A model generated the notes under the pieces. That model was not told the DNA's origin, made no database searches, and saw nothing but the letters and a program-made list of their open reading frames with translations. From NCBI RefSeq assembly GCF_900091495.1, contig NZ_LT607413.1, positions 1,240,001-1,304,000 on the forward strand: 64,000 bases of DNA. The letters run 5' to 3'. The position numbers and the translations under genes are program-made. The DNA is from Micromonospora echinospora (GTDB lineage Bacteria; Actinomycetota; Actinomycetes; Mycobacteriales; Micromonosporaceae). Positions 1 to 64,000 of the stretch are shown piece by piece (within the stretch, counting starts at the first letter, position 1; every line of letters begins with the position of its first letter).

Positions 1-1
1 G

Positions 2-466
2 GGCGCCTCGCAGGAGTACGTCGTCGAGGTGCCGGCCGGTGCGACCACCTTCACCGCCCGGATCGGCAACCCGGCCGAGGTCGGCGCCGACCTCGACCTG
101 TTCGTCTTCCGGGGTACCACCGAGGTCGGCCGCCAGGCCGACGGTGACTCCGAGGAGGCGGTGACCATCAACAACCCGCCGGCGGGCACCTACCGGGTGG
201 TCGTCGAGGGCTACGCGGTCAACGGCCCGGGTTCCACCACCGCCTACGACTACCGGGACTCGTTCTCGGCGCCGGCGCTGGGCACCCTGTCCGCCCCGAC
301 CACGGCGACCCCGATGCCGCACGGCGCCACCGCCAGCCTCACCGGCACGGTGACGGCGGCGTCGACGCCGCAGGCGGGCCGGTCGCTCTTCGGCGAGCTG
401 GCCGTGGTGACCAGCGAGGGCGCGGTCGTCGGCCGTGGCTCGGTCTCCATCGGCGCGGTCAACTGA
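2..466 (+). CDS. C-terminal part of a secreted S8-type serine peptidase (partial)
   Basis: The gene enters from the left edge; only the last 154 codons are present, in the frame beginning at base 2. The visible part reads as a beta-rich pre-peptidase C-terminal-like domain (LDLFVFRG, then PPAGTYRVVVEG), followed by a tail ending in GRGSVSIGAVN. Such tails are typical of secreted subtilisin-like proteases of Micromonosporaceae, where they help export or substrate contact. The catalytic domain lies outside the window, so the protease call rests on the tail only. A strong hairpin follows 20 bases after the stop. Confidence 0.6.
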   Translation, partial: GASQEYVVEVPAGATTFTARIGNPAEVGADLDLFVFRGTTEVGRQADGDSEEAVTINNPPAGTYRVVVEGYAVNGPGSTTAYDYRDSFSAPALGTLSAPTTATPMPHGATASLTGTVTAASTPQAGRSLFGELAVVTSEGAVVGRGSVSIGAVN

Positions 467-485
467 CCCGTTCCTGAGCACCACC

Positions 486-520
486 GGAGCCCGTCCCCGC
501 TCGTCGCGGGGGCGGGCTCC
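486..520 (+). terminator. Strong hairpin terminator after the protease
   Basis: Two 15-base arms (486-500 and 506-520) pair with a single G-T wobble around a 5-base loop, 20 bases after the stop codon. There is no long T tract, as is usual for terminators in high-GC actinomycetes. Confidence 0.75.
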
Positions 521-529
521 ACCCTTTCC

Positions 530-660
530 GGTGGCCCGCTGTCCGACCCTGGTGGCGTTGTCTAGCCCCGGTGGCCCGGTGACCGATCCCGGTGGCCCGG
601 TGGCCGACCCTCCCGGTGGCCCACTGACCGACCCTCCCGGTGGCCCGCTGACCGGCCCCA
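530..660. repeat. Degenerate 19-24 bp tandem repeat, about six units
   Basis: Six head-to-tail units each begin GGTGGCCCGSTGACCGA or a close variant (530, 551, 570, 591, 615, 639). The units differ in length, so reading frame is not kept, and no convincing gene covers them. The array separates two convergent genes. Confidence 0.7.
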
Positions 661-676
661 GTGGTCGGCGCGCCGG

Positions 677-1120
677 TCAGGCGGGCGTGGCCCGGTCCAC
701 CAGGAACGGAGTGCCCTGCTGGCAGGTGGTCATCAGGTCGGGCTGGACCCGGCCGGTGACGGTGAGCTTGGCACCCGACTTGATCACGTCGCGTGGGCCG
801 CCGACGAGCAGGTACTCGCCGAGCAGCAGACAGCCCGGCTCGACGCCGGAGGTGACGGTTCCGGTGATCGTCGCGCCGCCCGGAGCGGAGGACGCGCCCG
901 GCCCGCCCGGCGGCCACGCGGTGGGCTTGCTCTCGGTCGGCGGTACGCCGGGGGTGGCCGGATCGGCAGTCCCGTCGGTCGGGGTGGTCACCGGCGCTCC
1001 CGTCTGACTCGGGCTGGCGGCCGTGCCGCCATCCTGGTTACCGCTGCCGTCCTGGCCGGCACAGGCGCCTAGCGCCAGGCAGGCGACCAGGAGCGGCAGC
1101 GCGATCCGATACGTCTTCAT
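677..1120 (-). CDS. Small secreted lipoprotein of unknown function
   Basis: A 147-residue protein with a clear lipoprotein signal: positive N-terminus (MKTYR), hydrophobic core, and lipobox LGAC with the lipid-accepting Cys at about residue 20. A low-complexity Gly/Thr/Pro linker (about 22-75) leads to a compact C-terminal domain with two cysteines (EPGC and TTCQQG) that could form a disulfide outside the membrane. GAGGCGGT lies just upstream of the ATG. It stands alone between a repeat array and ispH. I do not recognise the domain; a small OB-like or metal-binding fold is possible but not shown. Confidence 0.7.
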   Translation of the reverse strand: MKTYRIALPLLVACLALGACAGQDGSGNQDGGTAASPSQTGAPVTTPTDGTADPATPGVPPTESKPTAWPPGGPGASSAPGGATITGTVTSGVEPGCLLLGEYLLVGGPRDVIKSGAKLTVTGRVQPDLMTTCQQGTPFLVDRATPA

Positions 1121-1177
1121 ACCGCCTCAGACGCACCGGGCGGCGGAATCGTTCCTCCCCGAACCGCCGGGGGACGG

Positions 1178-2167
1178 TCAGCTCCGGGCAGCGGCGGCGG
1201 CCCGCATGTCCCGCTTCAGCTCCTGCGGGAGGGAGAAGGTCAGCCGCTCGTTGGCGGTGACGATCTCCTCCACGTCGGCGAAGCCCCGGACGGCGAGGTG
1301 GGCCAGCACCTCCTGCACCAGCTCGTCCGGGACGCTCGCGCCGGAGGTCAGGCCGACCGTACGGGCCCCGGCCAGCCAGGCGTCGTCGATCTCGGAGGCG
1401 AAGTCGACCAGGTAGCCGGCGCGGGCCCCCGCGTCCAGCGCGACCTCGACCAGGCGGACCGAGTTCGAGGAGTTGCGCGAGCCGACGACGATCACCACGT
1501 CGCACTGCGGCGCGATCTCCTTGACCACCTGCTGCCGGTTGGAGGTGGCGTAGCAGATGTCGTCGCTCGGCGGGGACTGGAGCATCGGCAACCGCTTCTT
1601 CAGCCGGGCCACCGTCTCCAGCGTCTCGTCCACCGACAGCGTGGTCTGGGAGAGCCAGACGACCTTCTCGGGGTCACGCACGGTCACCCGGTCGGCGTCC
1701 TCGGGGCCGTCCACGAGCTGGATGTGGGCGGGGGCCTCGCCGGTGGTGCCGACGACCTCCTCGTGCCCCTCGTGCCCGATCAGCAGGATGTCGTAGTCCT
1801 CGGCGGCGAACCGCTTCGCCTCGTGGTGGACCTTGGTGACCAGGGGGCAGGTCGCGTCGATGGCCCGCAGCGATCGGGCCCGGGCCTGCTCGTGCACCTC
1901 GGGGGCCACGCCGTGCGCGGAGAAGATGACGGTCGCGCCCTCGGGGACCTCGTCGTTCTCCTCGACGAAGATCGCGCCCTTGGCCTCCAGCGTCTGCACG
2001 ACGTGCTTGTTGTGCACGATCTGCTTGCGCACGTAGATCGGGGCACCGTAGAGCGTGAGCGCCTCCTCGACGGTCTGCACCGCGCGGTCGACGCCGGCGC
2101 AGTAGCCACGGGGCTTCGCCAGGAGCACGCGCTTGCCGGTCTGGGGAGTCGCCTGAGCCTCGGTCAC
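1178..2167 (-). CDS. ispH: 4-hydroxy-3-methylbut-2-enyl diphosphate reductase (IspH/LytB)
   Basis: Last enzyme of the MEP pathway, reducing HMBPP to IPP and DMAPP with a [4Fe-4S] cluster. The three cluster cysteines are at about C23 (PRGYCAGV), C107 (DATCPLV) and C205 (DDICYATSN). Substrate histidines are in VHNKHV (H52), SAHGV (H85) and GHEGHEEV (H135, with E137). Length (329 aa) is normal. The frame stays open far upstream, but the family begins at [19 protein letters not shown] at 2167 sits six bases after a TACGAT box, which fixes the start as leaderless. It is divergent from xseA, as in M. tuberculosis (lytB2 near xseA/xseB). Confidence 0.97.
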
Positions 2168-2173
2168 CCGCCC

Positions 2174-2179
2174 ATCGTA
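2174..2179 (-). promoter_or_regulatory. Leaderless -10 box of ispH
   Basis: TACGAT on the minus strand, followed by six bases (GGGCGG) and the GTG start. This spacing puts the transcription start at or next to the start codon. Confidence 0.65.
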
Positions 2180-2299
2180 CGTGCCGCCGACAGGGGCGCA
2201 CTTCGTGTGGCACCCGTCGCCACGGCCGGGGAGGCCTGTGGCGGAACGGGCGCGCGGGGCTGCGGGGCGGCGCCGGGTGGGGGTGGTCCGGGTGGGGCT

Positions 2300-2305
2300 T
2301 AGGGT
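2300..2305 (+). promoter_or_regulatory. Leaderless -10 box of xseA
   Basis: TAGGGT followed by six bases and the GTG start at 2312. No ribosome binding site is present between them. No good -35 is visible. Confidence 0.6.
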
Positions 2306-2311
2306 GGGCGG

Positions 2312-3562
2312 GTGAGTGGTCAGAGTGCCGGAAACGCGGGCGGCGAGGGTGGCGGGGTGCCCCGGAGCACGGCCGAGGAGCCGTGGCCGGTCCGGGTGGT
2401 CAGCCAGAAGGTCGGGGCCTGGATCGCCCGGCTCGGCTGGGTCTGGGTCGACGGGCAGGTGGCGCAGATCAGCCGGCGGCCGGGCGCCTCCACGGTCTTC
2501 CTCACCCTGCGTGACCCGTCCGCCGACCTGAGCCTCACCGTCACCACCAACCGGGACGTGCTCGACGCGGGCGCGCCGGAGCTGCGCGAGGGCGCCCGGG
2601 TGGTGCTGCACGCCAAGCCGGAGTTCTACGCCGCCCGGGGCACGCTCAGCCTCCGCGCCGACGAGATCCGTCAGGTCGGCCTCGGTGAGCTGCTGGCCCG
2701 GCTGGAGAAGCTCAAGAAGCTGCTCGCCGCCGAGGGGCTCTTCGACCGGGCCCGCAAGCGCCGGCTGCCGTTCCTGCCCGGCCGGATCGGGCTGATCACC
2801 GGCCGGGCCTCCGCCGCTGAGCGGGACGTGCTGACCAACGCCCGCCGCCGCTGGCCGGCGGTCGAGTTCCGCACGGTCAACGTGGCGGTGCAGGGACCGG
2901 GCGCGGTGCCGCAGATCGTGGACGCGCTCAAGGTGCTCGACACCGACCCGTCGGTCGACGTGATCGTCATCGCCCGGGGCGGCGGTGGCATCGAGGACCT
3001 GCTGCCCTTCTCCGACGAGGCGCTCTGCCGGGCGGTCTTCGCCTGTCGTACGCCGGTGGTCAGCGCGATCGGCCACGAGACCGACACCCCGCTGCTGGAC
3101 TACGTCGCCGACGTGCGCGCCTCCACCCCGACCGACGCCGCCAAGCGGGTCGTGCCCGACCTCACCGAGGAGGTGCGCCTCATCCGGCAGGCCCGGCACC
3201 GGGTGGAACGGGCGGTCCGCAACCTCGTCGACCGGGAGTCGCACCGGCTCGACCTGCTCCGGTCCCGTCCGGTGCTGGCCCGCCCACAGGTCATGGTCGA
3301 ACAGCGGGCCGCCGACCTGGCCGCGCTGCGCGCCCGGACCGGCCGCTGCCTGGACCACCGGCTCGGCACCGCCGAGAACGACCTGCGGCACACCCTGGCC
3401 CGCCTGCGGGCCCTCTCCCCCGCCGCCACCCTGGACCGTGGCTACGCGATCGTGCAGCGCGCCGACGGGCACGTCGTCCGGGCGGCGACCGAGGTAGCCC
3501 CCGGGGACCCGCTGCGGGTACGCCTCGCCGCCGGTGAACTCGCCGCGACGGTGGACGACTGA
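2312..3562 (+). CDS. xseA: Exodeoxyribonuclease VII large subunit
   Basis: Large subunit of ExoVII, which degrades single-stranded DNA to oligonucleotides. The 416-residue protein has an N-terminal OB-fold (about 25-130: [23 protein letters not shown]), the catalytic core with [13 protein letters not shown] and [15 protein letters not shown], the [20 protein letters not shown] motif (here [14 protein letters not shown]), and a C-terminal coiled coil ending in LDRGYAIVQ. The GTG at 2312 is supported by the -10 box. xseB follows after 25 bases, so both subunits are probably made together. Confidence 0.96.
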
Positions 3563-3587
3563 GCCGCGTGTGGTGGGATGGCAGGCG

Positions 3588-3800
3588 ATGACTGCGGAGA
3601 AGAACCCCGAGAACCTCAGCTACGAGCAGGCCCGCGCCGAGCTGGCCTCGGTGGTGGAACGGCTGGAGGCCGGCGGTACGTCACTGGAGGAGTCGCTGGC
3701 GCTCTGGGAACGGGGCGAGCGGCTCGCCGAGATCTGCCAGCACTGGCTGGACGGCGCACGCGCGCGGATCGACGCCGCCCGCCAGGACGCCGACGCCTGA
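3588..3800 (+). CDS. xseB: Exodeoxyribonuclease VII small subunit
   Basis: A 70-residue protein with the family signature [21 protein letters not shown] and [19 protein letters not shown]. Several copies of this helical subunit coat the large subunit XseA. The ATG at 3588 begins [10 protein letters not shown], which matches family N-termini; the frame is open further upstream but that part overlaps the end of xseA. It is the last gene of the pair and is followed directly by a strong hairpin. Confidence 0.95.
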
Positions 3801-3839
3801 AACGGGTGCGGGGCGGACCGCGTCCGCCCCGCACCCGTT
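3801..3839. terminator. Bidirectional 18-bp-stem terminator
   Basis: A perfect 18-base inverted repeat (3801-3818 and 3822-3839) with a three-base loop begins immediately after the xseB stop. It ends 10 bases before the convergent lipoprotein gene, so it can serve both strands. Confidence 0.85.
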
Positions 3840-3849
3840 CGTGGGGTGC

Positions 3850-4674
3850 CTACTTGAACATCTCGTACACGTCGTCGGACGCCTCGACCACCTGGTCCGC
3901 CGGCGGCTTCTGCACCGGGGTGGTCGTGCCGTAGTCGGCGTACGTGACGACCAGGTTCTGCGCCGCGCTGTCCCCGGCGGCCGGCACCTCCAGGCCCAGC
4001 TCGACCAGGCGGCCCTGGGCGTCGAGCTTGGCGGTGAACGGCACCGCCGAGGCCTGGCCGGCGAGCGCCTTCACCACGTCGGCGTCGAGCATGTCCGAGT
4101 CGGTGGCCTTGGTGGCGTCGATGGTGCCCGCGTAGAGCCCGTCGCCGGTCTTGCGGACCTCGGTGATCGCCTTGGTCAGCGCCTCGCTGCCGGCCGGGTC
4201 GACGTCGTCGAAGCTGAACTCCAACTGGTCGATGCCCTTGATCCGGGACCGGTCGAGGTGCTGGTACTTGCCGGAGGTGGCCTGCTTCGGCATGGCGGTG
4301 GCCATCGCGCCGCCGAACTGCACCATGACCCAGCTGTCGGTGTCGATGAAGACCAGATGCATCTCCATGGTGAGGTCGGCCGAGGCGGCGTCGCCGCCGG
4401 TCATCGACATCTCGGCGCTCTTGGTCGGCGCGTGCACCTTGCCGGCGCCGTTCAGCTCGCCACCGTTGATAGTGAAGCTGAAGTTGCCCTTGCTGATCTC
4501 CTTGGTCGAGGCGAGCAGCGCCTCCTTCGCGTCCGAGGGGACCGCCGAGGAGGCCGCGGAACCGCTGGCGGCCGGCTCGGCCGTCGACTCGGTACCGTCG
4601 GACTTGCAGGCGGTGAGGCCGGGTACGAGCAGGGAGGCGGCGAGGACGCCGGCGCTCCACCGTCGGATCTTCAC
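3850..4674 (-). CDS. LppX/LprAFG-like lipoprotein
   Basis: A 274-residue lipoprotein: charged start (MKIRRW), hydrophobic core, lipobox LTAC at about residue 22, then a Ser/Ala-rich linker. The rest (SFTINGGELNGAGKVHAP, then MEMHLVFIDTDSWVM) is an amphipathic beta-rich domain resembling the LolA-like fold of mycobacterial LprG/LppX proteins, which carry lipids at the outer face of the membrane. The start is taken as GTG 4674 with GGAGA just upstream; a longer frame to 4707 lacks such a site. The family assignment comes from the overall pattern and is not certain. Confidence 0.7.
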   Translation of the reverse strand: MKIRRWSAGVLAASLLVPGLTACKSDGTESTAEPAASGSAASSAVPSDAKEALLASTKEISKGNFSFTINGGELNGAGKVHAPTKSAEMSMTGGDAASADLTMEMHLVFIDTDSWVMVQFGGAMATAMPKQATSGKYQHLDRSRIKGIDQLEFSFDDVDPAGSEALTKAITEVRKTGDGLYAGTIDATKATDSDMLDADVVKALAGQASAVPFTAKLDAQGRLVELGLEVPAAGDSAAQNLVVTYADYGTTTPVQKPPADQVVEASDDVYEMFK

Positions 4675-4780
4675 GTGGACGTCTCCAGTTGTCGTCCGGC
4701 GCGACACCGGCGCCGGAAAGGGGGATACCGGGAAACGGGGGTGCCCGTCCGGGGGTTACTTACCCGGTCCGGCGCGCACC

Positions 4781-5416
4781 CTACCGTACGGAGTCGGCCA
4801 ACTCGCGTAGTTCGTTCTCGGTCGCGTCCCCCACGACGATCACCGTCCGTGCGGGTTCCAGCAGCACCAGGGCACGCTCGTTGCCCCGGGCGGTGTAGCG
4901 CTGCCAGCTCCGGCCCTCCAGGTCGAGCGCGCCCTGCGGCTGGCTCTGGTCGGTGAGTTCCTGGGGCAGGAGCCGTTCCACCGGCACGTTGCTCTGCACG
5001 AGCTGGACGCCGCGTCCCTCCGGCGTCAGGTAGCCCAGGCGCAGGCTCGCCCCCTGCTCGGTCTGCTGGAACCGGGCCGTGATGGTCTGCCAGTCGGAAC
5101 CGAGACCGGACGGTTCGGCCACCGGGAAGACGTTCGCCGCCCGGGCCTGTTCGACGGCGGGGGCCGGGTCGACGGTGGTCGGCTCCTCGCCGCCGAGGAA
5201 ACCCCGGTAGAAGGCGAGCAGCAGGGCGATCGGCACGAGCAGCACCAGCAGCGAGATCGCCATGTCCTTCGGGGAACGTCCGGAACGTCCCGCCGGCCCG
5301 CCGCCGGGCACCGGCGGTTGCCCCTGCGGTGGGGTCGTCGCCGGCCCGGGCGGGGTCAGCGGCGGCTGGCCGTCCGGCGGGGTCGAATCGGCGGGTACGC
5401 GGTCTGCGGTCTCCAC
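4781..5416 (-). CDS. DUF4245-type membrane-anchored protein
   Basis: A 211-residue protein with a Pro/Gly-rich cytoplasmic N-terminus (1-50), one membrane helix (about 52-72, ISLLVLLVPIALLLAFYRG) and an extracytoplasmic domain. The domain has the VFPVAEPSGLGSDWQ and ARGNERALVLLEPARTVIVVGDA stretches typical of DUF4245. In mycobacteria the homologue lies beside glpX, as here (divergent, 184 bases apart). Its function is unknown. A GAAGAT box followed by six bases precedes the GTG start, so it may be leaderless. Confidence 0.8.
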   Translation of the reverse strand: METADRVPADSTPPDGQPPLTPPGPATTPPQGQPPVPGGGPAGRSGRSPKDMAISLLVLLVPIALLLAFYRGFLGGEEPTTVDPAPAVEQARAANVFPVAEPSGLGSDWQTITARFQQTEQGASLRLGYLTPEGRGVQLVQSNVPVERLLPQELTDQSQPQGALDLEGRSWQRYTARGNERALVLLEPARTVIVVGDATENELRELADSVR

Positions 5417-5600
5417 CCCTCTATCTTCGCAGCTTCCGGGTCAGCCGGTTCCGGGCCACCACGCCCCCACGACGGCGTTAGGTTGACCACCGTGTGAGGG
5501 CGTTTCGCTGGCCATCATGTGAGGATCAGTGACAAAGCCGGCGGCGGCGACGGCCGCATCCCGCCGGTCCACCCCGCACCGTCGCGAGGAGGAAGCCGTC

Positions 5601-6632
5601 ATGACGAACACCAGGACGCGGATCCCCCAGGATCTCGACCGAAATCTCGCCCTCGATCTGGTCCGCGTCACCGAGGCGGCGGCGATGGCCGCCGGGCGGT
5701 GGGTCGGACGGGGCGACAAGGAGGGCGGGGACGGGGCAGCCGTCGACGCCATGCGCAAACTGATCAACTCGATCCCGATGCGGGGCGTCGTGGTGATCGG
5801 CGAGGGCGAGAAGGACAACGCCCCGATGCTGTTCAACGGCGAGGAGGTCGGTGACGGCAGCGGCCCCGAGGTGGACGTGGCGGTCGACCCGATCGACGGC
5901 ACCACGCTGATGAGCAAGGGCATGCCGAACGCCCTGGCGGTGCTGGCGGTGGCCGAACGGGGCGCGATGTTCGACCCGAGCGCCGTCTTCTACATGGAGA
6001 AGCTCGCCGTCGGGCCGGCGTACGCGGACGTGGTCGACATCGACGCCGGGGTCACCGAGAACCTGCGCCGGATCGCCAAGGTCAAGGGCACCGACGTCTC
6101 CGGCGTGACGGTCTGCGTGCTCGACCGCCCGCGCCACGACGACCTGGTCGGCCAGATCCGCCGGACCGGGGCCGGCATCCGGTTCATCTCCGACGGTGAC
6201 ATCGCCGGGGCCATCGCCGCCGCCCGGGGCGAATCCGACGTCGACGTGCTGATGGGCATCGGCGGCACCCCGGAGGGGATCACCGCCGCCTGCGCCCTGA
6301 AGTGCATGGGCGGGATGATGCAGGCCAAGCTCTGGCCCCGGGACGACGCCGAGCGGGCCAAGGCCCTCGACGCCGGTCACGACCTCGACCGGGTGCTCAC
6401 CACCGACGACCTGGTCACCGGGGACAACTGCTTCTTCGTGGCCACCGGCGTCACCTCGGGGGACCTGCTGCGCGGGGTCAGCTACCGGGCCGGTGGGGCG
6501 TACACCCAGTCGATCGTGATGCGGTCCAAGAGCGGCACGATCCGGGTGATCGACTCGTACCACCGTCTGGAGAAGCTGGCGCTCTACTCGGCGATCGACT
6601 TCGACGGCCGTCCCCTGGCCGAACAGGAGTGA
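5601..6632 (+). CDS. glpX: Class II fructose-1,6-bisphosphatase
   Basis: Hydrolyses fructose-1,6-bisphosphate to fructose-6-phosphate in gluconeogenesis, with Mg2+ or Mn2+. Key metal and phosphate motifs are present: GEGEKD (about 67-72), VDPIDGTT (about 95-102) and GIGGTPEG. Length (343 aa) is normal. An in-frame start lies at 5529, but ATG 5601 has GAGGAGG at the right distance and begins [15 protein letters not shown], as in relatives. The downstream transporter overlaps its stop by four bases, suggesting translational coupling. Confidence 0.95.
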
Positions 6633-7597
6633 CCGCGCCGCCCCGGGCCGACGCGGTGCCGTCGGCGGCGCTGCGGGTCACCGGAGTCGGGCTCGCCGTC
6701 CTCTCCGGCCTCGCCGTGGCACTCCAGTCGCGGATCAACGGCGAGCTGGGCGTACGCCTCGGCGACGGCATCGCCGCCGCGGTGGTCTCGTTCGGTCTGG
6801 GGCTGCTCGTCCTGCTGGTGCTGGTCCCCGTCGTCCCGGCCGGGCGGCGGGGACTGCGCCGGTTGCGGAGCGCCCTCGCCGCCGGGACCCTGCGCCCGTG
6901 GCAGTGCCTCGGCGGGGTCTGCGGCGCCCTGCTGGTCGCCACGCAGGGGCTCACCATCGGCACGCTCGGCGTGGCGGTCTTCACCGTCGCGGTGGTGGCC
7001 GGCCAGACCGGCAGCAGCCTCGCCGTGGACCGGGCCGGTCTCGGTCCGACCGGCCGCCAACCGGTCACGGCCAACCGGCTGGCCGGAGCGGCGCTGACCG
7101 TGGTGGCGGTGCTCATCGCCGTCGGCGACCGGCTGGGCGACCCGGGCACGCTGGCCCTGGCTCTGCTGCCCCTGCTCGGCGGGATCGCCATCGCCTGGCA
7201 GCAGGCGGTCAACGGCCAGGTACGCGCGGCCTCGGGCAGCGCGTTGACCGCCACGCTGGTCAACTTCGCGGTCGGGACGCTGGCGCTGCTCGTGACGCTC
7301 GCCGTCGACCTGCTGGTCCGCGGTCTGCCGACCGGCGGGTTCCCGTCCGAACCCTGGTTCTACCTCGGCGGTCCGATCGGCATCCTGTTCATCGCGCTCG
7401 CGGCGGCGGTCGTCCGGTTCACCGGGGTGCTCCTGCTCGGACTGGCGACCATCGCCGGCCAGATCGTCGGGGCGGTGCTGTTGGACGTGCTGCTGCCCAC
7501 GGCGGCCTCGCACCCCGGGCCGGCCACCCTGCTCGGGGCCGCCCTCACCCTGGTCGCCGTGCTGATCGCCGCGCTCGGCCCACCGGTACGCCGCTGA
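6629..7597 (+). CDS. DMT-superfamily transporter, YdcZ (DUF606) type
   Basis: A 322-residue membrane protein of about ten helices arranged as two repeats of five. Each repeat starts with the family pattern of a Gln/Asn-Gly motif before a long helix ([11 protein letters not shown] in the first, [28 protein letters not shown] in the second). Transport substrate cannot be read from the sequence. The GTG start overlaps the glpX stop in a GTGA junction. It ends before a long palindromic element that probably stops transcription. Confidence 0.85.
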
Positions 7598-7656
7598 GAC
7601 GGTGGCGGGTACCCGTACGCCGCCGAACTGCTCGCGGGCACGCCGCGCACCGCTGC

Positions 7657-7716
7657 GGTGGTAGCAGGGGACCCCTGTTACCGCTTTTTGCCGAGCAGGG
7701 GACCCCTGCAACCACC
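7657..7716. repeat. Dispersed hairpin element, copy 1
   Basis: About 60 bases with inverted ends GGTGGTAGCAGGGG and its complement, and an internal CAGGGGACCCCTG palindrome in each arm. The centre carries CTTTTTG. It lies between convergent genes. Four more copies occur at 23932, 32865, 43811 and 47623. Confidence 0.85.
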
Positions 7717-7778
7717 CAACGCCAGCCGCAACCACCCACAACCCGGGTGTGTGGACATCGGGGAGCGGAGAGCCCGCC

Positions 7779-8723
7779 TCAGCGGACGGGGGTGGGCGGG
7801 CCGGCGGCGGCCAGCGCAGGCAGGCTGTCGGTCAGTGCCTCGTCGAGCGGGGTGCAGGTCAGCCCGAACGTCCCGGTGACGGCGGTCGAGTCGAGCACGA
7901 ATGGCCGGTAGAACTGGTAGGCGATCTCCCGGATCTCCCGGATCTCCCGGCTGACCAGGCCACCGAGGGTGAGCACCGGTGCGGGCAGCCGGGTGATCCG
8001 GGGCGGTCGGGCACCCGCCAGGGCCGCCGCCCGCGCGGCGAGACCGCGTACCGAGATCGGTGGCGGGCTCGGCGCGTGCCAGGCCCGGCCCCAGGCCCGC
8101 TCGTCGGTGGCGACCGTGACGAGGGTACGGGCCATGTCGCCGACGTACGTCCAACTGTGCGGGGCGTCCGGGTCGGCCGGTACGGCGATCCGCCGGCCGG
8201 TCGCCGCTCGCGGCAGCACGAGCGTGGTGGCGGCGGAGTGCGCGCCGGCCCCGAGGTAATCCGAGCCACGCACCTCGGTGGCCCGGATCCGTCCGGCCCG
8301 GTGTGCGGCCAGCGCCTCGGTCCACATCCGCGCGCGTACCGACCCCTTGACGCTGTTCGGCCGCAGCGGCGTCTGTTCGGTCATCGGCCCGGTGACCGGA
8401 CCGTACCCGTAGAGGTTGCCGGCGATGACCAGCACCGCGCGGGTGTGCTCGGCGGCCGCCAGCAACGCCGCCGCGATCGGGGGCCAGTCGGTCGGCCAGC
8501 GGTGGTACGCCGGGTTGGCACAGTTGTAGAGGGCGACCGCTCCCTGCGTCAGGGCGGTCAGCCGGTCGACGTCGGCGGCGTCGGCGGCGATCCGTTCGAC
8601 GGCCGGGTGCTCCGGTCCCCGGCCGCGTCGGCTGACCAGGCGCACCCGGCATCCCTGGTCGGCGAGGAGCCGGGCGGTGGCGAGACCGACCGGCCCGGCA
8701 CCAACGATCACATGAGTGGACAC
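7779..8723 (-). CDS. NAD-dependent epimerase/dehydratase family protein
   Basis: A 314-residue short-chain-like oxidoreductase. The N-terminus has the nucleotide-binding pattern VIVGAGPVGLATARLL (about 5-20). It includes NLYGYGPV in place of the usual YxxxK region and SWTYVGDMARTLVTVA, as in extended SDR proteins acting on sugars or unknown substrates. The start is GTG 8723 with AAAGGTGG upstream. A triplicated ATCTCCCGG segment (about 7924-7950) encodes the repeat REIREIREI. It is divergent from a TetR gene and shares an intergenic region with two palindromic operators, so it is probably that repressor's target. Confidence 0.8.
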   Translation of the reverse strand: MSTHVIVGAGPVGLATARLLADQGCRVRLVSRRGRGPEHPAVERIAADAADVDRLTALTQGAVALYNCANPAYHRWPTDWPPIAAALLAAAEHTRAVLVIAGNLYGYGPVTGPMTEQTPLRPNSVKGSVRARMWTEALAAHRAGRIRATEVRGSDYLGAGAHSAATTLVLPRAATGRRIAVPADPDAPHSWTYVGDMARTLVTVATDERAWGRAWHAPSPPPISVRGLAARAAALAGARPPRITRLPAPVLTLGGLVSREIREIREIAYQFYRPFVLDSTAVTGTFGLTCTPLDEALTDSLPALAAAGPPTPVR

Positions 8724-8756
8724 AGGCGGCCACCTTTCGCAACAGCGCTTCACTCA

Positions 8757-8771
8757 GAGAGCACCGCTCTC
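8757..8771. promoter_or_regulatory. TetR-family operator 1
   Basis: GAGAGC-ACC-GCTCTC, a perfect 6-3-6 inverted repeat, 34 bases upstream of the epimerase start on the minus strand. Confidence 0.75.
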
Positions 8772-8812
8772 ATTGGGCCTTCCCATCCTGCGCCCGACCA
8801 GCGCACTCCGTC

Positions 8813-8827
8813 AAGAGCAGTGCTCTT
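8813..8827. promoter_or_regulatory. TetR-family operator 2
   Basis: AAGAGC-AGT-GCTCTT, a perfect 6-3-6 inverted repeat sharing the core AGAGC-N3-GCTCT with operator 1, centred 56 bases away. It is 39 bases upstream of the tetR start. Confidence 0.75.
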
Positions 8828-8865
8828 TGTTTTGGATGCCGCTCTCGCCATGGCAGAGTGGACCC

Positions 8866-9552
8866 ATGCCCGCACCCTCCATCCGCGCCCGGGTACGTGC
8901 CGAGATGATCGCCGAAATCAAGGCCGTCGCCCGTCGACATCTCGCCACCGACGGCGCCAACCTGTCGCTGCGCGCGGTGGCCCGGGAGATGGGCATGGTC
9001 TCCTCGGCGGTCTACCGCTACTTCCCCAGCCGGGACGAGCTGCTCACCGCGCTGATCATCGAGGCGTACGACGCGCTGGGCGCGGCGGTGGAGGCGGCCG
9101 ACACGGACCACGACCCGGCCGACCTCCGCGGACGCTGGACGGCCTGCTGCCGGGCGGCCCGGCACTGGGCGCTGGCCCACCCGGCCGAGTACGCGCTGCT
9201 CTACGGCAGCCCGGTGCCCGGGTACTCCGCCCCCGCCGACACCGTCGGACCGGCCCAGCGCCCGCCGGCCGCCCTGGTCGGCATTCTGCACGACGGGCTC
9301 GCCAGCGGACGGCTGAGCGCACCTCCGGACGAACTGCCCGAGCCGCTGCGAACCGACCTCGCCGAGGTCGGCGCGGCCCTGCAGACCAGGATGCCGGAGG
9401 CGCTGCTGGCCCGGGGCATGGCCGGCTGGACCCAGCTCTTCGGGCTGATCAGCTTCGAGATCTTCGGCCGGATCAACAACGCCCTGCCCCACCGGGACGA
9501 CTACTTCGACCACCAGATCACCCTGATGGCCGACCTGATCGGCCTCCCCTGA
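8866..9552 (+). CDS. TetR-family transcriptional repressor
   Basis: A 228-residue regulator with an N-terminal TetR helix-turn-helix (about 10-55: MIAEIKAVARRHLATDGANLSLRAVAREMGMVSSAVYRYFPSRDELL) quoted here by position; the recognition helix is VSSAVYRYF. The C-terminal part (WTACCRAARHWALAHPAEYALLYG) matches the WHG-type ligand domain seen in many actinobacterial TetR proteins. ATG 8866 is preferred because the DNA-binding domain begins at once; the longer frame runs through both operators. It probably represses itself and the divergent epimerase. Confidence 0.9.
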   Translation: MPAPSIRARVRAEMIAEIKAVARRHLATDGANLSLRAVAREMGMVSSAVYRYFPSRDELLTALIIEAYDALGAAVEAADTDHDPADLRGRWTACCRAARHWALAHPAEYALLYGSPVPGYSAPADTVGPAQRPPAALVGILHDGLASGRLSAPPDELPEPLRTDLAEVGAALQTRMPEALLARGMAGWTQLFGLISFEIFGRINNALPHRDDYFDHQITLMADLIGLP

Positions 9553-9566
9553 CCAGGGGTGGAGCG

Positions 9567-10535
9567 TCAGGTGCCGTCGGAGGAGTGACCGGGGAAGAGG
9601 TGCGCCGCCGGGTCGATCGCCACCGCCGCGTTGTTCACCGCCGTGGCCGCCTCGCCGAAGCCGGTGGCGATCAGCCGGACCTTGCCGGGGTACTCGGTGA
9701 TGTCCCCGGCGGCGTAGACCCGGGGCAGGTTGGTGGCCATCGCGCTGTCGACCACGATGTGCCGCCGGTCCAGCCGCAACCCCCAGTCGACGAGGGGCCC
9801 CAGGTCGGCGGTGAAGCCGAGCGCGGCGATCACCGCGTCCGCCGGCATGGTCTCGGCGACCCCGCCGCGCACGGCGACGTCAACGCCGGTCACCACGGTG
9901 TCCCCGTGCAGCTTGGTGACTTCGGCGTTGACCACGATCCGGACCGGCAGTTCACGGACCCGGGCCACGGTGGCGGCATGCGCGCGGAACCGCTCCCGCC
10001 GGTGCACCAGGGTCACCGAACGGGCCAGCGGGGCCAGCGCTGCCGCCCAGTCGAAGGCGGAGTCACCGCCACCGACGATGAGCACGTCCCGGCCGGCCAG
10101 GTCGGTCGGTTGCGGAACGAAGTAGACCAGCCCGGTGCCGACGAAGCCCACGGCGGCCGGGAGCGGACGCGGGGTGAAGCTGCCCAGCCCACCGGTGATG
10201 ATCACCGCGCCGCAGTGCAGCCGTTCGCCGCCGACGAGGGTGAGCACGGGCTTGCCGTCCTGGTGTTCCAGGTGCTCGGCACGGACGCCGAGCAGGTACT
10301 CGGGTGTCGCGGTGGCCGCTTGCGCGACCAGGTTGGCGACCAGGTCCCGCCCCTTGATCGCGGGAAACCCGGCGATGTCGTAGATCATCTTCTCCGGATA
10401 CATCGCCGCGATCTGCCCGCCCGGCTCGGGCAGGGCGTCGACGACGGCCACCGACAGTCCCCGGAACCCGGCGTAGTAGGCGGCGAAGAGGCCGGACGGA
10501 CCGGCCCCGATTATGGCGACATCGACCTCTCGCAT
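9567..10535 (-). CDS. Thioredoxin-reductase-type ferredoxin--NADP(+) reductase
   Basis: A 322-residue flavoprotein with an FAD-binding motif at the N-terminus (AIIGAGPSGLFAAYYAG), an NADP-binding motif in the middle (VLIVGGGDSAFDWA) and a second FAD contact near the end (VYAAGDITEYPGKVRLIATGFGEAA). The CxxC redox pair of thioredoxin reductase is absent, which separates it from TrxB and fits FNRs of the YumC type. It would pass electrons between NADPH and ferredoxin for P450s or biosynthetic enzymes. No partner ferredoxin is next to it. Confidence 0.88.
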   Translation of the reverse strand: MREVDVAIIGAGPSGLFAAYYAGFRGLSVAVVDALPEPGGQIAAMYPEKMIYDIAGFPAIKGRDLVANLVAQAATATPEYLLGVRAEHLEHQDGKPVLTLVGGERLHCGAVIITGGLGSFTPRPLPAAVGFVGTGLVYFVPQPTDLAGRDVLIVGGGDSAFDWAAALAPLARSVTLVHRRERFRAHAATVARVRELPVRIVVNAEVTKLHGDTVVTGVDVAVRGGVAETMPADAVIAALGFTADLGPLVDWGLRLDRRHIVVDSAMATNLPRVYAAGDITEYPGKVRLIATGFGEAATAVNNAAVAIDPAAHLFPGHSSDGT

Positions 10536-10631
10536 CCGCGTACCGTCACTCTCCGCCCGGGGATCAACACATGCCGATTCAGACGGTAGGGGCGACGGTT
10601 GCGCTGAGCAAGCACCTCCCGTACGGAACGT

Positions 10632-11273
10632 TCACGAGGTGGTGAGCGGATATCCCGCGTCGACCCCGGGCCGACGGCGGAAGAGCACTGCGGCGAGCAC
10701 TCCGCCGACCAACCCGAACAGGTGCCCCTGCCAGGAGATTCGCTCGTCGGTGGGGAGGATGCCGACCAACTGCCAGCCGTAGAGGAGGCCGACCAGGAGC
10801 ACGACGGCGAAGTTCCACCATGTGCGCTCCACCACACCCCGGGTGAGCAACAGGCCGAGGTACCCGAAGATCACTCCGCTGGCGCCGACCACGATCGAGT
10901 TGGGCGATCCGGTGAACCAGACGCCCAGACCGCTGACCAGGATGATCACCAGTGTCGACCAGAGGAAGCGGCGGACCCCGGCGGCGAGCACGAAGGTGCC
11001 GAGCAGGATCAGCGGGATGCTGTTGCTGTAGAGGTGGTCGAAGCCGTGGTGGAGGAAGGGCGAGAAGAAGACGCCGTCCAGCCCGTCGATGCGCTTGGGG
11101 ATGATCCCGGCGGCCGGGTCGAAGCCGGCGCCCAGCCAGACATCCAGCGCCTCGACGAGGAAGAGCACCGGTACCACCGCGCACATGGCGACGAAGGCCC
11201 GGCCCAGCGAGGCGTAGAACGCCTCACTGCCGAACCGGTTGGGGTCGCCCGACGAGCCGCCGTCGAAAGTCAC
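10632..11273 (-). CDS. Rhomboid-family intramembrane serine protease
   Basis: A 213-residue polytopic membrane protein with the rhomboid catalytic features: HHGFDHLYSNS (structural His and Asn, about 76-86), GASGVIFG with the nucleophile Ser (about 132), and QGHLFG with the catalytic His (about 184). It would cleave membrane-spanning substrates. GTG 11273 (MTFDGGSSGD) is chosen; a TTG two codons earlier also keeps the frame open. The TAGCTA stretch just upstream is a possible weak -10 box. It lies in its own unit before a lytic protein gene. Confidence 0.9.
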   Translation of the reverse strand: MTFDGGSSGDPNRFGSEAFYASLGRAFVAMCAVVPVLFLVEALDVWLGAGFDPAAGIIPKRIDGLDGVFFSPFLHHGFDHLYSNSIPLILLGTFVLAAGVRRFLWSTLVIILVSGLGVWFTGSPNSIVVGASGVIFGYLGLLLTRGVVERTWWNFAVVLLVGLLYGWQLVGILPTDERISWQGHLFGLVGGVLAAVLFRRRPGVDAGYPLTTS

Positions 11274-11355
11274 CCACAAGTAGCTATCAGCTCTGACGGC
11301 GGACCGCCACCCACACCTGCCCGTCGGGCTGCGGATTCACCCTCCGCGCAGACGA

Positions 11356-11392
11356 CGGCGGGGATGGGTGACAGCGCCACCCATCCCCGCCG
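11356..11392 (-). terminator. 15-bp perfect hairpin terminator
   Basis: Perfect 15-base arms (11356-11370 and 11378-11392) with a seven-base loop, 16 bases past the stop of the lytic transglycosylase-like gene. Confidence 0.85.
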
Positions 11393-11408
11393 GATCAGTT
11401 CCGGGCGA

Positions 11409-12107
11409 TCAGTACCAGCCGGTGTCCTGGGAGTGCGCCCAGGCCTTGCACGGGGTGCCGTACCGGCCCTTGATGTAGCCGAGGCCCCACTCGATCTGGG
11501 TGGCCGGGTTGGTCCGCCAGTCGTCGCCGACCGAGCCCATCTTGCTGCCCGGCAGCGCCTGCGGGATCCCGTACGCGCCGGAGGAGGGATTCTCGGCCTT
11601 GTGGTTCCAGCCGCTCTCCTTCTTCCAGAGCCGGTCCAGGCAGGGCATCTGGTCGATGCCGAACCCGGAGTTGAGCAGCATGGCGCAGCCGGTCTTCCGG
11701 TTCCCGCTGTACTCGTTGCACGAGGCCGGGATCGGGCCGTCGTACGGTTTGGAGGCAGCCTTCTCCGCCGCCTCCTTGGCGGCCTCCTCGGCCTCCGCCT
11801 TGGCCTTCGCCTCGGCCTCGCGCTTCTTGCGGGCCGCACGCTCGGCGGCGGCCTTACGGGCGGCCATCTCGGCGGCGGCCTCGGCCCGCTGCGCGTGCAG
11901 CAGTTCGGTCTGGTACCTGGCGGACTCGACGACGTGCTCGGTCTGCACGTACCGCGACTGCTCAATCTCGACCTGGCCGACCTGCGCGGTCGGGTCCGAT
12001 GGCCGGGTCTGGCGGTCTTCGCCCAAGTAGAAGCCGCCGGCGACGCCCACGGAGAGCAACGCGACGGCGGCGGTTCGGGCACCCAACCGGCTCCACAGCC
12101 GACTCAC
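11409..12107 (-). CDS. Secreted lytic transglycosylase-like cell-wall protein
   Basis: A 232-residue exported protein. An N-terminal hydrophobic segment (about 11-28) acts as signal or anchor. A long Ala/Glu/Lys/Arg coiled coil (about 70-115) follows, then a C-terminal lysozyme-like domain with CLDRLWKKESGWNHKAENPSSGAYGIPQ cited by position (about 153-180). The Glu of KESGWN is the expected catalytic residue. The ending resembles the aggregation-promoting factor and Rpf/SLT-like domains that cut peptidoglycan. The start is GTG with AAGGGA upstream. The 276-base leader holds a Crp-like site and a palindrome. Confidence 0.85.
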   Translation of the reverse strand: MSRLWSRLGARTAAVALLSVGVAGGFYLGEDRQTRPSDPTAQVGQVEIEQSRYVQTEHVVESARYQTELLHAQRAEAAAEMAARKAAAERAARKKREAEAKAKAEAEEAAKEAAEKAASKPYDGPIPASCNEYSGNRKTGCAMLLNSGFGIDQMPCLDRLWKKESGWNHKAENPSSGAYGIPQALPGSKMGSVGDDWRTNPATQIEWGLGYIKGRYGTPCKAWAHSQDTGWY

Positions 12108-12332
12108 GAAGAGGTCCCTTCATCGGGGGCAAGGACACGGCGCGGCCGATCCCGGTCAGCACCGGGCGGACCCGCGCCGTGAGCGCCCCGACCGTGCCGG
12201 TCACCGCCGGCACCGTGGGCCGGTGACTCCCGGCCCCTGTGACGAATGACCACCAACGATCTTTCTGGTGCGCGGGCGCTCGTGGGACACCATCGCGCAC
12301 CATGGGACCGTTGGGAAACCACACGCCGCAAA

Positions 12333-12361
12333 TGTGACCTGCGCCACTATGCAAATAGTGG
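12333..12361 (-). promoter_or_regulatory. Crp-like half-matched site overlapping a perfect palindrome
   Basis: TGTGA-N6-CCACT (12333-12348) resembles the actinobacterial Crp site TGTGA-N6-TCACA. It overlaps CCACTAT-GCAA-ATAGTGG (12344-12361), a perfect 7-bp inverted repeat in an unusually AT-rich patch. Both lie about 230 bases upstream of the lytic gene and just past the phoH2 stop. The palindrome could instead be part of the phoH2 terminator. Confidence 0.35.
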
Positions 12362-12383
12362 TAAAAACGGGCCTAAGCGACAG

Positions 12384-13790
12384 TCAGAGCGGGATGTCCT
12401 CCAGGAGATCGGTCACCATCGCCGCGATCGGCGACCGTTCCGAACGGCTGAGCGTGACGTGCGCGAAGAGGGGATGCCCCTTCAGGGCCTCGATGACGGC
12501 GGTCACCCCGTCGTGCCGCCCCACCCGGAGGTTGTCCCGCTGGGCGACGTCGTGGGTGAGCACCACCCGGGAGCCCTGGCCGATCCGGGACAGGACGGTG
12601 AGCAGCACCCCCCGCTCCAGCGACTGCGCCTCGTCCACGATGACGAACGCGTCGTGCAGGCTCCGACCCCGGATGTGGGTCAGCGGCAGCACCTCCAACA
12701 TGCCCCGGGAGGTGACCTCCTCCAGCACGTTCTCGTGCACCACGGCGCCCAGGGTGTCGAAGACCGCCTGGGCCCAGGGCGACATCTTCTCCGCCTCCGA
12801 GCCGGGCAGATAGCCCAGTTCCTGGCCGCCCACGGCGTAGAGCGGACGGAAGACGACCACCTTCCGGTGCCGGCGGCGTTCCATCACCGCCTCCAGGCCG
12901 GCGCAGAGCGCCAGGGCGGACTTCCCGGTGCCCGCCCGACCGCCGAGCGAGACGATCCCCACCGACTCGTCGAGCAGCAGGTCCAGGGCGATCCGCTGCT
13001 CCGCCGAACGCCCGCGCAGGCCGAACGCCTCCCGGTCGCCCCGGACCAGCCGGACGGTCTTGTCCGGCTGGACCCGCGCCAGGGCCGAGCCGTTGCCCGA
13101 GTGCAGCACCAGGCCGGTGTGGCAGGGCAGCCCGGCCGCGCCGTCCAGGTCGAGCGTCTCGCCGCCGTACAGCTGACCGACCTGTTCCTCGGCGACCTCC
13201 AGCTCGGCCATGCCCGTCCAGGTCGGATCGCTCGCCTGGCCGTGCCGGTACTCGTCGGCGCGCAGCCCGACGGCGGCGGCCTTGACCCGCAGCGGCATGT
13301 CCTTGCTGACCAGCGTCACCCGCCGCCCCTCGGCGGCCAGGTTGAGCGCCACGGCGAGGATCCGGGCGTCGTTGGACTCGGTGCGGAACCCGGGCGGAAG
13401 CACCCGGTCGTCGGTGTGGTTCAACTCCACCCGCAGCGTGCCGCCCTCGTCGTTGGCGGTCACCGGATGGTCCAGCCGGCCGTGGGTGATCCGCAGTTCG
13501 TCGAGCATGCGGAGCGACTGCCGGGCGAACCAGCCGAGTTCCGGATGGTGTCGCTTGCCCTCCAACTCGGAGATCACCACGAGGGGGAGGACCACCTCGT
13601 GCTCGGCGAACCGGTGGAACGCCGCAGGGTCCGAGAGCAGAACCGAGGTGTCCAGGACGAAGACCTCTGGTCGGGGCTCCCCGGGCTCGGCGGGCGCCGT
13701 CGCCGCACGGCGGCTCCGGGACGTCCGGCGGGTGGTCGTGGTCGCGGCCGGGGTCTGATCGCCACCGGCGGGGGTACGACGAGTCGTCAC
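12384..13790 (-). CDS. phoH2: PhoH2: PIN nuclease fused to PhoH ATPase/helicase
   Basis: A 468-residue fusion. The N-terminal PIN domain (about 42-190) shows the acidic residues of LDTSVLL, ISELEG and SNDARIL, expected to bind Mg2+ for RNA cleavage. The C-terminal PhoH domain has Walker [10 protein letters not shown] (about 283-291) and Walker B VIVDEAQ. Mycobacterial PhoH2 is an RNA helicase-RNase, often treated as a toxin-like stress factor. GTG 13790 with GGAGCAGG upstream is preferred over GTG 13814. Gene order with glpX and the Z-prenyl synthase resembles M. tuberculosis (Rv1095). Confidence 0.92.
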
Positions 13791-14250
13791 AGGCCTGCTC
13801 CGACGGATGGGCACCCGCCACCCGCGTTCCGCCTCCTCCGGTGCCCGGGGACACGGGGTCGGATGCGGGCCCCGTGCGCGAGGTCGCAGATCCGGGCTGG
13901 CCGGCTGGCCCGGGAGAACCCCGCGCCATGACTAGACGCTAGCGTCGCCGCGCCCGTTCCGGCTAGAGGCGAAGATGGATCTCAATCGAGCAGTGCACGA
14001 ACATCCTGTTCGACCGGTATGTCGACGGCGTCGACGGCCACCGGAGCGGCCTCGGCGGGAGACCGGGGAAGACCCCGTGGCACCCACCCCGGGACGGGCT
14101 GTGGGCACGCGCCTCCGGGGACGCCGGCCGGGATGTGTGCCCCCTGCGCGCACCCCGGCCGGCCCCGGTCCCGCGCCCCGGGGACGGGACGCGGGTCCAC
14201 GACGCGTCGCGGGCGACGCGCCGGGTCCGCCGGGCGGCGGTCTCGTCGGC
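13791..14250. other. 460-base stretch with no supported gene
   Basis: Open frames exist on both strands but show no recognisable domain or consistent codon pattern. A minus-strand frame ends PVEQDVRALLD at 13982 with more moderate third-position GC than real genes here; it could be a short unknown gene or chance. Promoters for phoH2 should lie at the left end. Confidence 0.4.
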
Positions 14251-14691
14251 TCAGCCGTGCCGGCCGGCCAGCGTCCCGGTCGGGTACCGTCCGCCGACGG
14301 TCACGGTCGACTGGCCCGCGCCGACGGTCACGGTGGATCGGCCGACGCCGACCGCCACGCCCGGCTGACGTCCTCGGGGGTGCGGCTCGGCCGCGACCCC
14401 CCGGGTGGTTCCGCCCGCCGCGAACGCCGAGCCGGTGTACGTGGTGCCCGTCCGGGTGACCGGCACACCGGCCCGGACGGCGGGACCGGACGGGACGGCC
14501 AGTGCCGAGGCGAGGGCCACCTGCGCCTCCCGGCGCCTGCGGTTCCACGCGCCCCGGTCCCCGTCGAAGTAGCCCTGGCGGTAGCCGAACCGGTACCCGA
14601 TCCGGTAACTGAGCTGGCCGTGCAGCCGTCCGGCCGCGTAGCTGGTCGAACCGAGCAGCAGGACCAGGAAGACCGCGAAGAAGGGGCTCAT
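14251..14691 (-). CDS. Small single-pass membrane protein with repetitive tail
   Basis: A 146-residue protein with an N-terminal membrane helix (about 3-20, FFAVFLVLLLGSTSYAAG) and then a Tyr/Gly/Arg-rich stretch (SYRIGYRFGYRQGYFDGDRG). The C-terminal half is low complexity with a near repeat of STVTVG (about 115-135). It begins at ATG 14691, overlapping by four bases the stop of a 14-codon frame that itself overlaps the gene upstream, so translation of the three may be coupled. I do not recognise it. Confidence 0.55.
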   Translation of the reverse strand: MSPFFAVFLVLLLGSTSYAAGRLHGQLSYRIGYRFGYRQGYFDGDRGAWNRRRREAQVALASALAVPSGPAVRAGVPVTRTGTTYTGSAFAAGGTTRGVAAEPHPRGRQPGVAVGVGRSTVTVGAGQSTVTVGGRYPTGTLAGRHG

Positions 14692-14732
14692 CCGGCGGCT
14701 CCGGCGTCACTCGGGCCGGGGCGGGACGTCAT
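14688..14732 (-). CDS. Possible 14-residue translational-coupling peptide
   Basis: The frame MTSRPGPSDAGAAG starts inside the stop of the upstream gene (ATGA) and its own stop overlaps the next start (ATGA). GGAGGAG lies at a proper distance before its ATG. It exactly bridges the two genes, but a frame this short could be chance. Confidence 0.3.
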   Translation of the reverse strand: MTSRPGPSDAGAAG

Positions 14733-15073
14733 CGCTCCTCCGGTCCGGGCCGGGTGGGATCGGCGACGAGCAGCCGGTCCAGGTCGTCGGTGCCGACCTC
14801 CTCGACCAGTTCGACGCTGATCCGGCAGCCGTCGAGGAGGACCTCCGCCACCGAGGTGCGCCGGATCTCGCCTCCGGCGTCGTAGACCCGGACGCTCAAC
14901 TCCGGGCAGCCGAGGTGCGCACGCCAGGCGTCCCACTCGACGCGATCGGCCACGTTCAGCGAGACGTGCCGGCTCCCTCGGGCGAGGTAGAGGCGCCACG
15001 GGGCACTCAGACCCGCGGCCACTCCCTCCGCCACCAGGCCGAACGCCTGGGCACGGGTTGCGAGTTCAGTCAC
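14729..15073 (-). CDS. Conserved-looking small protein of unknown function
   Basis: A 114-residue soluble protein starting MTELATRAQAFGLVAEG. It has a central WRLYLARGSRHVSLNVADRVEWDAWRAHLG stretch (about 27-55, cited by position) and an acidic end (VELVEEVGTDDLDRLL). No catalytic motif is visible. GTG 15073 has GGGAGG just upstream, whereas the longer frame crosses the promoter region of the divergent XRE regulator. It is probably cotranscribed with the small membrane protein downstream and may be controlled by that regulator. Confidence 0.6.
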   Translation of the reverse strand: MTELATRAQAFGLVAEGVAAGLSAPWRLYLARGSRHVSLNVADRVEWDAWRAHLGCPELSVRVYDAGGEIRRTSVAEVLLDGCRISVELVEEVGTDDLDRLLVADPTRPGPEER

Positions 15074-15241
15074 CACACCTCCCTCGTACCTGGTGCGCGG
15101 CCCCTCCGGGACAGGCCATCCCGGGCACGCCGCACACCGCAAATTGTCCCATGGGCGTGACAGTAGCAGCTCCCGGTGCTTTTGGGACCACACTCGGTGA
15201 TCGATCGTTCGCCCACGTCGGAGCACCTGGGAGCACCCCGC

Positions 15242-15255
15242 TCGACAGCTGTCGA
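15242..15255. promoter_or_regulatory. Perfect 14-bp palindrome between divergent genes
   Basis: TCGACAGCTGTCGA is its own reverse complement. It lies 12 bases from a second palindrome and upstream of the XRE regulator gene, so it may be a second operator or a site for another factor. Confidence 0.45.
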
Positions 15256-15267
15256 ATGCGAAGAGGA

Positions 15268-15285
15268 TGTCACATACACGTGACA
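15268..15285. promoter_or_regulatory. Operator-like inverted repeat TGTCAC-N6-GTGACA
   Basis: A perfect 6-6-6 inverted repeat centred about 50 bases upstream of the -10 box of the XRE gene and in the divergent promoter region of the 114-residue gene. Confidence 0.6.
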
Positions 15286-15323
15286 AGAGCGCGTCTCACG
15301 ACGACGCGGCAGACGGCCGGTCG

Positions 15324-15329
15324 TACCGT
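15324..15329 (+). promoter_or_regulatory. Leaderless -10 box of the XRE regulator
   Basis: TACCGT followed by six bases and GTG 15336. This box decides the start against an upstream ATG at 15267, which would lie within the operator. Confidence 0.6.
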
Positions 15330-15335
15330 CGTCGG

Positions 15336-15773
15336 GTGACCCACGCCCATGCGCGCAAGATCGAATTCGCCGACTTCGTGCGTCGGGCGCTCGACGACGC
15401 GCGGACGGCCCGGGCCTGGAGCGGCACCGAGGTGTCCCGCCGGACGGGCGTCTCCCGGCAGACCATCAACCGGTGGGTCCGGGGCGACTGGAGCAGTGAC
15501 CCCGAGGCCGCACGGGTGGTCTCCTTCTGCGAGGGGCTCGGGCTGGACCCGGCGGGGGCCTTCGCCGCCCTCGGCTGGGACCGGACCGGCCCGGCCCGTC
15601 GCCGGCCGGAGACCCCGCCGATGGACCCGGACGTCGAGGCGCTGCTACGCCGCCTGGTCGATCCCGGCGTCTCGGATCTTGAGAAGTTCCACATCCGAGA
15701 AACCGTTCGATACCTCGCTTATCGCCCCATACTTCCCAACAACACCCGCGATCCGGACAAACAAGCCGGCTAG
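15336..15773 (+). CDS. XRE-type helix-turn-helix regulator
   Basis: A 145-residue protein with a lambda-repressor-like DNA-binding domain (about 9-72). The helix-turn-helix is WSGTEVSRRTGVSRQTINRW, and the domain ends GLGLDPAGAFAALGW. The C-terminal part (MDPDVEALLRRLVDPGVSD) ends with a short helix that may dimerise. The last 40 codons (about 15690-15770) are distinctly less GC-rich than the rest. It is divergent from two small unknown genes, with two palindromes between; self-regulation is likely. Confidence 0.85.
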   Translation: MTHAHARKIEFADFVRRALDDARTARAWSGTEVSRRTGVSRQTINRWVRGDWSSDPEAARVVSFCEGLGLDPAGAFAALGWDRTGPARRRPETPPMDPDVEALLRRLVDPGVSDLEKFHIRETVRYLAYRPILPNNTRDPDKQAG

Positions 15774-15933
15774 TTCCTCAGATGGCGAAAAGAACCCGGA
15801 CCGGGAAATCCCCGTTCCGCACCGGACGACGGGTTCGCGCGCTAGCGTCCCCCTAACTGCTTGGGCTCGTCGTCGGCGGGGGGACGGGACAAGGCCGAAC
15901 CCAGCCCTGCGGGACAGAAGGAGGGGTCTGTCC

Positions 15934-16287
15934 ATGACCCTGAAGTGGTTGGCAGTCCTGGTCGCGACCGTGTCCGTGACACTGTCCGTGACCGGCAACG
16001 TGGTGGTCGGCGCGATCGACGGCGGGCAGCTTCCCCTGGTCGTCAACCTGTTCGCGCTGACCACGGCCGGCACGGCGGTCGTGCTGGCGGTCCTCGCCGA
16101 GCTCTACGACCGGCTCAACGACCGGCTCACCGCGCTCACCGAGTTCCTGGTGGCCCGGCTCAACGACATCGAGGCGCACACCGGGGACCGGAACGCCGGT
16201 TTCGTCGAGGGCTACCTGCTCAGCCACGAGCGGGAGGCCACGGTGGTGCCGTTCGGGCGGCGCGGACGCGGGGCCGCCGAACGCTGA
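15934..16287 (+). CDS. Small two-helix membrane protein
   Basis: A 117-residue protein with two membrane helices (about 4-27 and 36-58) followed by a helical cytoplasmic part with LYDRLNDRLTALTEFLVARLNDIE, which may form a coiled coil (about 62-85). AAGGAGGGG at 15918-15926 fixes ATG 15934. No enzymatic motif is visible. It follows the XRE gene by 160 bases and precedes otsB. Function unknown. Confidence 0.7.
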   Translation: MTLKWLAVLVATVSVTLSVTGNVVVGAIDGGQLPLVVNLFALTTAGTAVVLAVLAELYDRLNDRLTALTEFLVARLNDIEAHTGDRNAGFVEGYLLSHEREATVVPFGRRGRGAAER

Positions 16288-16350
16288 GGACCGCGGGCCG
16301 GCGTTCCGGGAGAGCTTCTCGCGACCACGAATGTCCGGCCCTTCGAGGGG

Positions 16351-16356
16351 TACGCT
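16351..16356 (+). promoter_or_regulatory. Leaderless -10 box of otsB
   Basis: TACGCT followed by seven bases and GTG 16364. It favours this start over the in-frame ATG at 16331. Confidence 0.55.
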
Positions 16357-16363
16357 GACGCGC

Positions 16364-17188
16364 GTGCCGCCGTTGAATCTGGGCAACCAGGAGCCGAAGA
16401 GCCCGCTCGACGCCGCCCACGCGTGGGCCGCGACCGCCGAGCGGGCGGGAGAGTACGTCCTCTTCTTCGACTTCGACGGCACACTCGCCCCGGTCGACGA
16501 CGACCCCAACGCGGTCAAGCCCGCCCCGAAGGTCCTCGCCGCGCTCGAGGCGCTCGCCCCCGTCGTACGGCGGGTCGCGATCGTCTCCGCCCGCCCGGTC
16601 GAGTTCCTGCGTGACCACTTCGGCGGGCTCGTCGGCATCGACCTCTACGGCCTCTACGGGCTGGAGCACAGCCACTCCGGGGGCGAGACCGTCACCGAGC
16701 CGGCCGCCCTGCCCTGGGTGCCCACCATGGCCGAACTGGCCGACCTGGCCCGCGCCGAACTTCCCCCGGGCACCCTGGTCGAGTTCAAGCGGCTCTCCGT
16801 CGCCCTGCACTACCGCACCGCGCCGCACCTGGCCGAGGCGGTGGAGAGCTGGGGCCGGGCCCAGGCCGACCGGCTGGGGCTGCGGGTGCAGGCCGGTCGG
16901 ATGGTGCTGGAGCTCAAGCCCCCGGTCGACCGGGACAAGGGCATGGTGATCGACGAGGCGGTCCGCTCCGCCGCCGGGGCCTGGTACTTCGGCGACGACG
17001 TCTCCGACATCAAGGCGTTCACCGCGCTGCGCGCCCGGGCCGCCGCCGATCCCGAGTTCGTCGGGGTCTGCGTCGCGGTGGCCAACCCGGAGACCGGGCA
17101 GGAGGTCGCCCGGGCCGCCGACCTGACCATCGACTCCCCGTCCGCCCTCGGCGACTTCCTCAGCGACGCCGCCGCCCGGCTGCGCTGA
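16364..17188 (+). CDS. otsB: Trehalose-6-phosphate phosphatase
   Basis: A 274-residue HAD-superfamily phosphatase that makes trehalose from trehalose-6-phosphate. The catalytic motif DFDGTLAPV is at about 36-44, motif II lies in VAIVSARP, and the acidic motif is WYFGDDVSDIKAF near the end. LYGLYGLEH and LVEFKRLSVALHYR fit the OtsB cap. The partner synthase otsA is not adjacent. The start follows from the -10 box; ATG 16331 is an alternative adding 11 residues. It is convergent with the lectin gene, with a hairpin between. Confidence 0.93.
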   Translation: MPPLNLGNQEPKSPLDAAHAWAATAERAGEYVLFFDFDGTLAPVDDDPNAVKPAPKVLAALEALAPVVRRVAIVSARPVEFLRDHFGGLVGIDLYGLYGLEHSHSGGETVTEPAALPWVPTMAELADLARAELPPGTLVEFKRLSVALHYRTAPHLAEAVESWGRAQADRLGLRVQAGRMVLELKPPVDRDKGMVIDEAVRSAAGAWYFGDDVSDIKAFTALRARAAADPEFVGVCVAVANPETGQEVARAADLTIDSPSALGDFLSDAAARLR

Positions 17189-17309
17189 CCGGTCCGGCCC
17201 GCCGGGCGGTCGGTCCGCCTACTACGGCCAGGACGCCGAGAAGGGGACCGGTCCAGCTCGCCCGGGCGGTCGCCATCGGCGCTTCCGCGCGGCCGGACCG
17301 GACGCGAGG

Positions 17310-17340
17310 GGATCCCCCGCCCGGGGTGGGCGGAGGATCC
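17310..17340. terminator. Convergent-gene hairpin terminator
   Basis: Arms of 13 bases (17310-17322 and 17328-17340), with one mismatch and a five-base loop, lie between otsB and the convergent lectin gene. Confidence 0.7.
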
Positions 17341-17363
17341 CGGTCAGCAGATCCCGGCGACGG

Positions 17364-20300
17364 TCACGCCGGCAGGGTCCACTTCTGGTTCGCGCCGCCG
17401 TTGCAGGTCCACAGGTGCACGATGGCGCCGTCGGGGGCGACCGTCAGGCACTTGCCGGACTGCGGGTTGCGCAGGGTGCCGTCACCGTGGGCCACCCACT
17501 GCTGGGAGCCGAGGCCGTGGCAGCGCCAGAGGATGATCTGGTTGCCGTCCGCCGATCCGCCGCTGTGCACGTCCAGGCACTTGCCCATGGACATGACGCT
17601 GCGGTTGGGCATCAGCGCCCAGCCCTGCGGGTCGGACGCGTCGCAGGTCGAGACCTCGATCTGCGCGCCGTCGTTGAACGGCGACCGGATGTCCAGGCAC
17701 TTCCCGCTCTGAGCGGTGACCGCGCCGATCCGGGCGGTGTCGCCGGTCGGCCCGTTCTTGGCCACCGCCTCGGCGATCCGGATGCCCTGCATCAGCTCGT
17801 CCACCGCCGGGATGCCCTCGGGCACGGGCGGCTCGTCGAGCAGCCGCTCACTGGCCGCCTCCAGCCGCTGCCGGAGCTGCGTGGACCGGTAGTCCAGCGC
17901 CCAGTTCAGGCACCGCTCGACCGGGTCCCACCGCTCCGCCGACGTGCAGGGCAGCACGTGCTCGTTCTGGCCGGTGCGCGGGTTCGGCTCCGTCCCGCTC
18001 GGCGGCTTCACCTCGCACCGGTCGTTGACGATCCTCGCGCAGTAGTTGGCGAGCGCCTGCCGGAAGCCGTCGCTGACCCGCTTCGCGGGCGTGATGCCAC
18101 CGGAGAGGCCCTCCCGACCGTTGACCACGTTGGCCTCCAACTGCCCCTGGTCGAACGGGATCCGGGACTGGCCGAGCAGGTGGATGCCGATGGTCTGGTC
18201 GTGCTCCAGCGAACGGGCGAAACCGAGCTTGGTGTACGACTGAAGCAGCAGCGCCGTCCGGGTGAGCTGAGTGTTCAACCGGTGGAGGTCGGTACCCGGC
18301 TTGTCCAGGTCCCGGACGATCTCGTAGTAGTACTGCCCGGCCTGGCCGTAGAGCCAGTCCCGCACCCGGGTCTTGAGCGTCGCCTCGCCCGGCGCGGTGC
18401 CCTGTACCGTCTCGAAGTCCGGCTTGACCGTGCCCCACTTCTCCGACATGCCCTGCCAGGCGGCACGGATCCAGCCCTGCCGGGGGTCGTTCGGCGGGTA
18501 GTACTGCTGCATCTTGCCGTACGGGTAGACCTTGCTCCACTCATGGACGGTGAGCCACTGCCCGTCCCAGTTCTGCCGCACCTGGAAGGTGATCTGGAGG
18601 TCGGCGTACACCGCGTACGGCTTGTCCCCATCCGGGTCCGGCGGCTCGGACATGTTGACCCAGGAGGCCTGGTAACAGGTCTGCGCCGGGGTGTTCGGGC
18701 GGCCGTAGTCGGCGAGCCACATCTCCTTGAGGCCCTTGCTGACCACGTTGGTCGGCCGGCTCGGCTTGAAGGTGGCCGTCCCGGCGCACGGCGAGATGGT
18801 CGTCGGCTCGGCCGTGCTGGCCCCCTCGACGTCCTGGTTGGGCAGGCCGAACATGGTGTAGCCCAGCCGGTCCTGCTGGATGGCGTTCCGCTTCTCCTGC
18901 AGCTTGCCGACCAGCTCGAAGCCGGTGGCGCGATAGCTGTCGAGCAGCTTGACGTAGACCGGGCCCAACTGCTCCGGCTTGTCCCAGCCCTGCGGCTGGC
19001 TGAACCGCCGGACCGCGGTCTGGATCGCCTGACCGGCGGCGAGGATCTCGCCGGTGGTCAGGTTCACCTGCGCCGCGAACTGGGGGTTCTGCGCCACCAT
19101 GTGCTTGTAGCCCTCGGCGGCCAGCATCCAGTGCTCCACCGCCGGCACGGCCGGCGCCTGCACCGGCACGCCGTTGCTGGTGCCCGGCGGCAGGTTCAGG
19201 TTCCGCTCCGCGTAGTCGGTCAGGTAGCGGATCGAGCCCTGGTAGCCGAAGGCGCCGAGGTTGTTCTCCGGGTTCGGGTCACCGAGGCCGGCGGTGAACG
19301 GCGCGGCCTTGCTCTGCAGACTCGCCGCCGTGTTCAGCGCCTCCACCGTCGCTTTGTACTCCTCCCAGGTCAGCGGGGTCTCCGGGTAGCGGGCCGCGTG
19401 GCTGACCCGCTGGTTGATCAGCCCCTTGAGCTGGGTGACCTGGGTCTCCTGGAGGGACCGCATGATCGAGCTGCCCCAGAAGTCCACCCGCTCGGTCACC
19501 AGGGCGAGCTGCCTGACGACCTGCACCAGCTGCTCCTGGGTCAGCCACACCTCGGTGAGCAGCCGGTTGAACTGCTGGTCCATCTGGTCGAACATCTGCA
19601 CCAGGGCCAGCTCGATCCGGTCGAACCGGGTGTTCATCTCCGCGCGGAACTCGCCGAGCTCCGCCCGGAGCTCCTTCAGTTCGGTGAGGATCTGTTCGTC
19701 GACGGTCGGACCGGTGCCGCCGAAGAGCGGCACCAGCGACTGGATCGCGCCGAGCACCGCGCCGGCCATGCCGATCCCGCTCGCCGAGAAGAGCGCGGCC
19801 TTCAGGCCGTTGGCGGCCAGCGTCGGGAGCCAGTCGCTGACCGCGGTGGCGATCTGGATGGCGGCCCGGCCGGTGCCGGTCACGATGGCACCGACCTTCT
19901 TGTCGGCAACGCCGATCAGCTTGCCCAGCAGGTCGACCGCGCCGGCGGCACCTTCCAGCCACTTCCGGCGCTCCTCGGCCTTCGCCTTGGCCTGGTCGAT
20001 CTCGGCCTGGGTCGCCGGTCGCCCGTCCACCGGCAGGGTGGCGTTCGCCGCCTCGATGTCCCGGTTGGCGGCCTCGGTCTGCCCGTTGATCTCGTTGATC
20101 AGGGCGGCGATCTGCCGGTTGCCCTCGTCGATGTAGTTCTGGACGTTCTGGGTGTGCTGGAGCAACGCGTCGACGTTGACGTACGTCGCGATCAGCGGGT
20201 CTGCCATCAGCTGTTCCTGGGTGGCGTTCGCGACGATGTTGTACTTCGCGCCGAAGTAGCCGTTCCAGGCCTCGGTGAAGGCCGGGTCGATCGCGCCCCG

Positions 20301-20885
20301 GCCGGCCACCTCACCCCAGATCCTGTTCTGGTGCTCGAAGACCTGGCTGATCACGGAGTTGTGCCGCTGCGCGGCGTGGATGTCGTCCAGCGTCTCGCCG
20401 AGCGCCTTGATCTCCTTGCCGAGCGTCGACTCGGCCAGTTCCTTGAAGATCGGCGCGGCCACCGCGCCGGACGGGTGCAGCGCGGACAGTTCCAGCAGCT
20501 TCACCATGAACTGGTACGTCGGCCGGGCCAGGTCCTCCGCGCCGAGCTGGCTGGTGTACCACTGGTTCATCGACGCGGTGTACTGCACCAGTTGCTGCGA
20601 CGTGGCCTGCGGGTTGCGCTGCCGGTGGCCGACCATCGCCGCGCTGAGGAACATCTGCCGCAGTCCCTCGTGCCCGGTCGCCCGGGACCGCATGTACGCC
20701 GCGAACAGTCCCCGACGCTGGGTGTCCTCGTCGATGACGACCACCCCGCCCGACGCGTACGCCGACGGCGACACCACGACGTTGCCCACGGCGGCAACCA
20801 GCGCGACCGCCGCCACGGCACAGAGCCGCCCCCATCGACCGGCGAACCCGCGTCGCCGTCTCGCTGTCGATCCTCTGTGGATCAT
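17364..20885 (-). CDS. Large secreted protein with C-terminal ricin-B lectin domain
   Basis: An 1173-residue exported protein. A signal peptide (about 1-44, cleavage near AYA-SGG) is followed by a helix-rich region, a long Gly/Ala hydrophobic stretch (about 311-390, ending GAVLGAIQSLVPLFGG), and a predicted coiled coil (about 395-485, ELKELRAELGEFRAEMNTRF). After an unrecognised region with paired cysteines, residues about 1050-1173 form a ricin-type beta-trefoil with three GKCL repeats and QxW-like signatures (SQQW, NQKW) that should bind sugar. A strong ribosome binding site (GGAGAGG) precedes the ATG. The hydrophobic-plus-coiled-coil layout recalls helical pore-forming toxins, but that is inference. 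No partner gene is adjacent. Confidence 0.85.
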   Translation of the reverse strand: MIHRGSTARRRRGFAGRWGRLCAVAAVALVAAVGNVVVSPSAYASGGVVVIDEDTQRRGLFAAYMRSRATGHEGLRQMFLSAAMVGHRQRNPQATSQQLVQYTASMNQWYTSQLGAEDLARPTYQFMVKLLELSALHPSGAVAAPIFKELAESTLGKEIKALGETLDDIHAAQRHNSVISQVFEHQNRIWGEVAGRGAIDPAFTEAWNGYFGAKYNIVANATQEQLMADPLIATYVNVDALLQHTQNVQNYIDEGNRQIAALINEINGQTEAANRDIEAANATLPVDGRPATQAEIDQAKAKAEERRKWLEGAAGAVDLLGKLIGVADKKVGAIVTGTGRAAIQIATAVSDWLPTLAANGLKAALFSASGIGMAGAVLGAIQSLVPLFGGTGPTVDEQILTELKELRAELGEFRAEMNTRFDRIELALVQMFDQMDQQFNRLLTEVWLTQEQLVQVVRQLALVTERVDFWGSSIMRSLQETQVTQLKGLINQRVSHAARYPETPLTWEEYKATVEALNTAASLQSKAAPFTAGLGDPNPENNLGAFGYQGSIRYLTDYAERNLNLPPGTSNGVPVQAPAVPAVEHWMLAAEGYKHMVAQNPQFAAQVNLTTGEILAAGQAIQTAVRRFSQPQGWDKPEQLGPVYVKLLDSYRATGFELVGKLQEKRNAIQQDRLGYTMFGLPNQDVEGASTAEPTTISPCAGTATFKPSRPTNVVSKGLKEMWLADYGRPNTPAQTCYQASWVNMSEPPDPDGDKPYAVYADLQITFQVRQNWDGQWLTVHEWSKVYPYGKMQQYYPPNDPRQGWIRAAWQGMSEKWGTVKPDFETVQGTAPGEATLKTRVRDWLYGQAGQYYYEIVRDLDKPGTDLHRLNTQLTRTALLLQSYTKLGFARSLEHDQTIGIHLLGQSRIPFDQGQLEANVVNGREGLSGGITPAKRVSDGFRQALANYCARIVNDRCEVKPPSGTEPNPRTGQNEHVLPCTSAERWDPVERCLNWALDYRSTQLRQRLEAASERLLDEPPVPEGIPAVDELMQGIRIAEAVAKNGPTGDTARIGAVTAQSGKCLDIRSPFNDGAQIEVSTCDASDPQGWALMPNRSVMSMGKCLDVHSGGSADGNQIILWRCHGLGSQQWVAHGDGTLRNPQSGKCLTVAPDGAIVHLWTCNGGANQKWTLPA

Positions 20886-21024
20886 TACCTCTCCTCCCGG
20901 TGCCGCCCACGGTCGGACGGCACGGGGAGGTTCGCCGGAGGATCGTCCCAGCCGGAAGGGACAGGTGTCCCGGGCAGCCGGGCACGTCGGAACGCCGACA
21001 GTTCCCCGGTGCGGTTTGTTGACA

Positions 21025-21040
21025 GTTGTCCTACGACAAC
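21025..21040. promoter_or_regulatory. GTTGTC-N4-GACAAC palindrome
   Basis: A perfect 6-4-6 inverted repeat lies 16 bases past the uppS stop and about 140 bases upstream of the lectin gene. It may terminate uppS or act as an operator for the lectin gene. Confidence 0.35.
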
Positions 21041-21056
21041 GGCTCGGGTCGGACGG

Positions 21057-21827
21057 TCAGATGCCGTACCGGCGTTGCCGACTGGCGTACGAGCGCAGTG
21101 CCCGAAGGAAGTCCACGCGGCGGAAGTCGGGCCAGTTCAACTCGCAGAAGTAGAACTCCGAGTGCGCCGACTGCCAGAGCATGAAACCGGAGAGGCGCTG
21201 CTCCCCGCTGGTGCGGATGACCAGGTCCGGATCGGGCTGGCCCCGGGTGTAGAGGTGTTCGGCGATGTGCTCGACGTCCAGCACCTCGGCGAGTTCCTCC
21301 AGGGTGCCACCGGTGGCGGCGTGCTCCAGCAGCAGCGAGCGGACCGCGTCGGTGATCTCGCGCCGGCCACCGTACCCGACCGCGATGTTGACCTGGGCGC
21401 CGCCGCTGCGCTCCCGGGTGCGTTCCTCGGCGGCCTTCAGGGCGGCGGCGGTCTGCGCGGGGAGCAGGTCGAGCGCGCCGACCATGCGCAACCGCCACGG
21501 GTTGCCCTCCTCGGCCAACTCGACCACCAGATCCTCGATGATCTGCAACAGCGGGTCGAGTTCCCGGGCCGGGCGGCGCAGGTTGTCGGTGGCGAGCAGG
21601 TAGAGGGTGACGTGCCCGATGCCGGCCTGGTCACACCAGCCGAGCACGTCCTTGATCTTGGCTGCGCCGACCCGGTGCCCGTCGTTGGGATCGACGAAAC
21701 CCATCTCCTTGGCCCACCTGCGGTTACCGTCGCACATCACGCCGACGTGCCGGGGCACCGGCTTGCCCGCGAGCTTCGCCGTCAGTCGACGCTCGTACAC
21801 CGAATAGAGCAGGTTCCGCAGAGTCAT
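21057..21827 (-). CDS. uppS: Short-chain Z-isoprenyl diphosphate synthase (UppS family)
   Basis: A 256-residue cis-prenyltransferase that condenses IPP onto an allylic diphosphate. The catalytic motif HVGVMCDGNRRWA is near residue 30; later family motifs are VGYGGRREI, DLVIRTSGEQRLSGFMLWQ and WPDFRRVDFLRAL. The sequence is closest in feel to the mycobacterial Z-farnesyl synthase Rv1086, so the product may be a short Z chain. A TACGCT box (minus, 21841-21836) stands eight bases before ATG 21827 and only two before ATG 21833, so 21827 is chosen. Confidence 0.92.
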   Translation of the reverse strand: MTLRNLLYSVYERRLTAKLAGKPVPRHVGVMCDGNRRWAKEMGFVDPNDGHRVGAAKIKDVLGWCDQAGIGHVTLYLLATDNLRRPARELDPLLQIIEDLVVELAEEGNPWRLRMVGALDLLPAQTAAALKAAEERTRERSGGAQVNIAVGYGGRREITDAVRSLLLEHAATGGTLEELAEVLDVEHIAEHLYTRGQPDPDLVIRTSGEQRLSGFMLWQSAHSEFYFCELNWPDFRRVDFLRALRSYASRQRRYGI

Positions 21828-21835
21828 CACCATGC

Positions 21836-21841
21836 AGCGTA
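21836..21841 (-). promoter_or_regulatory. Leaderless -10 box of uppS
   Basis: TACGCT on the minus strand, eight bases upstream of ATG 21827. Confidence 0.55.
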
Positions 21842-21873
21842 GCGACCCGGACCGGGAAGGGGTACGTCCCACC

Positions 21874-23001
21874 TCAAACCCGCCCGGACAGTCCCCAGCC
21901 GATCATCGCCAGGGTTCGCGCGTCCAACCGACCGTCACCGAGCCCCAACTCCGCCACCGTGCGGAAGACCCGGTCGTCGTGGCGGGCCGCCCGGACGGCC
22001 CCGTCCACCACCCGCCGCCGCCGGGCGAGCCAGGCCGCCGCGGAACTGTGCCGCAGGTGGGTGCCGAGACGGCGGCGCAGGTCGGCGGCGTACCGGTCGG
22101 CGGCCCGGTCCGGGCTGCGGGCCGCCGACGCGCCGGCCAGCGCGCCGGAGAGCACCGCGTAGAAGATCCCCTCCCCGGTGAACGGGTTGATCAGCGAGAG
22201 CGCGTCGCCGGCCAACGTGACCCGGCCCCGCCCGGGGGACGGTCGGTAGGTGGACAGCGGCAGGTGGTGGGCGCGCAGGTCGGCCACCGTGGCCAGGTCG
22301 GTGCCGGGCAGCAGCGCGGCGAGACGGTCGAGCAGGTGCGTCCGGCTCAGCGGCTCGCCGCGCAGCACCTCCCCGTACCCGACGTTCGCGCGACCGTCGC
22401 CGATCGGGAACGACCAGGCGTACGCCGGCCAGCGCGCGGCCGAGGTGACGATGAGCTGCTCCGGCGGACCGGAGCGGGCCGTGGCGTACCCCCGGATGGC
22501 GAGCGCGAGATGGCGTTCCGGGTTGATCGGGTGACCGAGGAGCCGGCGCACCACCGAACCGGCCCCGTCCGCGCCGACCACCGCCCGGGCGGCGAACACG
22601 TCGTCCAGCAGCACCCGGTCGTCCCGCTCGACGACCCGGCGCACGGTGTGCCGCCGCAGCTCCGCGCCGGCCGCCACGGCCGCCGCGACCAGCCGGGCGT
22701 CGAACACCGTCCGGGGCACCGTGTACGCCGGCCGGGGCAGCGTCCGGGCCACCGTGTCGCCGCCCGGGGCGACCAGTCGCAACGCGGACAGCGGCGGGTA
22801 CCCGGCCACCGCGTCGGTGACCCCGAGCCGGGCGAGCACGTCCAGCGCATGCGCGGCGACACCGTCCCCGCACGCCTTGTCCCGGGGGAAGTCGGCCCGG
22901 TCCAGCAGCAGCACCCGGGCCCCGGCCCGACGGGCGGCCAGCGCGGCGGCGGCCCCCGCCGGCCCCGCCCCCACCACGGCGACGTCGTACGCCTCGCTCA
23001 T
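21874..23001 (-). CDS. Geranylgeranyl reductase-family flavoprotein
   Basis: A 375-residue FAD oxidoreductase with the N-terminal Rossmann motif VAVVGAGPAGAAAALAARRAG, the family motif DRADFPRDKACGDGV (about 35-49) and the second FAD contact LAGDALSLINPFTGEGI. Family members reduce prenyl chains of menaquinones, archaeal-type lipids or carotenoid precursors, or act in other tailoring steps. The start codon overlaps the end of the upstream membrane-protein gene by four bases, so the two form an operon. The isoprenoid link with uppS just downstream is suggestive. Confidence 0.9.
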   Translation of the reverse strand: MSEAYDVAVVGAGPAGAAAALAARRAGARVLLLDRADFPRDKACGDGVAAHALDVLARLGVTDAVAGYPPLSALRLVAPGGDTVARTLPRPAYTVPRTVFDARLVAAAVAAGAELRRHTVRRVVERDDRVLLDDVFAARAVVGADGAGSVVRRLLGHPINPERHLALAIRGYATARSGPPEQLIVTSAARWPAYAWSFPIGDGRANVGYGEVLRGEPLSRTHLLDRLAALLPGTDLATVADLRAHHLPLSTYRPSPGRGRVTLAGDALSLINPFTGEGIFYAVLSGALAGASAARSPDRAADRYAADLRRRLGTHLRHSSAAAWLARRRRVVDGAVRAARHDDRVFRTVAELGLGDGRLDARTLAMIGWGLSGRV

Positions 23002-23858
23002 GCGGCGTCACCTCCAGGTCCGACCCGACCGCTCCGCCACAGACCGTAGAGGGCCAGACCACCGGCGGTCACCAGCGGCGCGCCGTCCCGGACCAGACCG
23101 TCGGCCCCGAGCAGCCACCAGCACAGCGGCAGGTCGACGGCGAGCACGACGAGGGTGACCGCCACCAGCAGTCCGCGCGCCCAGCGTCTGCCCCGCAACA
23201 GGAAGAAGGTGCAGAACAGCACCGCGTAGCTGGTGGCGAGGGCGAAGCCGAACCAGAAGAGCACGGCCGGCCCGGCGGCGAGCCGGCCGTCCAGGATCGT
23301 GCCGGCCGCGACCAGAGCGGGGACGAGCATCAGCGGGGCGTACGTGAACGCGGCGACCCGGGTGGTGAGCAGCCAGCCGGCGACCGCCGGACGACGCGGC
23401 GGCGTCTCCCGCCAGGAGATGCCCTGCCGGTCGATGACCAGACGCCCCCGGTGCCGGGTCAGGTGCCCGGCGACCGCCGGGGAGCGGTACAACAGCCAGA
23501 GCACGGCCAGGCAGAGCGCCAGGAGCAGGACAAACCCGAGGATTCCGGGCAGCGGGGGCACTCCCTGCCGGGGCACGATCAGCCGTCCGACCGCGAAGAC
23601 GGTGGTGACGACGAGGATCAGCCCGAGCGGCCGGGCCAGCGTCCGGCCCCGGCGCACGTGCCCGATCAGCAGCACGAAGCCGAACGCCCGCAGCAGCGCC
23701 CAACCGGTCCGGACGGCCAGGCCGAAGCCCTGCTCCGGGGCGTACCACCAGTTGAGCAGGTCGACCGCGACGGTGGCCGCCGCGGTCACGGCGAGTAGGG
23801 CGGTGAGCGCGCGGACGGCGGACGGCCGCCGGACCTCGGTCGCGGCGGCCGTCCTCAT
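22998..23858 (-). CDS. Polytopic membrane protein, unknown function
   Basis: A 286-residue protein with about seven or eight hydrophobic helices and a positively charged loop (RHRGRLVIDRQG). It has no catalytic motif I can identify. ATG 23858 begins [22 protein letters not shown]; the frame continues upstream into a dispersed hairpin element, so the longer start is rejected. Its stop overlaps the start of the geranylgeranyl-reductase-type gene (ATGA), indicating joint translation. Confidence 0.75.
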   Translation of the reverse strand: MRTAAATEVRRPSAVRALTALLAVTAAATVAVDLLNWWYAPEQGFGLAVRTGWALLRAFGFVLLIGHVRRGRTLARPLGLILVVTTVFAVGRLIVPRQGVPPLPGILGFVLLLALCLAVLWLLYRSPAVAGHLTRHRGRLVIDRQGISWRETPPRRPAVAGWLLTTRVAAFTYAPLMLVPALVAAGTILDGRLAAGPAVLFWFGFALATSYAVLFCTFFLLRGRRWARGLLVAVTLVVLAVDLPLCWWLLGADGLVRDGAPLVTAGGLALYGLWRSGRVGPGGDAA

Positions 23859-23931
23859 GACTGCTGATGATGCCCCCGGCGGTCCACCCGCACACCTGTC
23901 CGGGACGGGCGGGTGCCCGGCTCGGACTCTT

Positions 23932-23988
23932 GGTAGCAGGGGACCCCTGCTCGGCCCGAGGCGGTAACCGGGGTCCCCTGCTACCACC
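23932..23988. repeat. Dispersed hairpin element, copy 2
   Basis: Inverted ends TGGTAGCAGGGG and its complement enclose a GGCGGTAAC segment and two GGGGwCCCCTG palindromes. It lies between two minus-strand genes, just past the pckG stop; this is the only copy not between convergent genes. Confidence 0.85.
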
Positions 23989-24002
23989 TCGGGCGCGCGG
24001 GA

Positions 24003-25844
24003 CTACCGTCCGGGGGTGGCGTCCAGTCGGGCGCGCAGGGCGTCCAGCTCGGACCAGAGCACGCCGGGCAGCTTGTCACCGAACTTCTCGAACCACTCGT
24101 TGATCAGCGGCAGCTCGGCCCGCCACTCCTCCGGGTCGACCTTCAGCGCGATCCGGACGTCCTCCGGGGTCATGTCGAGGCCGTCGACGTCCAGCGCGTC
24201 CTGGGCCGGGACCATGCCGATCGGGGTCTCGACCGCCTCGGCCCGCCCCTCGATCCGCTCGACGATCCACTTGAGCACCCGGGCGTTCTCGCCGAAGCCG
24301 GGCCAGAGGAAGTTGCCGTCGGCGTCCTTGCGGAACCAGTTGACGTAGTAGACCTGCGGCAGCTTGGAGGCGTCGCCGTCGGCGCCCTTGCCCATCTCGA
24401 TCCAGTGCCGGAAGTAGTCACCGGCGTGGTACCCGATGAAGGGCAGCATGGCCATCGGGTCGCGGCGCACCACACCGACCGCGCCGGACGCGGCGGCGGT
24501 GGTCTCCGAGGAGAGCGTGGCGCCCAGGTAGACGCCGTGCACCCAGTCGCGGGCCTCGGTGACCAGCGGGACGGTGTCCTTGCGCCGACCGCCGAACAGG
24601 ATCGCGTCGATCGGCACGCCGTTCGGGTCGTAGTAGTCCTCGGCGAGGATCGGGCACTGCGTGATCGGGGTGCAGAACCGGCTGTTCGGGTGGGAGGAAG
24701 GGGTGTCGCTCTGCGGCGTCCAGTCGTTGCCCTTCCAGTCGGTGAGGTGGGCCGGCGGCTCGCCCATCCCCTCCCACCAGATGTCCCCGTCGTCGGTGAG
24801 CGCGACGTTGGTGAAGACGGAGTTGCCCCGGTCCAGCGTGCGCATCGCGTTGGCGTTGGTCTTCCAGTCGGTGCCGGGCGCGACACCGAACAGGCCGTAC
24901 TCGGGGTTGACCGCGTAGAGGCGACCGTCCGGGCCGAACCGCATCCAGGCGATGTCGTCACCGATGGTCTCGACCTTCCAGCCCGGGATGGTCGGCTCCA
25001 GCATGGCCAGGTTGGTCTTGCCGCAGGCGGACGGGAACGCGCCGGCGATGTGGTAGACCTTCCCCTCCGGGGAAGTGATCTTGAGGATCAGCATGTGCTC
25101 GGCGAGCCAGCCCTCGTCCCGCCCCATCACGCTGGCGATCCGCAGCGAGTAGCACTTCTTGCCGAGCAGCGAGTTGCCGCCGTAGCCGGAGCCGAAGGAC
25201 CAGATTTCCCGCGTCTCCGGGAAGTGCGAGATGTACTTGGTCTCGTTGCACGGCCACGGGACGTCCTGCTGGCCCGGTTCGAGCGGCGCGCCGATCGAGT
25301 GCAGCGCGTGCACGAAGTCGGCATCGTCCCCCATCGCCTCGAGGATCTTCGCGCCCATCCGGGTCATGATGCGCATCGAGGCGACCACGTAGGGGCTGTC
25401 CGTGATCTCCACGCCGAACATGGGGTTCTCGGCCTCGACCGGGCCCATGCAGAACGGGATGACGTACATCGTCCGGCCGCGCATGCACCCGCGGTAGAGG
25501 TCGGTCATCACCCGCTTCATCTCGGCCGGCGCCATCCAGTTGTTGGTGGGGCCGGCGTCCGCCTCGTCGACGGAGCAGATGAAGGTGCGCTCCTCGACCC
25601 GGGCGACGTCGCCCGGGTCGGTACGCGCGTAGAAGGAGTTCGGTTTCTTCTCCGGGTTGAGGCGGATCAGCGTGCCCGCCTCGACCAGTTCGTCGGTGAG
25701 GCGACGCCACTCCTCGTCGGAACCGTCCACCCAGACCACCCGGTCGGGAGTGGTCAGTTCCGCGACTTCTCGGACCCAGGCGAGCAGCTTGGCGTGGGAC
25801 GTCGGGGCCTGATCGATACCCCGAACAGCAGCCGGAGCAACCAT
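24003..25844 (-). CDS. pckG: Phosphoenolpyruvate carboxykinase (GTP)
   Basis: Converts oxaloacetate and GTP to PEP, CO2 and GDP, the first step of gluconeogenesis. The 613-residue protein carries the GTP-class motifs [13 protein letters not shown] (phosphate-binding loop) and [12 protein letters not shown], plus the reactive-cysteine region within that same loop. AAGGAG seven bases before ATG 25844 fixes the start. The upstream region has a good promoter and a near-consensus Crp site, in keeping with carbon-source control. glpX elsewhere in the window serves the same pathway. Confidence 0.97.
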
Positions 25845-25943
25845 GACACATCTCCTTGTGGTCGACGCTGACCGATCTATGGGATGCACGAGTCGTGGCG
25901 GGCGGGAACCGCGTCGCCTTCGTGGAAACCTGGGATTCCGCTC

Positions 25944-25972
25944 AGCGTAAACCGGGCGGCCCCAGGCGTCAG
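25944..25972 (-). promoter_or_regulatory. Promoter of pckG
   Basis: On the minus strand CTGACG (25972-25967) is separated by 17 bases from TACGCT (25949-25944). The start of transcription is expected near 25937, leaving a leader of about 90 bases. Confidence 0.5.
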
Positions 25973-25982
25973 TGGGACTGGT

Positions 25983-25998
25983 TGTGAAGAACTGCACA
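25983..25998. promoter_or_regulatory. Crp-like site upstream of pckG
   Basis: TGTGA-N6-GCACA matches the Crp consensus TGTGA-N6-TCACA at nine of ten positions; the wider repeat is TTGTG-N8-CACAA. It is centred about 53 bases before the predicted pckG start and also faces the divergent gtrA gene. Confidence 0.6.
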
Positions 25999-26248
25999 AA
26001 GTACGGCTAACCTGCGGCTTCACGAGCTGATACCCGCTTTCCCGCTCAGTTTCACGCACATTCCCCTGTTGACCTTCAATGCGCCGCAGGAAGTGGAACC
26101 CGGCCGGGCGCGGGCCGCACGGACCCGGCACCACACCACCTCCGCCGACCACCGCTTCCCACGGCACCGCCGACATCACCCTCTGTCATCGTCGGGAGGC
26201 GTTTACCCGCTGTCGACGTTGCTACCCGTCCGGGAAGCGGTCAGCCGG

Positions 26249-26254
26249 TACGCT
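26249..26254 (+). promoter_or_regulatory. Leaderless -10 box of the first GtrA gene
   Basis: TACGCT followed by six bases and GTG 26261. Confidence 0.55.
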
Positions 26255-26260
26255 TCCCCC

Positions 26261-26806
26261 GTGGCTGCGACCGTGACCGGGGACCAACCGGGTACCCCGC
26301 ATACGCGCCCGGGTCTGCTCCGGTCGCTGTTCGACCGGTTCGGTCACCTCCTGCGCGAGTTGAGCAAGTTCGCCACGGTGGGCGGGATCGCCTTCCTCAT
26401 CGACTTCGCCCTGTTCAACTTCTTCACCACGGGCCGTGGCATCGAGCCGGTCACCGCGAAGACGATCTCCACGGTCATCGCGGCCACGGTCGCCTTCCTC
26501 GGCAACCGGTTCTGGACCTGGCGGCACCGGGAGCGCTCCAACCCGGTCCGCGAGTACGCCCTGTTCTTCTTCTTCAACGGGGTGGGGCTGGGGATCGCGG
26601 TTGCCTGCCTCGCCATCAGCCGTTACGGGCTGGGCAGCATCTGGCCGGAGGTCTTCCAGACCACGCTGGCCGACAACATCGCCAGCTTCATCGTCGGCAC
26701 GGGCCTCGGCACGCTGTTCCGGTTCTGGTCGTACCGACGGTTCGTCTTCGTCGAAGCGGGAACCCGACGGGTTCCGCGAGGACCCGACCCAGAATCCCAG
26801 GCGTGA
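26261..26806 (+). CDS. GtrA-family membrane protein
   Basis: A 181-residue protein with four membrane helices and the GtrA signatures LSKFATVGGIAFLIDFALFNFF, FLGNRFWTWR and LGTLFRFWSYRRFVF, cited as family marks. GtrA proteins are thought to flip polyprenyl-phosphate-linked sugars for cell-surface glycans. The start is taken at GTG 26261 because of the -10 box; the frame is open further upstream. The next gene is a second GtrA homologue, so the pair may be a tandem duplication or a heteromer. Confidence 0.88.
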   Translation: MAATVTGDQPGTPHTRPGLLRSLFDRFGHLLRELSKFATVGGIAFLIDFALFNFFTTGRGIEPVTAKTISTVIAATVAFLGNRFWTWRHRERSNPVREYALFFFFNGVGLGIAVACLAISRYGLGSIWPEVFQTTLADNIASFIVGTGLGTLFRFWSYRRFVFVEAGTRRVPRGPDPESQA

Positions 26807-26868
26807 CCTGGGGCCCATCCCGTCCGGCCAACAGGCCGGAAGCCACGACCGACCTTAAGGTGTTCCGC

Positions 26869-27693
26869 ATGCGTCTTGTTCGCCTCCTGCCCGAGCGCTG
26901 GCAGAAGTTCGTCCACGAGGCGCTCAAATTCGGCATCGTCGGTGGCATCAACACCGTCATCAATTACGCGGTGTTCAACGCACTGGCACTCACCGTGTTC
27001 TCCGACGGCCAACTCAAGGCCGCGGTCGCCGCGACGGTCGTCGCCACCATCACGTCGTATCTGATGAATCGGCACTGGACGTACCGGGATCGACCGAGAT
27101 CGGCGATGCGTCGGGAGTATGCCCTTTTCTTCCTTTTCAACGCGACCGGTCTGCTCATCGAACTGGGCGTCCTGGCCGCTGCGAAATACGGCCTCGGCGT
27201 GACCGGCCTGCTCGCGCTCAACGTGGCGAAGACCGGCGGTGTCGTGCTCGCCACGCTGTTCCGGTTCTGGTCGTACCGGACCTTCGTCTTCCAGCCCGTT
27301 CCGGCCACCGACTCCACCCCACAACGGGAGGAGCACGAGACGGTCGCCGAAATGGATCCGGTGGCCGAACTCGCCGAGTCGGTCACCGAACTCGAGCAGG
27401 CCCAGCCGGAGCCGACCGCACCACCCGAGGTCCGGCCACGCCCGACGCTCCGGCCCCGCTCGCGGGTCGCGCCGAGCCCGACCGCGGGCCCCGGTCGGGC
27501 GGCCAAGCCGCGTCCGGCCGGCGTCGGCGACCCGTTCCCGCCCCGGACGACCGGCGCGGAGACCCGACCCGGCCCCACCCCGCTGGAGCAGCTCACGCCG
27601 CTCGACCCGGGGCTCGTCGCGATCGACAGCGAACTGGAAGCCGACCTCGCCGCCGAGCTGCACGCCGTGTCCCGGCGTGCTCCGCGCCGGTGA
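26869..27693 (+). CDS. Second GtrA-family membrane protein with long cytoplasmic tail
   Basis: A 274-residue protein. The first 135 residues are a GtrA domain (FGIVGGINTVINYAVFN, YLMNRHWTYRDR, TLFRFWSYRTFVF). The rest is a disordered Pro/Arg/Glu-rich tail, unusual for the family, whose members mostly end after the fourth helix. ATG 26869 is supported by AAGGTG and by a TAAGGT box seven bases upstream. A GTG overlapping the previous stop (26803) is the alternative. The MaoC gene starts inside its stop (GTGA). Confidence 0.85.
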   Translation: MRLVRLLPERWQKFVHEALKFGIVGGINTVINYAVFNALALTVFSDGQLKAAVAATVVATITSYLMNRHWTYRDRPRSAMRREYALFFLFNATGLLIELGVLAAAKYGLGVTGLLALNVAKTGGVVLATLFRFWSYRTFVFQPVPATDSTPQREEHETVAEMDPVAELAESVTELEQAQPEPTAPPEVRPRPTLRPRSRVAPSPTAGPGRAAKPRPAGVGDPFPPRTTGAETRPGPTPLEQLTPLDPGLVAIDSELEADLAAELHAVSRRAPRR

Positions 27694-28844
27694 GCGCCGA
27701 ACCGGTCCGCTCGGGGACCGGGGCCTCAGCCGAGCTGTTCTTCGAGGACCTCACCCCGGGCCGTTGGTTCGACCTCGGCATGCTCACCGTCGACGGGGAC
27801 GAGATGGTCGCCTTCGCCCGACGGTTCGACCCGCAGTGGTACCACGTCGACGAGGAGCTGGCCCGGCAGAGCCACCACGGCGGCCTGATCGCCAGCGGCT
27901 TCTACACGGTCAGCCTCTTCATGCGGGCGTACGTCGACCACGTGCTCTCCCGCGCGGCGGCCGACGCCTCCCCCGGCCTGGAAGAGCTGCGCTGGCTGGC
28001 TCCGGTACGGGCCGGCGACCGCCTGGCGGTACGCCTCGACGTCATGGGGAGCAAGCCCTCCACCGCCCGTCCGGGGCTCGGCACGGTCACCCTGAGCGGC
28101 ACGATGCTCCGTCTCGACGTGGAGGGACGCCCGGAGTGCGAGGTGCTCCGCACCCGGTTCCGTGGCTGGTTCACCCTCCGAGACCAGGACGACCCCGACG
28201 ACGTCACCGAACCGGACAGCGTGGTCGACGGGGACGAGCCACTGCCCGACGACCCGAATCCGGTCGCGGTCACCACCGGTCCCGATCCGATGGCCGGCGC
28301 CGCTCCGGCCGCCGGCCCCGATGCCGTTCCCGCCCCGGGGGGCCATCCGGCCACGGTCGCGGCCAGCCGAACCGGCCCGTTGCCGGTGCTGGCGACCGAC
28401 GCCCGGCCGTCCGGTCCACCGGTCTCCGGTCCACCGGTCTCCGGTCCACCGGTCTCCGGTCCACCGGCCCCGATCGGCGCGCCCGTCTCCGCGCCACCCC
28501 TGCCCGGTGGAGCGCCCGCGCCCGTCTCCGCGCCGCCTCTGCCCGGTGGGCCTGCCACGCAGGTCGGCGCACCCGTCTCCGCGCCACCGCTGCCGGACGG
28601 GCCGCCCGGCGTGCCCGGCCGGATGGTGGCGTCGGCCAGCTCGGTCGACGCCCCCACCGCGGTTCTGCCCGGCCCGGTGGTCTCCGCCCCGCCGGCACCG
28701 ACGGGGCCGACGGGCCGGTACGGTCTGGACGCCCCCACCGCCGTCATCCCGGCCGCCCGCGACCCGCACGACCACCCCGACCCGTCCCACCTGCACCATT
28801 TGCCGGAGGCCACCCGAGGGTCCACGCCGCCGGAGGCCATCTGA
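27690..28844 (+). CDS. MaoC-like hydratase with long proline-rich tail
   Basis: A 384-residue protein. Residues about 15-165 form a hot-dog fold of the MaoC type (FFEDLTPGRWFDLG, FDPQWYHVDEELA, GGLIASGFYTVSLFMRA), acting in such families on enoyl-CoA or related thioesters. Residues about 170-384 are disordered and repetitive: four SGPPV units from a 15-bp tandem repeat (about 28409-28468), PPLPGG repeats, and two DAPTAV(L/I)P motifs (T323 and T350). This tail is more than twice the length expected after such a domain. Its GTG start overlaps the second gtrA stop. Confidence 0.8.
   Translation: MSAEPVRSGTGASAELFFEDLTPGRWFDLGMLTVDGDEMVAFARRFDPQWYHVDEELARQSHHGGLIASGFYTVSLFMRAYVDHVLSRAAADASPGLEELRWLAPVRAGDRLAVRLDVMGSKPSTARPGLGTVTLSGTMLRLDVEGRPECEVLRTRFRGWFTLRDQDDPDDVTEPDSVVDGDEPLPDDPNPVAVTTGPDPMAGAAPAAGPDAVPAPGGHPATVAASRTGPLPVLATDARPSGPPVSGPPVSGPPVSGPPAPIGAPVSAPPLPGGAPAPVSAPPLPGGPATQVGAPVSAPPLPDGPPGVPGRMVASASSVDAPTAVLPGPVVSAPPAPTGPTGRYGLDAPTAVIPAARDPHDHPDPSHLHHLPEATRGSTPPEAI
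28409..28468 (+). repeat. 15-bp tandem repeat inside the MaoC tail
   Basis: About four near-identical copies of GGTCCACCGGTCTCC encode successive SGPPV units. Identical codons in each unit point to recent slippage or unequal exchange. Confidence 0.75.
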
Positions 28845-28942
28845 AGGCGCGTGACGCCGGCCGCCGGTCGGCGGGCGCACCCTCAGGTCGGGGCGTCTGA
28901 CGACGGTCGGCGGAGTCCCGATCGCGTGAGAGACTTGCCGGG

Positions 28943-29542
28943 ATGAGCGAGCAATCCGCGACCGACGAGTCGCCACCGGTCGCCGGTGACGCACCGGCCC
29001 CCGCGCCCCGGACGCAGCGGTGGACACGCCGTGCTCCCTGGCTGGCCGGCGGCACGGCGCTCGTCGTGGTCGTCGCCGACCAGCTCACCAAGCTGTGGGC
29101 CGAGAGCAGTCTCACCCGGGGCGAGCGGATCCCGGTGCTCGGTGACGCGCTGGGCATCCAGCTCATCTACAACCCCGGCGCGGCCCTGTCGATCGGCGCG
29201 GGCTCGACGTGGATCTTCACGATCGCCACGGCCATCGGCGTGGTCGCGGGCCTCTGGTACTCGTGGCGGGTGCGGTCCCGCGCCTGGGCCGTGGCCCTCG
29301 GGCTGATCCTCGGCGGGGCGACGACCCACCTCGGCGACCGGCTCCTACGCGAGCCGTCGTTCGGCCAGGGCCACGTGGTCGACTTCATCGCGTACTTCGA
29401 CTGGTTCATCGGGAACGTGGCCGACATCGCGATCGTCGTCGGGGCGGGTATGTTCCTCCTCCTCACCGCGCTGGGCACCACCATGCGCCCGGAGGACGCC
29501 GAGACGGCGGAGCCGGCCGCCGTGCCGGGCGTCGAACGCTAG
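28943..29542 (+). CDS. lspA: Lipoprotein signal peptidase (signal peptidase II)
   Basis: Cleaves signal peptides of prolipoproteins such as those encoded nearby. The 199-residue protein has four membrane helices. The two catalytic aspartates lie in THLGDRLL (D132) and GNVADIAI (D161), and the conserved ADQLTK and YNPGAAL motifs are present. The N-terminal 30 residues are an extra polar extension. The Asn-Leu-Ile-Asp motif usual at the first aspartate is replaced by HLGD, seen in other actinobacteria. Confidence 0.94.
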   Translation: MSEQSATDESPPVAGDAPAPAPRTQRWTRRAPWLAGGTALVVVVADQLTKLWAESSLTRGERIPVLGDALGIQLIYNPGAALSIGAGSTWIFTIATAIGVVAGLWYSWRVRSRAWAVALGLILGGATTHLGDRLLREPSFGQGHVVDFIAYFDWFIGNVADIAIVVGAGMFLLLTALGTTMRPEDAETAEPAAVPGVER

Positions 29543-29575
29543 CCGGCCGGACACGACGGACACCCCGGGTCGGGG

Positions 29576-30148
29576 TCAGGCGGTGGGGTCGCGCAGCGGG
29601 TGACCGTCCCGCATGTCGGCCAGGATGTCCCGCATCTCGCCGTCGCCCAACGAGTGCCGGTCGTGGTGCGCCTCGGCCAACTCGTACAGCCGGGTCTGCA
29701 CCTGCTCGACCCGGGGCACGTCGACCAGCACCGACTGACCGCGCTCCCCGGCCGACTCGATGGTCAGCGTGCCGCAGCCGAAGAACCGCTCGACGAACCG
29801 CTGGTTCATCGAGTGGTCGTTGATCCGGCCCAGCGGGATGTCCCGCCGCTCCCGGGAGAGGATGCCCTGCTGGAGCAGCACCCGTTCGGTGGTGAAGAGG
29901 TAGTGCGTGCTGCGCCAGGTCAGGTACGGCACGAGCGCGAACACCACGGCCAGCACCACGGCCAACCCGGCGACCAGGTAGAGACCGATCCGGCCGGCCT
30001 CGCCGTCCGGCAGGAGGACCCAGGCGGCCACCACCGCCGCCACGCTCAGCACCAGCACCAGAACGGGTCGGACCAGGGCCTTCCCGTGCGGGTGCAGGTG
30101 GAGCACGACCTCCTCGTCCTCGGTGAGGACGTCATCGGGAAACGCCAC
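29576..30148 (-). CDS. Bacterial PH-domain (YdbS/DUF304-like) membrane protein
   Basis: A 190-residue protein with two adjacent membrane helices (about 28-47 and 54-74) followed by a bacterial PH domain (HYLFTTERVLLQQGILSRERRDIPLGRINDH region, about 85-115) and a short polar C-terminus. Such proteins are common in actinobacteria; function is unclear, with links to membrane stress. GTG 30148 has GGAGG five bases upstream. It is convergent with lspA and runs in the same direction as birA, which starts at 31140. Confidence 0.85.
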   Translation of the reverse strand: MAFPDDVLTEDEEVVLHLHPHGKALVRPVLVLVLSVAAVVAAWVLLPDGEAGRIGLYLVAGLAVVLAVVFALVPYLTWRSTHYLFTTERVLLQQGILSRERRDIPLGRINDHSMNQRFVERFFGCGTLTIESAGERGQSVLVDVPRVEQVQTRLYELAEAHHDRHSLGDGEMRDILADMRDGHPLRDPTA

Positions 30149-30264
30149 ACGAACCTCCTCGCAGGTACACCGACGCGCTGACGGTAGCCTGCCGCCGCCC
30201 GTACGCGCCGCAACCGGCCGGACGGCACGGCCGGACGTTCGTACCGGCGGCGGGAACCGCCGGC

Positions 30265-31140
30265 TCAGCGCAGGTGCAGGACGTCCCCGGCGGCGAGGCT
30301 CCGCTCCCCCCGCGCGGTCTCCACCAGGAGCTGCCCATCGGCGTCCACGCCGGTGGCCGTACCGGTCAGCTCCTCGCCACCGGGCAGGATCACCCGGACC
30401 GGACGACCGATCGTGCCGCAGGCGGCCAGGTACGCGTCACGCAGTCCACTGGTGACCGCGTCACCCCCGGCGGACCGCCAGCGGTCGTACCAGTCGGCGA
30501 CCGCCCGGAGCAGCGCCCGCAGCAGCGGATCCCGGTCGGTGGCGGTGGCCCCGGCGAGTTGCAGCGAGGTGGCGGGCAGGCCGGTCGGGTTCTCCGGTAG
30601 CTCGTCGGCGCGGAGCGTCACGTTGAGACCGACGCCGAGCACGACCGCGGACGGCTGGGCCAGGGTGCCGCCGGGCACTGCCTCGGCCAGCACCCCCGCG
30701 CACTTGGCGTCGTCGAGCAGCAGGTCGTTGGGCCACTTCAGCCGGGCGTCCAGCTCGGCCAGCCGGATCACCGCCTCGACCAGGGCGACCCCGGCGAGCA
30801 GCGGCAACCAGCCGTACCCGGTGGTGGGAACCGGTGACCAGCCACGCTCCGGGACGGCCTCGCCGGGCCGGAGCAGGACGCTGGTCGCGATGCCCGCCCG
30901 GGGCGGCGACTGCCAGACCCGGCCGCGGCGGCCCCGCCCGGTGGTCTGCCGCTCGGCGACCACGACCAGGCCCTCCGGCTCGCCGGCCCGCGCGGCCTCG
31001 GCGACGTCGGCGTTGGTCGAACCGGTCTCCGCCCGCAGCTCCAACCGCCGCCACGGCCCGTACGGCGCGACCAGCGCGCGCCGCAGCCGTGCCGCGCTCA
31101 GCGGCGGTCGGTCCAGGTCGGTGTACGGGGAGCCCGGCAT
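30265..31140 (-). CDS. birA: Biotin--[acetyl-CoA-carboxylase] ligase
   Basis: Attaches biotin to the carrier domain of acyl-CoA carboxylase, here the accA product encoded 15 kb away. The 291-residue protein lacks the helix-turn-helix of E. coli BirA, so it is an enzyme only. Motifs: [17 protein letters not shown] (biotinyl-AMP loop), [17 protein letters not shown] and VVLGVGLNV, with a C-terminal beta domain. ATG 31140 sits six bases after TAGGCT. It is divergent from accB, as in M. tuberculosis (Rv3279c and Rv3280). Confidence 0.95.
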
Positions 31141-31146
31141 CCCGCC

Positions 31147-31152
31147 AGCCTA
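31147..31152 (-). promoter_or_regulatory. Leaderless -10 box of birA
   Basis: TAGGCT on the minus strand, six bases before ATG 31140. Confidence 0.65.
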
Positions 31153-31239
31153 CGGCCCCGTCCTCGACGCGCCGGAGAGCGGACGCCGACGACCGGGCGT
31201 GAGGCGAAGTGCACACCGGCGCGTCACCTGAACCATCGT

Positions 31240-31245
31240 TATATT
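31240..31245 (+). promoter_or_regulatory. Leaderless -10 box of accB
   Basis: TATATT followed by six bases and GTG 31252; an unusually AT-rich box for this genome, suggesting a strong promoter. Confidence 0.65.
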
Positions 31246-31251
31246 CCGTGG

Positions 31252-32835
31252 GTGACTACCGAGACCGGGATCAACATCCACACCACCGCCGGCAAGCTGG
31301 CGGACCTGGAGCGACGGGTCGACGAGGCGGTGCACGCGGGCTCGGCGCGCGCCGTGGAGAAGCAGCACGCGCGGGGCAAGAAGACCGCCCGGGAGCGGAT
31401 CGGGCTGCTGCTCGACGAGGGTTCCTTCGTCGAGCTGGACGAGTTGGCCCGGCACCGCTCGACCAACTTCGGCCTCGACCGCACCCGCCCGTACGGGGAC
31501 GGGGTGATCACCGGTTACGGCACCGTGGACGGCCGGCAGGTCTGCGTCTTCGCACAGGACTTCACGGTCTTCGGCGGGTCCCTCGGCGAGGTCTTCGGCC
31601 AGAAGATCGTCAAGGTGATGGAGCTGGCCATGAAGATCGGCTGCCCGATCATCGGCATCAACGACTCCGGAGGCGCGCGCATCCAGGAGGGCGTGGTCAG
31701 CCTCGGCCTGTACGCCGACATCTTCTTCCGCAACGCCCGCGCGTCCGGGGTGATCCCGCAGATCTCGCTGGTCATGGGACCGTGCGCGGGTGGTGCGGTC
31801 TACTCCCCGGCGCTCACCGACTTCACCGTGATGGTCGACCAGACCTCGCACATGTTCATCACCGGTCCCGACGTGATCAAGACGGTGACCGGCGAGGACG
31901 TGGCGATGGAGGAGCTGGGCGGGGCGCGCACCCACAACACCCGCAGCGGCAACGCCCACTACCTGGCCAGCGACGAGGACGACGCGATCGACTACGTCAA
32001 GGCGCTGCTGTCGTACCTGCCGGCGAACAACCTGGACGAGCCGCCGGCCTTCCCCGTCGACGCGGACCTGACCGTCACCGAGGAGGACCGGGAACTCGAC
32101 ACGCTGATCCCCGACTCGGCGAACCAGCCGTACGACATCCGCCGGGTCGTCGAGCACGTCCTCGACGACGGGGAGTTCCTGGAGGTCCAACCCCTCTACG
32201 CGCAGAACATCGTGGTCGGCTTCGGCCGGGTCGAGGGGCGTCCGGTCGGCGTGGTCGCCAACCAGCCGATGCACTTCGCCGGTTGCCTGGACATCGCCGC
32301 CTCGGAGAAGGCGGCCCGGTTCGTGCGCACCTGCGACGCGTTCAACATCCCGGTGCTGACCTTCGTTGACGTACCCGGCTTCCTGCCCGGCACCGACCAG
32401 GAGTGGGACGGCATCATCCGCCGGGGCGCGAAGCTGCTCTACGCGTACGCCGAGGCGACCGTCCCGAAGGTCACCGTGATCACCCGCAAGGCGTACGGCG
32501 GGGCGTACGACGTGATGGGCTCCAAGCACCTCGGCGCGGACCTGAACTTCGCCTGGCCGACCGCGCAGATCGCGGTGATGGGGGCGCAGGGCGCGGTGAA
32601 CATCCTGTACCGCGCCGAGCTGGCCGCCGCCGAGGACCCGGCCGCCCTCCGCGCCGAGAAGATCGCCGAGTACGAGGACACCCTGGCCAACCCGTACATC
32701 GCCGCCGAGCGGGGCTACGTCGACTCGGTGATCCCGCCGCGCGAGACGCGCACCCAGATCGTCCGGGGGCTACGGATGCTGCGCACCAAGCGGGAGACGC
32801 TCCCGCCGAAGAAGCACGGCAACATCCCGCTGTAG
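31252..32835 (+). CDS. accB: Acyl-CoA carboxylase carboxyltransferase (beta) subunit
   Basis: Transfers the carboxyl group from carboxybiotin to acetyl- or propionyl-CoA. The 527-residue protein has the two crotonase-like halves of the family: the acyl-CoA site with [13 protein letters not shown] and [13 protein letters not shown], and the biotin site with [14 protein letters not shown] and [14 protein letters not shown]. The [18 protein letters not shown] segment marks the start of the second half. It would work with AccA (45815) and AccE (38987). In mycobacteria accE follows accD5 directly; here 6 kb of other genes intervene. Confidence 0.95.
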
Positions 32836-32864
32836 CGGCGCTTGGCTCGCTGGGGCGGGTGTTG

Positions 32865-32924
32865 GGTGGTAGCAGGGGTCCCCTGTTACTCAAAAAGCGG
32901 TAACAGGGGACCCCTGCTACCACC
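32865..32924. repeat. Dispersed hairpin element, copy 3 (perfect)
   Basis: Two exact 25-base inverted arms (32865-32889 and 32900-32924) separated by ten bases that contain AAAAAG. It is the cleanest copy and lies between convergent genes 30 bases after the accB stop. Confidence 0.9.
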
Positions 32925-32976
32925 CCAGCCCGGGCATGCACCCGCCCCTCCCCGAGCTGCCCGAAACGGCCAGTGG

Positions 32977-33846
32977 TCAGCAGGACGGGTTCGCGGACGG
33001 GCACATCCGGGTGGCGGCGACCCGGGCGAGCCGGCGCAACTCGTCGTCCGGCGTGGAGCTTCCCGGCACGATCACGGTCACCAGATCCCCGACCCGGACG
33101 ATCGCCAGGCTGGTCGTCGACCGGGATACCTCGCCGAGCGGCTCCCCAGTGGCCCGGTCACGGGGTTGGGACACCGAGTGGCGCAGCAGGGCTGCCTCGT
33201 CGCCGACGAAGTCGCGGTCCACCAGCGCCCAGTTGTGCACCGCCTCCGCGTTGATCGTCCGGCCCCGCCATTCGATCGGGCCGACCGAGCGCCACGCGGC
33301 GCACGGGGCAATGAGCTGTTCCAGACCCCGGAAGAAGCGTCCGGCCACCTCGGGCGTGACCCGGTAGATGTCCTGGCCGACCAACAGGTCGCTGGGAGGA
33401 TGGTCGTAACCGTCCGGGCGGTCCCGAAGGATCGCCTGCGAGCGGGACCAGAGCGACGTCTCCCACCGCGTCGACTGGCCCTGGTCCGTCCGACAGGCCC
33501 CGAGGTGGTCGTCGAGGCGAATCGACTCGCCGAGATCCGACGCGGTCAGCGGCGGCTCGGACTGCTCCCGTAGGTCGGCCGGTTGCAGCAGCGCCTCCAG
33601 CGGGATCTCCCCGCTCGGACCCGGATCCATCACCGGTACGGCAATCGGGGGTGGTGCGGCTCCGTCCGTCGGACGGAGCACGGCGGTGGTCCCTCCCACC
33701 ACCAGCACCAGGGCGACCGCCGCCCCGGCCACCTGCCGGCGGGCCCGCCGTCGGGCGCGCGCCCGGATCTCCGCCGGCTCCGGCCAGCGGACGGCCGTCA
33801 GGTCGACCGCGAGCCGGTCGGCCAGGGTGGGCTCGTGCTCACGCAT
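32977..33846 (-). CDS. Membrane-anchored protein paired with the sigma factor
   Basis: A 289-residue protein with a short charged cytoplasmic segment (1-37, RARARRRARR), one membrane helix (about 38-58) and an extracytoplasmic domain with three or four cysteines (GACRTDQ, APCAAW, ATRMCPSANPSC). It lies directly after, and overlaps by eight bases, an ECF-type sigma gene, the usual place for an anti-sigma factor. However, it lacks a recognisable ZAS zinc motif, so a sensor or regulator role is inferred from position only. Confidence 0.7.
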   Translation of the reverse strand: MREHEPTLADRLAVDLTAVRWPEPAEIRARARRRARRQVAGAAVALVLVVGGTTAVLRPTDGAAPPPIAVPVMDPGPSGEIPLEALLQPADLREQSEPPLTASDLGESIRLDDHLGACRTDQGQSTRWETSLWSRSQAILRDRPDGYDHPPSDLLVGQDIYRVTPEVAGRFFRGLEQLIAPCAAWRSVGPIEWRGRTINAEAVHNWALVDRDFVGDEAALLRHSVSQPRDRATGEPLGEVSRSTTSLAIVRVGDLVTVIVPGSSTPDDELRRLARVAATRMCPSANPSC

Positions 33847-34339
33847 CGGCGGCCTCCTCCAGATCCGGGACGGCGAGCAGTCCGGCGAGCGCGGTACGCC
33901 CCCGGGAGAGCCGGGCCTTGACCGTGCCGACCGGGGCGTTGGTCTCCCGGGCGACCTCGGCGACCGGCATGCCGAGCAGGTAGTACAGGGCGAGTGCGGT
34001 GCGCTGCTCCTCGGGGAGCCGGCGCAACGCGGCCACCACCTCGACGGTGTCGGTGTTCGGGGCGGGAACGGCCTCGATGGCCCCGTGCCGCAGGTACGCC
34101 CGGGCGCGGCTGCGCAGGCTACGCCAGCGGCTCACCGCGATCCGGCTGGCGACCACCCGCACCCAGGCCTCCGGGTCGTCGTACCGGCCGACGGTCGACC
34201 AGCGCTGCCACGCGCGCACGTACGCCTCCTGGACCGCGTCCTGGGCCTCGGCGAGGTCGCCGGTGAGCGCGTAGACGAATCCGAGCAGCCGTTGCCGGCT
34301 CCCCCGGTAGAACTCGTCGAACCCGTCGACGTCGGGCAC
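33839..34339 (-). CDS. SigE-family (ECF-type) RNA polymerase sigma factor
   Basis: A 166-residue sigma factor. Region 2 is FVYALTGDLAEAQDAVQEAYVRAWQRW (about 20-46, by position); region 4 is LPEEQRTALALYYLLGMPVAEVARETNAPVGTVKARLSRGR with a clear helix-turn-helix. Only regions 2 and 4 are present, as in ECF factors. GTG 34339 follows GGGAGGTGACAG. It is cotranscribed with the membrane protein downstream. No matching target promoter could be recognised. Confidence 0.92.
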   Translation of the reverse strand: MPDVDGFDEFYRGSRQRLLGFVYALTGDLAEAQDAVQEAYVRAWQRWSTVGRYDDPEAWVRVVASRIAVSRWRSLRSRARAYLRHGAIEAVPAPNTDTVEVVAALRRLPEEQRTALALYYLLGMPVAEVARETNAPVGTVKARLSRGRTALAGLLAVPDLEEAADA

Positions 34340-34444
34340 CTGTCACCTCCCGTGGCCACTCCCAGGTGACACGCGCCCGGACACCGGCACGGTTGCCGGT
34401 CGACGCCGGAAAATGACCCGCGCGCGGGCTGGCGTACCGGCACG

Positions 34445-34795
34445 ATGCCGGACATGCCGACCGACCGTGTCATCCGTCCGTACGGTCCGGACGACTGGGC
34501 GGCGATCGCCCGGATCCACGATGCCGCCCGGCTGGACGAACTCCGGCAGGGCGCCGACGTGGCCGCGCTGTACGTGGACCCGGACCGGTACCGGCAGGGG
34601 CACGGACGCACGTTGCTGCGGCACGCCCTGGCTGCGGCGGGAGACCGTCCCGTCGAGCTGACCGTCCTGGTCGGCAACGAGGGTGGGGCTCGCGCTCTAC
34701 CTCGCCGAGGGCTTCCGGATCGTGGCGACCAGGACCGGCCGGCTGGCCGGCAACGAGAAGTTCCCCGCCACCGGGCATGGTGCGACCGGGTCCGG
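34445..34795 (+). pseudogene. GNAT N-acetyltransferase remnant (deletion plus frameshift)
   Basis: The start MPDMPTDRVIRPYGPDDWAAI is a normal GNAT N-terminus, but after DELRQGADV it jumps to ALYVDPDRYRQGHGRTLL, skipping the roughly 40-45 residues that should form the central sheet. After LTVLVGNEG (34681) the frame is lost. The family continuation LALYLAEGFRIVATRTGRLAGNEKFP is in another frame (from 34683). That second frame has no stop near the expected end and runs into the M50 gene region. At least two lesions make a working enzyme unlikely. Confidence 0.8.
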
Positions 34796-34857
34796 CCTGA
34801 GTCCCTCCGGTCCGGCCCCGGCGGGCGGATGCCGCCGCTCCAGCCGGCCCGCGCCGC

Positions 34858-35601
34858 TCAGGGGGTCAGGCCGGCCTCGGAGAGCACCGGGCCGGCGAGC
34901 AGGGCCGCCCCGACCGCCAGCGTGACCAGGTTGACCAGGGCGAAGAACGTCACCCAGAAGAACGCCGGGAACGGGGTCAGTCCGGCGAGCTGGTCGGCGT
35001 CGGACGCGGGCATCCGCCCCCGGCCGCGCAGCCGTTGCAGCTCCACCACCGGGCGCACCCCGCCGAGCAGCAGGAACCAGACCCCGGTGTACGCGAACGC
35101 CGCCTGCACCTGCGGCGACGCGTACCAGGACACGGCGAGCACCAGCCCGCCGGTGACCACCAGCGACACCACGCCGAACGCGTTGCGCACCATCACCAGC
35201 ATGGCCAGCAGCAGCGCCACCGCCACCCAGAGCAGCAGGGTGATCCGGTTGCCGCCGAGCAGCCACGCCCCGGCGAGCCCGATCAGCGGCGGGGCGACGT
35301 ACCCGGCGAGCAGAGTGAGGATCATGCCGGGGCCGGTGGGCCGCCCGGCGGAGAGGGTGAGCCCGGAGGTGTCCGAGTGCAGCCGGATGCCGTGCAGCCG
35401 GCGGCCGGTCAGCAACGCGGCCAGCGCGTGGCCGCCCTCGTGGGCGATGGTGATCGCGTTACGGGCGACCCGCCAGGGCAGCCGGGTCGACACCACGACC
35501 AGCGCGACGGCGGCGGTGGCGAGGACGAGCCACGGTGGCGGGTCGGGTTGCGCGCCGAGGAGCCGGTCCCACAGGCTGCCCAGTCCGTCGATCGGCGTCA
35601 T
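34858..35601 (-). CDS. M50-family membrane metalloprotease-like protein
   Basis: A 247-residue polytopic protein with the zinc motif HEGGH at about 54-58 within a helix (AITIAHEGGHALAALL). Six or so further hydrophobic helices follow. It resembles the M50B-like family of actinobacteria, related to site-2 proteases. A late Asp ligand may be in SDADQL. ATG 35601 is eight bases after TAGGCT; the longer frame upstream runs through the Uma2 gene. Substrate unknown; the nearby sigma factor is the obvious thing to test. Confidence 0.87.
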   Translation of the reverse strand: MTPIDGLGSLWDRLLGAQPDPPPWLVLATAAVALVVVSTRLPWRVARNAITIAHEGGHALAALLTGRRLHGIRLHSDTSGLTLSAGRPTGPGMILTLLAGYVAPPLIGLAGAWLLGGNRITLLLWVAVALLLAMLVMVRNAFGVVSLVVTGGLVLAVSWYASPQVQAAFAYTGVWFLLLGGVRPVVELQRLRGRGRMPASDADQLAGLTPFPAFFWVTFFALVNLVTLAVGAALLAGPVLSEAGLTP

Positions 35602-35609
35602 GGGCCGGC

Positions 35610-35615
35610 AGCCTA
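35610..35615 (-). promoter_or_regulatory. -10 box of the M50 gene
   Basis: TAGGCT on the minus strand, eight bases before ATG 35601. Confidence 0.5.
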
Positions 35616-35713
35616 CCGCCTCCGCGCACCCCCACCACCCCGCCGCTTCCCGGTCCAGGCCGGCTGACCATGGGAAACTGGCCCGGTGACGACCCGAGTT
35701 GGAGGTGACCGGG

Positions 35714-36265
35714 ATGACCGCAGCACCGCTTGAGCCGCACGTCGGCCCGTGGACCGAGGCGGAGTACCTCGCCATGGCCGAGACCCCTGACCGGATCGAG
35801 CTGCTCGACGGGAGCCTGATCGTGAGCCCTGCCCCGAGTAAGCGGCACCAGTTGGTTTCCCGGCGCCTGGCGAACATCCTCGAGGCTGCCGCGGAGCAGC
35901 AGGGACTCGTGGTGTTCGAGGCGGTCAACGTCCGGCTGGGCACGGATCGGATCGCGATCCCCGACCTGGTCGTCGCGGACACCGACGACGAGGGCTCGGT
36001 GGTGGAGGCCGCCGAGGTCACTCTGGTCGGGGAGATCGTGTCGCCCGGAAACGCCGCCGCTGACCGGGTGCTCAAGATGCAGCTCTACGCGATCGCCCGC
36101 ATCCCCTGGTACCTGCTGGTCGAGCCGGAGGGCGACAGCCACACCCTGCGGCTGTTCCGCCTGGACGGCACGCACTACGTCGAGCATGCCGTGGCCAAGG
36201 CCGGTGAGCGCCTGGCCCTCGCCACGCCCTTCCCGCTCTCGCTCGACCCGGCATCCCTGCGCTGA
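35714..36265 (+). CDS. Uma2-family (DUF820) PD-(D/E)XK nuclease-like protein
   Basis: A 183-residue protein with the restriction-endonuclease-like core of Uma2 proteins: E29 ([15 protein letters not shown]), D84 ([10 protein letters not shown]), E107 (LVGEIVSP) and K121 (RVLKMQLYA), then [18 protein letters not shown] at 35700 fixes ATG 35714. These genes are abundant and mobile in actinobacteria and cyanobacteria; biological targets are unknown. It sits among other accessory genes between accB and accE. Confidence 0.9.
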
Positions 36266-36320
36266 GCTCGGTTCGCTCTGCGACGGGTGCCGAGCACCCT
36301 CCGGTAAATCTTCAACCCCG

Positions 36321-36474
36321 GGCGCGCTGCCGGCCGGGGCCGCGGTCTGGAGCTTCTGGCAGTACACCGACTCGGGCAGCGCCTCCGGCATCAACCGTGG
36401 CGTCGACCGTAACCACTGGAACGGTGATCGCACCCGCCTGATCGCGCTGGCGAACACACCCGCTGATCCGTACC
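36321..36474 (+). pseudogene. C-terminal relic of a GH25-type lysozyme
   Basis: The translation from 36321 reads LPAGAAVWSFWQY, then GVDRNHWNGDRTRLIALAN, which is how GH25 (Chalaropsis-type) muramidases end. The upstream catalytic domain is absent: the preceding bases belong to the end of the Uma2 gene. No stop closes the frame where the family ends. Only about 50 codons survive. Confidence 0.7.
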
Positions 36475-36584
36475 GCCAGTCCCCGCGCGGGACTCATGGT
36501 GGCAACTGGCCCCCAGGAGGGCCGAAAGCCACCACGGTCCGGCTGCCGCCAACATGGTGTTCCCGGCTCGTCGAGCTTTCCGCG

Positions 36585-36842
36585 TCAGGCTTCCCGGTGC
36601 CGGGTGACCGGCACGGTGACCGGGACCGAGACACCCTCGGCGGCGGACACGCTGTCCGGTACGGACGCGCCACGCCGCAGCACCATCCGGCCGCCCACCA
36701 CGGCGGCGGCGATGGCTACGACGCTGACCAGGGCGACCAGCGCCGAAATGCCGACACTCGCGAGGAGCAGGACGGTGTCGCCGAGGGCGACGAGCATCCA
36801 CAGTGCCACCGAGGACTTCGTGACCTTCCGTCGGTAACCCAT
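36585..36842 (-). CDS. Small membrane protein, unknown function
   Basis: An 85-residue protein with two hydrophobic helices (about 11-29 and 32-51), a charged loop (GRMVLRRG) and a Val/Pro-rich end. AAGGAGGT with six-base spacing before ATG 36842 is one of the best ribosome binding sites in the window, so I regard the gene as real despite its size. It lies 100 bases downstream of the receptor kinase gene on the same strand. No family recognised. Confidence 0.7.
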   Translation of the reverse strand: MGYRRKVTKSSVALWMLVALGDTVLLLASVGISALVALVSVVAIAAAVVGGRMVLRRGASVPDSVSAAEGVSVPVTVPVTRHREA

Positions 36843-36944
36843 CGGTCTACCTCCTTCCGTCGTCACGGATGAGGTACCCCGATCGACGGAAAGTCATGCG
36901 AACGAATGTCACACCGGCACGATTCCCAGGGCTGGGCAGCCCGA

Positions 36945-38894
36945 TCAGTCCTGTCGGTCGGGCTTGAAACCCTTCGCGATCAGGTCGAACTCGTCGAGGT
37001 TCTGCTCCCACTCACTGGCGGCGACCTCCCAGCGGATGGCGTACCCCCGGTTACTGGCCGTCACGAAGCCCCGGTTGCGGACGTGGATCCGGGTGCCGTC
37101 CCGGGTCTCCAGCCACTCCCAGTCCGCGCAGGTCTTCCAGAAGTCACACCGCTCGATGCTGAGGTACTGGTAGTCCCGGACGTAGTTCTTGCGGGCCGGC
37201 TCGAGGCGCTTCCAGTCCGCGTACGCGTCGGACTTCGGGCTGGGCGTCCACTGGACGAGCAGTTCGCCCACGCCGTCGGCCTGGTCGAAGACGACCGTGC
37301 TATTTCCGACGTCCCGGCGGACCCAGCCCGGCGGCAACGGCAACTCGAAGCCGTACCGGTCCTTGTGCATCTTCCAGCCGGCCGGCAGCGTGATACCCCC
37401 GGAGGCGCTCGGGCTGGGCGTGGGGCTGGGCGGCGGCGTGGTCGGCGACGCCGGGGCCGACGCGCTCGTCGGCGCGGTGGACGGCTGACCGGTGGCACCG
37501 GTCGTACCGCCGGTCTGCGGGCCCGGTCCGGGGTCGTCGGAGTCGTCGTTGAGCAGCGGCACGACGAGCACCACCGCGAGCAGCAGCACCGCCACCAGCG
37601 CACCGATCAGCAGGTTGCGGCGGCGGTTGTCCGGCTTCGTCGTGGACGGCGGCGGCACGGCGGCCCGTCCGGGCGTCGACGCCGGTGGGCTTACCGGGGC
37701 CGGCATCACCGCGGTCGGATTTCCCACGGGTGGCGTCACCCTGGTCGGCGGCTCCGCAGGCGTACCCTGATCGGCCGGCACCACGGCGGTGGGCGCGGCG
37801 TCCGAGGTGGACGCGGCGTTCTCCGGAGCGGCGACCTTCGCCGTCGCGTCGTCACCGGAGCCGGTCACGTCGGACGTGGTGGCCTTCACCGTGGCATCGC
37901 TGTCGGCGGCACCGACGGCGGCAACACCCGCGACTGCTGCGGCGGACGAGGAAGCCGACCGGTCGCCGCTCTGCTCGGCGGGCCGTGGGCCGGGCACCAC
38001 CGGAGGACGTGGCTCCCGGGGACCGTTCGGGCCGGGACGGCGTACCCCGTCGAGCAGTGAGATCCCCCGGCTGCGCTTGCCGCCCGCGCGGCGCAGCATG
38101 CGCTCGGCCACCTCGGCGTCGATCCGCTCGGTCGGGTCCTTGCGGAGCAGTCCGTTGAGGACCGGCTTCAGTGGACCGGCGTTCTTCGGTGGCGGCATCG
38201 GCTCGGTGGCCAGCGCCGCCAGGGTGGCGATCGCCGACGGTCGGGCGTACGGGGACTTGCCCTCCACGGCCGCGTAGAGCGTCGCGCCGAGCGACCACAG
38301 GTCGGCCTCCGGGCCGGCCGTGCCGTCCCGGGCCCGCTCCGGCGCGATGTACGCGGGCGAGCCGAGCACCATGCCCGTCCGGGTCACGTTCGGGTCACCG
38401 GGGATGGTGGCCAACCCGAAGTCCGTCAGCACCACCCGGCCGTCGTCGCCGAGCAGCACGTTGCCGGGCTTCACGTCCCGGTGCATCACGCCGGCCTTGT
38501 GCGCCGCCTTGAGCGCGCCGAGCACCCCGAGACCGATCTCGACGGTGCGGGCCACCGATACCGGACCGTCCTCGGCGAGGGTGTCCTGAAGCGACTTCGA
38601 CGGGACGTACTCCATGACGATCCACGGGTCGCCGTCGGTACGCAGCACATCGAAGATGCGGACGACGTTGATGTGGTTCAGTCGGGCGATGGCTCGCGCC
38701 TCCCGCAGGGAACGTTCCCGCATCTCCCGACGTTCCTCGTCGGTGAGGCTGGGCGGCGGGACCAGTTCCTTGATTGCCACGTCGCGGTGCAGCACCTCGT
38801 CGCGCGCCTTCCAGACCCGACCCATGCCGCCCTGACCGAGCGGCGAGATGAGCCGGTATCGGTTGGCGACGAGTTGGGGAAGCGCGTTCGACAT
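36945..38894 (-). CDS. Transmembrane receptor Ser/Thr protein kinase
   Basis: A 649-residue kinase. The catalytic domain (about 12-270) has GQGGMGRVW, the ATP lysine in VAIKEL, catalytic HRDVKPGN, DFGLA and the APE motif in YIAPERA. A disordered Ala/Pro/Ser/Thr segment (about 275-425) includes two PTAV motifs (T369, T394). One membrane helix (about 428-448) leads to a Pro/Ser linker and an external domain (about 500-649) beginning PAGWKMHKDRYGF, with two cysteines. No PASTA repeats are present, so the ligand is unlikely to be muropeptide. ATG 38894 is seven bases after TACCGT. Confidence 0.93.
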   Translation of the reverse strand: MSNALPQLVANRYRLISPLGQGGMGRVWKARDEVLHRDVAIKELVPPPSLTDEERREMRERSLREARAIARLNHINVVRIFDVLRTDGDPWIVMEYVPSKSLQDTLAEDGPVSVARTVEIGLGVLGALKAAHKAGVMHRDVKPGNVLLGDDGRVVLTDFGLATIPGDPNVTRTGMVLGSPAYIAPERARDGTAGPEADLWSLGATLYAAVEGKSPYARPSAIATLAALATEPMPPPKNAGPLKPVLNGLLRKDPTERIDAEVAERMLRRAGGKRSRGISLLDGVRRPGPNGPREPRPPVVPGPRPAEQSGDRSASSSAAAVAGVAAVGAADSDATVKATTSDVTGSGDDATAKVAAPENAASTSDAAPTAVVPADQGTPAEPPTRVTPPVGNPTAVMPAPVSPPASTPGRAAVPPPSTTKPDNRRRNLLIGALVAVLLLAVVLVVPLLNDDSDDPGPGPQTGGTTGATGQPSTAPTSASAPASPTTPPPSPTPSPSASGGITLPAGWKMHKDRYGFELPLPPGWVRRDVGNSTVVFDQADGVGELLVQWTPSPKSDAYADWKRLEPARKNYVRDYQYLSIERCDFWKTCADWEWLETRDGTRIHVRNRGFVTASNRGYAIRWEVAASEWEQNLDEFDLIAKGFKPDRQD

Positions 38895-38901
38895 TGCCGA
38901 G

Positions 38902-38907
38902 ACGGTA
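38902..38907 (-). promoter_or_regulatory. Leaderless -10 box of the kinase gene
   Basis: TACCGT on the minus strand, seven bases before ATG 38894. Confidence 0.55.
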
Positions 38908-38973
38908 CCCGGAGCGGTGGACCCTTACACCGCCGGCACGCCACTATGCGGGATAGGTCAACTCGACGACGCG

Positions 38974-38979
38974 TACCCT
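38974..38979 (+). promoter_or_regulatory. Leaderless -10 box of accE
   Basis: TACCCT followed by seven bases and ATG 38987. Confidence 0.55.
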
Positions 38980-38986
38980 TGACAAC

Positions 38987-39208
38987 ATGTCTGCCGACGA
39001 GCCTCAGTTCCGGGTGGTTCGGGGAGTCCCCACCGCCGAGGAGTTGGCCGCCCTGGTGGGCGCGATCCTCGTCCGGTCCCGCCCGGCCTCCGCACCCGCC
39101 CCCGCCGTCGCCTCCGTCCCGTCCACCTGGGCACGCAGCGGCCGACCGGGCACCGCGACCCCCGCCGCCGGCCCCGGAGCATGGCGCACTTCTGGCCTGC
39201 CGCACTGA
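38987..39208 (+). CDS. accE: Acyl-CoA carboxylase epsilon subunit
   Basis: A 73-residue protein with the two hallmarks of the epsilon family: FRVVRGVPTAEELAALVGAIL near the start and the ending PGAWRTSGLPH. A variable Ala/Pro/Ser linker lies between, containing STWARSGRPG. The subunit stabilises the alpha-beta complex and raises activity in actinobacterial acetyl/propionyl-CoA carboxylases. It normally sits directly behind the beta-subunit gene; here it is 6.1 kb away with its own promoter. Confidence 0.9.
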   Translation: MSADEPQFRVVRGVPTAEELAALVGAILVRSRPASAPAPAVASVPSTWARSGRPGTATPAAGPGAWRTSGLPH

Positions 39209-39284
39209 CGAAGCGTATCGATGCATTGACATAGAGTGACCAGATCCACCGCGCGTGGGACTGCCCGCCGCCGCACCGAGCGAT

Positions 39285-39290
39285 TAGCCT
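39285..39290 (+). promoter_or_regulatory. -10 box of the T7SS-like cassette
   Basis: TAGCCT lies 38 bases before ATG 39329. Unlike most genes here this one has a leader of about 30 bases with a GGGAGG ribosome binding site. Confidence 0.4.
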
Positions 39291-39328
39291 CACTCAGGGG
39301 CACCGGGCTGTGACGGGCGGGAGGGCCG

Positions 39329-39793
39329 ATGATCCCTGAGGAAGACCTCGGACCGAAGTGGCTACGCGACTACGGCGACATCGAGGCCGACATCCGCCAG
39401 ATGCGGGAGTTCGCCACCCGGCTGGAAGCCGAGGTACGCCGTAACTACGCGCCCCACCTGGCGTACATCGCGGACGACATGTCGGTGAAACTGCCCGACC
39501 CGTGTGACGCCTTCATCGAGCTGGTCCATTTTCTTACCGCACATCAGCAGGTCCAGCAGGACTCGACGAACCGGGTCTACGACGTCGCCAGCTACACCGG
39601 CGGCCTCGCCCACGCCGCCGGCACGATCAGTCAGCGGTACGAAGGCAGCGACGCGTTCGCTAAAGCACAGGTCCAGGACGTCGAACGGGCGCTGCGCGGC
39701 GGGCAGATGCCAGCCCCCGGTGACCCGCTTCCGCCCCCACGCGCCGCGCCGGATCCGGCCGGTGCGCCCACCTCGCCGGAGGTACTGCCATGA
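39329..39793 (+). CDS. Helical type-VII-secretion-like protein, first gene of cassette
   Basis: A 154-residue protein: helical segments over about 1-120 (YGDIEADIRQMREFATRLEAEV and YEGSDAFAKAQVQDVERALRGG) and a Pro/Ala-rich end. Size, helix layout and position before a proline-rich partner and a mycosin recall WXG100-like substrates or chaperones, but there is no canonical WxG. YDVASYTGGLAHAAGTISQRYEGSDAF is the most regular part. The stop overlaps the next start (ATGA), so the two are cotranslated. Function inferred from context only. Confidence 0.65.
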   Translation: MIPEEDLGPKWLRDYGDIEADIRQMREFATRLEAEVRRNYAPHLAYIADDMSVKLPDPCDAFIELVHFLTAHQQVQQDSTNRVYDVASYTGGLAHAAGTISQRYEGSDAFAKAQVQDVERALRGGQMPAPGDPLPPPRAAPDPAGAPTSPEVLP

Positions 39794-40779
39794 TCGACCC
39801 TGGCGGTGGCCCAACGGCCGGCCTGACCAACTGGCACAACATGGACGTGGCAACCATGTGGGCCACCATCCAGGACCACCAGACGGACAACCACTGGCGG
39901 CAGGTCGCCGGCTGGCGCAAGACCAGCGAGCTGGCACAGACCCACCTGAGCCGGCTCCGGGAGTACCGACGAGGGCTTGCCCAGGCGTGGCCGCCGGAGA
40001 AGAGCGCCGCCTCGCGGACGTATCTCGCCGAACTGGACCAGCTCATCGACACCGTGCAGCAGACGTACGACGCTGCGGTCGCCAACTACACGGCGCTCTC
40101 CGCCGCCACCAGCGCCATCGGCAGCACCCGCACCGAACTGAAGAAACTCCACGACCGGTACGCCGAGAAGGTGCGGCTCAAGCAGGCGTACGAGACAACG
40201 CTCGACCAGCGTCCGCTGCACCGGGCCGGACGGGCCACCCCCGCCCGACCACCGGTCACCGATGCCGAACTGGAGCAGTTGAACGGTCAGGCCCGCTCCC
40301 TGATGTACGGCCTCAGCGGCGAACTCCAACAAGCCCAAGCCATGCTCAAACCACCCCCTCCAGCCCCAGCACGACCAATCCGCCAAGACAACAACCCCGA
40401 TGTGTATGGGGCTGGCTCAACACCAGTCATCCCACCGATCGTGCCGGTGCCGCTGCCGCCCTCCGGTTCGAGCGGCAAGGCCAACACGTCCAAAATGGTG
40501 ACGCGGCCCGCGCCAGCGCCGACCGCTCATGGTTTAGGTCCGGTCCTCGGTGGGACTAGCCCCAGCGTGACGCCGCCGCAGATGAACCCGGCGATGCCTC
40601 CAGCGCAACCAGCACTTCCGGGCATCAATCCTGCGGCAGTGCCTCTTCCCCCGCTGTCCAGCCCTTCACCACAAGTCCCCCAGACGCACCGGGTAGGGGC
40701 AGTGCAGCCGGTCCTGTTGGCAAGCACCATGCCGGCGGCACCCCGACCGGACCTCGGCCGATGCCACCAGGTGGATTAA
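39790..40779 (+). CDS. WXG/PPE-like helical protein with proline-rich tail (probably frameshifted)
   Basis: A 329-residue product with a helical N-terminal domain (about 10-180, NWHNMDVATMWATIQDHQ to LSGELQQAQAMLK) followed by a Pro-rich region, the layout of ESX-associated PPE-like substrates. The frame closes at 40779 with the odd ending RPDLGRCHQVD. Another frame, open from about 40623, continues with GTPTGPRPMPPGGLIGG and runs to 41153 with a sensible C-terminus. The simplest reading is one gene of about 450 codons with a one-base indel between about 40623 and 40740. Confidence 0.7.
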   Translation: MIDPGGGPTAGLTNWHNMDVATMWATIQDHQTDNHWRQVAGWRKTSELAQTHLSRLREYRRGLAQAWPPEKSAASRTYLAELDQLIDTVQQTYDAAVANYTALSAATSAIGSTRTELKKLHDRYAEKVRLKQAYETTLDQRPLHRAGRATPARPPVTDAELEQLNGQARSLMYGLSGELQQAQAMLKPPPPAPARPIRQDNNPDVYGAGSTPVIPPIVPVPLPPSGSSGKANTSKMVTRPAPAPTAHGLGPVLGGTSPSVTPPQMNPAMPPAQPALPGINPAAVPLPPLSSPSPQVPQTHRVGAVQPVLLASTMPAAPRPDLGRCHQVD

Positions 40780-41153
40780 TTGGTGGGCCTCCGAGCATGG
40801 GGCTTGGTCAGCCTGCTCCCGGAACCCCTGCGCCACGCAGGGTAAACCCGATCGGTGGCGTAATCGGCGGCGGAGGCGCGGGTACTGCTCCAAGTGGTGG
40901 TGCAGGATCCCGACCTGGCTCCGGGCGGGGACCGTCGATCAGTGGCGTACACGGCATGGGTCCTTTTGGCGGGCCATCTGGCCCTGCCGCACAAACGGGC
41001 CGTCCAAGGCGCGGCGAACGGGACGACATGGACCCACGCCACTGGGATCCCAACAATCCCTGGGAGACCGCTCAAGGCGTCGACCCAGTGGTCCGGCCAC
41101 CAGACGAGGATGGTCCAATCGACCCAGGCCCGGCGATCGGCCTTGATCGGTGA
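40761..41153 (+). pseudogene. Out-of-frame C-terminal part of the preceding protein
   Basis: The 130 codons from 40761 are rich in Gly and Pro (VNPIGGVIGGGGAGTAPSGG) and end HWDPNNPWETAQGVDPVV, then a short acidic tail DGPIDPGPAIG. It has no ribosome binding site of its own, and its frame is already open upstream of its ATG, so I take it as the continuation of the previous gene. The stop overlaps the mycosin start (TGATG), which also argues that this frame is the natural end. Confidence 0.65.
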
Positions 41154-42277
41154 TGTCACGTATCGCGCTGGCGGTGGCAGGCATGGCAGTTTTTGTTGTT
41201 CTGCCAGCCAGCCCAGCGCAAGCGGATCGCATCCGCAATGACCAGTGGCATTTGCAATTTCTCAAGGTGTCTGAGGCGCATCGATTTTCCCAAGGCGAGG
41301 GCATACTCATCGCTGTTCCGGACACCGGCGTGGACCCGCACCCCGACCTTCGCAACAATCTGTTGCCTGGTAGAGATATAACCGCCGACGGTTCTAATGA
41401 TGGCCGCCGAGACCGCAACAGTCATGGCACTGCGATGGCCGGCTTGATCGCCGCGCATGGTAGAGGCTCGTCAGGTGCTCTCGGCATGGCTCCCGCAGCG
41501 AAGATCCTTCCGATCGTCTCCTCGGCTAACGAACAAAGCACGGCAGACTATCTCGCCGCAGGCGTCGAGCATGCCTTACATGAAGGTGCCGATGTAATCA
41601 GCATCTCTTCCGTTGGTGGTTCGAGCGCTCGCCTTCAAGAGGCAATCAACGCAGCTCTCCAAGCGAATGTGATTATCGTTGCCGCAGCCGGCAACCAACC
41701 CGAGGACTTTGTCGTTGGCTACCCGGCACGCCATCCTGGCGTAATTGCGGTGGGCGGGGTCGACCGCGACGGGAACCATGCTGCCATATCTGTCACCGGC
41801 CGAGAGATCGACGTGGTTGCACCAGCCACCGACATCTACAGCACAAGCTACGACGGCAAGTACGCCAAAGGAAGCGGAACGTCGAGTGCCACCGCGATCG
41901 TGGCCGGGGCGGTGGCGTTGATTCGGGCTCGGTACCCGGAACTGCCGGCGACGGAAGTCGTACACCGGCTCACCGCCACCGCCATCGACAAAGGCCCGCC
42001 TGGCCGGGACGACCAGTACGGGTACGGCGTCATTGACCTGGTGGCAGCGCTGACGGCAGACGTACCACCGCTGGCGGCGCAACCGCCGACGGCGAGCGCT
42101 CCGGCCGACGCCACGCCGACCACGACGGCGGCCGGGCCGGGGTCGGGTGGCGACGGCCCGGCCGGGTGGCTGCTCGCGACGGGTGGCCTGGCGGCTCTCG
42201 GCGTGGGCGCGGCGTGGGCGTTGGCCGCCCGACGGCGCCGGCGGACCGGCGCGGCGTCCCCACCGGCGGGTGGCTGA
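41153..42277 (+). CDS. mycP: Mycosin-type S8 serine protease (type VII secretion associated)
   Basis: A 374-residue membrane-anchored subtilase. Signal peptide about 1-24; catalytic triad D57 (AVPDTGVDPHPDLR), H91 (RNSHGTAMAG) and S244 (GSGTSSATAIVAG); oxyanion Asn in AAAGNQPEDF. A Thr/Ala/Pro linker leads to a C-terminal membrane helix and an Arg-rich tail. This layout is that of MycP proteases tied to ESX systems, yet no EccB, EccC, EccD or EccE gene is in the window. ATG 41153 overlaps the previous stop; GTG 41150 is equally possible. Bases 41160-41860 are notably less GC-rich than their surroundings. Confidence 0.9.
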   Translation: MSRIALAVAGMAVFVVLPASPAQADRIRNDQWHLQFLKVSEAHRFSQGEGILIAVPDTGVDPHPDLRNNLLPGRDITADGSNDGRRDRNSHGTAMAGLIAAHGRGSSGALGMAPAAKILPIVSSANEQSTADYLAAGVEHALHEGADVISISSVGGSSARLQEAINAALQANVIIVAAAGNQPEDFVVGYPARHPGVIAVGGVDRDGNHAAISVTGREIDVVAPATDIYSTSYDGKYAKGSGTSSATAIVAGAVALIRARYPELPATEVVHRLTATAIDKGPPGRDDQYGYGVIDLVAALTADVPPLAAQPPTASAPADATPTTTAAGPGSGGDGPAGWLLATGGLAALGVGAAWALAARRRRRTGAASPPAGG

Positions 42278-42410
42278 CCGGCGGCACCCGGGCGAGATCG
42301 CACCGCCCCTGGCGGACCGGTAGTTACGACGGCGCCGGAGACGAGCGGACGGCAACGGACGCCGGCATGGCTTTCGGCGTGCCGGCGATCTGCCGCTGGC
42401 TGGGGGTGGG

Positions 42411-42416
42411 TACCCT
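42411..42416 (+). promoter_or_regulatory. Leaderless -10 box of maf
   Basis: TACCCT followed by seven bases and GTG 42424. Confidence 0.6.
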
Positions 42417-42423
42417 CCCGGGC

Positions 42424-43077
42424 GTGCCGAACCAGACACTCCGCCTCGTGCTCGCCTCGGCGAGCCCCGCCCGCCGCAAGCTCCTCCAGGCCGCCGGTAT
42501 CGAACCGGAAGTCCTGGTCAGTGGAGTCGACGAGTCCCAGGTCAAGACCGACCAGCCGGAGGAGTTGTGCCTGACGCTGGCCCGGCTCAAGGCCGTGGCG
42601 GTGGCCGAGCGGCTACGTCCGGCCGTCGGCGACCGGCCGTTGGTGCTGGGATGTGACTCGGTGCTCGCCTTCGACGGCGAGATCCTCGGCAAGCCGGACG
42701 ACGCGGCGGACGCCACCCGCCGGCTGGAGCGGATGCGCGGTAACAGCGGTGTGCTGTACACCGGACACTGCCTGATGGACCTGACGATGGAGAGTCGGGT
42801 GGAGGCGGTCGCGGCGACGACCGTGCACTTCGCCGAGATCAGCGACGAGGAGATCGCCGCGTACGTGGCGACGGGTGAGCCGCTGGCGGTGGCGGGTTCG
42901 TTCACCATCGACGGCTTGGGCGGGGCGTTCGTCGAGCGGATCGAGGGCGACCCGGGGACGGTGGTGGGGCTCTCCATGCCGCTGCTGCGCAACCTGTTGA
43001 TCGAGCTGGAGCTGAGCGTCACCGACCTGTGGACGCAGCCGGCGCCGGGCGGCCAGACGGTGACGTCGCTGCCCTGA
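42424..43077 (+). CDS. maf: Maf-family nucleoside triphosphate pyrophosphatase
   Basis: A 217-residue house-cleaning pyrophosphatase acting on non-canonical or modified NTPs, historically linked to septum inhibition. Motifs: LASASPARRKLLQAAGI at the start, LGCDSVLAFDGEILGKP (catalytic Asp region, about 77-93) and VAGSFTIDGLGGAFVERIEGD. GTG 42424 is set by the -10 box and the family N-terminus. Its place after accE is as in mycobacteria, apart from the inserted cassette. Confidence 0.95.
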   Translation: MPNQTLRLVLASASPARRKLLQAAGIEPEVLVSGVDESQVKTDQPEELCLTLARLKAVAVAERLRPAVGDRPLVLGCDSVLAFDGEILGKPDDAADATRRLERMRGNSGVLYTGHCLMDLTMESRVEAVAATTVHFAEISDEEIAAYVATGEPLAVAGSFTIDGLGGAFVERIEGDPGTVVGLSMPLLRNLLIELELSVTDLWTQPAPGGQTVTSLP

Positions 43078-43117
43078 CCAGCAGCGGGTCGGGGCGGGCC
43101 GGGGCGCGCGGTTCGGC

Positions 43118-43123
43118 TAGCGT
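43118..43123 (+). promoter_or_regulatory. Leaderless -10 box of the methyltransferase gene
   Basis: TAGCGT followed by six bases and ATG 43130. Confidence 0.6.
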
Positions 43124-43129
43124 CCGGTC

Positions 43130-43783
43130 ATGAGTGTGAAGTCACTGCCACTGACCGACGAGTTGCACGAATACCTGGTCGCCCATGGTGCCCCGCCGGA
43201 CGAGATCGTCCGCGAACTGGTCGAGGAGACCCGGGCCGCGTTGCCGGCCGAGGCGCAGATGCAGGTCGCCCCGGAGCAGGCGGCCCTGCTGACGTTCCTG
43301 ACCCGGCTGCTGGGCGCGCGTCAGGCGGTGGAGGTGGGCACCTTCACCGGCCTCTCCTCGCTGGCCATCGCCCGGGGTCTGGCCGACGGCGGGCGGTTGA
43401 CCTGCTTCGACATCTCCGAGGAGTACACGTCGGTGGCCCGGCGGTACTGGGCGCGGGCCGGGGTGGACGACCGGATCGAGCTACGGATCGGCCCGGCCGC
43501 CGACGGGCTGCACGACCTGCCGCACGAGCGCTACCTGGACTTCGCCTTCATCGACGCGGACAAGGTCGGCTACCCGGTGTACTGGTCGGAGCTGGTGCCC
43601 CGGATGCGTCCCGGCGGGCTGATCGCGGTGGACAACGTGCTACGTGGCGGCCGGGTGCTCGCCCCGCAGGACGAGTCGGACCGGGCGATCGCCGCGTTCA
43701 ACGACGAGGTGCTGGCGGATGTCCGGGTGGACCTGGTGATGCTGCCGGTCGCCGACGGTCTCACCCTCGCCCGGGTGCGCTGA
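43130..43783 (+). CDS. Class I SAM-dependent O-methyltransferase (CCoAOMT-like)
   Basis: A 217-residue methyltransferase of the caffeoyl-CoA/catechol type. The SAM-binding motif is VEVGTFTGLSSLAIARGL (about 64-81), the acidic contact CFDISEE follows, and the metal site is in FAFIDADKVGYPVYW and AVDNVLRGG. Such enzymes methylate catechol-like hydroxyls with a divalent metal. Substrate unknown. Confidence 0.92.
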   Translation: MSVKSLPLTDELHEYLVAHGAPPDEIVRELVEETRAALPAEAQMQVAPEQAALLTFLTRLLGARQAVEVGTFTGLSSLAIARGLADGGRLTCFDISEEYTSVARRYWARAGVDDRIELRIGPAADGLHDLPHERYLDFAFIDADKVGYPVYWSELVPRMRPGGLIAVDNVLRGGRVLAPQDESDRAIAAFNDEVLADVRVDLVMLPVADGLTLARVR

Positions 43784-43810
43784 ACTTCGGCTGGGCACCG
43801 CCTTCCTCGG

Positions 43811-43869
43811 GTGTTTGCAGGGGCCCCCTGCTCGGCAGAAAACGACTGCAGGGGACCCCTGCTACCACC
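43811..43869. repeat. Dispersed hairpin element, copy 4 (diverged)
   Basis: The right arm, GGGGACCCCTGCTACCACC, is intact; the left arm is altered to GTTTGCAGGGGCCCCCTG. The centre reads CAGAAAACGAC. It lies between convergent genes. Confidence 0.8.
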
Positions 43870-43880
43870 AAACCCCGCCG

Positions 43881-44636
43881 TCAGCGGACGCTGCGGGCGA
43901 AGGCGCGGGCCGCCCAGGTGACGGCGAGCAGGGTCAGCACGGTGATGATGCCGAGCCCCTGCCAGACCCGGTCGTTGCCGAGGTCACCGGCGAAGAGCGC
44001 GCGGGTGCCCTCGACCGCCCAGGAGAACGGGTTCCACTTGGCGATGCCCTGCAACCAGCCGGGGGCGAAGGTGAGCGGCAGCAGGATCCCGGAGAGCAGC
44101 AGAACCGGCTGGGCGACCGTGTTCATCAGCGGGGCGAGCGCCTCCTCGCTGCGTACCTTGAGCGCGACGCCGTAGGAGACGGCCGAGGTCATCAGCGCGA
44201 TCAGGGCGAGCATCAGGTACGCCAGGAGCAGGTCGCCGAGGATCACGCTGAGCCCGAAGAACAGGGCCAGCAGGGTGATGATGACGGCCTGCACCAGCAG
44301 TGAGACGACGTCCCGCAGGGAGCGGCCGAGCAGCAGGGCGAGGCGGCTGACCGGGGTGACCCGGGAGCGTTCGATGAGTCCGGCGCGCAGTTCGGCGAGG
44401 AGGCCGAAGCCCTGGAACAGCCCGCCGAAGATGGCGAGCAGCACGAGCAGGCCGGGTACGAAGATCTTGTACGCATCCGCCTGGGTGGGCGCGTTCAGGG
44501 CCGGCTTGAGCAGTGGAGCGAAGAGGAGCAGGTACATCACCGGCTGGAAGACGCCGACGAAGACCCAAACCGGGTTGCGGAGCAGCAGTTGGAGCTGGCG
44601 TTGGAAGATCAGCCAGGTGTCGCGGGCGAGTTTCAC
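43881..44636 (-). CDS. ABC-2 type permease (DrrB-like)
   Basis: A 251-residue protein with six membrane helices, starting MKLARDTWLIFQRQLQLLLRNP, the amphipathic N-terminus of the DrrB/ABC-2 family. The conserved YGVALKVRSEEALAPLMNTVAQPVLLLSGILLPL region (about 160-195, by position) is present. With the ATPase gene 18 bases upstream it forms a simple two-part exporter for drugs or lipids. Substrate unknown. Confidence 0.92.
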   Translation of the reverse strand: MKLARDTWLIFQRQLQLLLRNPVWVFVGVFQPVMYLLLFAPLLKPALNAPTQADAYKIFVPGLLVLLAIFGGLFQGFGLLAELRAGLIERSRVTPVSRLALLLGRSLRDVVSLLVQAVIITLLALFFGLSVILGDLLLAYLMLALIALMTSAVSYGVALKVRSEEALAPLMNTVAQPVLLLSGILLPLTFAPGWLQGIAKWNPFSWAVEGTRALFAGDLGNDRVWQGLGIITVLTLLAVTWAARAFARSVR

Positions 44637-44654
44637 GTGCGGTCTCCTAGGTGG

Positions 44655-45614
44655 TCAGGACTCGCGCAGCGAGCGGCCGGTCTTGGTGAGGAAGACGTCG
44701 TCGAGGCTGGGACGGTGCAGCTCGATGGAGCGCAGGTCGAGCCCGGCGCCGTCGATCCGGCGGAGGATCTGCGGAATGGTGGTCGCGCCCTCGCCGACCC
44801 AGAGCCGTAGGCCGCCCTCGTCGAGGCGCTCCAGCCGGTTGACGTAGACCTCGCCCTCGAAGAGGCGGTACGCGGCAGGTGTGTCGGCCGCGTCGAGGCC
44901 GACGACCACCACGTCCCCGGAGATCTCCCGCTTGAGTTCGCCCGGGGTGCCCTCGGCGACGATCTCGCCGTGGTCCATGATCGCGATCCGGTCGCAGAGG
45001 GCGTCGGCCTCGTCGAGGTAGTGGGTGGTGATGAAGACGGTCATGCCGTCGCCACGCAGTCGCCGGATCTCGTCCCACATGTGGGCGCGGCTCTGCGGGT
45101 CGAGGCCGGTGGTGGGCTCGTCGAGGAAGACGATCTTCGGTTCGTGGATGATGCCGAGGGCGATCTCCACGCGTCGCCGTTGACCGCCGGAGTAGGTCTT
45201 GCACTTGCGGTCGGCGTACTCGGAGAGCTGGAACGCGGCCAGGGCGCGGTCGGTACGACGCTGCGCCTCGGCCTTGCCGAGGCCGTACATCCGGGCCTGG
45301 AGGACGAGTTCCTCGCGGGCCGTCGACTCGTCCCAACTGCTGCCGCCCTGCGGGACGTACCCGATGCGGCGGCGCACCCCGGCGGGGTCGGCGCGCAGGT
45401 CCGCGCCGGCGATGGTGGCCTCGCCGCCGTCGGGTTCGATGAGGGTGGCGAGCATCCGCAGCGTGGTGGTCTTGCCGGCCCCGTTCGGACCGAGGAACCC
45501 GAAGATCTCCCCTTCGGCGACGTCGAGGTCCACCCCTCGGACCGCGTCGACCGTCCCGGCCTTGCGACCCGCCCGGGATCGGTACGACTTGCGCAGTCCT
45601 CTGGTCCTGATCAT
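44655..45614 (-). CDS. Daunorubicin-resistance-type ABC transporter ATPase (DrrA-like)
   Basis: A 319-residue ATPase with Walker A GPNGAGKTTTL (about 42-52), signature YSGGQRRRVEIALG, Walker B IVFLDEPTTGLD and the switch histidine in VFITTHYLDEAD. The C-terminal part (about 220-319, ending LHRPSLDDVFLTKTGRSL) is the accessory domain typical of DrrA. ATG 45614 has GGGAGCAGG upstream. Transcribed with the DrrB-like permease and divergent from accA. Confidence 0.94.
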   Translation of the reverse strand: MIRTRGLRKSYRSRAGRKAGTVDAVRGVDLDVAEGEIFGFLGPNGAGKTTTLRMLATLIEPDGGEATIAGADLRADPAGVRRRIGYVPQGGSSWDESTAREELVLQARMYGLGKAEAQRRTDRALAAFQLSEYADRKCKTYSGGQRRRVEIALGIIHEPKIVFLDEPTTGLDPQSRAHMWDEIRRLRGDGMTVFITTHYLDEADALCDRIAIMDHGEIVAEGTPGELKREISGDVVVVGLDAADTPAAYRLFEGEVYVNRLERLDEGGLRLWVGEGATTIPQILRRIDGAGLDLRSIELHRPSLDDVFLTKTGRSLRES

Positions 45615-45788
45615 GCCTGCTCCCGCCCGTTCGTCGGTTTGGTAGTCCCGAAACCGGTTCGGTCCAGTTCAGCAGACCGGCTCCGACGGGGTGACCGGGA
45701 TCCGGAGCGTAGGGATCGGGCCAGTGCGGCGTACCACACTGAGCGATCGTTAGGGTGCTCTTCCGGCGGCCGATACACTCCCGGGCAG

Positions 45789-45794
45789 TAGCCT
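45789..45794 (+). promoter_or_regulatory. -10 box of accA
   Basis: TAGCCT lies 20 bases before GTG 45815, leaving a short leader that carries GGGAGGAG. Confidence 0.4.
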
Positions 45795-45814
45795 CCCGGG
45801 AGGAGCCACCGAAG

Positions 45815-47566
45815 GTGCGCAAGGTACTCATCGCCAACCGAGGCGAGATCGCCGTCCGCGTCATCCGTGCCTGCCGCGACGCCGGCCTGGGCAGCGTCGC
45901 CGTCTACGCCGACTCCGACCGGGACGCTCTGCACGCCACGCTCGCCGACGAGGCGTACGCCCTGGGCGGCGACACCGCCGGCGAGACGTACCTGCGGATC
46001 GACAAGCTGATCGACGTTGCCGCGCGGGCCGGCGCGGACGCGGTCCACCCCGGGTACGGCTTCCTCTCGGAGAACGCCGACTTCGCCCAGGCGGTCATCG
46101 ACGCGGGCCTGACCTGGATCGGTCCGACCCCGCAGGCGATCCGGGACCTCGGCGACAAGGTGACCGCGCGCCACATCGCCCAGCGGGCCGGCGCGCCGCT
46201 CGTGCCGGGCACCCCGGACCCGGTGGGCAGCCCGGACGAGGTGATGGCCTTCGCGGTCGACCACGGCCTGCCGGTGGCGATCAAGGCCGCCTTCGGCGGT
46301 GGCGGACGGGGCCTGAAGGTGGCCCGGACCATGGAGGAGATCCCGCAGCTGTTCGAGTCGGCCACCCGGGAGGCGGTGGCCGCGTTCGGCCGGGGCGAGT
46401 GCTTCGTCGAGCGGTACCTGGACCAGCCGCGCCACGTCGAGGCGCAGGTCCTCGCCGACCAGCACGGCAACGTGATCGTGGTCGGCACCCGCGACTGTTC
46501 CCTCCAGCGACGGCACCAGAAGCTGGTCGAGGAGGCGCCGGCGCCGTTCCTCACCGACGCGCAGCGCGCCCAGATCCACGACTCGGCCAAGGCGATCTGC
46601 CGGGAGGCCGGCTACCACGGCGCGGGCACAGTGGAGTACCTGGTCGGCGCGGACGGCACCATCTCCTTCCTGGAGGTCAACACCCGGCTCCAGGTGGAAC
46701 ATCCCGTGACCGAGGAGACCGCCGGCATCGACCTGGTCCGCGAGCAGTTCCGGATCGCCGACGGCGAGAAGCTGCGGTTCACCGGCGACCCGACGCCGCG
46801 CGGGCACTCGATCGAGTTCCGGATCAACGGCGAGGACCCGGGTCGCAACTTCCTGCCCGCCCCGGGCACGGTGACCGCGCTGCGCCTGCCGAGTGGCCCC
46901 GGCGTGCGGGTGGACACCGGCATCTCGGCCGGGGACGTGATCGGCGGCAACTTCGACTCGCTGCTGGCCAAGGTGATCATCACCGGCGAGACGCGCGCCG
47001 AGGCGCTGGAGCGGGCCCGCCGTGCCCTGGACGAGATGGTCGTGGAGGGGATGGCCACCGCACTGCCGTTCCACCGTCTCGTCGTCCGGGATCCGGCGTT
47101 CACCGCCGAGCCGTTCACCGTGCACACCCGGTGGATCGAGACCGAGTTCGACAACACCGTGCCGCCGTTCACCGCCGCCGCCGGTCCCGCCGAGGCGCCG
47201 GCCGAACGCGAGACCGTCGTGGTCGAGGTGGGTGGCAAGCGGCTGGAGGTCACCCTCCCCGCCGGCCTCGGCGCGGGTACGACCACCGCGTCGCCGGCCG
47301 CGCGGAAGCCCGCCCGACGGGGCGGTGCGGCGAAGCCGGGCGCGGCGGTCAGTGGTGACACGCTGGCCTCCCCCATGCAGGGCACCATCGTCAAGATCGC
47401 CGTTGCAGAGGGGGACACCGTTGCCGAGGGCGACCTGGTGGTGGTGCTGGAGGCGATGAAGATGGAGCAGCCGATCCACGCCCACAAGGCCGGTACGGTC
47501 AGCGGGCTCTCCGCAGACGTCGGCGCGGTGATCACGGCCGGCGCGGCCATCTGCACGATCGCCTGA
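45815..47566 (+). CDS. accA: Acyl-CoA carboxylase alpha subunit (biotin carboxylase plus BCCP)
   Basis: A 583-residue two-domain subunit. The biotin carboxylase (about 1-450) starts [20 protein letters not shown], with [12 protein letters not shown] (ATP loop), ECFVERYLD and [16 protein letters not shown]. After an Ala/Thr/Lys-rich linker, the carrier domain carries the biotinylation motif EAMKMEQ with K549 and about 34 residues beyond it. It is the substrate of BirA (30265) and partner of AccB and AccE. GTG 45815 is the family start; a longer frame begins at 45755. Confidence 0.96.
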
Positions 47567-47622
47567 CCGACCACAGCCCTGTCACGTAGCAGCCCTCTCT
47601 GCGCCGCCGCAGCCCTGCCTGA

Positions 47623-47682
47623 GGTGGTAGCAGGGGACCCCTCCTCATCAAAAAGCGGTAACAGGGGACCCCTGCTACCACC
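47623..47682. repeat. Dispersed hairpin element, copy 5
   Basis: Ends GGTGGTAGCAGGGGACCCCT and complement; the right arm GTAACAGGGGACCCCTG is intact and the centre contains CAAAAAGCG, as in copy 3. Between convergent genes, 57 bases after accA. Confidence 0.88.
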
Positions 47683-47732
47683 AGGCCGAGCCTCGGCGGT
47701 GCGGGGTGGCGGGGCGGGAGTGGTGGCGGCGG

Positions 47733-48629
47733 TCAGCGGAGGGATTCGGCGGCCACGGCGTGCACGGCGGTGGTGAGCGCGCCCAGCACGGTCGCCTCCA
47801 GCCGCCAGTGCTGCCAGTACAACGGCACGTCCAGGTGCCGGCCGGGAGCGAGGTCGACACAGTGGCCGCCGGCCAGGTCGTCCCGGGCGAGTTGCTCGGG
47901 CACCAGGCCCCAGCCGAGCCCGAGCCGGATCGCCGCCCCGAAGGCCGGCACCGACGGGACGTAGTGCACCGGTGGGTCGAGCCGCTGCCCGGTGACGGTC
48001 TCGACGAAGCGGTGCTGGATCCGGTCCTTGCGGTCGAAGACGACCACCGGGGCTTCGGCCAGGGCCGCCGGGGTGAGCCCGTCGGTGAGGTGTCGGGCGG
48101 CGAAGCCGGGGGCGGCCAGGGCGAGGTAGCGCATCGCGCCGAGTGGTTGGGAGCGGCAGCCCTGCACCGGTTCGCGCTCGGCGGTCACCGCCGCCGTCAC
48201 CGTGCCGTCGCGGAGCAGCCGCGCGGTGTGTTCCTGGTCGTCCTGGCGCAGGTCGAACGAACAGGACAGGTCCGTGGGCAGGCGGGCCAGGGCGGCCGGG
48301 AACCAGGTGGCGAGCGAGTCGGCGTTGACCACCACGGCGACCCGGACCCGCTCGCGACCACCGGCCAACGGTGCGCGGGCCTCGGCCAGTGCCTCCTGTT
48401 CGAGCAGCGCGACCTGCCCGGCGAGGCGCAGCAGTGGCTGCCCGGCGGTGGTGGCCCGGCACGGCTTGGCCCGTCGGACCAGGACCTGCCCGACCGCCTC
48501 CTCCAGGGCCTTGATCCGCTGGCTCACCGCCGACGGGGTGACGTGCAGCAGGGCGGCGGCGGCCTCGAAACTGCCCTCCCCGATGACGGCGGCGAACGTC
48601 CGGAGCTGGGCCGGGTCGAGACCACTCAT
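47733..48629 (-). CDS. lysG: LysR-family regulator of amino-acid export (LysG/ArgP type)
   Basis: A 298-residue LysR protein with an N-terminal winged helix (about 5-62: LRTFAAVIGEGSFEAAAALL and VTPSAVSQRIKALEE) and a periplasmic-binding-like effector domain. It matches LysG/ArgP proteins, which sense lysine or arginine and activate a divergent exporter. The exporter gene lysE is divergent here, 69 bases away. ATG 48629 is six bases after TAAGAT, so the gene looks leaderless. Confidence 0.92.
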   Translation of the reverse strand: MSGLDPAQLRTFAAVIGEGSFEAAAALLHVTPSAVSQRIKALEEAVGQVLVRRAKPCRATTAGQPLLRLAGQVALLEQEALAEARAPLAGGRERVRVAVVVNADSLATWFPAALARLPTDLSCSFDLRQDDQEHTARLLRDGTVTAAVTAEREPVQGCRSQPLGAMRYLALAAPGFAARHLTDGLTPAALAEAPVVVFDRKDRIQHRFVETVTGQRLDPPVHYVPSVPAFGAAIRLGLGWGLVPEQLARDDLAGGHCVDLAPGRHLDVPLYWQHWRLEATVLGALTTAVHAVAAESLR

Positions 48630-48698
48630 TAGGAGATCTTAACAATACGCAAAAACATTAATTGGACTTAAGGGCAGCCCGGCTCCTAGCCTCGCTTC
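48630..48698. promoter_or_regulatory. lysG-lysE divergent promoter and operator
   Basis: A 69-base region with an AT-rich patch (48630-48672) rare in this genome. It holds TAAGAT (minus, 48641-48636) for lysG and TAGCCT (48687-48692) for lysE, each six bases before its start codon. TTGGAC (48662-48667) may be the lysE -35. LysR proteins bind such AT-rich T-N11-A sites. Confidence 0.6.
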
Positions 48699-50880
<2,182 letters not shown>

Positions 50881-50980
50881 ACGGGTGCCCGCCGTCCGCC
50901 GGGGCGGCGGCGTCCGTCGGGAAGGCGACAGCCCACCGCGTGCGGGCGGAAATCGATTCGGCCCCTGACTGTACGGGGGC

Positions 50981-50986
50981 TAACCT
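50981..50986 (+). promoter_or_regulatory. Leaderless -10 box of the MarR gene
   Basis: TAACCT followed by six bases and ATG 50993. It heads a three-gene operon. Confidence 0.6.
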
Positions 50987-50992
50987 GCACCC

Positions 50993-51511
50993 ATGGACCT
51001 CCACGACCTGCGGGACGCGCCCCTCGGCCGCCTGCTCGTGGTGGCCGGGCATCTGGTGGCCCAGCGGTGGAACCGCAGGCTCACCGAGGAGTACGGCCTC
51101 ACCCAGGCCGGCCTGGCCACCCTGATGACCCTCGACCGGTACGGCACGCTGACCCACCGCGCGGTCGCGGAACGGTGCTTCGTCCGTCCGGCCACCCTGA
51201 CCGGCATCGTCGACACCCTGGAACGGGACGGACTGGTCAGCCGGCAGCGGGACGAGACCGACCGCCGGTCGGTCCGCCTGACCATCACCCCCGCCGGCCG
51301 GGAGAAGATCGCCGGGCCTGCCGGGCTGGTCGCCGCCAACCCGCCGTTGACCTCGGTCGACGCCGACCCGGACCGGGCCGCCGTGATCCGGGAGTTCCTG
51401 CTCGAGGTGATCGGCAGCGGCGAGCCGGAGCCCTGCGGGAACGACCGGTCAGGAACGCGCGGGGAGGCCGGCCCGCAGGGCGACGTACGGGCGGGGGGCG
51501 CGTCGTGCTGA
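50993..51511 (+). CDS. MarR-family regulator of the ABC exporter operon
   Basis: A 172-residue winged-helix protein. The DNA-binding part (about 40-100) includes LTHRAVAERCFVRPATLTGIVDTLERDGLVSRQRDETDRRSVRLTIT, cited by position, with the wing DETDRRS typical of MarR. The last 30 residues are polar and low complexity. The first ABC gene begins seven bases before its stop, so regulator and exporter are translated together; it probably represses the operon until an exported compound binds. Confidence 0.92.
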   Translation: MDLHDLRDAPLGRLLVVAGHLVAQRWNRRLTEEYGLTQAGLATLMTLDRYGTLTHRAVAERCFVRPATLTGIVDTLERDGLVSRQRDETDRRSVRLTITPAGREKIAGPAGLVAANPPLTSVDADPDRAAVIREFLLEVIGSGEPEPCGNDRSGTRGEAGPQGDVRAGGASC

Positions 51512-53235
51512 TCGGGCTCCTGCGGCGGCACCTGCACCCGTACGCCCAGCCGCTGCTGGCGGTGGTCGTGCTCCAGTTCGTCGGCACGATGGCCTCGCTC
51601 TACCTGCCGCGCCTCAACGCCGACATCATCGACCGGGGCATCGCCCGGGGCGACACCGACCTCATCGTCCGACTCGGCGGGTGGATGCTCCTGGTCAGCG
51701 CGGTCCAGGTGGTCTGCGCGATCGTGGCCGTCCGGTACAGCGCGCTCGCCGCGATGGGTTTCGGCCGGGACGTACGGGCCGCCGTCTTCCGGCATGTCAC
51801 CCGCTTCTCCGCCCGCGAGGTGGCCCGGTTCGGGGCACCGTCCCTGATCACCCGGAACACCAACGACGTGCAGCAGGTGCAGATGCTCGTGCTGGTGGCC
51901 GGCTCGATGCTGGTCACCGCGCCGATCATGAGCGTCGGCGGGCTGGTGATGGCGTTACGCGAGGACGTCGGGCTCTCCTGGCTGGTGGTGGTCAGCATCC
52001 CGGCGGTGGCCGTGGCGATCAGTCTGATCACCCGGCGGCTGGTCCCGCTGTTCCGGCGACAGCAGACCCGCATCGACGTGGTCAACCGGGTGCTGCGCGA
52101 GCAGATCAGCGGCATCCGGGTGGTCCGGGCCTTCGTCCGCGAGCCGTACGAGACGGAGCGCTTCGCCGCCGCGAACGCCGACCTGACCGACACCGCGCTG
52201 CGCGCCGGCCGGCTGCTCGCGACGATCTACCCGGTGATCCTGCTGGTGCTCAACGTCTCCAGCGTCGCGGTGCTCTGGTTCGGGGCGCTGCGGGTCGAGG
52301 CCGGCCAGATCCAGGTCGGCGCGCTCACCGCGTTCGTCGCCTACCTCACCCAGATGCTGATGGCGGTCATGATGGCCACGCTCATCCTGATGATGGTGCC
52401 CCGCGCGGCGGCCTGCGCGGAGCGGATCACCGAGGTCCTCGACACCGAGCCGTCGGTGGTCCCGCCCCGGGAACCGGTCGCCCCCACCGGGCCGGCCGGT
52501 GTGGAACTGCGTGCCGTGCGGTTCCAGTACCCGGGCGCGGCGGCCCCGGTGCTGCGTGACGTCTCCTTCCGGGTCACCGCCGGCACCACCACGGCGATCG
52601 TCGGCAGCACCGGCGCCGGCAAGACCACCCTGCTGTCGCTGATCCCCCGGCTGGTCGACGTGACCGCAGGCTCGGTGCTGGTCGACGGGGTCGACGTCCG
52701 CGACCTGGACCCGGAGACCCTGTGGGGACGGATCGGGCTGGTGCCGCAGCGGCCGTACCTGTTCACCGGAACGGTGGCGAGCAACCTGCGGTACGGCAAC
52801 CCGGACGCGGACGACGAGGAGCTGTGGGCCGCGCTGGAGATCGCCCAGGCCCGAGAGTTCGTCGCGGCGATGCCGGGCGGGCTGGACGCCGAGATCGCGC
52901 AGGGCGGGACGAACGTCTCCGGCGGCCAGCGGCAGCGGCTCGCCATCGCCCGCGCGCTGGTCCGCCGGCCCGGGATCTACCTCTTCGACGACTCGTTCTC
53001 CGCCCTCGACCTGGGCACCGACGCGCGGCTGCGCGCCGCGCTGCGCCCGGTGACCCGGGACGCCGCCGTGCTGGTCGTGGCGCAGCGGGTCTCCACGGTC
53101 GTGGACGCCGACCAGATCGTGGTGCTGGAGGACGGGGCCGTGGTCGGGATCGGTCGCCACGCCGACCTCCTGGACACCTGTCCGACGTACGCGGAGATCG
53201 TCTCCTCCCAGCAGACCGCGGGAGCGTCGGCGTGA
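51505..53235 (+). CDS. ABC exporter half-transporter A (degenerate Walker B glutamate)
   Basis: A 576-residue half-transporter: six membrane helices (about 1-300) then an ATPase domain with Walker [10 protein letters not shown], canonical signature [16 protein letters not shown], and Walker [13 protein letters not shown], in which Asp replaces the catalytic Glu. Together with its partner this gives the asymmetric pair of ATP sites known from TM287/288-like exporters. GTG 51505 overlaps the marR stop. Function: drug or lipid export, substrate unknown. Confidence 0.93.
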
Positions 53236-55313
53236 GCGCGCAGGCCGTACCCGAGGAAAAGCGGAAGGGACAGATGGGCGGGAACGAACGGACGCCCCGG
53301 CGGTTGCCGCCGGGCGCCCGGCGCGGCGGGCCGGCGACCGGGGTGGGCGTGCCGGCGGAGAAGCCGCTGGACTTCGGGCCGTCGGCCCGCCGGTTGCTCG
53401 GCCTGCTCCGGCCGCACCGGGGCCGGCTCCTCGCGGTGGTCGCCCTCGCCGTGGCCGGCGTGGGGCTCACCGTGGTCGGGCCGCTGATCCTCGGGTACGC
53501 CACCGACCTGATCTTCGGTGGGGTGCTCAGCCGGCAGGTCCCGGCCGGGCTGACCACCGAGGAGGCCGTGGCGCGGGCCCGGGCGGCCGGTGACGACACC
53601 CTCGCCGATCTGCTCGCCCGGATGGACGTGGTGTCCGGCGCGGGCATCGACCTCGGCCGCCTCGGGCGGGTGCTGCTGCTGGCCCTCGGACTGTTCCTGC
53701 TGGCCAGCCTGCTGACCTGGGTGCAGGCGCACATGCTCACCGGCGTGGTGCAGCGGACCGTGCAGCAGTTGCGCGCCGACGTGGCGGCGAAGCTGCACCG
53801 CCTGCCACTGCCCTATTTCGACCGGCAGCCCCGGGGCGAGCTGCTCAGCCGGGTCACCAACGACATCGACAACGTCGCGCAGAGCCTGCAACAGACGCTG
53901 AGCCAGTTGCTCACCTCGGTGCTGACCGTGCTCGGGGTGGTGGTGATGATGATCGTGGTCTCGCCGCTGCTGACTGTGCTCACCCTGCTGGCGATACCGG
54001 CGTCGGTGCTGGTCACCCGGCAGGTGGCCAAGCGCTCACAGCGGCAGTTCGTCGCCCAGTGGACGCACACCGGGCAACTCAACGCCCTGGTCGAGGAGGC
54101 GTACACCGGGCACGAGCTGGTCCGGGTCTTCGGTCGGCAGCGGGAGGTCGAGGCGGACTTCGCCGCGAAGAACGAGGAGTTGTACCGGGCCGGGTTCGGC
54201 GCCCACTTCGTCTCCGGGATCATCATGCCGTCGCTGATGTTCATCGGGAACCTCGGTTACGTGCTGGTCGCGGTGGTCGGCGGCCTGCGGGTGGCGGCGG
54301 GGGCGATGAGCCTGGGCGAGGTGCAGGCGTTCATCCAGTACTCGCGGCAGTTCACCCAGCCGCTGACCCAGTTCGCCTCGATGATCAATCTGCTCCAGTC
54401 CGGGGTGGCCTCGGCCGAACGCGTCTTCGCCGTCCTCGACGCGCCCGAGCAGACCCCGGACCCGGTGACCCGGACCCCGGAGCTGCCGGCCGCCGGCGCA
54501 CGGGTCGGTCCGGTGGTGACCCAGCGGACCGGCCGGCCGGCCGGGCGCGTCGCCACCGGCCGGGTCGAGTTCGAGAAGGTCTCCTTCCGGTACGACCCGG
54601 ACCGGCCGCTGATCGAGGACCTGTCGCTGGTCGCCGAACCCGGGCACACGGTGGCGATCGTCGGGCCGACCGGCGCGGGCAAGACCACCCTGGTCAACCT
54701 GATCCTGCGCTTCTACGAGCTGGACTCCGGGCGGATCACCCTGGACGGGGTGGACGTCACCACGATGCGCCGGGACGAGCTGCGCGGCCGGATCGGCATG
54801 GTGCTCCAGGACACCTGGCTCTTCGGCGGGACCATCCGGGAGAACATCGCCTACGGCCGGCCGGACGCGACCGAGGAGGAGATCCTGGCGGCGGCCCGGG
54901 CGACCTTCGTGGACCGGTTCGTCCGGAGCCTCCCGGACGGGTACGACACGGTCATCGACTCCGAGGGCGGCAACGTCAGCGCCGGCGAGAAGCAGCTGAT
55001 CACCATCGCGCGGGCCTTCCTCGCCGAGCCGTCGCTGCTCATCCTGGACGAGGCGACCAGCTCGGTGGACACCCGTACCGAGGTGCTGGTGCAGCACGCG
55101 ATGGCGGCGCTCCGGTCGGACCGGACCAGCTTCGTCATCGCCCACCGGCTCTCCACCATCCGGGACGCCGACCTGATCCTGATGATGGAGCAGGGCCGGA
55201 TCGTCGAGCAGGGCACCCACGAGGAGTTGCTCGCCGCCGGGGGCGCGTACCACCGCCTGCACCACGCCCAGTTCTCCGCCCCGGTCCAGGACGACCCGTC
55301 GCCGGTGCCGTGA
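53232..55313 (+). CDS. ABC exporter half-transporter B (catalytic Glu, degenerate signature)
   Basis: A 693-residue half-transporter with an extra N-terminal polar region (about 1-50), six membrane helices, and an ATPase domain with Walker [10 protein letters not shown] and an intact Walker [11 protein letters not shown]. Its signature motif reads NVSAGEKQL instead of SGGQ. This complements subunit A: one competent site (A signature, B Glu) and one degenerate site. A long insertion between the membrane and ATPase parts contains [15 protein letters not shown] 53232 overlaps the previous stop (GTGA). Confidence 0.93.
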
Positions 55314-55317
55314 CGCC

Positions 55318-55363
55318 CACCGGTGGTGCCGCCGGCCGTCGACGGCGGGCGGCACCACCGGTG
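55318..55363. terminator. Convergent-gene terminator, 16-bp stem
   Basis: Perfect 16-base arms (55318-55333 and 55348-55363) with a 14-base loop fill the gap between the ABC operon and the convergent thrS gene. Confidence 0.8.
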
Positions 55364-55367
55364 ACGG

Positions 55368-56564
55368 TCACCCCAGCGGTGGACGGGCGGCAGCGGTGAC
55401 CAGGTCGAGGGCGGCGGAGCCGGGCAGGGGGTCGAGCCGTCGGCCGTCGCGCTGACGCAGGCTCACCCGGCCCTCGGCGGCCTCCCGGGGGCCGACCACG
55501 GCCACGTACGGGATCCGGCGGCGGGCGGCGTCCCGGATGCGCGCGCCGAGGGAACCGGCGGCGTCCACCTCGGCCCGCAACCCGGCGTGGCGGCAGTCCC
55601 GGGCGAACCCCGCCGCCGGGTCGGCCTGCCGGTCGTCCAGCGGGAGCACCACCACCTGCACCGGGGCGTACCAGGCCGGGAACGCGCCGGCGTGCTCCTC
55701 GATCAGGTACGCGAAGAGGCGTTCCATGCTGCCGACCAGGCTCCGGTGCACCATCACCGGTCGACGTCGCTTCCCGCCCCCGTCGACGTACGACAGGTCG
55801 AACCGCTCCGGTTTGTCGAAGTCGAGCTGCACGGTGGAGAGGGTGAACTCCCGCCCCGCCGCGTCCCGCACCTGGATGTCGATCTTCGGGCCGTAGAAGG
55901 CGGCCTCGCCGGGGGCCTCGGTGTGCTCGATCCCGACCAGGGCGGCCCGCAGCAGTTCCTCGGCCCGACGCCACTGCTCCTCCTCGCCGACGTACTTCTC
56001 CCCCGGCCCGCGCAGCGACAGCCGGAACCCGGCGGCCCGTACGCCGAGCGCGGCGTGCGCCGCCCGGATCAGCCCGAGGATCTCCGCGACCTCCGCGCCG
56101 ACCTGTTCCGGGGCGCAGAAGTTGTGCGCGTCGTTGAGCGAGATGGCGCGTACCCGGGAGAGCCCGCCGAGCACCCCCGAACGCTCCGCCCGGTACATGC
56201 CGCCCAGTTCGGCGACGCGCAGCGGCAGCTCCCGATAGGAGCGGCCCCGGGACTGGTAGACCAGCGCGTGGTGCGGGCAGAGCGCCGGCCGGAGGACGAA
56301 CTCGTCCGCACCCAGTCGCATCGGCGGAAACATGTCGTCGGCGAAGTAGCCGAGGTGACCGGAGCGGTCGAAGAGGTCCCGCCGGCCCAGCGGCGGGGTG
56401 TGGACGTGCTGGTAGCCGGCCCGGCGCTCCACCTCCCGGAGGTACTCCTCGACCGCGTGCCGGGCGGCTGCGCCGGCCGGCAGCCAGAGCGGCAGCCCGG
56501 CGCCGCTGAGCGGGTCGGAGGCAAAGAGGTCCAGGTCACGGCCGAGCCTGCGGTGGTCGTTCAT
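55368..56564 (-). CDS. thrS: Truncated threonyl-tRNA synthetase without editing domain
   Basis: A 398-residue class II synthetase, far shorter than the usual 640-690. It consists of only the catalytic core and the anticodon-binding domain. Zinc ligands fit C96 (LRPALCPHH), H147 (LNDAHNFC) and the His of PVMVHRSLVGSMERL; motif 2 is YRAERSGVLGGLSRVRAI. The TGS and editing domains are absent, so mischarged Ser-tRNA(Thr) could not be cleared in cis. It is probably a second ThrRS used under threonine limitation or against a ThrRS inhibitor. The attenuator-like leader upstream supports the first idea. Confidence 0.9.
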   Translation of the reverse strand: MNDHRRLGRDLDLFASDPLSGAGLPLWLPAGAAARHAVEEYLREVERRAGYQHVHTPPLGRRDLFDRSGHLGYFADDMFPPMRLGADEFVLRPALCPHHALVYQSRGRSYRELPLRVAELGGMYRAERSGVLGGLSRVRAISLNDAHNFCAPEQVGAEVAEILGLIRAAHAALGVRAAGFRLSLRGPGEKYVGEEEQWRRAEELLRAALVGIEHTEAPGEAAFYGPKIDIQVRDAAGREFTLSTVQLDFDKPERFDLSYVDGGGKRRRPVMVHRSLVGSMERLFAYLIEEHAGAFPAWYAPVQVVVLPLDDRQADPAAGFARDCRHAGLRAEVDAAGSLGARIRDAARRRIPYVAVVGPREAAEGRVSLRQRDGRRLDPLPGSAALDLVTAAARPPLG

Positions 56565-56619
56565 CGGGGTCTCCTGGTTCGGGTACGACCCCGGAAGCGA
56601 CCGGTCGGAGCACGGCGAA

Positions 56620-56644
56620 GGCCCCGGGCGGATCGCCCGGGGCC
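56620..56644 (-). terminator. Attenuator hairpin before thrS
   Basis: Perfect 11-base GC arms (56620-56630 and 56634-56644) with a three-base loop lie between the leader-peptide stop and thrS, 55 bases before its ATG. Only two T residues follow on the minus strand. Confidence 0.7.
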
Positions 56645-56660
56645 TCGTCGACGGATCAGG

Positions 56661-56714
56661 TCAGCGCGGCGTGCCGGGGTCACCCGGCGTCGTCGTCACC
56701 ACCGCACTGCGCAT
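56661..56714 (-). CDS. Threonine-rich leader peptide of thrS
   Basis: A 17-residue frame, MRSAVVTTTPGDPGTPR, with three consecutive ACG threonine codons and a fourth near the end. ATG 56714 lies six bases after TACGGT, so the transcript would begin at this peptide. A strong hairpin follows 16 bases after its stop. This is the arrangement of ribosome-mediated attenuation: scarce Thr-tRNA would stall the ribosome on the ACG run and change folding of the downstream RNA. Confidence 0.7.
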   Translation of the reverse strand: MRSAVVTTTPGDPGTPR

Positions 56715-56720
56715 GCCGCG

Positions 56721-56726
56721 ACCGTA
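56721..56726 (-). promoter_or_regulatory. Leaderless -10 box of the thrS leader
   Basis: TACGGT on the minus strand, six bases before the leader-peptide ATG 56714. Confidence 0.6.
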
Positions 56727-56761
56727 CGCCGCCCCTCGCCCGCCACGCACCCGTTTTCCAC

Positions 56762-56843
56762 CCCCGTCGATCAGGGGGTTGTGGTGTGCGGATGGTGACG
56801 ATCGCGGGTTTTGGGTGGTGCCCAAAGTCCATGATCGACGGGG
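56762..56843. repeat. 82-bp element with 12-bp terminal inverted repeats
   Basis: CCCCGTCGATCA at 56762-56773 and TGATCGACGGGG at 56832-56843 are perfect inverted ends of a non-coding segment with a relatively T/G-rich interior (GCGGGTTTTGGGTGGTGCCC). It looks like a miniature dispersed element. Confidence 0.6.
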
Positions 56844-57147
56844 TGGCGGGGCGAGGCGGACCGCCGGCACGGGACCTGCCGGCGGTCCGCGAGCGACCCG
56901 CTCGTCGGGAACGGGGGACCCGACGCGATCGGGCCGCGCTGTCAACGGTACGCGCGCGGCGACCGATCCGCCGACCATGCCGGTCCCCCGCGAAGGCGTC
57001 GTTTTCCGTAACCTCTGCGGTAGCTCGACGTTGTACCCAGGTGGCTCCACCCGTGGTGGGGGTCACCACCGGCCGGGGCTGTCCGTGGTGACGCGGCACA
57101 CGCCGTCAGGCTCGGTACACCCCGATCGGCCGAACCGCGAGGTGGCA
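56844..57147. other. About 300 bases without a supported gene
   Basis: No convincing gene on either strand. TACACC near 57116 could belong to the promoter of the DedA gene. A frame continuous with DedA is open here but lacks family similarity. Confidence 0.4.
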
Positions 57148-57795
57148 GTGGCGCCCGACCTACTCACCGACGTGGCGTCACCCGCGTGGGCCTACCTGAT
57201 CCTGCTCGGCCTCCTGGCGGTGGACGCCTTCGTCCCGGTGATCCCGACGCAGGCCATCATGATCACCGGCGGCGCGCTGACCGTGTACGGCGAACTGAAC
57301 CTCCCGTTGACCATCGGGATCGGCGCGACCGGGGTGTTCGCCGGCGACCTGGCCTGCTACCTGCTGGGCCGACGGACCCCGGAGCGGGTGGCGCCCCGCC
57401 AGCGGCGACCGGGTCGGGCCCGCCGGGCGGCCGGCCGGTTCACCCAGGGGCTGCGCCGTCCCGGCCCGCTGGTGATCCTGCTCTGCCGGTTCGTGCCCGG
57501 CGGACGGATGGCGGCGTGCTTCTCCGCCGGCCGCAGCCGCTACCCGTACCGCCTCTTCCTCTGTTACGAGGCGGTCGCCGCGCTGGGCTGGGCGGCGTAC
57601 GGCGGACTCGTCGGCCACCTGGGCGGCGCGGCGCTGACCCGGTCGGCCTGGCTGCTGGTGCTGATCGCGGCCGGGGCGGCGGCCGGGTTCGCGGCGGCCG
57701 GCTGGGCGTTGAACCAGGTCGCCGCCCGCCAGGCGCGCGTCGCCGGGGCCGCCCCCGGGGCGGAGACGACGACAGTGGGCACCTCCTCCCGCTGA
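57148..57795 (+). CDS. DedA-family membrane protein
   Basis: A 215-residue protein with four or five helices. Family marks: PVIPTQAIMITGGAL (about 29-44), GDLACYLLGRR and the signature RFVPGGRMAACFSAG (about 112-126). DedA proteins help recycle or flip undecaprenyl phosphate and other phospholipids. The loop after YLLGRR is Arg-rich. GTG 57148 has GAGG five bases upstream; GTG 57142 is also possible. Confidence 0.85.
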   Translation: MAPDLLTDVASPAWAYLILLGLLAVDAFVPVIPTQAIMITGGALTVYGELNLPLTIGIGATGVFAGDLACYLLGRRTPERVAPRQRRPGRARRAAGRFTQGLRRPGPLVILLCRFVPGGRMAACFSAGRSRYPYRLFLCYEAVAALGWAAYGGLVGHLGGAALTRSAWLLVLIAAGAAAGFAAAGWALNQVAARQARVAGAAPGAETTTVGTSSR

Positions 57796-57813
57796 CGACG
57801 CCCCGCCCGGCGG

Positions 57814-59217
57814 TCACTCCAGCTCGTGCAGCATCAACTGTCGGGCCGCCTCGGCGATCGAGCCGGACAGCGACGGGTAGATGGTGAACGTCTGGGCCAA
57901 CTCGTTGACGGTGAGGTTGTTCTCCACCGCCATGGTGATCGGCAGGATCAGCTCGCTGGCCTTCGGCGCGACGACCACCCCGCCGACCACCTGACCGCTG
58001 GCGGGCCGGCAGAACAGCTTGACGAAGCCGTCGTTCAGCCCGGCCATCTTGGCCCGGGGGTTGCCGGCCAGCGGCAGCATCACCTGCCGCGCCGGCACCT
58101 TCCCGGCGTCCACCTCGTTCTGCGACACCCCGACGGTGGCGAGTTCCGGGTCGGTGAAGACGTTCGCCGAGACGGTCCGCAGCCGCAGCGGCCGGACGGC
58201 CTCGCCGAGCGCGTGCCACATCGCGATCCGGCCCTGCATGGCGGCGACGCTGGCCAGCGGGAGCAGCCCGGTGCAGTCACCGGCGGCGTAGATGCCGGGC
58301 ACGGTGGTGCGGGAGACCCGGTCCACGGTGACGTACCCGCCCTGGGCGAGCTGGACGCCGTACTCGGCGAGACCGAGGCCGGCGGTGTTCGGCACCGAGC
58401 CGACCGCGATCAGCGCGTGCGAACCCGCCACGAGACGTCCGTCGGAGAGCTGCACCTCGACCCCGTCGTCGGTGCGGCGGACCGCCTCGGCGCGGGAGTT
58501 GTTGAGGATGCTCATGCCCCGGGAGCGGAACACCCGCTCGATGGCCATCGCCGCGTCGGCGTCCTCGTGGGGCATGACCCGGTCCCGGCTGGAGACCAGG
58601 GTGACCTCGACCCCCATCGCCAGGTACGCGCTGGCGAACTCGGCACCGGTCACGCCGGAACCGACCACGATCAGGTGTTCGGGCAGGTCGGGGAGGTCGT
58701 AGACCTGCCGCCAGGTGAGGATGCGCTCGCCGTCGGGCACGGCGGTGGGGAGCTGGCGCGGGGTGGCCCCGGTGGCGATCAGCACGGTCGACGCGGCGAT
58801 CGAGTGTTCCGGCTCGCCGTCGGACGGGGTGACCACGACCCGGTGGGTGTGCCCGAGGGTGTCCTCGCCGAGCCGGGCCCGGCCGGTGACGACGTTGACG
58901 CCCGCCTTGACCAGCTTGGCGTGGATGTCGGCGGACTGGGCCAGGGCCAGCCGCTTGACCCGCTCGTGGACGGCCCGCGCGTCGACGGTGACCGCCTCCA
59001 GGCCGTCGGAGTCCACCCCGAACTCCTCGGTGTCCCGGTAACCGGTGACCACCTCCGAGCTGGCGATGAAGGTCTTCGAGGGGACGCAGTCCCAGAGCAC
59101 GCAGGCACCGCCGGCCCCCTCGGCCTCCACCACGGTGACATCGGCGTCGAGCTGGGCGGCGACCAGCGCCGCCTCGTATCCGGCCGGCCCACCGCCGATG
59201 ATCACGATCCGGCTCAC
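57814..59217 (-). CDS. lpdA: NAD(P)H-quinone dehydrogenase (LpdA-type flavoprotein disulfide reductase family)
   Basis: A 467-residue protein with FAD motif IVIIGGGPAGYEAALVAAQL, the redox region GGACVLWDCVPSK (two cysteines four apart), NAD motif LIVVGSGVTGAEFASAYL and second FAD contact GIYAAGDCTGLLPLASVA. The C-terminal catalytic His-Glu pair of lipoamide dehydrogenase is missing (FTIYPSLSGSIAEA), which fits the mycobacterial LpdA Rv3303c, an NAD(P)H:quinone reductase. GTG 59217 follows GGAGGGCGAGC. Confidence 0.9.
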   Translation of the reverse strand: MSRIVIIGGGPAGYEAALVAAQLDADVTVVEAEGAGGACVLWDCVPSKTFIASSEVVTGYRDTEEFGVDSDGLEAVTVDARAVHERVKRLALAQSADIHAKLVKAGVNVVTGRARLGEDTLGHTHRVVVTPSDGEPEHSIAASTVLIATGATPRQLPTAVPDGERILTWRQVYDLPDLPEHLIVVGSGVTGAEFASAYLAMGVEVTLVSSRDRVMPHEDADAAMAIERVFRSRGMSILNNSRAEAVRRTDDGVEVQLSDGRLVAGSHALIAVGSVPNTAGLGLAEYGVQLAQGGYVTVDRVSRTTVPGIYAAGDCTGLLPLASVAAMQGRIAMWHALGEAVRPLRLRTVSANVFTDPELATVGVSQNEVDAGKVPARQVMLPLAGNPRAKMAGLNDGFVKLFCRPASGQVVGGVVVAPKASELILPITMAVENNLTVNELAQTFTIYPSLSGSIAEAARQLMLHELE

Positions 59218-59311
59218 AGCGCTCGCCCTCCGTCACTTCCCATGATGGTTTTCTTTACCCCAGACTGCCCGACACGCACCGTTCGTATTCTCCCCCGCCC
59301 GTCCGCCGGGC

Positions 59312-59317
59312 TATCGT
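59312..59317 (+). promoter_or_regulatory. Leaderless -10 box of the GGCT-like gene
   Basis: TATCGT followed by seven bases and GTG 59325. Confidence 0.55.
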
Positions 59318-59324
59318 CATCGCT

Positions 59325-59780
59325 GTGCGTCATTACGCCGCCTACGGCTCAAACCTGGACCCCGCCCGGATGCGCGCCTACTGCCCGCACTCGCCGATGG
59401 TCGGCGTCGGCTGGCTGGAAGGCTGGCGACTCACCTTCGCGGGTGAGGGCGTCATCGGCTGGGAGGGCGCGGTCAGCACCATCGTCGAGTCCCCCGGCGA
59501 CCGGGTGTTCGTGGCGCTCTACGACATCCACCCGTACGACGCCGCCCAACTCGACGAGATCGAGGGGGTGACCGCCGGCACGTACCGGAAACTGCACGTC
59601 CGGGTCTCGACCCTGGACGGCGACGTGACCGCCGGGGTCTACGTCTTCGCCGGGTACGAGGGCGGGCTCCCCACCGCGTGGTATCTCTCCGAGATCGCCA
59701 ACGCCGCCGAGAAGGCGGGTGCGCCCGACGACTACGTCAAGGAACTGCGGTCCCGGCCCACCGGCACCGCGTCCGCGTAG
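59325..59780 (+). CDS. Gamma-glutamylcyclotransferase-family protein
   Basis: A 151-residue beta-barrel protein beginning MRHYAAYGSNLDPARMRAYCP, which is the YGSNL substrate loop of the family. VALYDIHPYDAAQLDEIEGV supplies the conserved acidic residue, and the later region is TAGVYVFAGY. Members cyclise gamma-glutamyl amino acids or act in related turnover; the exact substrate is not readable. The gene is divergent from lpdA. Confidence 0.9.
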   Translation: MRHYAAYGSNLDPARMRAYCPHSPMVGVGWLEGWRLTFAGEGVIGWEGAVSTIVESPGDRVFVALYDIHPYDAAQLDEIEGVTAGTYRKLHVRVSTLDGDVTAGVYVFAGYEGGLPTAWYLSEIANAAEKAGAPDDYVKELRSRPTGTASA

Positions 59781-59914
59781 CACGTCTGACACCCCCTCAG
59801 TCTGCGCTGGTCGTCACCCGCCCGACCGACCGCCCCCACCTCGGGTCGGCTGGCGCACACGTAATCCATCCGGAGGGTGGAGAAGCCGTCACGCTGCGCC
59901 GACCAGCCAGGACG

Positions 59915-60679
59915 TCAGTGGCCGGTCGGCGGGCACCCGTCGGCGGCGCGCACCCGCCGGTGGGTGACGGTCAGCAGGTCGACCAGTTCGACCCGCTCCG
60001 CCGACCCCAGGGCCCGGAAGGCGGAGGAGACCAGGCGGTCGGTCGCCGCCTCCGCCCAGAGCCTCCGCCGCACCAGCGGGCCCACCGGCGGATACGGACG
60101 GGGCCAACCGCCGGCCATCGCCCCGGCCTCGCCCTCCGCCCCGGCGAGCACCGCCTCCAACGGGGTCATGCCGCTGACCCGCACGGCGAGCAGGTACGCG
60201 CCGAGGTACAACTCCCGCAGCAGGTGCAGCCCCACGGCCGCGCGCGCACCGGGCGCGTCGTCCGGCACCGGCATCGCCCGCCAGGCCGCGAAGAGGGGCA
60301 GGCCGTGCGCCTCCGCGGCGGCCACCGCCCGGTGCAGCAGGTCGGCGAGGCGGTTCACGCCGGGGGCGTCGGCCAGGTGCTGACGACCCCAGCGACAGCA
60401 CTCGGCGAGGCCGGCCTCGGCCACCTCGCGCGGGGCGACCACCCGGGCTGCCGCGTCCCAGCCCTCGGCGACCGCGTCCGGGGCGATGAAGCCCAGGCAG
60501 GCGGCGGCGGTCTCCGACCCGACGGCACCGAGCGCGCCGCCCCGGGCGGTGACGTAGAAGGCCCACCCGGAGATGCCGAGCAGCCGCGCCCGGCGGCGGG
60601 TGGTGGGGCACCGGGTGTACGCCTCCCCCAGCTCCACCACGATCGCCCGGCTCGCCGCGGCGGCCTGTTCCGGTGTCAT
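59915..60679 (-). CDS. SCO6745-like helical protein of unknown function
   Basis: A 254-residue, largely helical soluble protein beginning MTPEQAAAASRAIVVELGEAYTRCP and continuing LGISGWAFYVTARGGALG, which I recall from actinobacterial proteins related to S. coelicolor SCO6745. The C-terminal half has WAEAATDRLVSSAFRALG. No catalytic motif or known role is evident. ATG 60679 matches relatives; the frame is open further upstream. Confidence 0.75.
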   Translation of the reverse strand: MTPEQAAAASRAIVVELGEAYTRCPTTRRRARLLGISGWAFYVTARGGALGAVGSETAAACLGFIAPDAVAEGWDAAARVVAPREVAEAGLAECCRWGRQHLADAPGVNRLADLLHRAVAAAEAHGLPLFAAWRAMPVPDDAPGARAAVGLHLLRELYLGAYLLAVRVSGMTPLEAVLAGAEGEAGAMAGGWPRPYPPVGPLVRRRLWAEAATDRLVSSAFRALGSAERVELVDLLTVTHRRVRAADGCPPTGH

Positions 60680-60722
60680 CCGGCCCGTCCCCGACGGGTC
60701 TCCAGCCGTACGTCCATCCGGT

Positions 60723-61793
60723 TTAGTCTGCCGTGTCGTCGTCCGTCCCGTCAGTCCCCTCTTCGGCGAGAAGCGTCTCCCACGCCCCCTCGACCTCACC
60801 GGTGTGCCGGCGGGCCGCCGTGACCGCCCGCTCGGCGGCCCGGCGAGCCAGCTTGCGCCGGCTCACCTCCTGCTCGGCGACGGCCCGTCGGCGTTCCACC
60901 TCGGCCAGCTCGGCCTCGACCGCGGTCAGCGTGTCGGCGGCGTCGCGCTCGGCCGTCGTCGCGCTGCCCAGCTCCTCCTCGGCCCGTTCCTGGTCGGCGC
61001 GCGCCCTGGCGAATTCCCGTTCCAGCGCCCGCCGCCGCTTCGCCCGTTCGGCCCGTTCGGCCCGTTCCGCTCGCTCGGCCGCCCGGGCCGCCCGGTCGGC
61101 CTTCCTGGCCCGTTCCGCCTGGTCGACCTTTCCGGCTCGGGCGGCCCGATTTGTCTCGCCGGCCCGGGCGGCCCGATCGGTTTCGCCGGCCTGAGCGGCC
61201 CGGCCGCCCCGCCCCGTCCGCCCTCCCGCAGCCGCACGCCCGGTGGGCTCCCCGCCCTCCGGCGGCTCCCCGGCACCACCGGTGAGCAGCCGGAGCTGCG
61301 GCCGGGGCACCTCGCCGAACCCGGCATAGCTGGCGGCCCGGAGCAGCCGGCCGGCACGCACCTGGGCGGCCACCTCCGTGTCGGCGAGCGCGGCGTTGAG
61401 GGTCGCCTCGACCTCGGCCAGCGGCAACCGACCGGCCGGGGGCGCGCCCTCGGTGCCGGTGGCCAGCGTCCGGGCCTCGGCCACCAGGGCGGCGACCACC
61501 GCGCGCCGCTGGGCGGAGAGTTCCCGCAGCTTCGGCCCGCGCAGGTCACGTTGGGCCGACCGGAGCGCCTCGGCCAACTCCACCAGGCCGGCCACCAGCT
61601 CGGGACGCCGGATGGCGAGCAGGTTGACCAGCCAGGCCGCGACGGTGGGCCGGCGCAGCTTCGCGACCTCCCGGGCCGTCGCCGGGTCGCCGGCCCGGCG
61701 GGCCTCGGCCACGGCGGCGTCGCGGGCGGCCACGAACCGGTCCGGCGGCGTGCCGTAGAGCCGTTCGACCAGTTCTCGGGAGGGGCCGGGCAT
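60723..61793 (-). CDS. Alanine/arginine-rich coiled-coil protein, unknown function
   Basis: A 356-residue protein. The N-terminal half (about 1-180) is globular and helical (LVERLYGTPPDRFVAARDAA, AAWLVNLLAIRRPELV). The middle carries ARAGET- and RAARAG-type repeats (about 205-250), and the C-terminal third is a long coiled coil rich in Ala, Arg and Glu (RAERAERAERAKRRRALERE) ending in an acidic tail. It starts four bases after the MBL hydrolase stop, so the two are cotranslated. No family recognised. Confidence 0.8.
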   Translation of the reverse strand: MPGPSRELVERLYGTPPDRFVAARDAAVAEARRAGDPATAREVAKLRRPTVAAWLVNLLAIRRPELVAGLVELAEALRSAQRDLRGPKLRELSAQRRAVVAALVAEARTLATGTEGAPPAGRLPLAEVEATLNAALADTEVAAQVRAGRLLRAASYAGFGEVPRPQLRLLTGGAGEPPEGGEPTGRAAAGGRTGRGGRAAQAGETDRAARAGETNRAARAGKVDQAERARKADRAARAAERAERAERAERAKRRRALEREFARARADQERAEEELGSATTAERDAADTLTAVEAELAEVERRRAVAEQEVSRRKLARRAAERAVTAARRHTGEVEGAWETLLAEEGTDGTDDDTAD

Positions 61794-61797
61794 CGGC

Positions 61798-62430
61798 TCA
61801 GACGTCGATCCGGGTACCCGGCGTCAACCGCTGGTAGTCGACGGTGGAGAGCCGCCGGAAGTTGGTCTCCAGCACGGTGAGCCCGTTGGCGTTGAGCAGC
61901 CCGTCGTGCAGGGCGTACGCCCGGCGCGGGGCGACCGCCCGAAGGAAGTCCAGAGACTCGGAGAACTTCACCCACGGTGCGTGGATCGGCAGGAAGAGGG
62001 TGTCGACCGCCACGTCGTCCGGTGCGACCAGGGCGTCACCGGGGTGGTAGACCACCTCGCCGACCAGGTACCCGAGGTTGTCGACCACCGGGATGTCCGG
62101 GTGGATCACCGCGTGCCGGCCGCCGTAGGCGCGGACCGGGACACCGGCGGCGGTGAACGACTGCCCCGGCTCGACCGGGGTCAGCACGTCCGGCAGGCCG
62201 TCCACGGTGGTGGCCAGCGACGCCGGCCCGTACAGGGTGAAGGGGCGCCGGTCGAGCTGGCGAGTCAGCGCCGCCACGTCGACGTGGTCCGGGTGCTGGT
62301 GGGTGATCAGCACCGCGTCGACCCCGTCAAGCGCCTCGGCGGTCTCGCTGAACGTTCCCGGGTCGATGACGAGCACTCCCCCGTCGTGCTCGACCCGGAC
62401 GCAGGAGTGGCCGTACTTCGTCAGCCGCAT
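61798..62430 (-). CDS. MBL-fold metallo-hydrolase (UlaG-like)
   Basis: A 210-residue hydrolase starting MRLTKYGHSCVRVEHDGGVLVIDPG, with the metal motif THQHPDHVD (HxHxDH-like, about 43-51). Further ligands are in GRHAVIHPD, YHPGDAL and near the end in YALHDGLLN. This pattern is typical of beta-lactamase-like hydrolases of the UlaG type. Substrate unknown. GGAG eight bases before ATG 62430 fixes the start. It is divergent from the DUF4349 lipoprotein. Confidence 0.9.
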   Translation of the reverse strand: MRLTKYGHSCVRVEHDGGVLVIDPGTFSETAEALDGVDAVLITHQHPDHVDVAALTRQLDRRPFTLYGPASLATTVDGLPDVLTPVEPGQSFTAAGVPVRAYGGRHAVIHPDIPVVDNLGYLVGEVVYHPGDALVAPDDVAVDTLFLPIHAPWVKFSESLDFLRAVAPRRAYALHDGLLNANGLTVLETNFRRLSTVDYQRLTPGTRIDV

Positions 62431-62574
62431 TCGTGACTCCTCGACAACCAAATCGTGATCTCTTGACCGCAGTTTGCCGGAACGAAGGCGGCACCGCGCC
62501 TCGTCTGATCGAACGCTCCGGCGGGTCGGGTCAACGGACCCGAACCGCCGGGACCGCGAGGATCGGAGAAAACA

Positions 62575-63675
62575 ATGGTGGATAACGGACGACGGCGGTG
62601 GGGCGCACCGCTGGTGGCTCTCGGCCTGGTGGCACTGGTCGCTGTCGGCGGATGCTCGGCCGACCGGGGCAGCGACAGCGAGCGGGCCGCCTCGGACAAC
62701 GCGGCTGGCGGTGCCCCGGCGCCGGCGGCACCGGAGGCGGGCCGGGACGCCGCCGGATCGGACGCCGCGCCGGGCGGAGCCGGAGGCGTGGACCTGCGGG
62801 TGGACCAACGCGCCATCGTCTACACCGGATCGGTACGGGTGCAGGTCGACGATGTCGACCGGGCCGCCCAGGACACCGTCGCGCTGGTCACCGCGGCCGG
62901 CGGCTTCGTCGGTGGGGACGAGCGGCGCGGGGTCGACGAGGACGCCCGCGCCCAGTTGGAGTTGCGGGTGCCGGCGGCGCGGTTCACCGGGGTGGTCGAC
63001 GGGATCGCCAAGCTGGGCGAGCAGCAGTGGCGGGAGATCCGCACCGAGGACGTGACCGAGCAGACGGTCGACCTGGACGCGCGGATCACCACGCAGCGGG
63101 CCCGCGTGGAGAGCGCCCGCCGGCTGCTGGCCCGGGCCTCCTCGATCAGCGACCTGGTCCAGTTGGAGAACGAACTGGGCCGGCGGGAGGCCGACCTCGC
63201 CTCGCTGGAGGCGAAGAAGCGCCGGCTGGCCGACCTGACCGCGCTCTCCACCATCAACGTCTCGCTGGTCACCGAGAACACCCGGACCAGCGACACGGAC
63301 GAGACCGGTTTCCTGGCCGGGCTCGCCAGTGGCTGGCGGACCTTCCTGGACTCGGTGACCGTCCTGGTCACCGTGCTCGGCGCGCTGCTGCCGTGGCTGG
63401 TCGTACTCGCCGTACCGGTGGTGCTGGTCTGGCGGTTGGCGCGTCGACGGCGTCAGCGGCGTGGCGCGCAGGTCGTTCCCGGCGCTCCGGCGTACCCGAT
63501 GATGCCCGGCCCGGTGCCCGCCGGGGTCGGTGCCGCGCCACGGCCGGCGCCGCCCGCCCAGCGGTCGCCCGGGAGCGGCACGTCACCCCGGCCGGCGACG
63601 CCCGCCCCGCCGTCGACCGGAGGCGGTACGCCGCCGTCGCCGGGTGGGGTCAGCGAGTCTCCGCCAGCGCCCTGA
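62575..63675 (+). CDS. DUF4349 lipoprotein
   Basis: A 366-residue membrane lipoprotein: signal with lipobox VGGC (Cys at about 27), Ala/Gly/Asp-rich linker (30-75), then the DUF4349 core (about 78-245), with YTGSVRVQVDDVDRAAQ, TTQRARVESARRLL and LENELGRREADLASLEAKKRRL (a coiled coil). One membrane helix follows (about 263-288), then a basic stretch and a Pro-rich cytoplasmic tail. Being both lipidated and membrane-spanning is usual for this family, whose role is unknown. It overlaps the convergent M20 gene by 26 bases. Confidence 0.88.
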   Translation: MVDNGRRRWGAPLVALGLVALVAVGGCSADRGSDSERAASDNAAGGAPAPAAPEAGRDAAGSDAAPGGAGGVDLRVDQRAIVYTGSVRVQVDDVDRAAQDTVALVTAAGGFVGGDERRGVDEDARAQLELRVPAARFTGVVDGIAKLGEQQWREIRTEDVTEQTVDLDARITTQRARVESARRLLARASSISDLVQLENELGRREADLASLEAKKRRLADLTALSTINVSLVTENTRTSDTDETGFLAGLASGWRTFLDSVTVLVTVLGALLPWLVVLAVPVVLVWRLARRRRQRRGAQVVPGAPAYPMMPGPVPAGVGAAPRPAPPAQRSPGSGTSPRPATPAPPSTGGGTPPSPGGVSESPPAP

Positions 63676-64000
63676 GCGCGGTCTGCACCATGAGCCGGAC
63701 GCCGACCGCGATGGCCCGCTCGTCCACGTCGAACGAGGGGCGGTGCAGGTCGAGGCTGGGCCCGGACCGGCCGACCCCGAGCCGGGCCAGCGCGCCGGGG
63801 ACGTATTCCAGGTACCAGGAGAAGTCCTCGCCGCCCATGCTCTGCGGCGTCTCGGCGACCCCGTCGGGGCCGAGCGCGGTGACCGTGGCGGCGGTGAGCA
63901 CCTGGATCGCCCGCGCGTCGTTGCTGACCGGCGGGCGTCCCCGCAGGTACTCCAGGTCGACCGTGGCGCCGGTGGGGGCGAGGACGTCCCGGACCACCTG
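63650..64000 (-). CDS. M20-family amidohydrolase, C-terminal part (partial)
   Basis: The gene runs off the right edge; the last 116 codons are present. SMGGEDFSWYLEYVPGALARLGVG carries the conserved metal-binding Glu region near the end of M20D amidohydrolases (AmiA/HipO type), and SFDVDERAIAVGVRLMVQTALRAL is the usual C-terminal helix. Homologues in mycobacteria (amiA1, amiB1) also lie near lpdA. Its 3' end overlaps the DUF4349 gene by 26 bases. Confidence 0.85.
   Translation of the reverse strand, partial: QVVRDVLAPTGATVDLEYLRGRPPVSNDARAIQVLTAATVTALGPDGVAETPQSMGGEDFSWYLEYVPGALARLGVGRSGPSLDLHRPSFDVDERAIAVGVRLMVQTALRALAETR

Follow-up and report, generated by a model that had tools for sequence, protein, structure and literature searches.

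Is the short reading frame with three consecutive threonine codons in front of a threonyl-tRNA synthetase (ThrRS) gene of Micromonospora echinospora a regulatory leader, and if so, what does it regulate and how? The locus lies in a window of 64,000 nucleotides (contig NZ_LT607413.1, positions 1,240,001 to 1,304,000), by which we mean the whole stretch of DNA that was analysed and to which all coordinates refer. An earlier note, made from the letters alone, had described TACGGT, six bases, an 18-codon frame with ACG-ACG-ACG, an 11-bp GC hairpin and then thrS; all of these are present, on the minus strand, and the leader with its hairpins probably switches on a spare ThrRS when charged tRNA-Thr is short. 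The features of the leader frame and its promoter are:

56721..56726, minus strand: -10 element TACGGT, six bases (CGCGGC) ahead of the leader ATG, a leaderless promoter arrangement
56661..56714, minus strand: leader ORF MRSAVVTTTPGDPGTPR-TGA, 17 amino acids, 18 codons with the TGA; the ATG at 56714 is the presumed transcription start
56688..56696, minus strand: regulatory threonine codons ACG-ACG-ACG; the run parses in 184 of 186 loci of the family and, at class level, in 27 of the 28 that were fetched by protein

Ahead of the leader, in the gap, is a dispersed 22-mer repeat, GTGCCCAAAGTCCATGATCGAC (56818-56839): allowing no more than three mismatches, the genome has 14 copies, this one included, of which 12 share a strand and 2 are on the opposite one (control, 0).

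The gene downstream

55368..56564, minus strand: thrS2, a 398-amino-acid threonyl-tRNA synthetase core with anticodon-binding domain, in which the editing domain was not found
56571..56575, minus strand: Shine-Dalgarno-like AGGAG of thrS2, by inspection

The leader belongs to a second, editing-less ThrRS paralog and not to the housekeeping thrS. The thrS2 protein matches only PF00587 and PF03129 (the class II core and the anticodon-binding domain), and scores 425.3 bits against TIGR00418, above the cut-off of 383.65. We read it as the editing-less paralog because the same genome encodes a full-length ThrRS (G000:C1:7598064) with the editing domain PF07973, 46% identical to thrS2 over the core. 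The name thrS in the earlier note is thus correct as far as it goes, in that the gene encodes a ThrRS, but it is the shortened paralog and not the housekeeping copy. Control of the housekeeping gene by a leader of this kind was rejected for this genome, as none was seen in the 260 nt that precede the open frame of that gene (L002), and among the candidates scored in the genome the leader model has a single strong match, the one at thrS2.

Aligned to 1nyq, a solved bacterial ThrRS that we take to be the Staphylococcus aureus enzyme, the shortened ThrRS starts at residue 241 of that chain. It retains a cysteine and two histidines, presumably the zinc ligands, as well as the FYGPK stretch, whose glycine we take to be the one changed in ObaO. 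By analogy with an auxiliary TrpRS, it is possible that thrS2 encodes an inhibitor-resistant ThrRS; in ObaO, as described in the relevant part of PMC11252418, the change to serine of a glycine beside the reactive tyrosine confers obafluorin resistance, and because the shortened enzyme retains FYGPK, inhibitor resistance is not indicated by that residue. At the protein level thrS2 places the window near M. echinospora (97%). Of 101 genomes of the genus, 82 match the shortened ThrRS at E <= 1e-115 and one more has a contig-end fragment; in the family, 94 of 150 genomes match, representing 29 of 44 genera.

Conservation of the leader and its threonine codons

The earlier note had held that its reading would fall if the threonine codons were not conserved in orthologous leaders; the run, its frame, the start, the stop and the hairpins are kept across the Micromonosporaceae and beyond. 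Every one of the first 106 orthologous loci (88 distinct) has an upstream ORF with consecutive threonine codons, and with 80 further loci, all fetched by protein, 184 of 186 family loci pass a parse for an in-frame ATG or GTG, the threonine run and a stop. The two failures are L144, which has two threonine codons, and L170, which lies at a contig start. The parse demands an in-frame start, ACN, AAC or CCG at codon 1 and threonine at codons 2 and 3, with ACG or ACT at codon 3 and other third bases free. It would also have taken loci lacking TANNNT, and this element precedes the start in 184 of the 184 parsed loci, at a spacing of 6 nt in 133, 7 nt in 50 and 8 nt in one. This backs the leaderless start that had been proposed, as does the published RNA-seq of the Streptomyces lividans homolog in the section of PMC8079986 concerned. 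None of 3680 mononucleotide-shuffled 300-nt upstream sequences passes the parse when TANNNT is demanded, whereas all 184 real ones do; with 184 of 186 protein-fetched loci parsing, a leader ORF with threonine run and hairpin before thrS is real, and far beyond chance.

At the level of the class, the leader is present in 27 of 28 loci fetched by protein alone (L229-L256, from 61 protein places), using a parse that also required TANNNT and a P1-like pattern (P1 is described below); the one failure among 57 loci, L253, has its gene starting at base 58 of the contig. Loci L200-L228 were fetched with the RNA model, and the leader is therefore present in them by construction.

The 240 parsed loci reduce to 192 distinct leaders, in which threonine codon counts are conditional on the parse, so that conservation is to be read from the pass rate. 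Codon 1 of the run is ACG in 125, ACC in 59, AAC in six, ACT in one and CCG in one, and is thus not a threonine codon in seven; codon 2 is ACG in 189, ACC in two and ACT in one, and codon 3 is ACG in all 192. The six leaders with AAC (asparagine), which leave two threonine codons, are from Salinispora (L067, L074, L080, L086, L090 and L104), and the CCG (proline) is in one distinct leader. Residues ahead of the run are variable, and the frames end in TGA (186), TAA (3) or TAG (3). Compared with its relatives, L058 (Micromonospora trifolii, about 1364-1445) lacks two bases past P1; the ORF end is thereby shifted, and a TAA closes the frame shortly afterwards. All 191 candidates of the form TANNNT-N6/7-[AG]TG are in frame with the run, the parse having demanded an in-frame start, and ATGs 9-75 nt upstream are distributed 228 : 26 : 6 by frame, the first being the frame of the run.

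The choice of codon is also skewed. ACG makes up 506 of the 576 codons of the run. By comparison, it accounts for 17% of the 2546 threonine codons that 142 coding-like ORFs of Micromonospora-type loci contain, and for only 3% (12 of 379) of those of thrS2. The bias is partly structural, as codon 3 contributes its final bases to the P1 stem; codons 1 and 2 are outside the P1 pairing.

Two hairpins and a mini-helix

56673..56688, minus strand: hairpin P1 (1:2), GCCGGG-TGAC-CCCGGC, inside the leader ORF, with its 5' arm beginning at the last base of the third threonine codon
56618..56646, minus strand: terminator-like hairpin T (3:4), GGCCCCGGGCG-ATC-CGCCCGGGGCC, 11 bp, or 13 with one G-T pair, followed by CGCCGTG
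56650..56662, minus strand: mini-helix joining GAC, which overlaps the stop codon, to a GUC of the spacer, over-represented in homologs

P1, a hairpin that the earlier note had not mentioned, lies at the end of the threonine run and overlaps its third codon, reading CGCCGGG/CCCGGCG in most leaders. A stem of 5-8 bp is present in 192 of 192 leaders (7 bp in 124, 6 bp in 66, and 5 bp and 8 bp in one each), counting the best of several registers and with class loci already parsed for a P1-like pattern. Double-sided changes occur at three pair positions, and a permutation test on 64 thinned leaders gives z 9.0. The arms of T give z 24.7 in the same test. In the first alignment, A1, nine of ten consensus pairs of T have at least one double change; A1 is partly out of register in both P1 and T, and the permutation test is the better of the two. 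The loops of both hairpins vary in length and sequence, and the ATG of thrS2, at 56564, is 53 nt past T.

There is no U-tract after T. Base T is enriched at the first four positions after the hairpin (84, 59, 50 and 64 of 192 leaders, for comparison with 11% in leader ORFs) but does not form a run. Hairpins after other genes, picked by the model (L260, L261, L267 and L269) and presumed to be terminators, also end in CTTCGTCGT-like tails and not in U-runs, and the absence of a U-tract therefore does not exclude termination at T. The thought that the ACG run might pair with the CGTCGT that follows T was set aside, because unrelated hairpins bear the same tail.

As to the mini-helix, of the 186 leaders that end in TGA, 140 have GTC in their spacer, against 50.6 expected from shuffles and 63 for the control CTG; as the GAC and GUC are almost invariant, these counts come without covariation evidence.

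A possible antiterminator

56636..56678, minus strand: possible antiterminator 2:3, CCCGG (56678-56674) with CCGGG (56640-56636), from nascent-RNA folds

The earlier note had supposed that a stalled ribosome prevents the hairpin from forming, which would need an antiterminator. In folds of the window leader in which threonine codon 1 or 2 occupies the A site, a CCCGG/CCGGG pairing of this kind can form (-19.8 or -19.5 kcal/mol) as long as transcription has not yet reached the 3' arm of T. Moving codon 3 into the A site abolishes it, only T forms when the ribosome is placed on the stop codon, and in every case T prevails as soon as its 3' arm exists. On average the 3' arm of P1 finds a better partner in the T 5' arm of its own leader than in unrelated stems (mean percentile 0.13, with 62 of 192 within 5%), and in the window the 2:3 energy is equalled by 30% of unrelated stems. 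Where the claim falls short is in covariation, which gives no support for 2:3 in either the 64 thinned leaders (z 1.3) or the 41 genera (z 0.6), so that a proof of the antiterminator by this route failed. Because T (median -29.8 kcal/mol) is more stable than the best fold of the stretch that runs from the P1 3' arm to the T 5' arm (median -22.1), any antitermination would need to be under kinetic control.

A covarying helix of the T apex with a segment near the thrS2 ribosome-binding site

56596..56602, minus strand: candidate segment S5, GGTCGCT, which pairs with the T apex GGCGATC; an alternative is GGGTCGT at 56591-56585

The earlier account also lacked a covarying helix on the 3' side of the hairpin. 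By the apex of T we mean the loop and the two or three pairs next to it. It is complementary to S5, a segment located a median of 16 nt after T (about 10-27 nt) and ahead of the Shine-Dalgarno sequence. Examples of apex and S5 are GGGTTCATC/GATGAGCCC (L164), GGGCATGTGC/GCGTGTGCCC (L172), GGGCGACC/GGTCGCCC (L128) and GGGCGAGTG/CACTCGCCC (L201). When each leader's own pair is compared with swapped pairs, the 64 thinned leaders give z 9.2, with a reversed-loop control of 0.6-0.7; slightly shorter apexes give 8.9 and the loop bases alone 3.9 in the same set. With one leader per genus (41 genera) z is 7.7, and since the reversed-apex control itself reaches 3.3 here, part of this signal may come from composition and near-palindromic apexes. 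Unrelated hairpins of the window give no signal of this type (z -0.9 for 104 hairpins and -0.6 for 212).

At least 6 bp can form in 41 of 64 leaders and 27 of 41 genera, and compared with shuffled downstream sequence p <= 0.05 is reached in 93 of 192 leaders; swapping among all 192 gives a mean p of 0.34, a weakness that we attribute to sequences shared by related leaders. A Shine-Dalgarno-like match was found in 43 of 64 leaders, and in these S5 ends a median of 12 nt before it. The window's own pairing is 7 bp with G-U pairs and two possible partners, and the claim is thus made at family level and does not extend to this copy. The helix and the top of T are mutually exclusive, and because S5 is transcribed after T it points to messages that have read through, and so to an effect on translation or stability.

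Distribution and specificity

A covariance model, R1, was built from 51 of 65 representative leaders. In the 7.8-Mb home genome, where scoring covered 150 of 32406 first-look candidates, it gives 78.5 bits at this locus and 29.2 for the next best match; across whole-genome searches 11 to 150 first-look candidates were scored per genome, and absences are correspondingly soft. R1 matches occur in 71 of 394 class genomes and protein matches in 61. Fifty-seven of the 61 shortened thrS genes in these genomes have an R1 match no more than 400 nt upstream and two more leaders were seen by eye, making 59; the last two show no leader in the available 57 and 106 nt to the contig end, the latter being L275 of genome G388.

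Among 74 R1 matches in the class search, 17 do not adjoin a listed shortened thrS. Inspection of these revealed one sub-threshold shortened thrS (L257), three full-length thrS genes, one leader at a contig end (L276) and 12 others. We rejected the idea that these 12 (35.2-43.9 bits) represent the element scattered before other genes, as they have neither a ThrRS match nor a TANNNT-led short ORF with a threonine pair; some hold chance ACGACG strings, with three in a row in L266 and L272. L276 is an intact threonine leader with no thrS visible 3' of it, possibly interrupted by an inserted element. The three full-length genes (L258, L259 and L262) are in three genomes of two other genera, which have no second ThrRS beyond weak partial matches. 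Because the leader there precedes the sole clear, full-length thrS, switch and paralog are separable in evolution. Seven of 296 phylum genomes have R1 matches at 1e-6, of which two are outside the class, both before a shortened thrS.

How the element might work

We favor, with good though not full confidence, ribosome-mediated attenuation of an auxiliary threonyl-tRNA synthetase gene by a leader that is leaderless in its start and specific for threonine. Transcription would start at or near the leader ATG. With ample Thr-tRNA the ribosome would pass the ACG run to the stop codon and cover segment 2, T (3:4) would form, and transcription would end. With charged tRNA-Thr in short supply, whether for want of threonine or because the main ThrRS is inhibited, the ribosome would halt on the ACG codons and cover the 5' arm of P1, leaving segment 2 free to pair with the 5' arm of T, so that polymerase would enter thrS2 and the spare synthetase would then restore charging. 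To supply a spare synthetase when charging fails is the likely use of the element.

Three of the classical marks of an attenuator can be read directly from the DNA: a leader ORF with a run of cognate codons, a 1:2 hairpin and a GC-rich 3:4 hairpin. These, with their conservation and covariation and their link to ThrRS genes, are observed; termination at T, the 2:3 antiterminator, the threonine response and the physiological role are what we infer from them. The fourth mark, a U-tract, is absent, and there are other points against this explanation: covariation gives 2:3 no support, T is more stable than the competing fold, codon 1 is not threonine in seven leaders, and both L144 and genome G388 depart from the pattern. 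Moreover, the helix of the T apex with S5 has no place in the classical model of attenuation. We note too that codon changes in a similar-looking leader, that of Streptomyces coelicolor ilvB, were without effect (cited in the part of PMC1262725 concerned).

The apex helix, near the thrS2 ribosome-binding site, hints at a second, possibly translational, layer, which may be the main rival of attenuation or a supplement to it. Control could be mainly or additionally translational if, in threonine-replete cells, a pseudoknot of the T apex with S5 forms near that site and stalling, by disrupting T, opens the site; T need not then be a strong terminator. The apex covariation (the z values of 9.2, 8.9 and 7.7), which is not seen for unrelated window hairpins, speaks for this, together with the closeness of S5 to Shine-Dalgarno-like matches and the missing U-tract, and a leader peptide with a pseudoknot is known for actinobacterial leuA in the LEU element (PMC1262725, in the section concerned). 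However, T resembles the presumed terminators with CTTCGTCGT-like tails, the reversed-apex control is itself raised in the one-per-genus test, pairs of 6 bp or more occur in just two thirds or so of leaders and genera, and the window copy is ambiguous between two partners. On balance we regard translational control as possible but unlikely.

That the controlled gene is a ThrRS could also suggest a T-box, or a ThrRS that binds a tRNA-like operator, in place of ribosome stalling. T-box and autogenous controls are known for thrS in Firmicutes and Escherichia coli, the latter with an anticodon-like loop to which ThrRS binds. The conserved start, stop, frame and threonine codons would have no role in such a mechanism, and no T-box or other cis-regulatory Rfam family matches at E <= 1 in 14 kb around the leader, the only match, away from the leader, being a weak one to a microRNA family; a T-box or other Rfam element was rejected for want of a match at this threshold, and we consider control through tRNA or ThrRS binding very improbable. 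Least credible of all is a conserved DNA operator, or an unrelated small gene with threonine codons, followed by an ordinary terminator, since although the ACGACGCCGG stretch is nearly invariant at the DNA level, codon 1 changes synonymously, the leaders range from 15 to 26 codons with the start in frame, P1, T and S5 covary as RNA, and the association is with ThrRS genes.

Returning to attenuation, a more speculative extension, to which we attach only modest weight, would join the two layers in an ancient pan-actinobacterial 'THR element', in which a rare-codon leader senses the charging of Thr-tRNA, a T-apex pseudoknot silences leaky readthrough, and a spare ThrRS is made only when charging fails, the element being attached to the sole full-length thrS where there is no spare. 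If true, it would yield a spare ThrRS under, for example, ThrRS-inhibiting antibiotics. Tying a widespread, proofreading-free second ThrRS to a probable charging-sensitive switch makes the role of that enzyme testable: it should be produced chiefly on failure of the main ThrRS or exhaustion of threonine. The system is also compact and conserved, and would allow stalling on the leader peptide to be dissected together with a hairpin that lacks a U-tract and a possible pseudoknot.

Comparison with known systems

The earlier note had thought a leaderless threonine leader peptide unusual, but the element is of a known kind and its Streptomyces form is already in print: a homologous thrL was listed for Streptomyces lividans TK24 in 2021 (Droste et al., PMC8079986). 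There, a leaderless peptide, MKRVRPFLETTPGFVPAR, with two threonines precedes a thrS and is followed by one hairpin with no U-rich tail, and by eye 13 of its 18 residues equal those of the L223 leader. It is described for one strain in a table row and a paragraph, with no comparative or paralog analysis in the section concerned, and the window locus differs in having three threonine codons in the run and in belonging to another family. Table 4 of the same paper gives a metL peptide containing TTTPG, which is the core motif of the threonine leader. Besides thrL, no actinobacterial thrS leader peptide was recognised in the titles and opening lines of abstracts of the open-licence literature. As far as searched, the conservation of the element throughout the actinobacteria, the 1:2 hairpin within the ORF, the association with a paralog that lacks the editing domain, the rare ACG codons and the covarying helix of the T apex with S5 are new.

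The nearest functional parallel is an auxiliary trpS gene of Streptomyces, for which Vecchione and Sello reportedly described a ribosome-mediated attenuator in 2010; it too is an auxiliary synthetase gene under a leader peptide, but the amino acid is tryptophan and, as reviewed elsewhere, the gene is tied to indolmycin resistance. Leader-peptide attenuators with antiterminator and terminator also precede trpS and leuS of Streptomyces in the sections of Seliverstov et al. (2005; PMC1262725) that deal with them, which differ from T in that poly-U follows the trp and leuS terminators. The same source gives no conserved RNA structure upstream of actinobacterial threonine operons in its treatment of these. 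Its LEU element of leuA, likewise a leader peptide with a pseudoknot in Actinobacteria, has leucine codons and another architecture, and its codon run is said there to pair with the Shine-Dalgarno box. A LEU element has a leucine codon run upstream of leuA, and here we find threonine codons and thrS.

Mycobacteria have leaderless polycysteine leader ORFs. These share with the threonine leader the leaderless start of a regulatory ORF and differ in their amino acid, cysteine; conserved terminator hairpins were not found for mycobacterial cys leaders in the part of PMC1262725 concerned. Finally, the paralog itself has a counterpart in Anabaena, where of two enzymes, T1 and T2, the second is a ThrRS with impaired editing that is used under stress (PMC4787780). 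The portions of that paper on T1 and T2 mention no leader peptide, and T2 differs from the shortened ThrRS described here in that it keeps its N2 editing domain and serves under low zinc.
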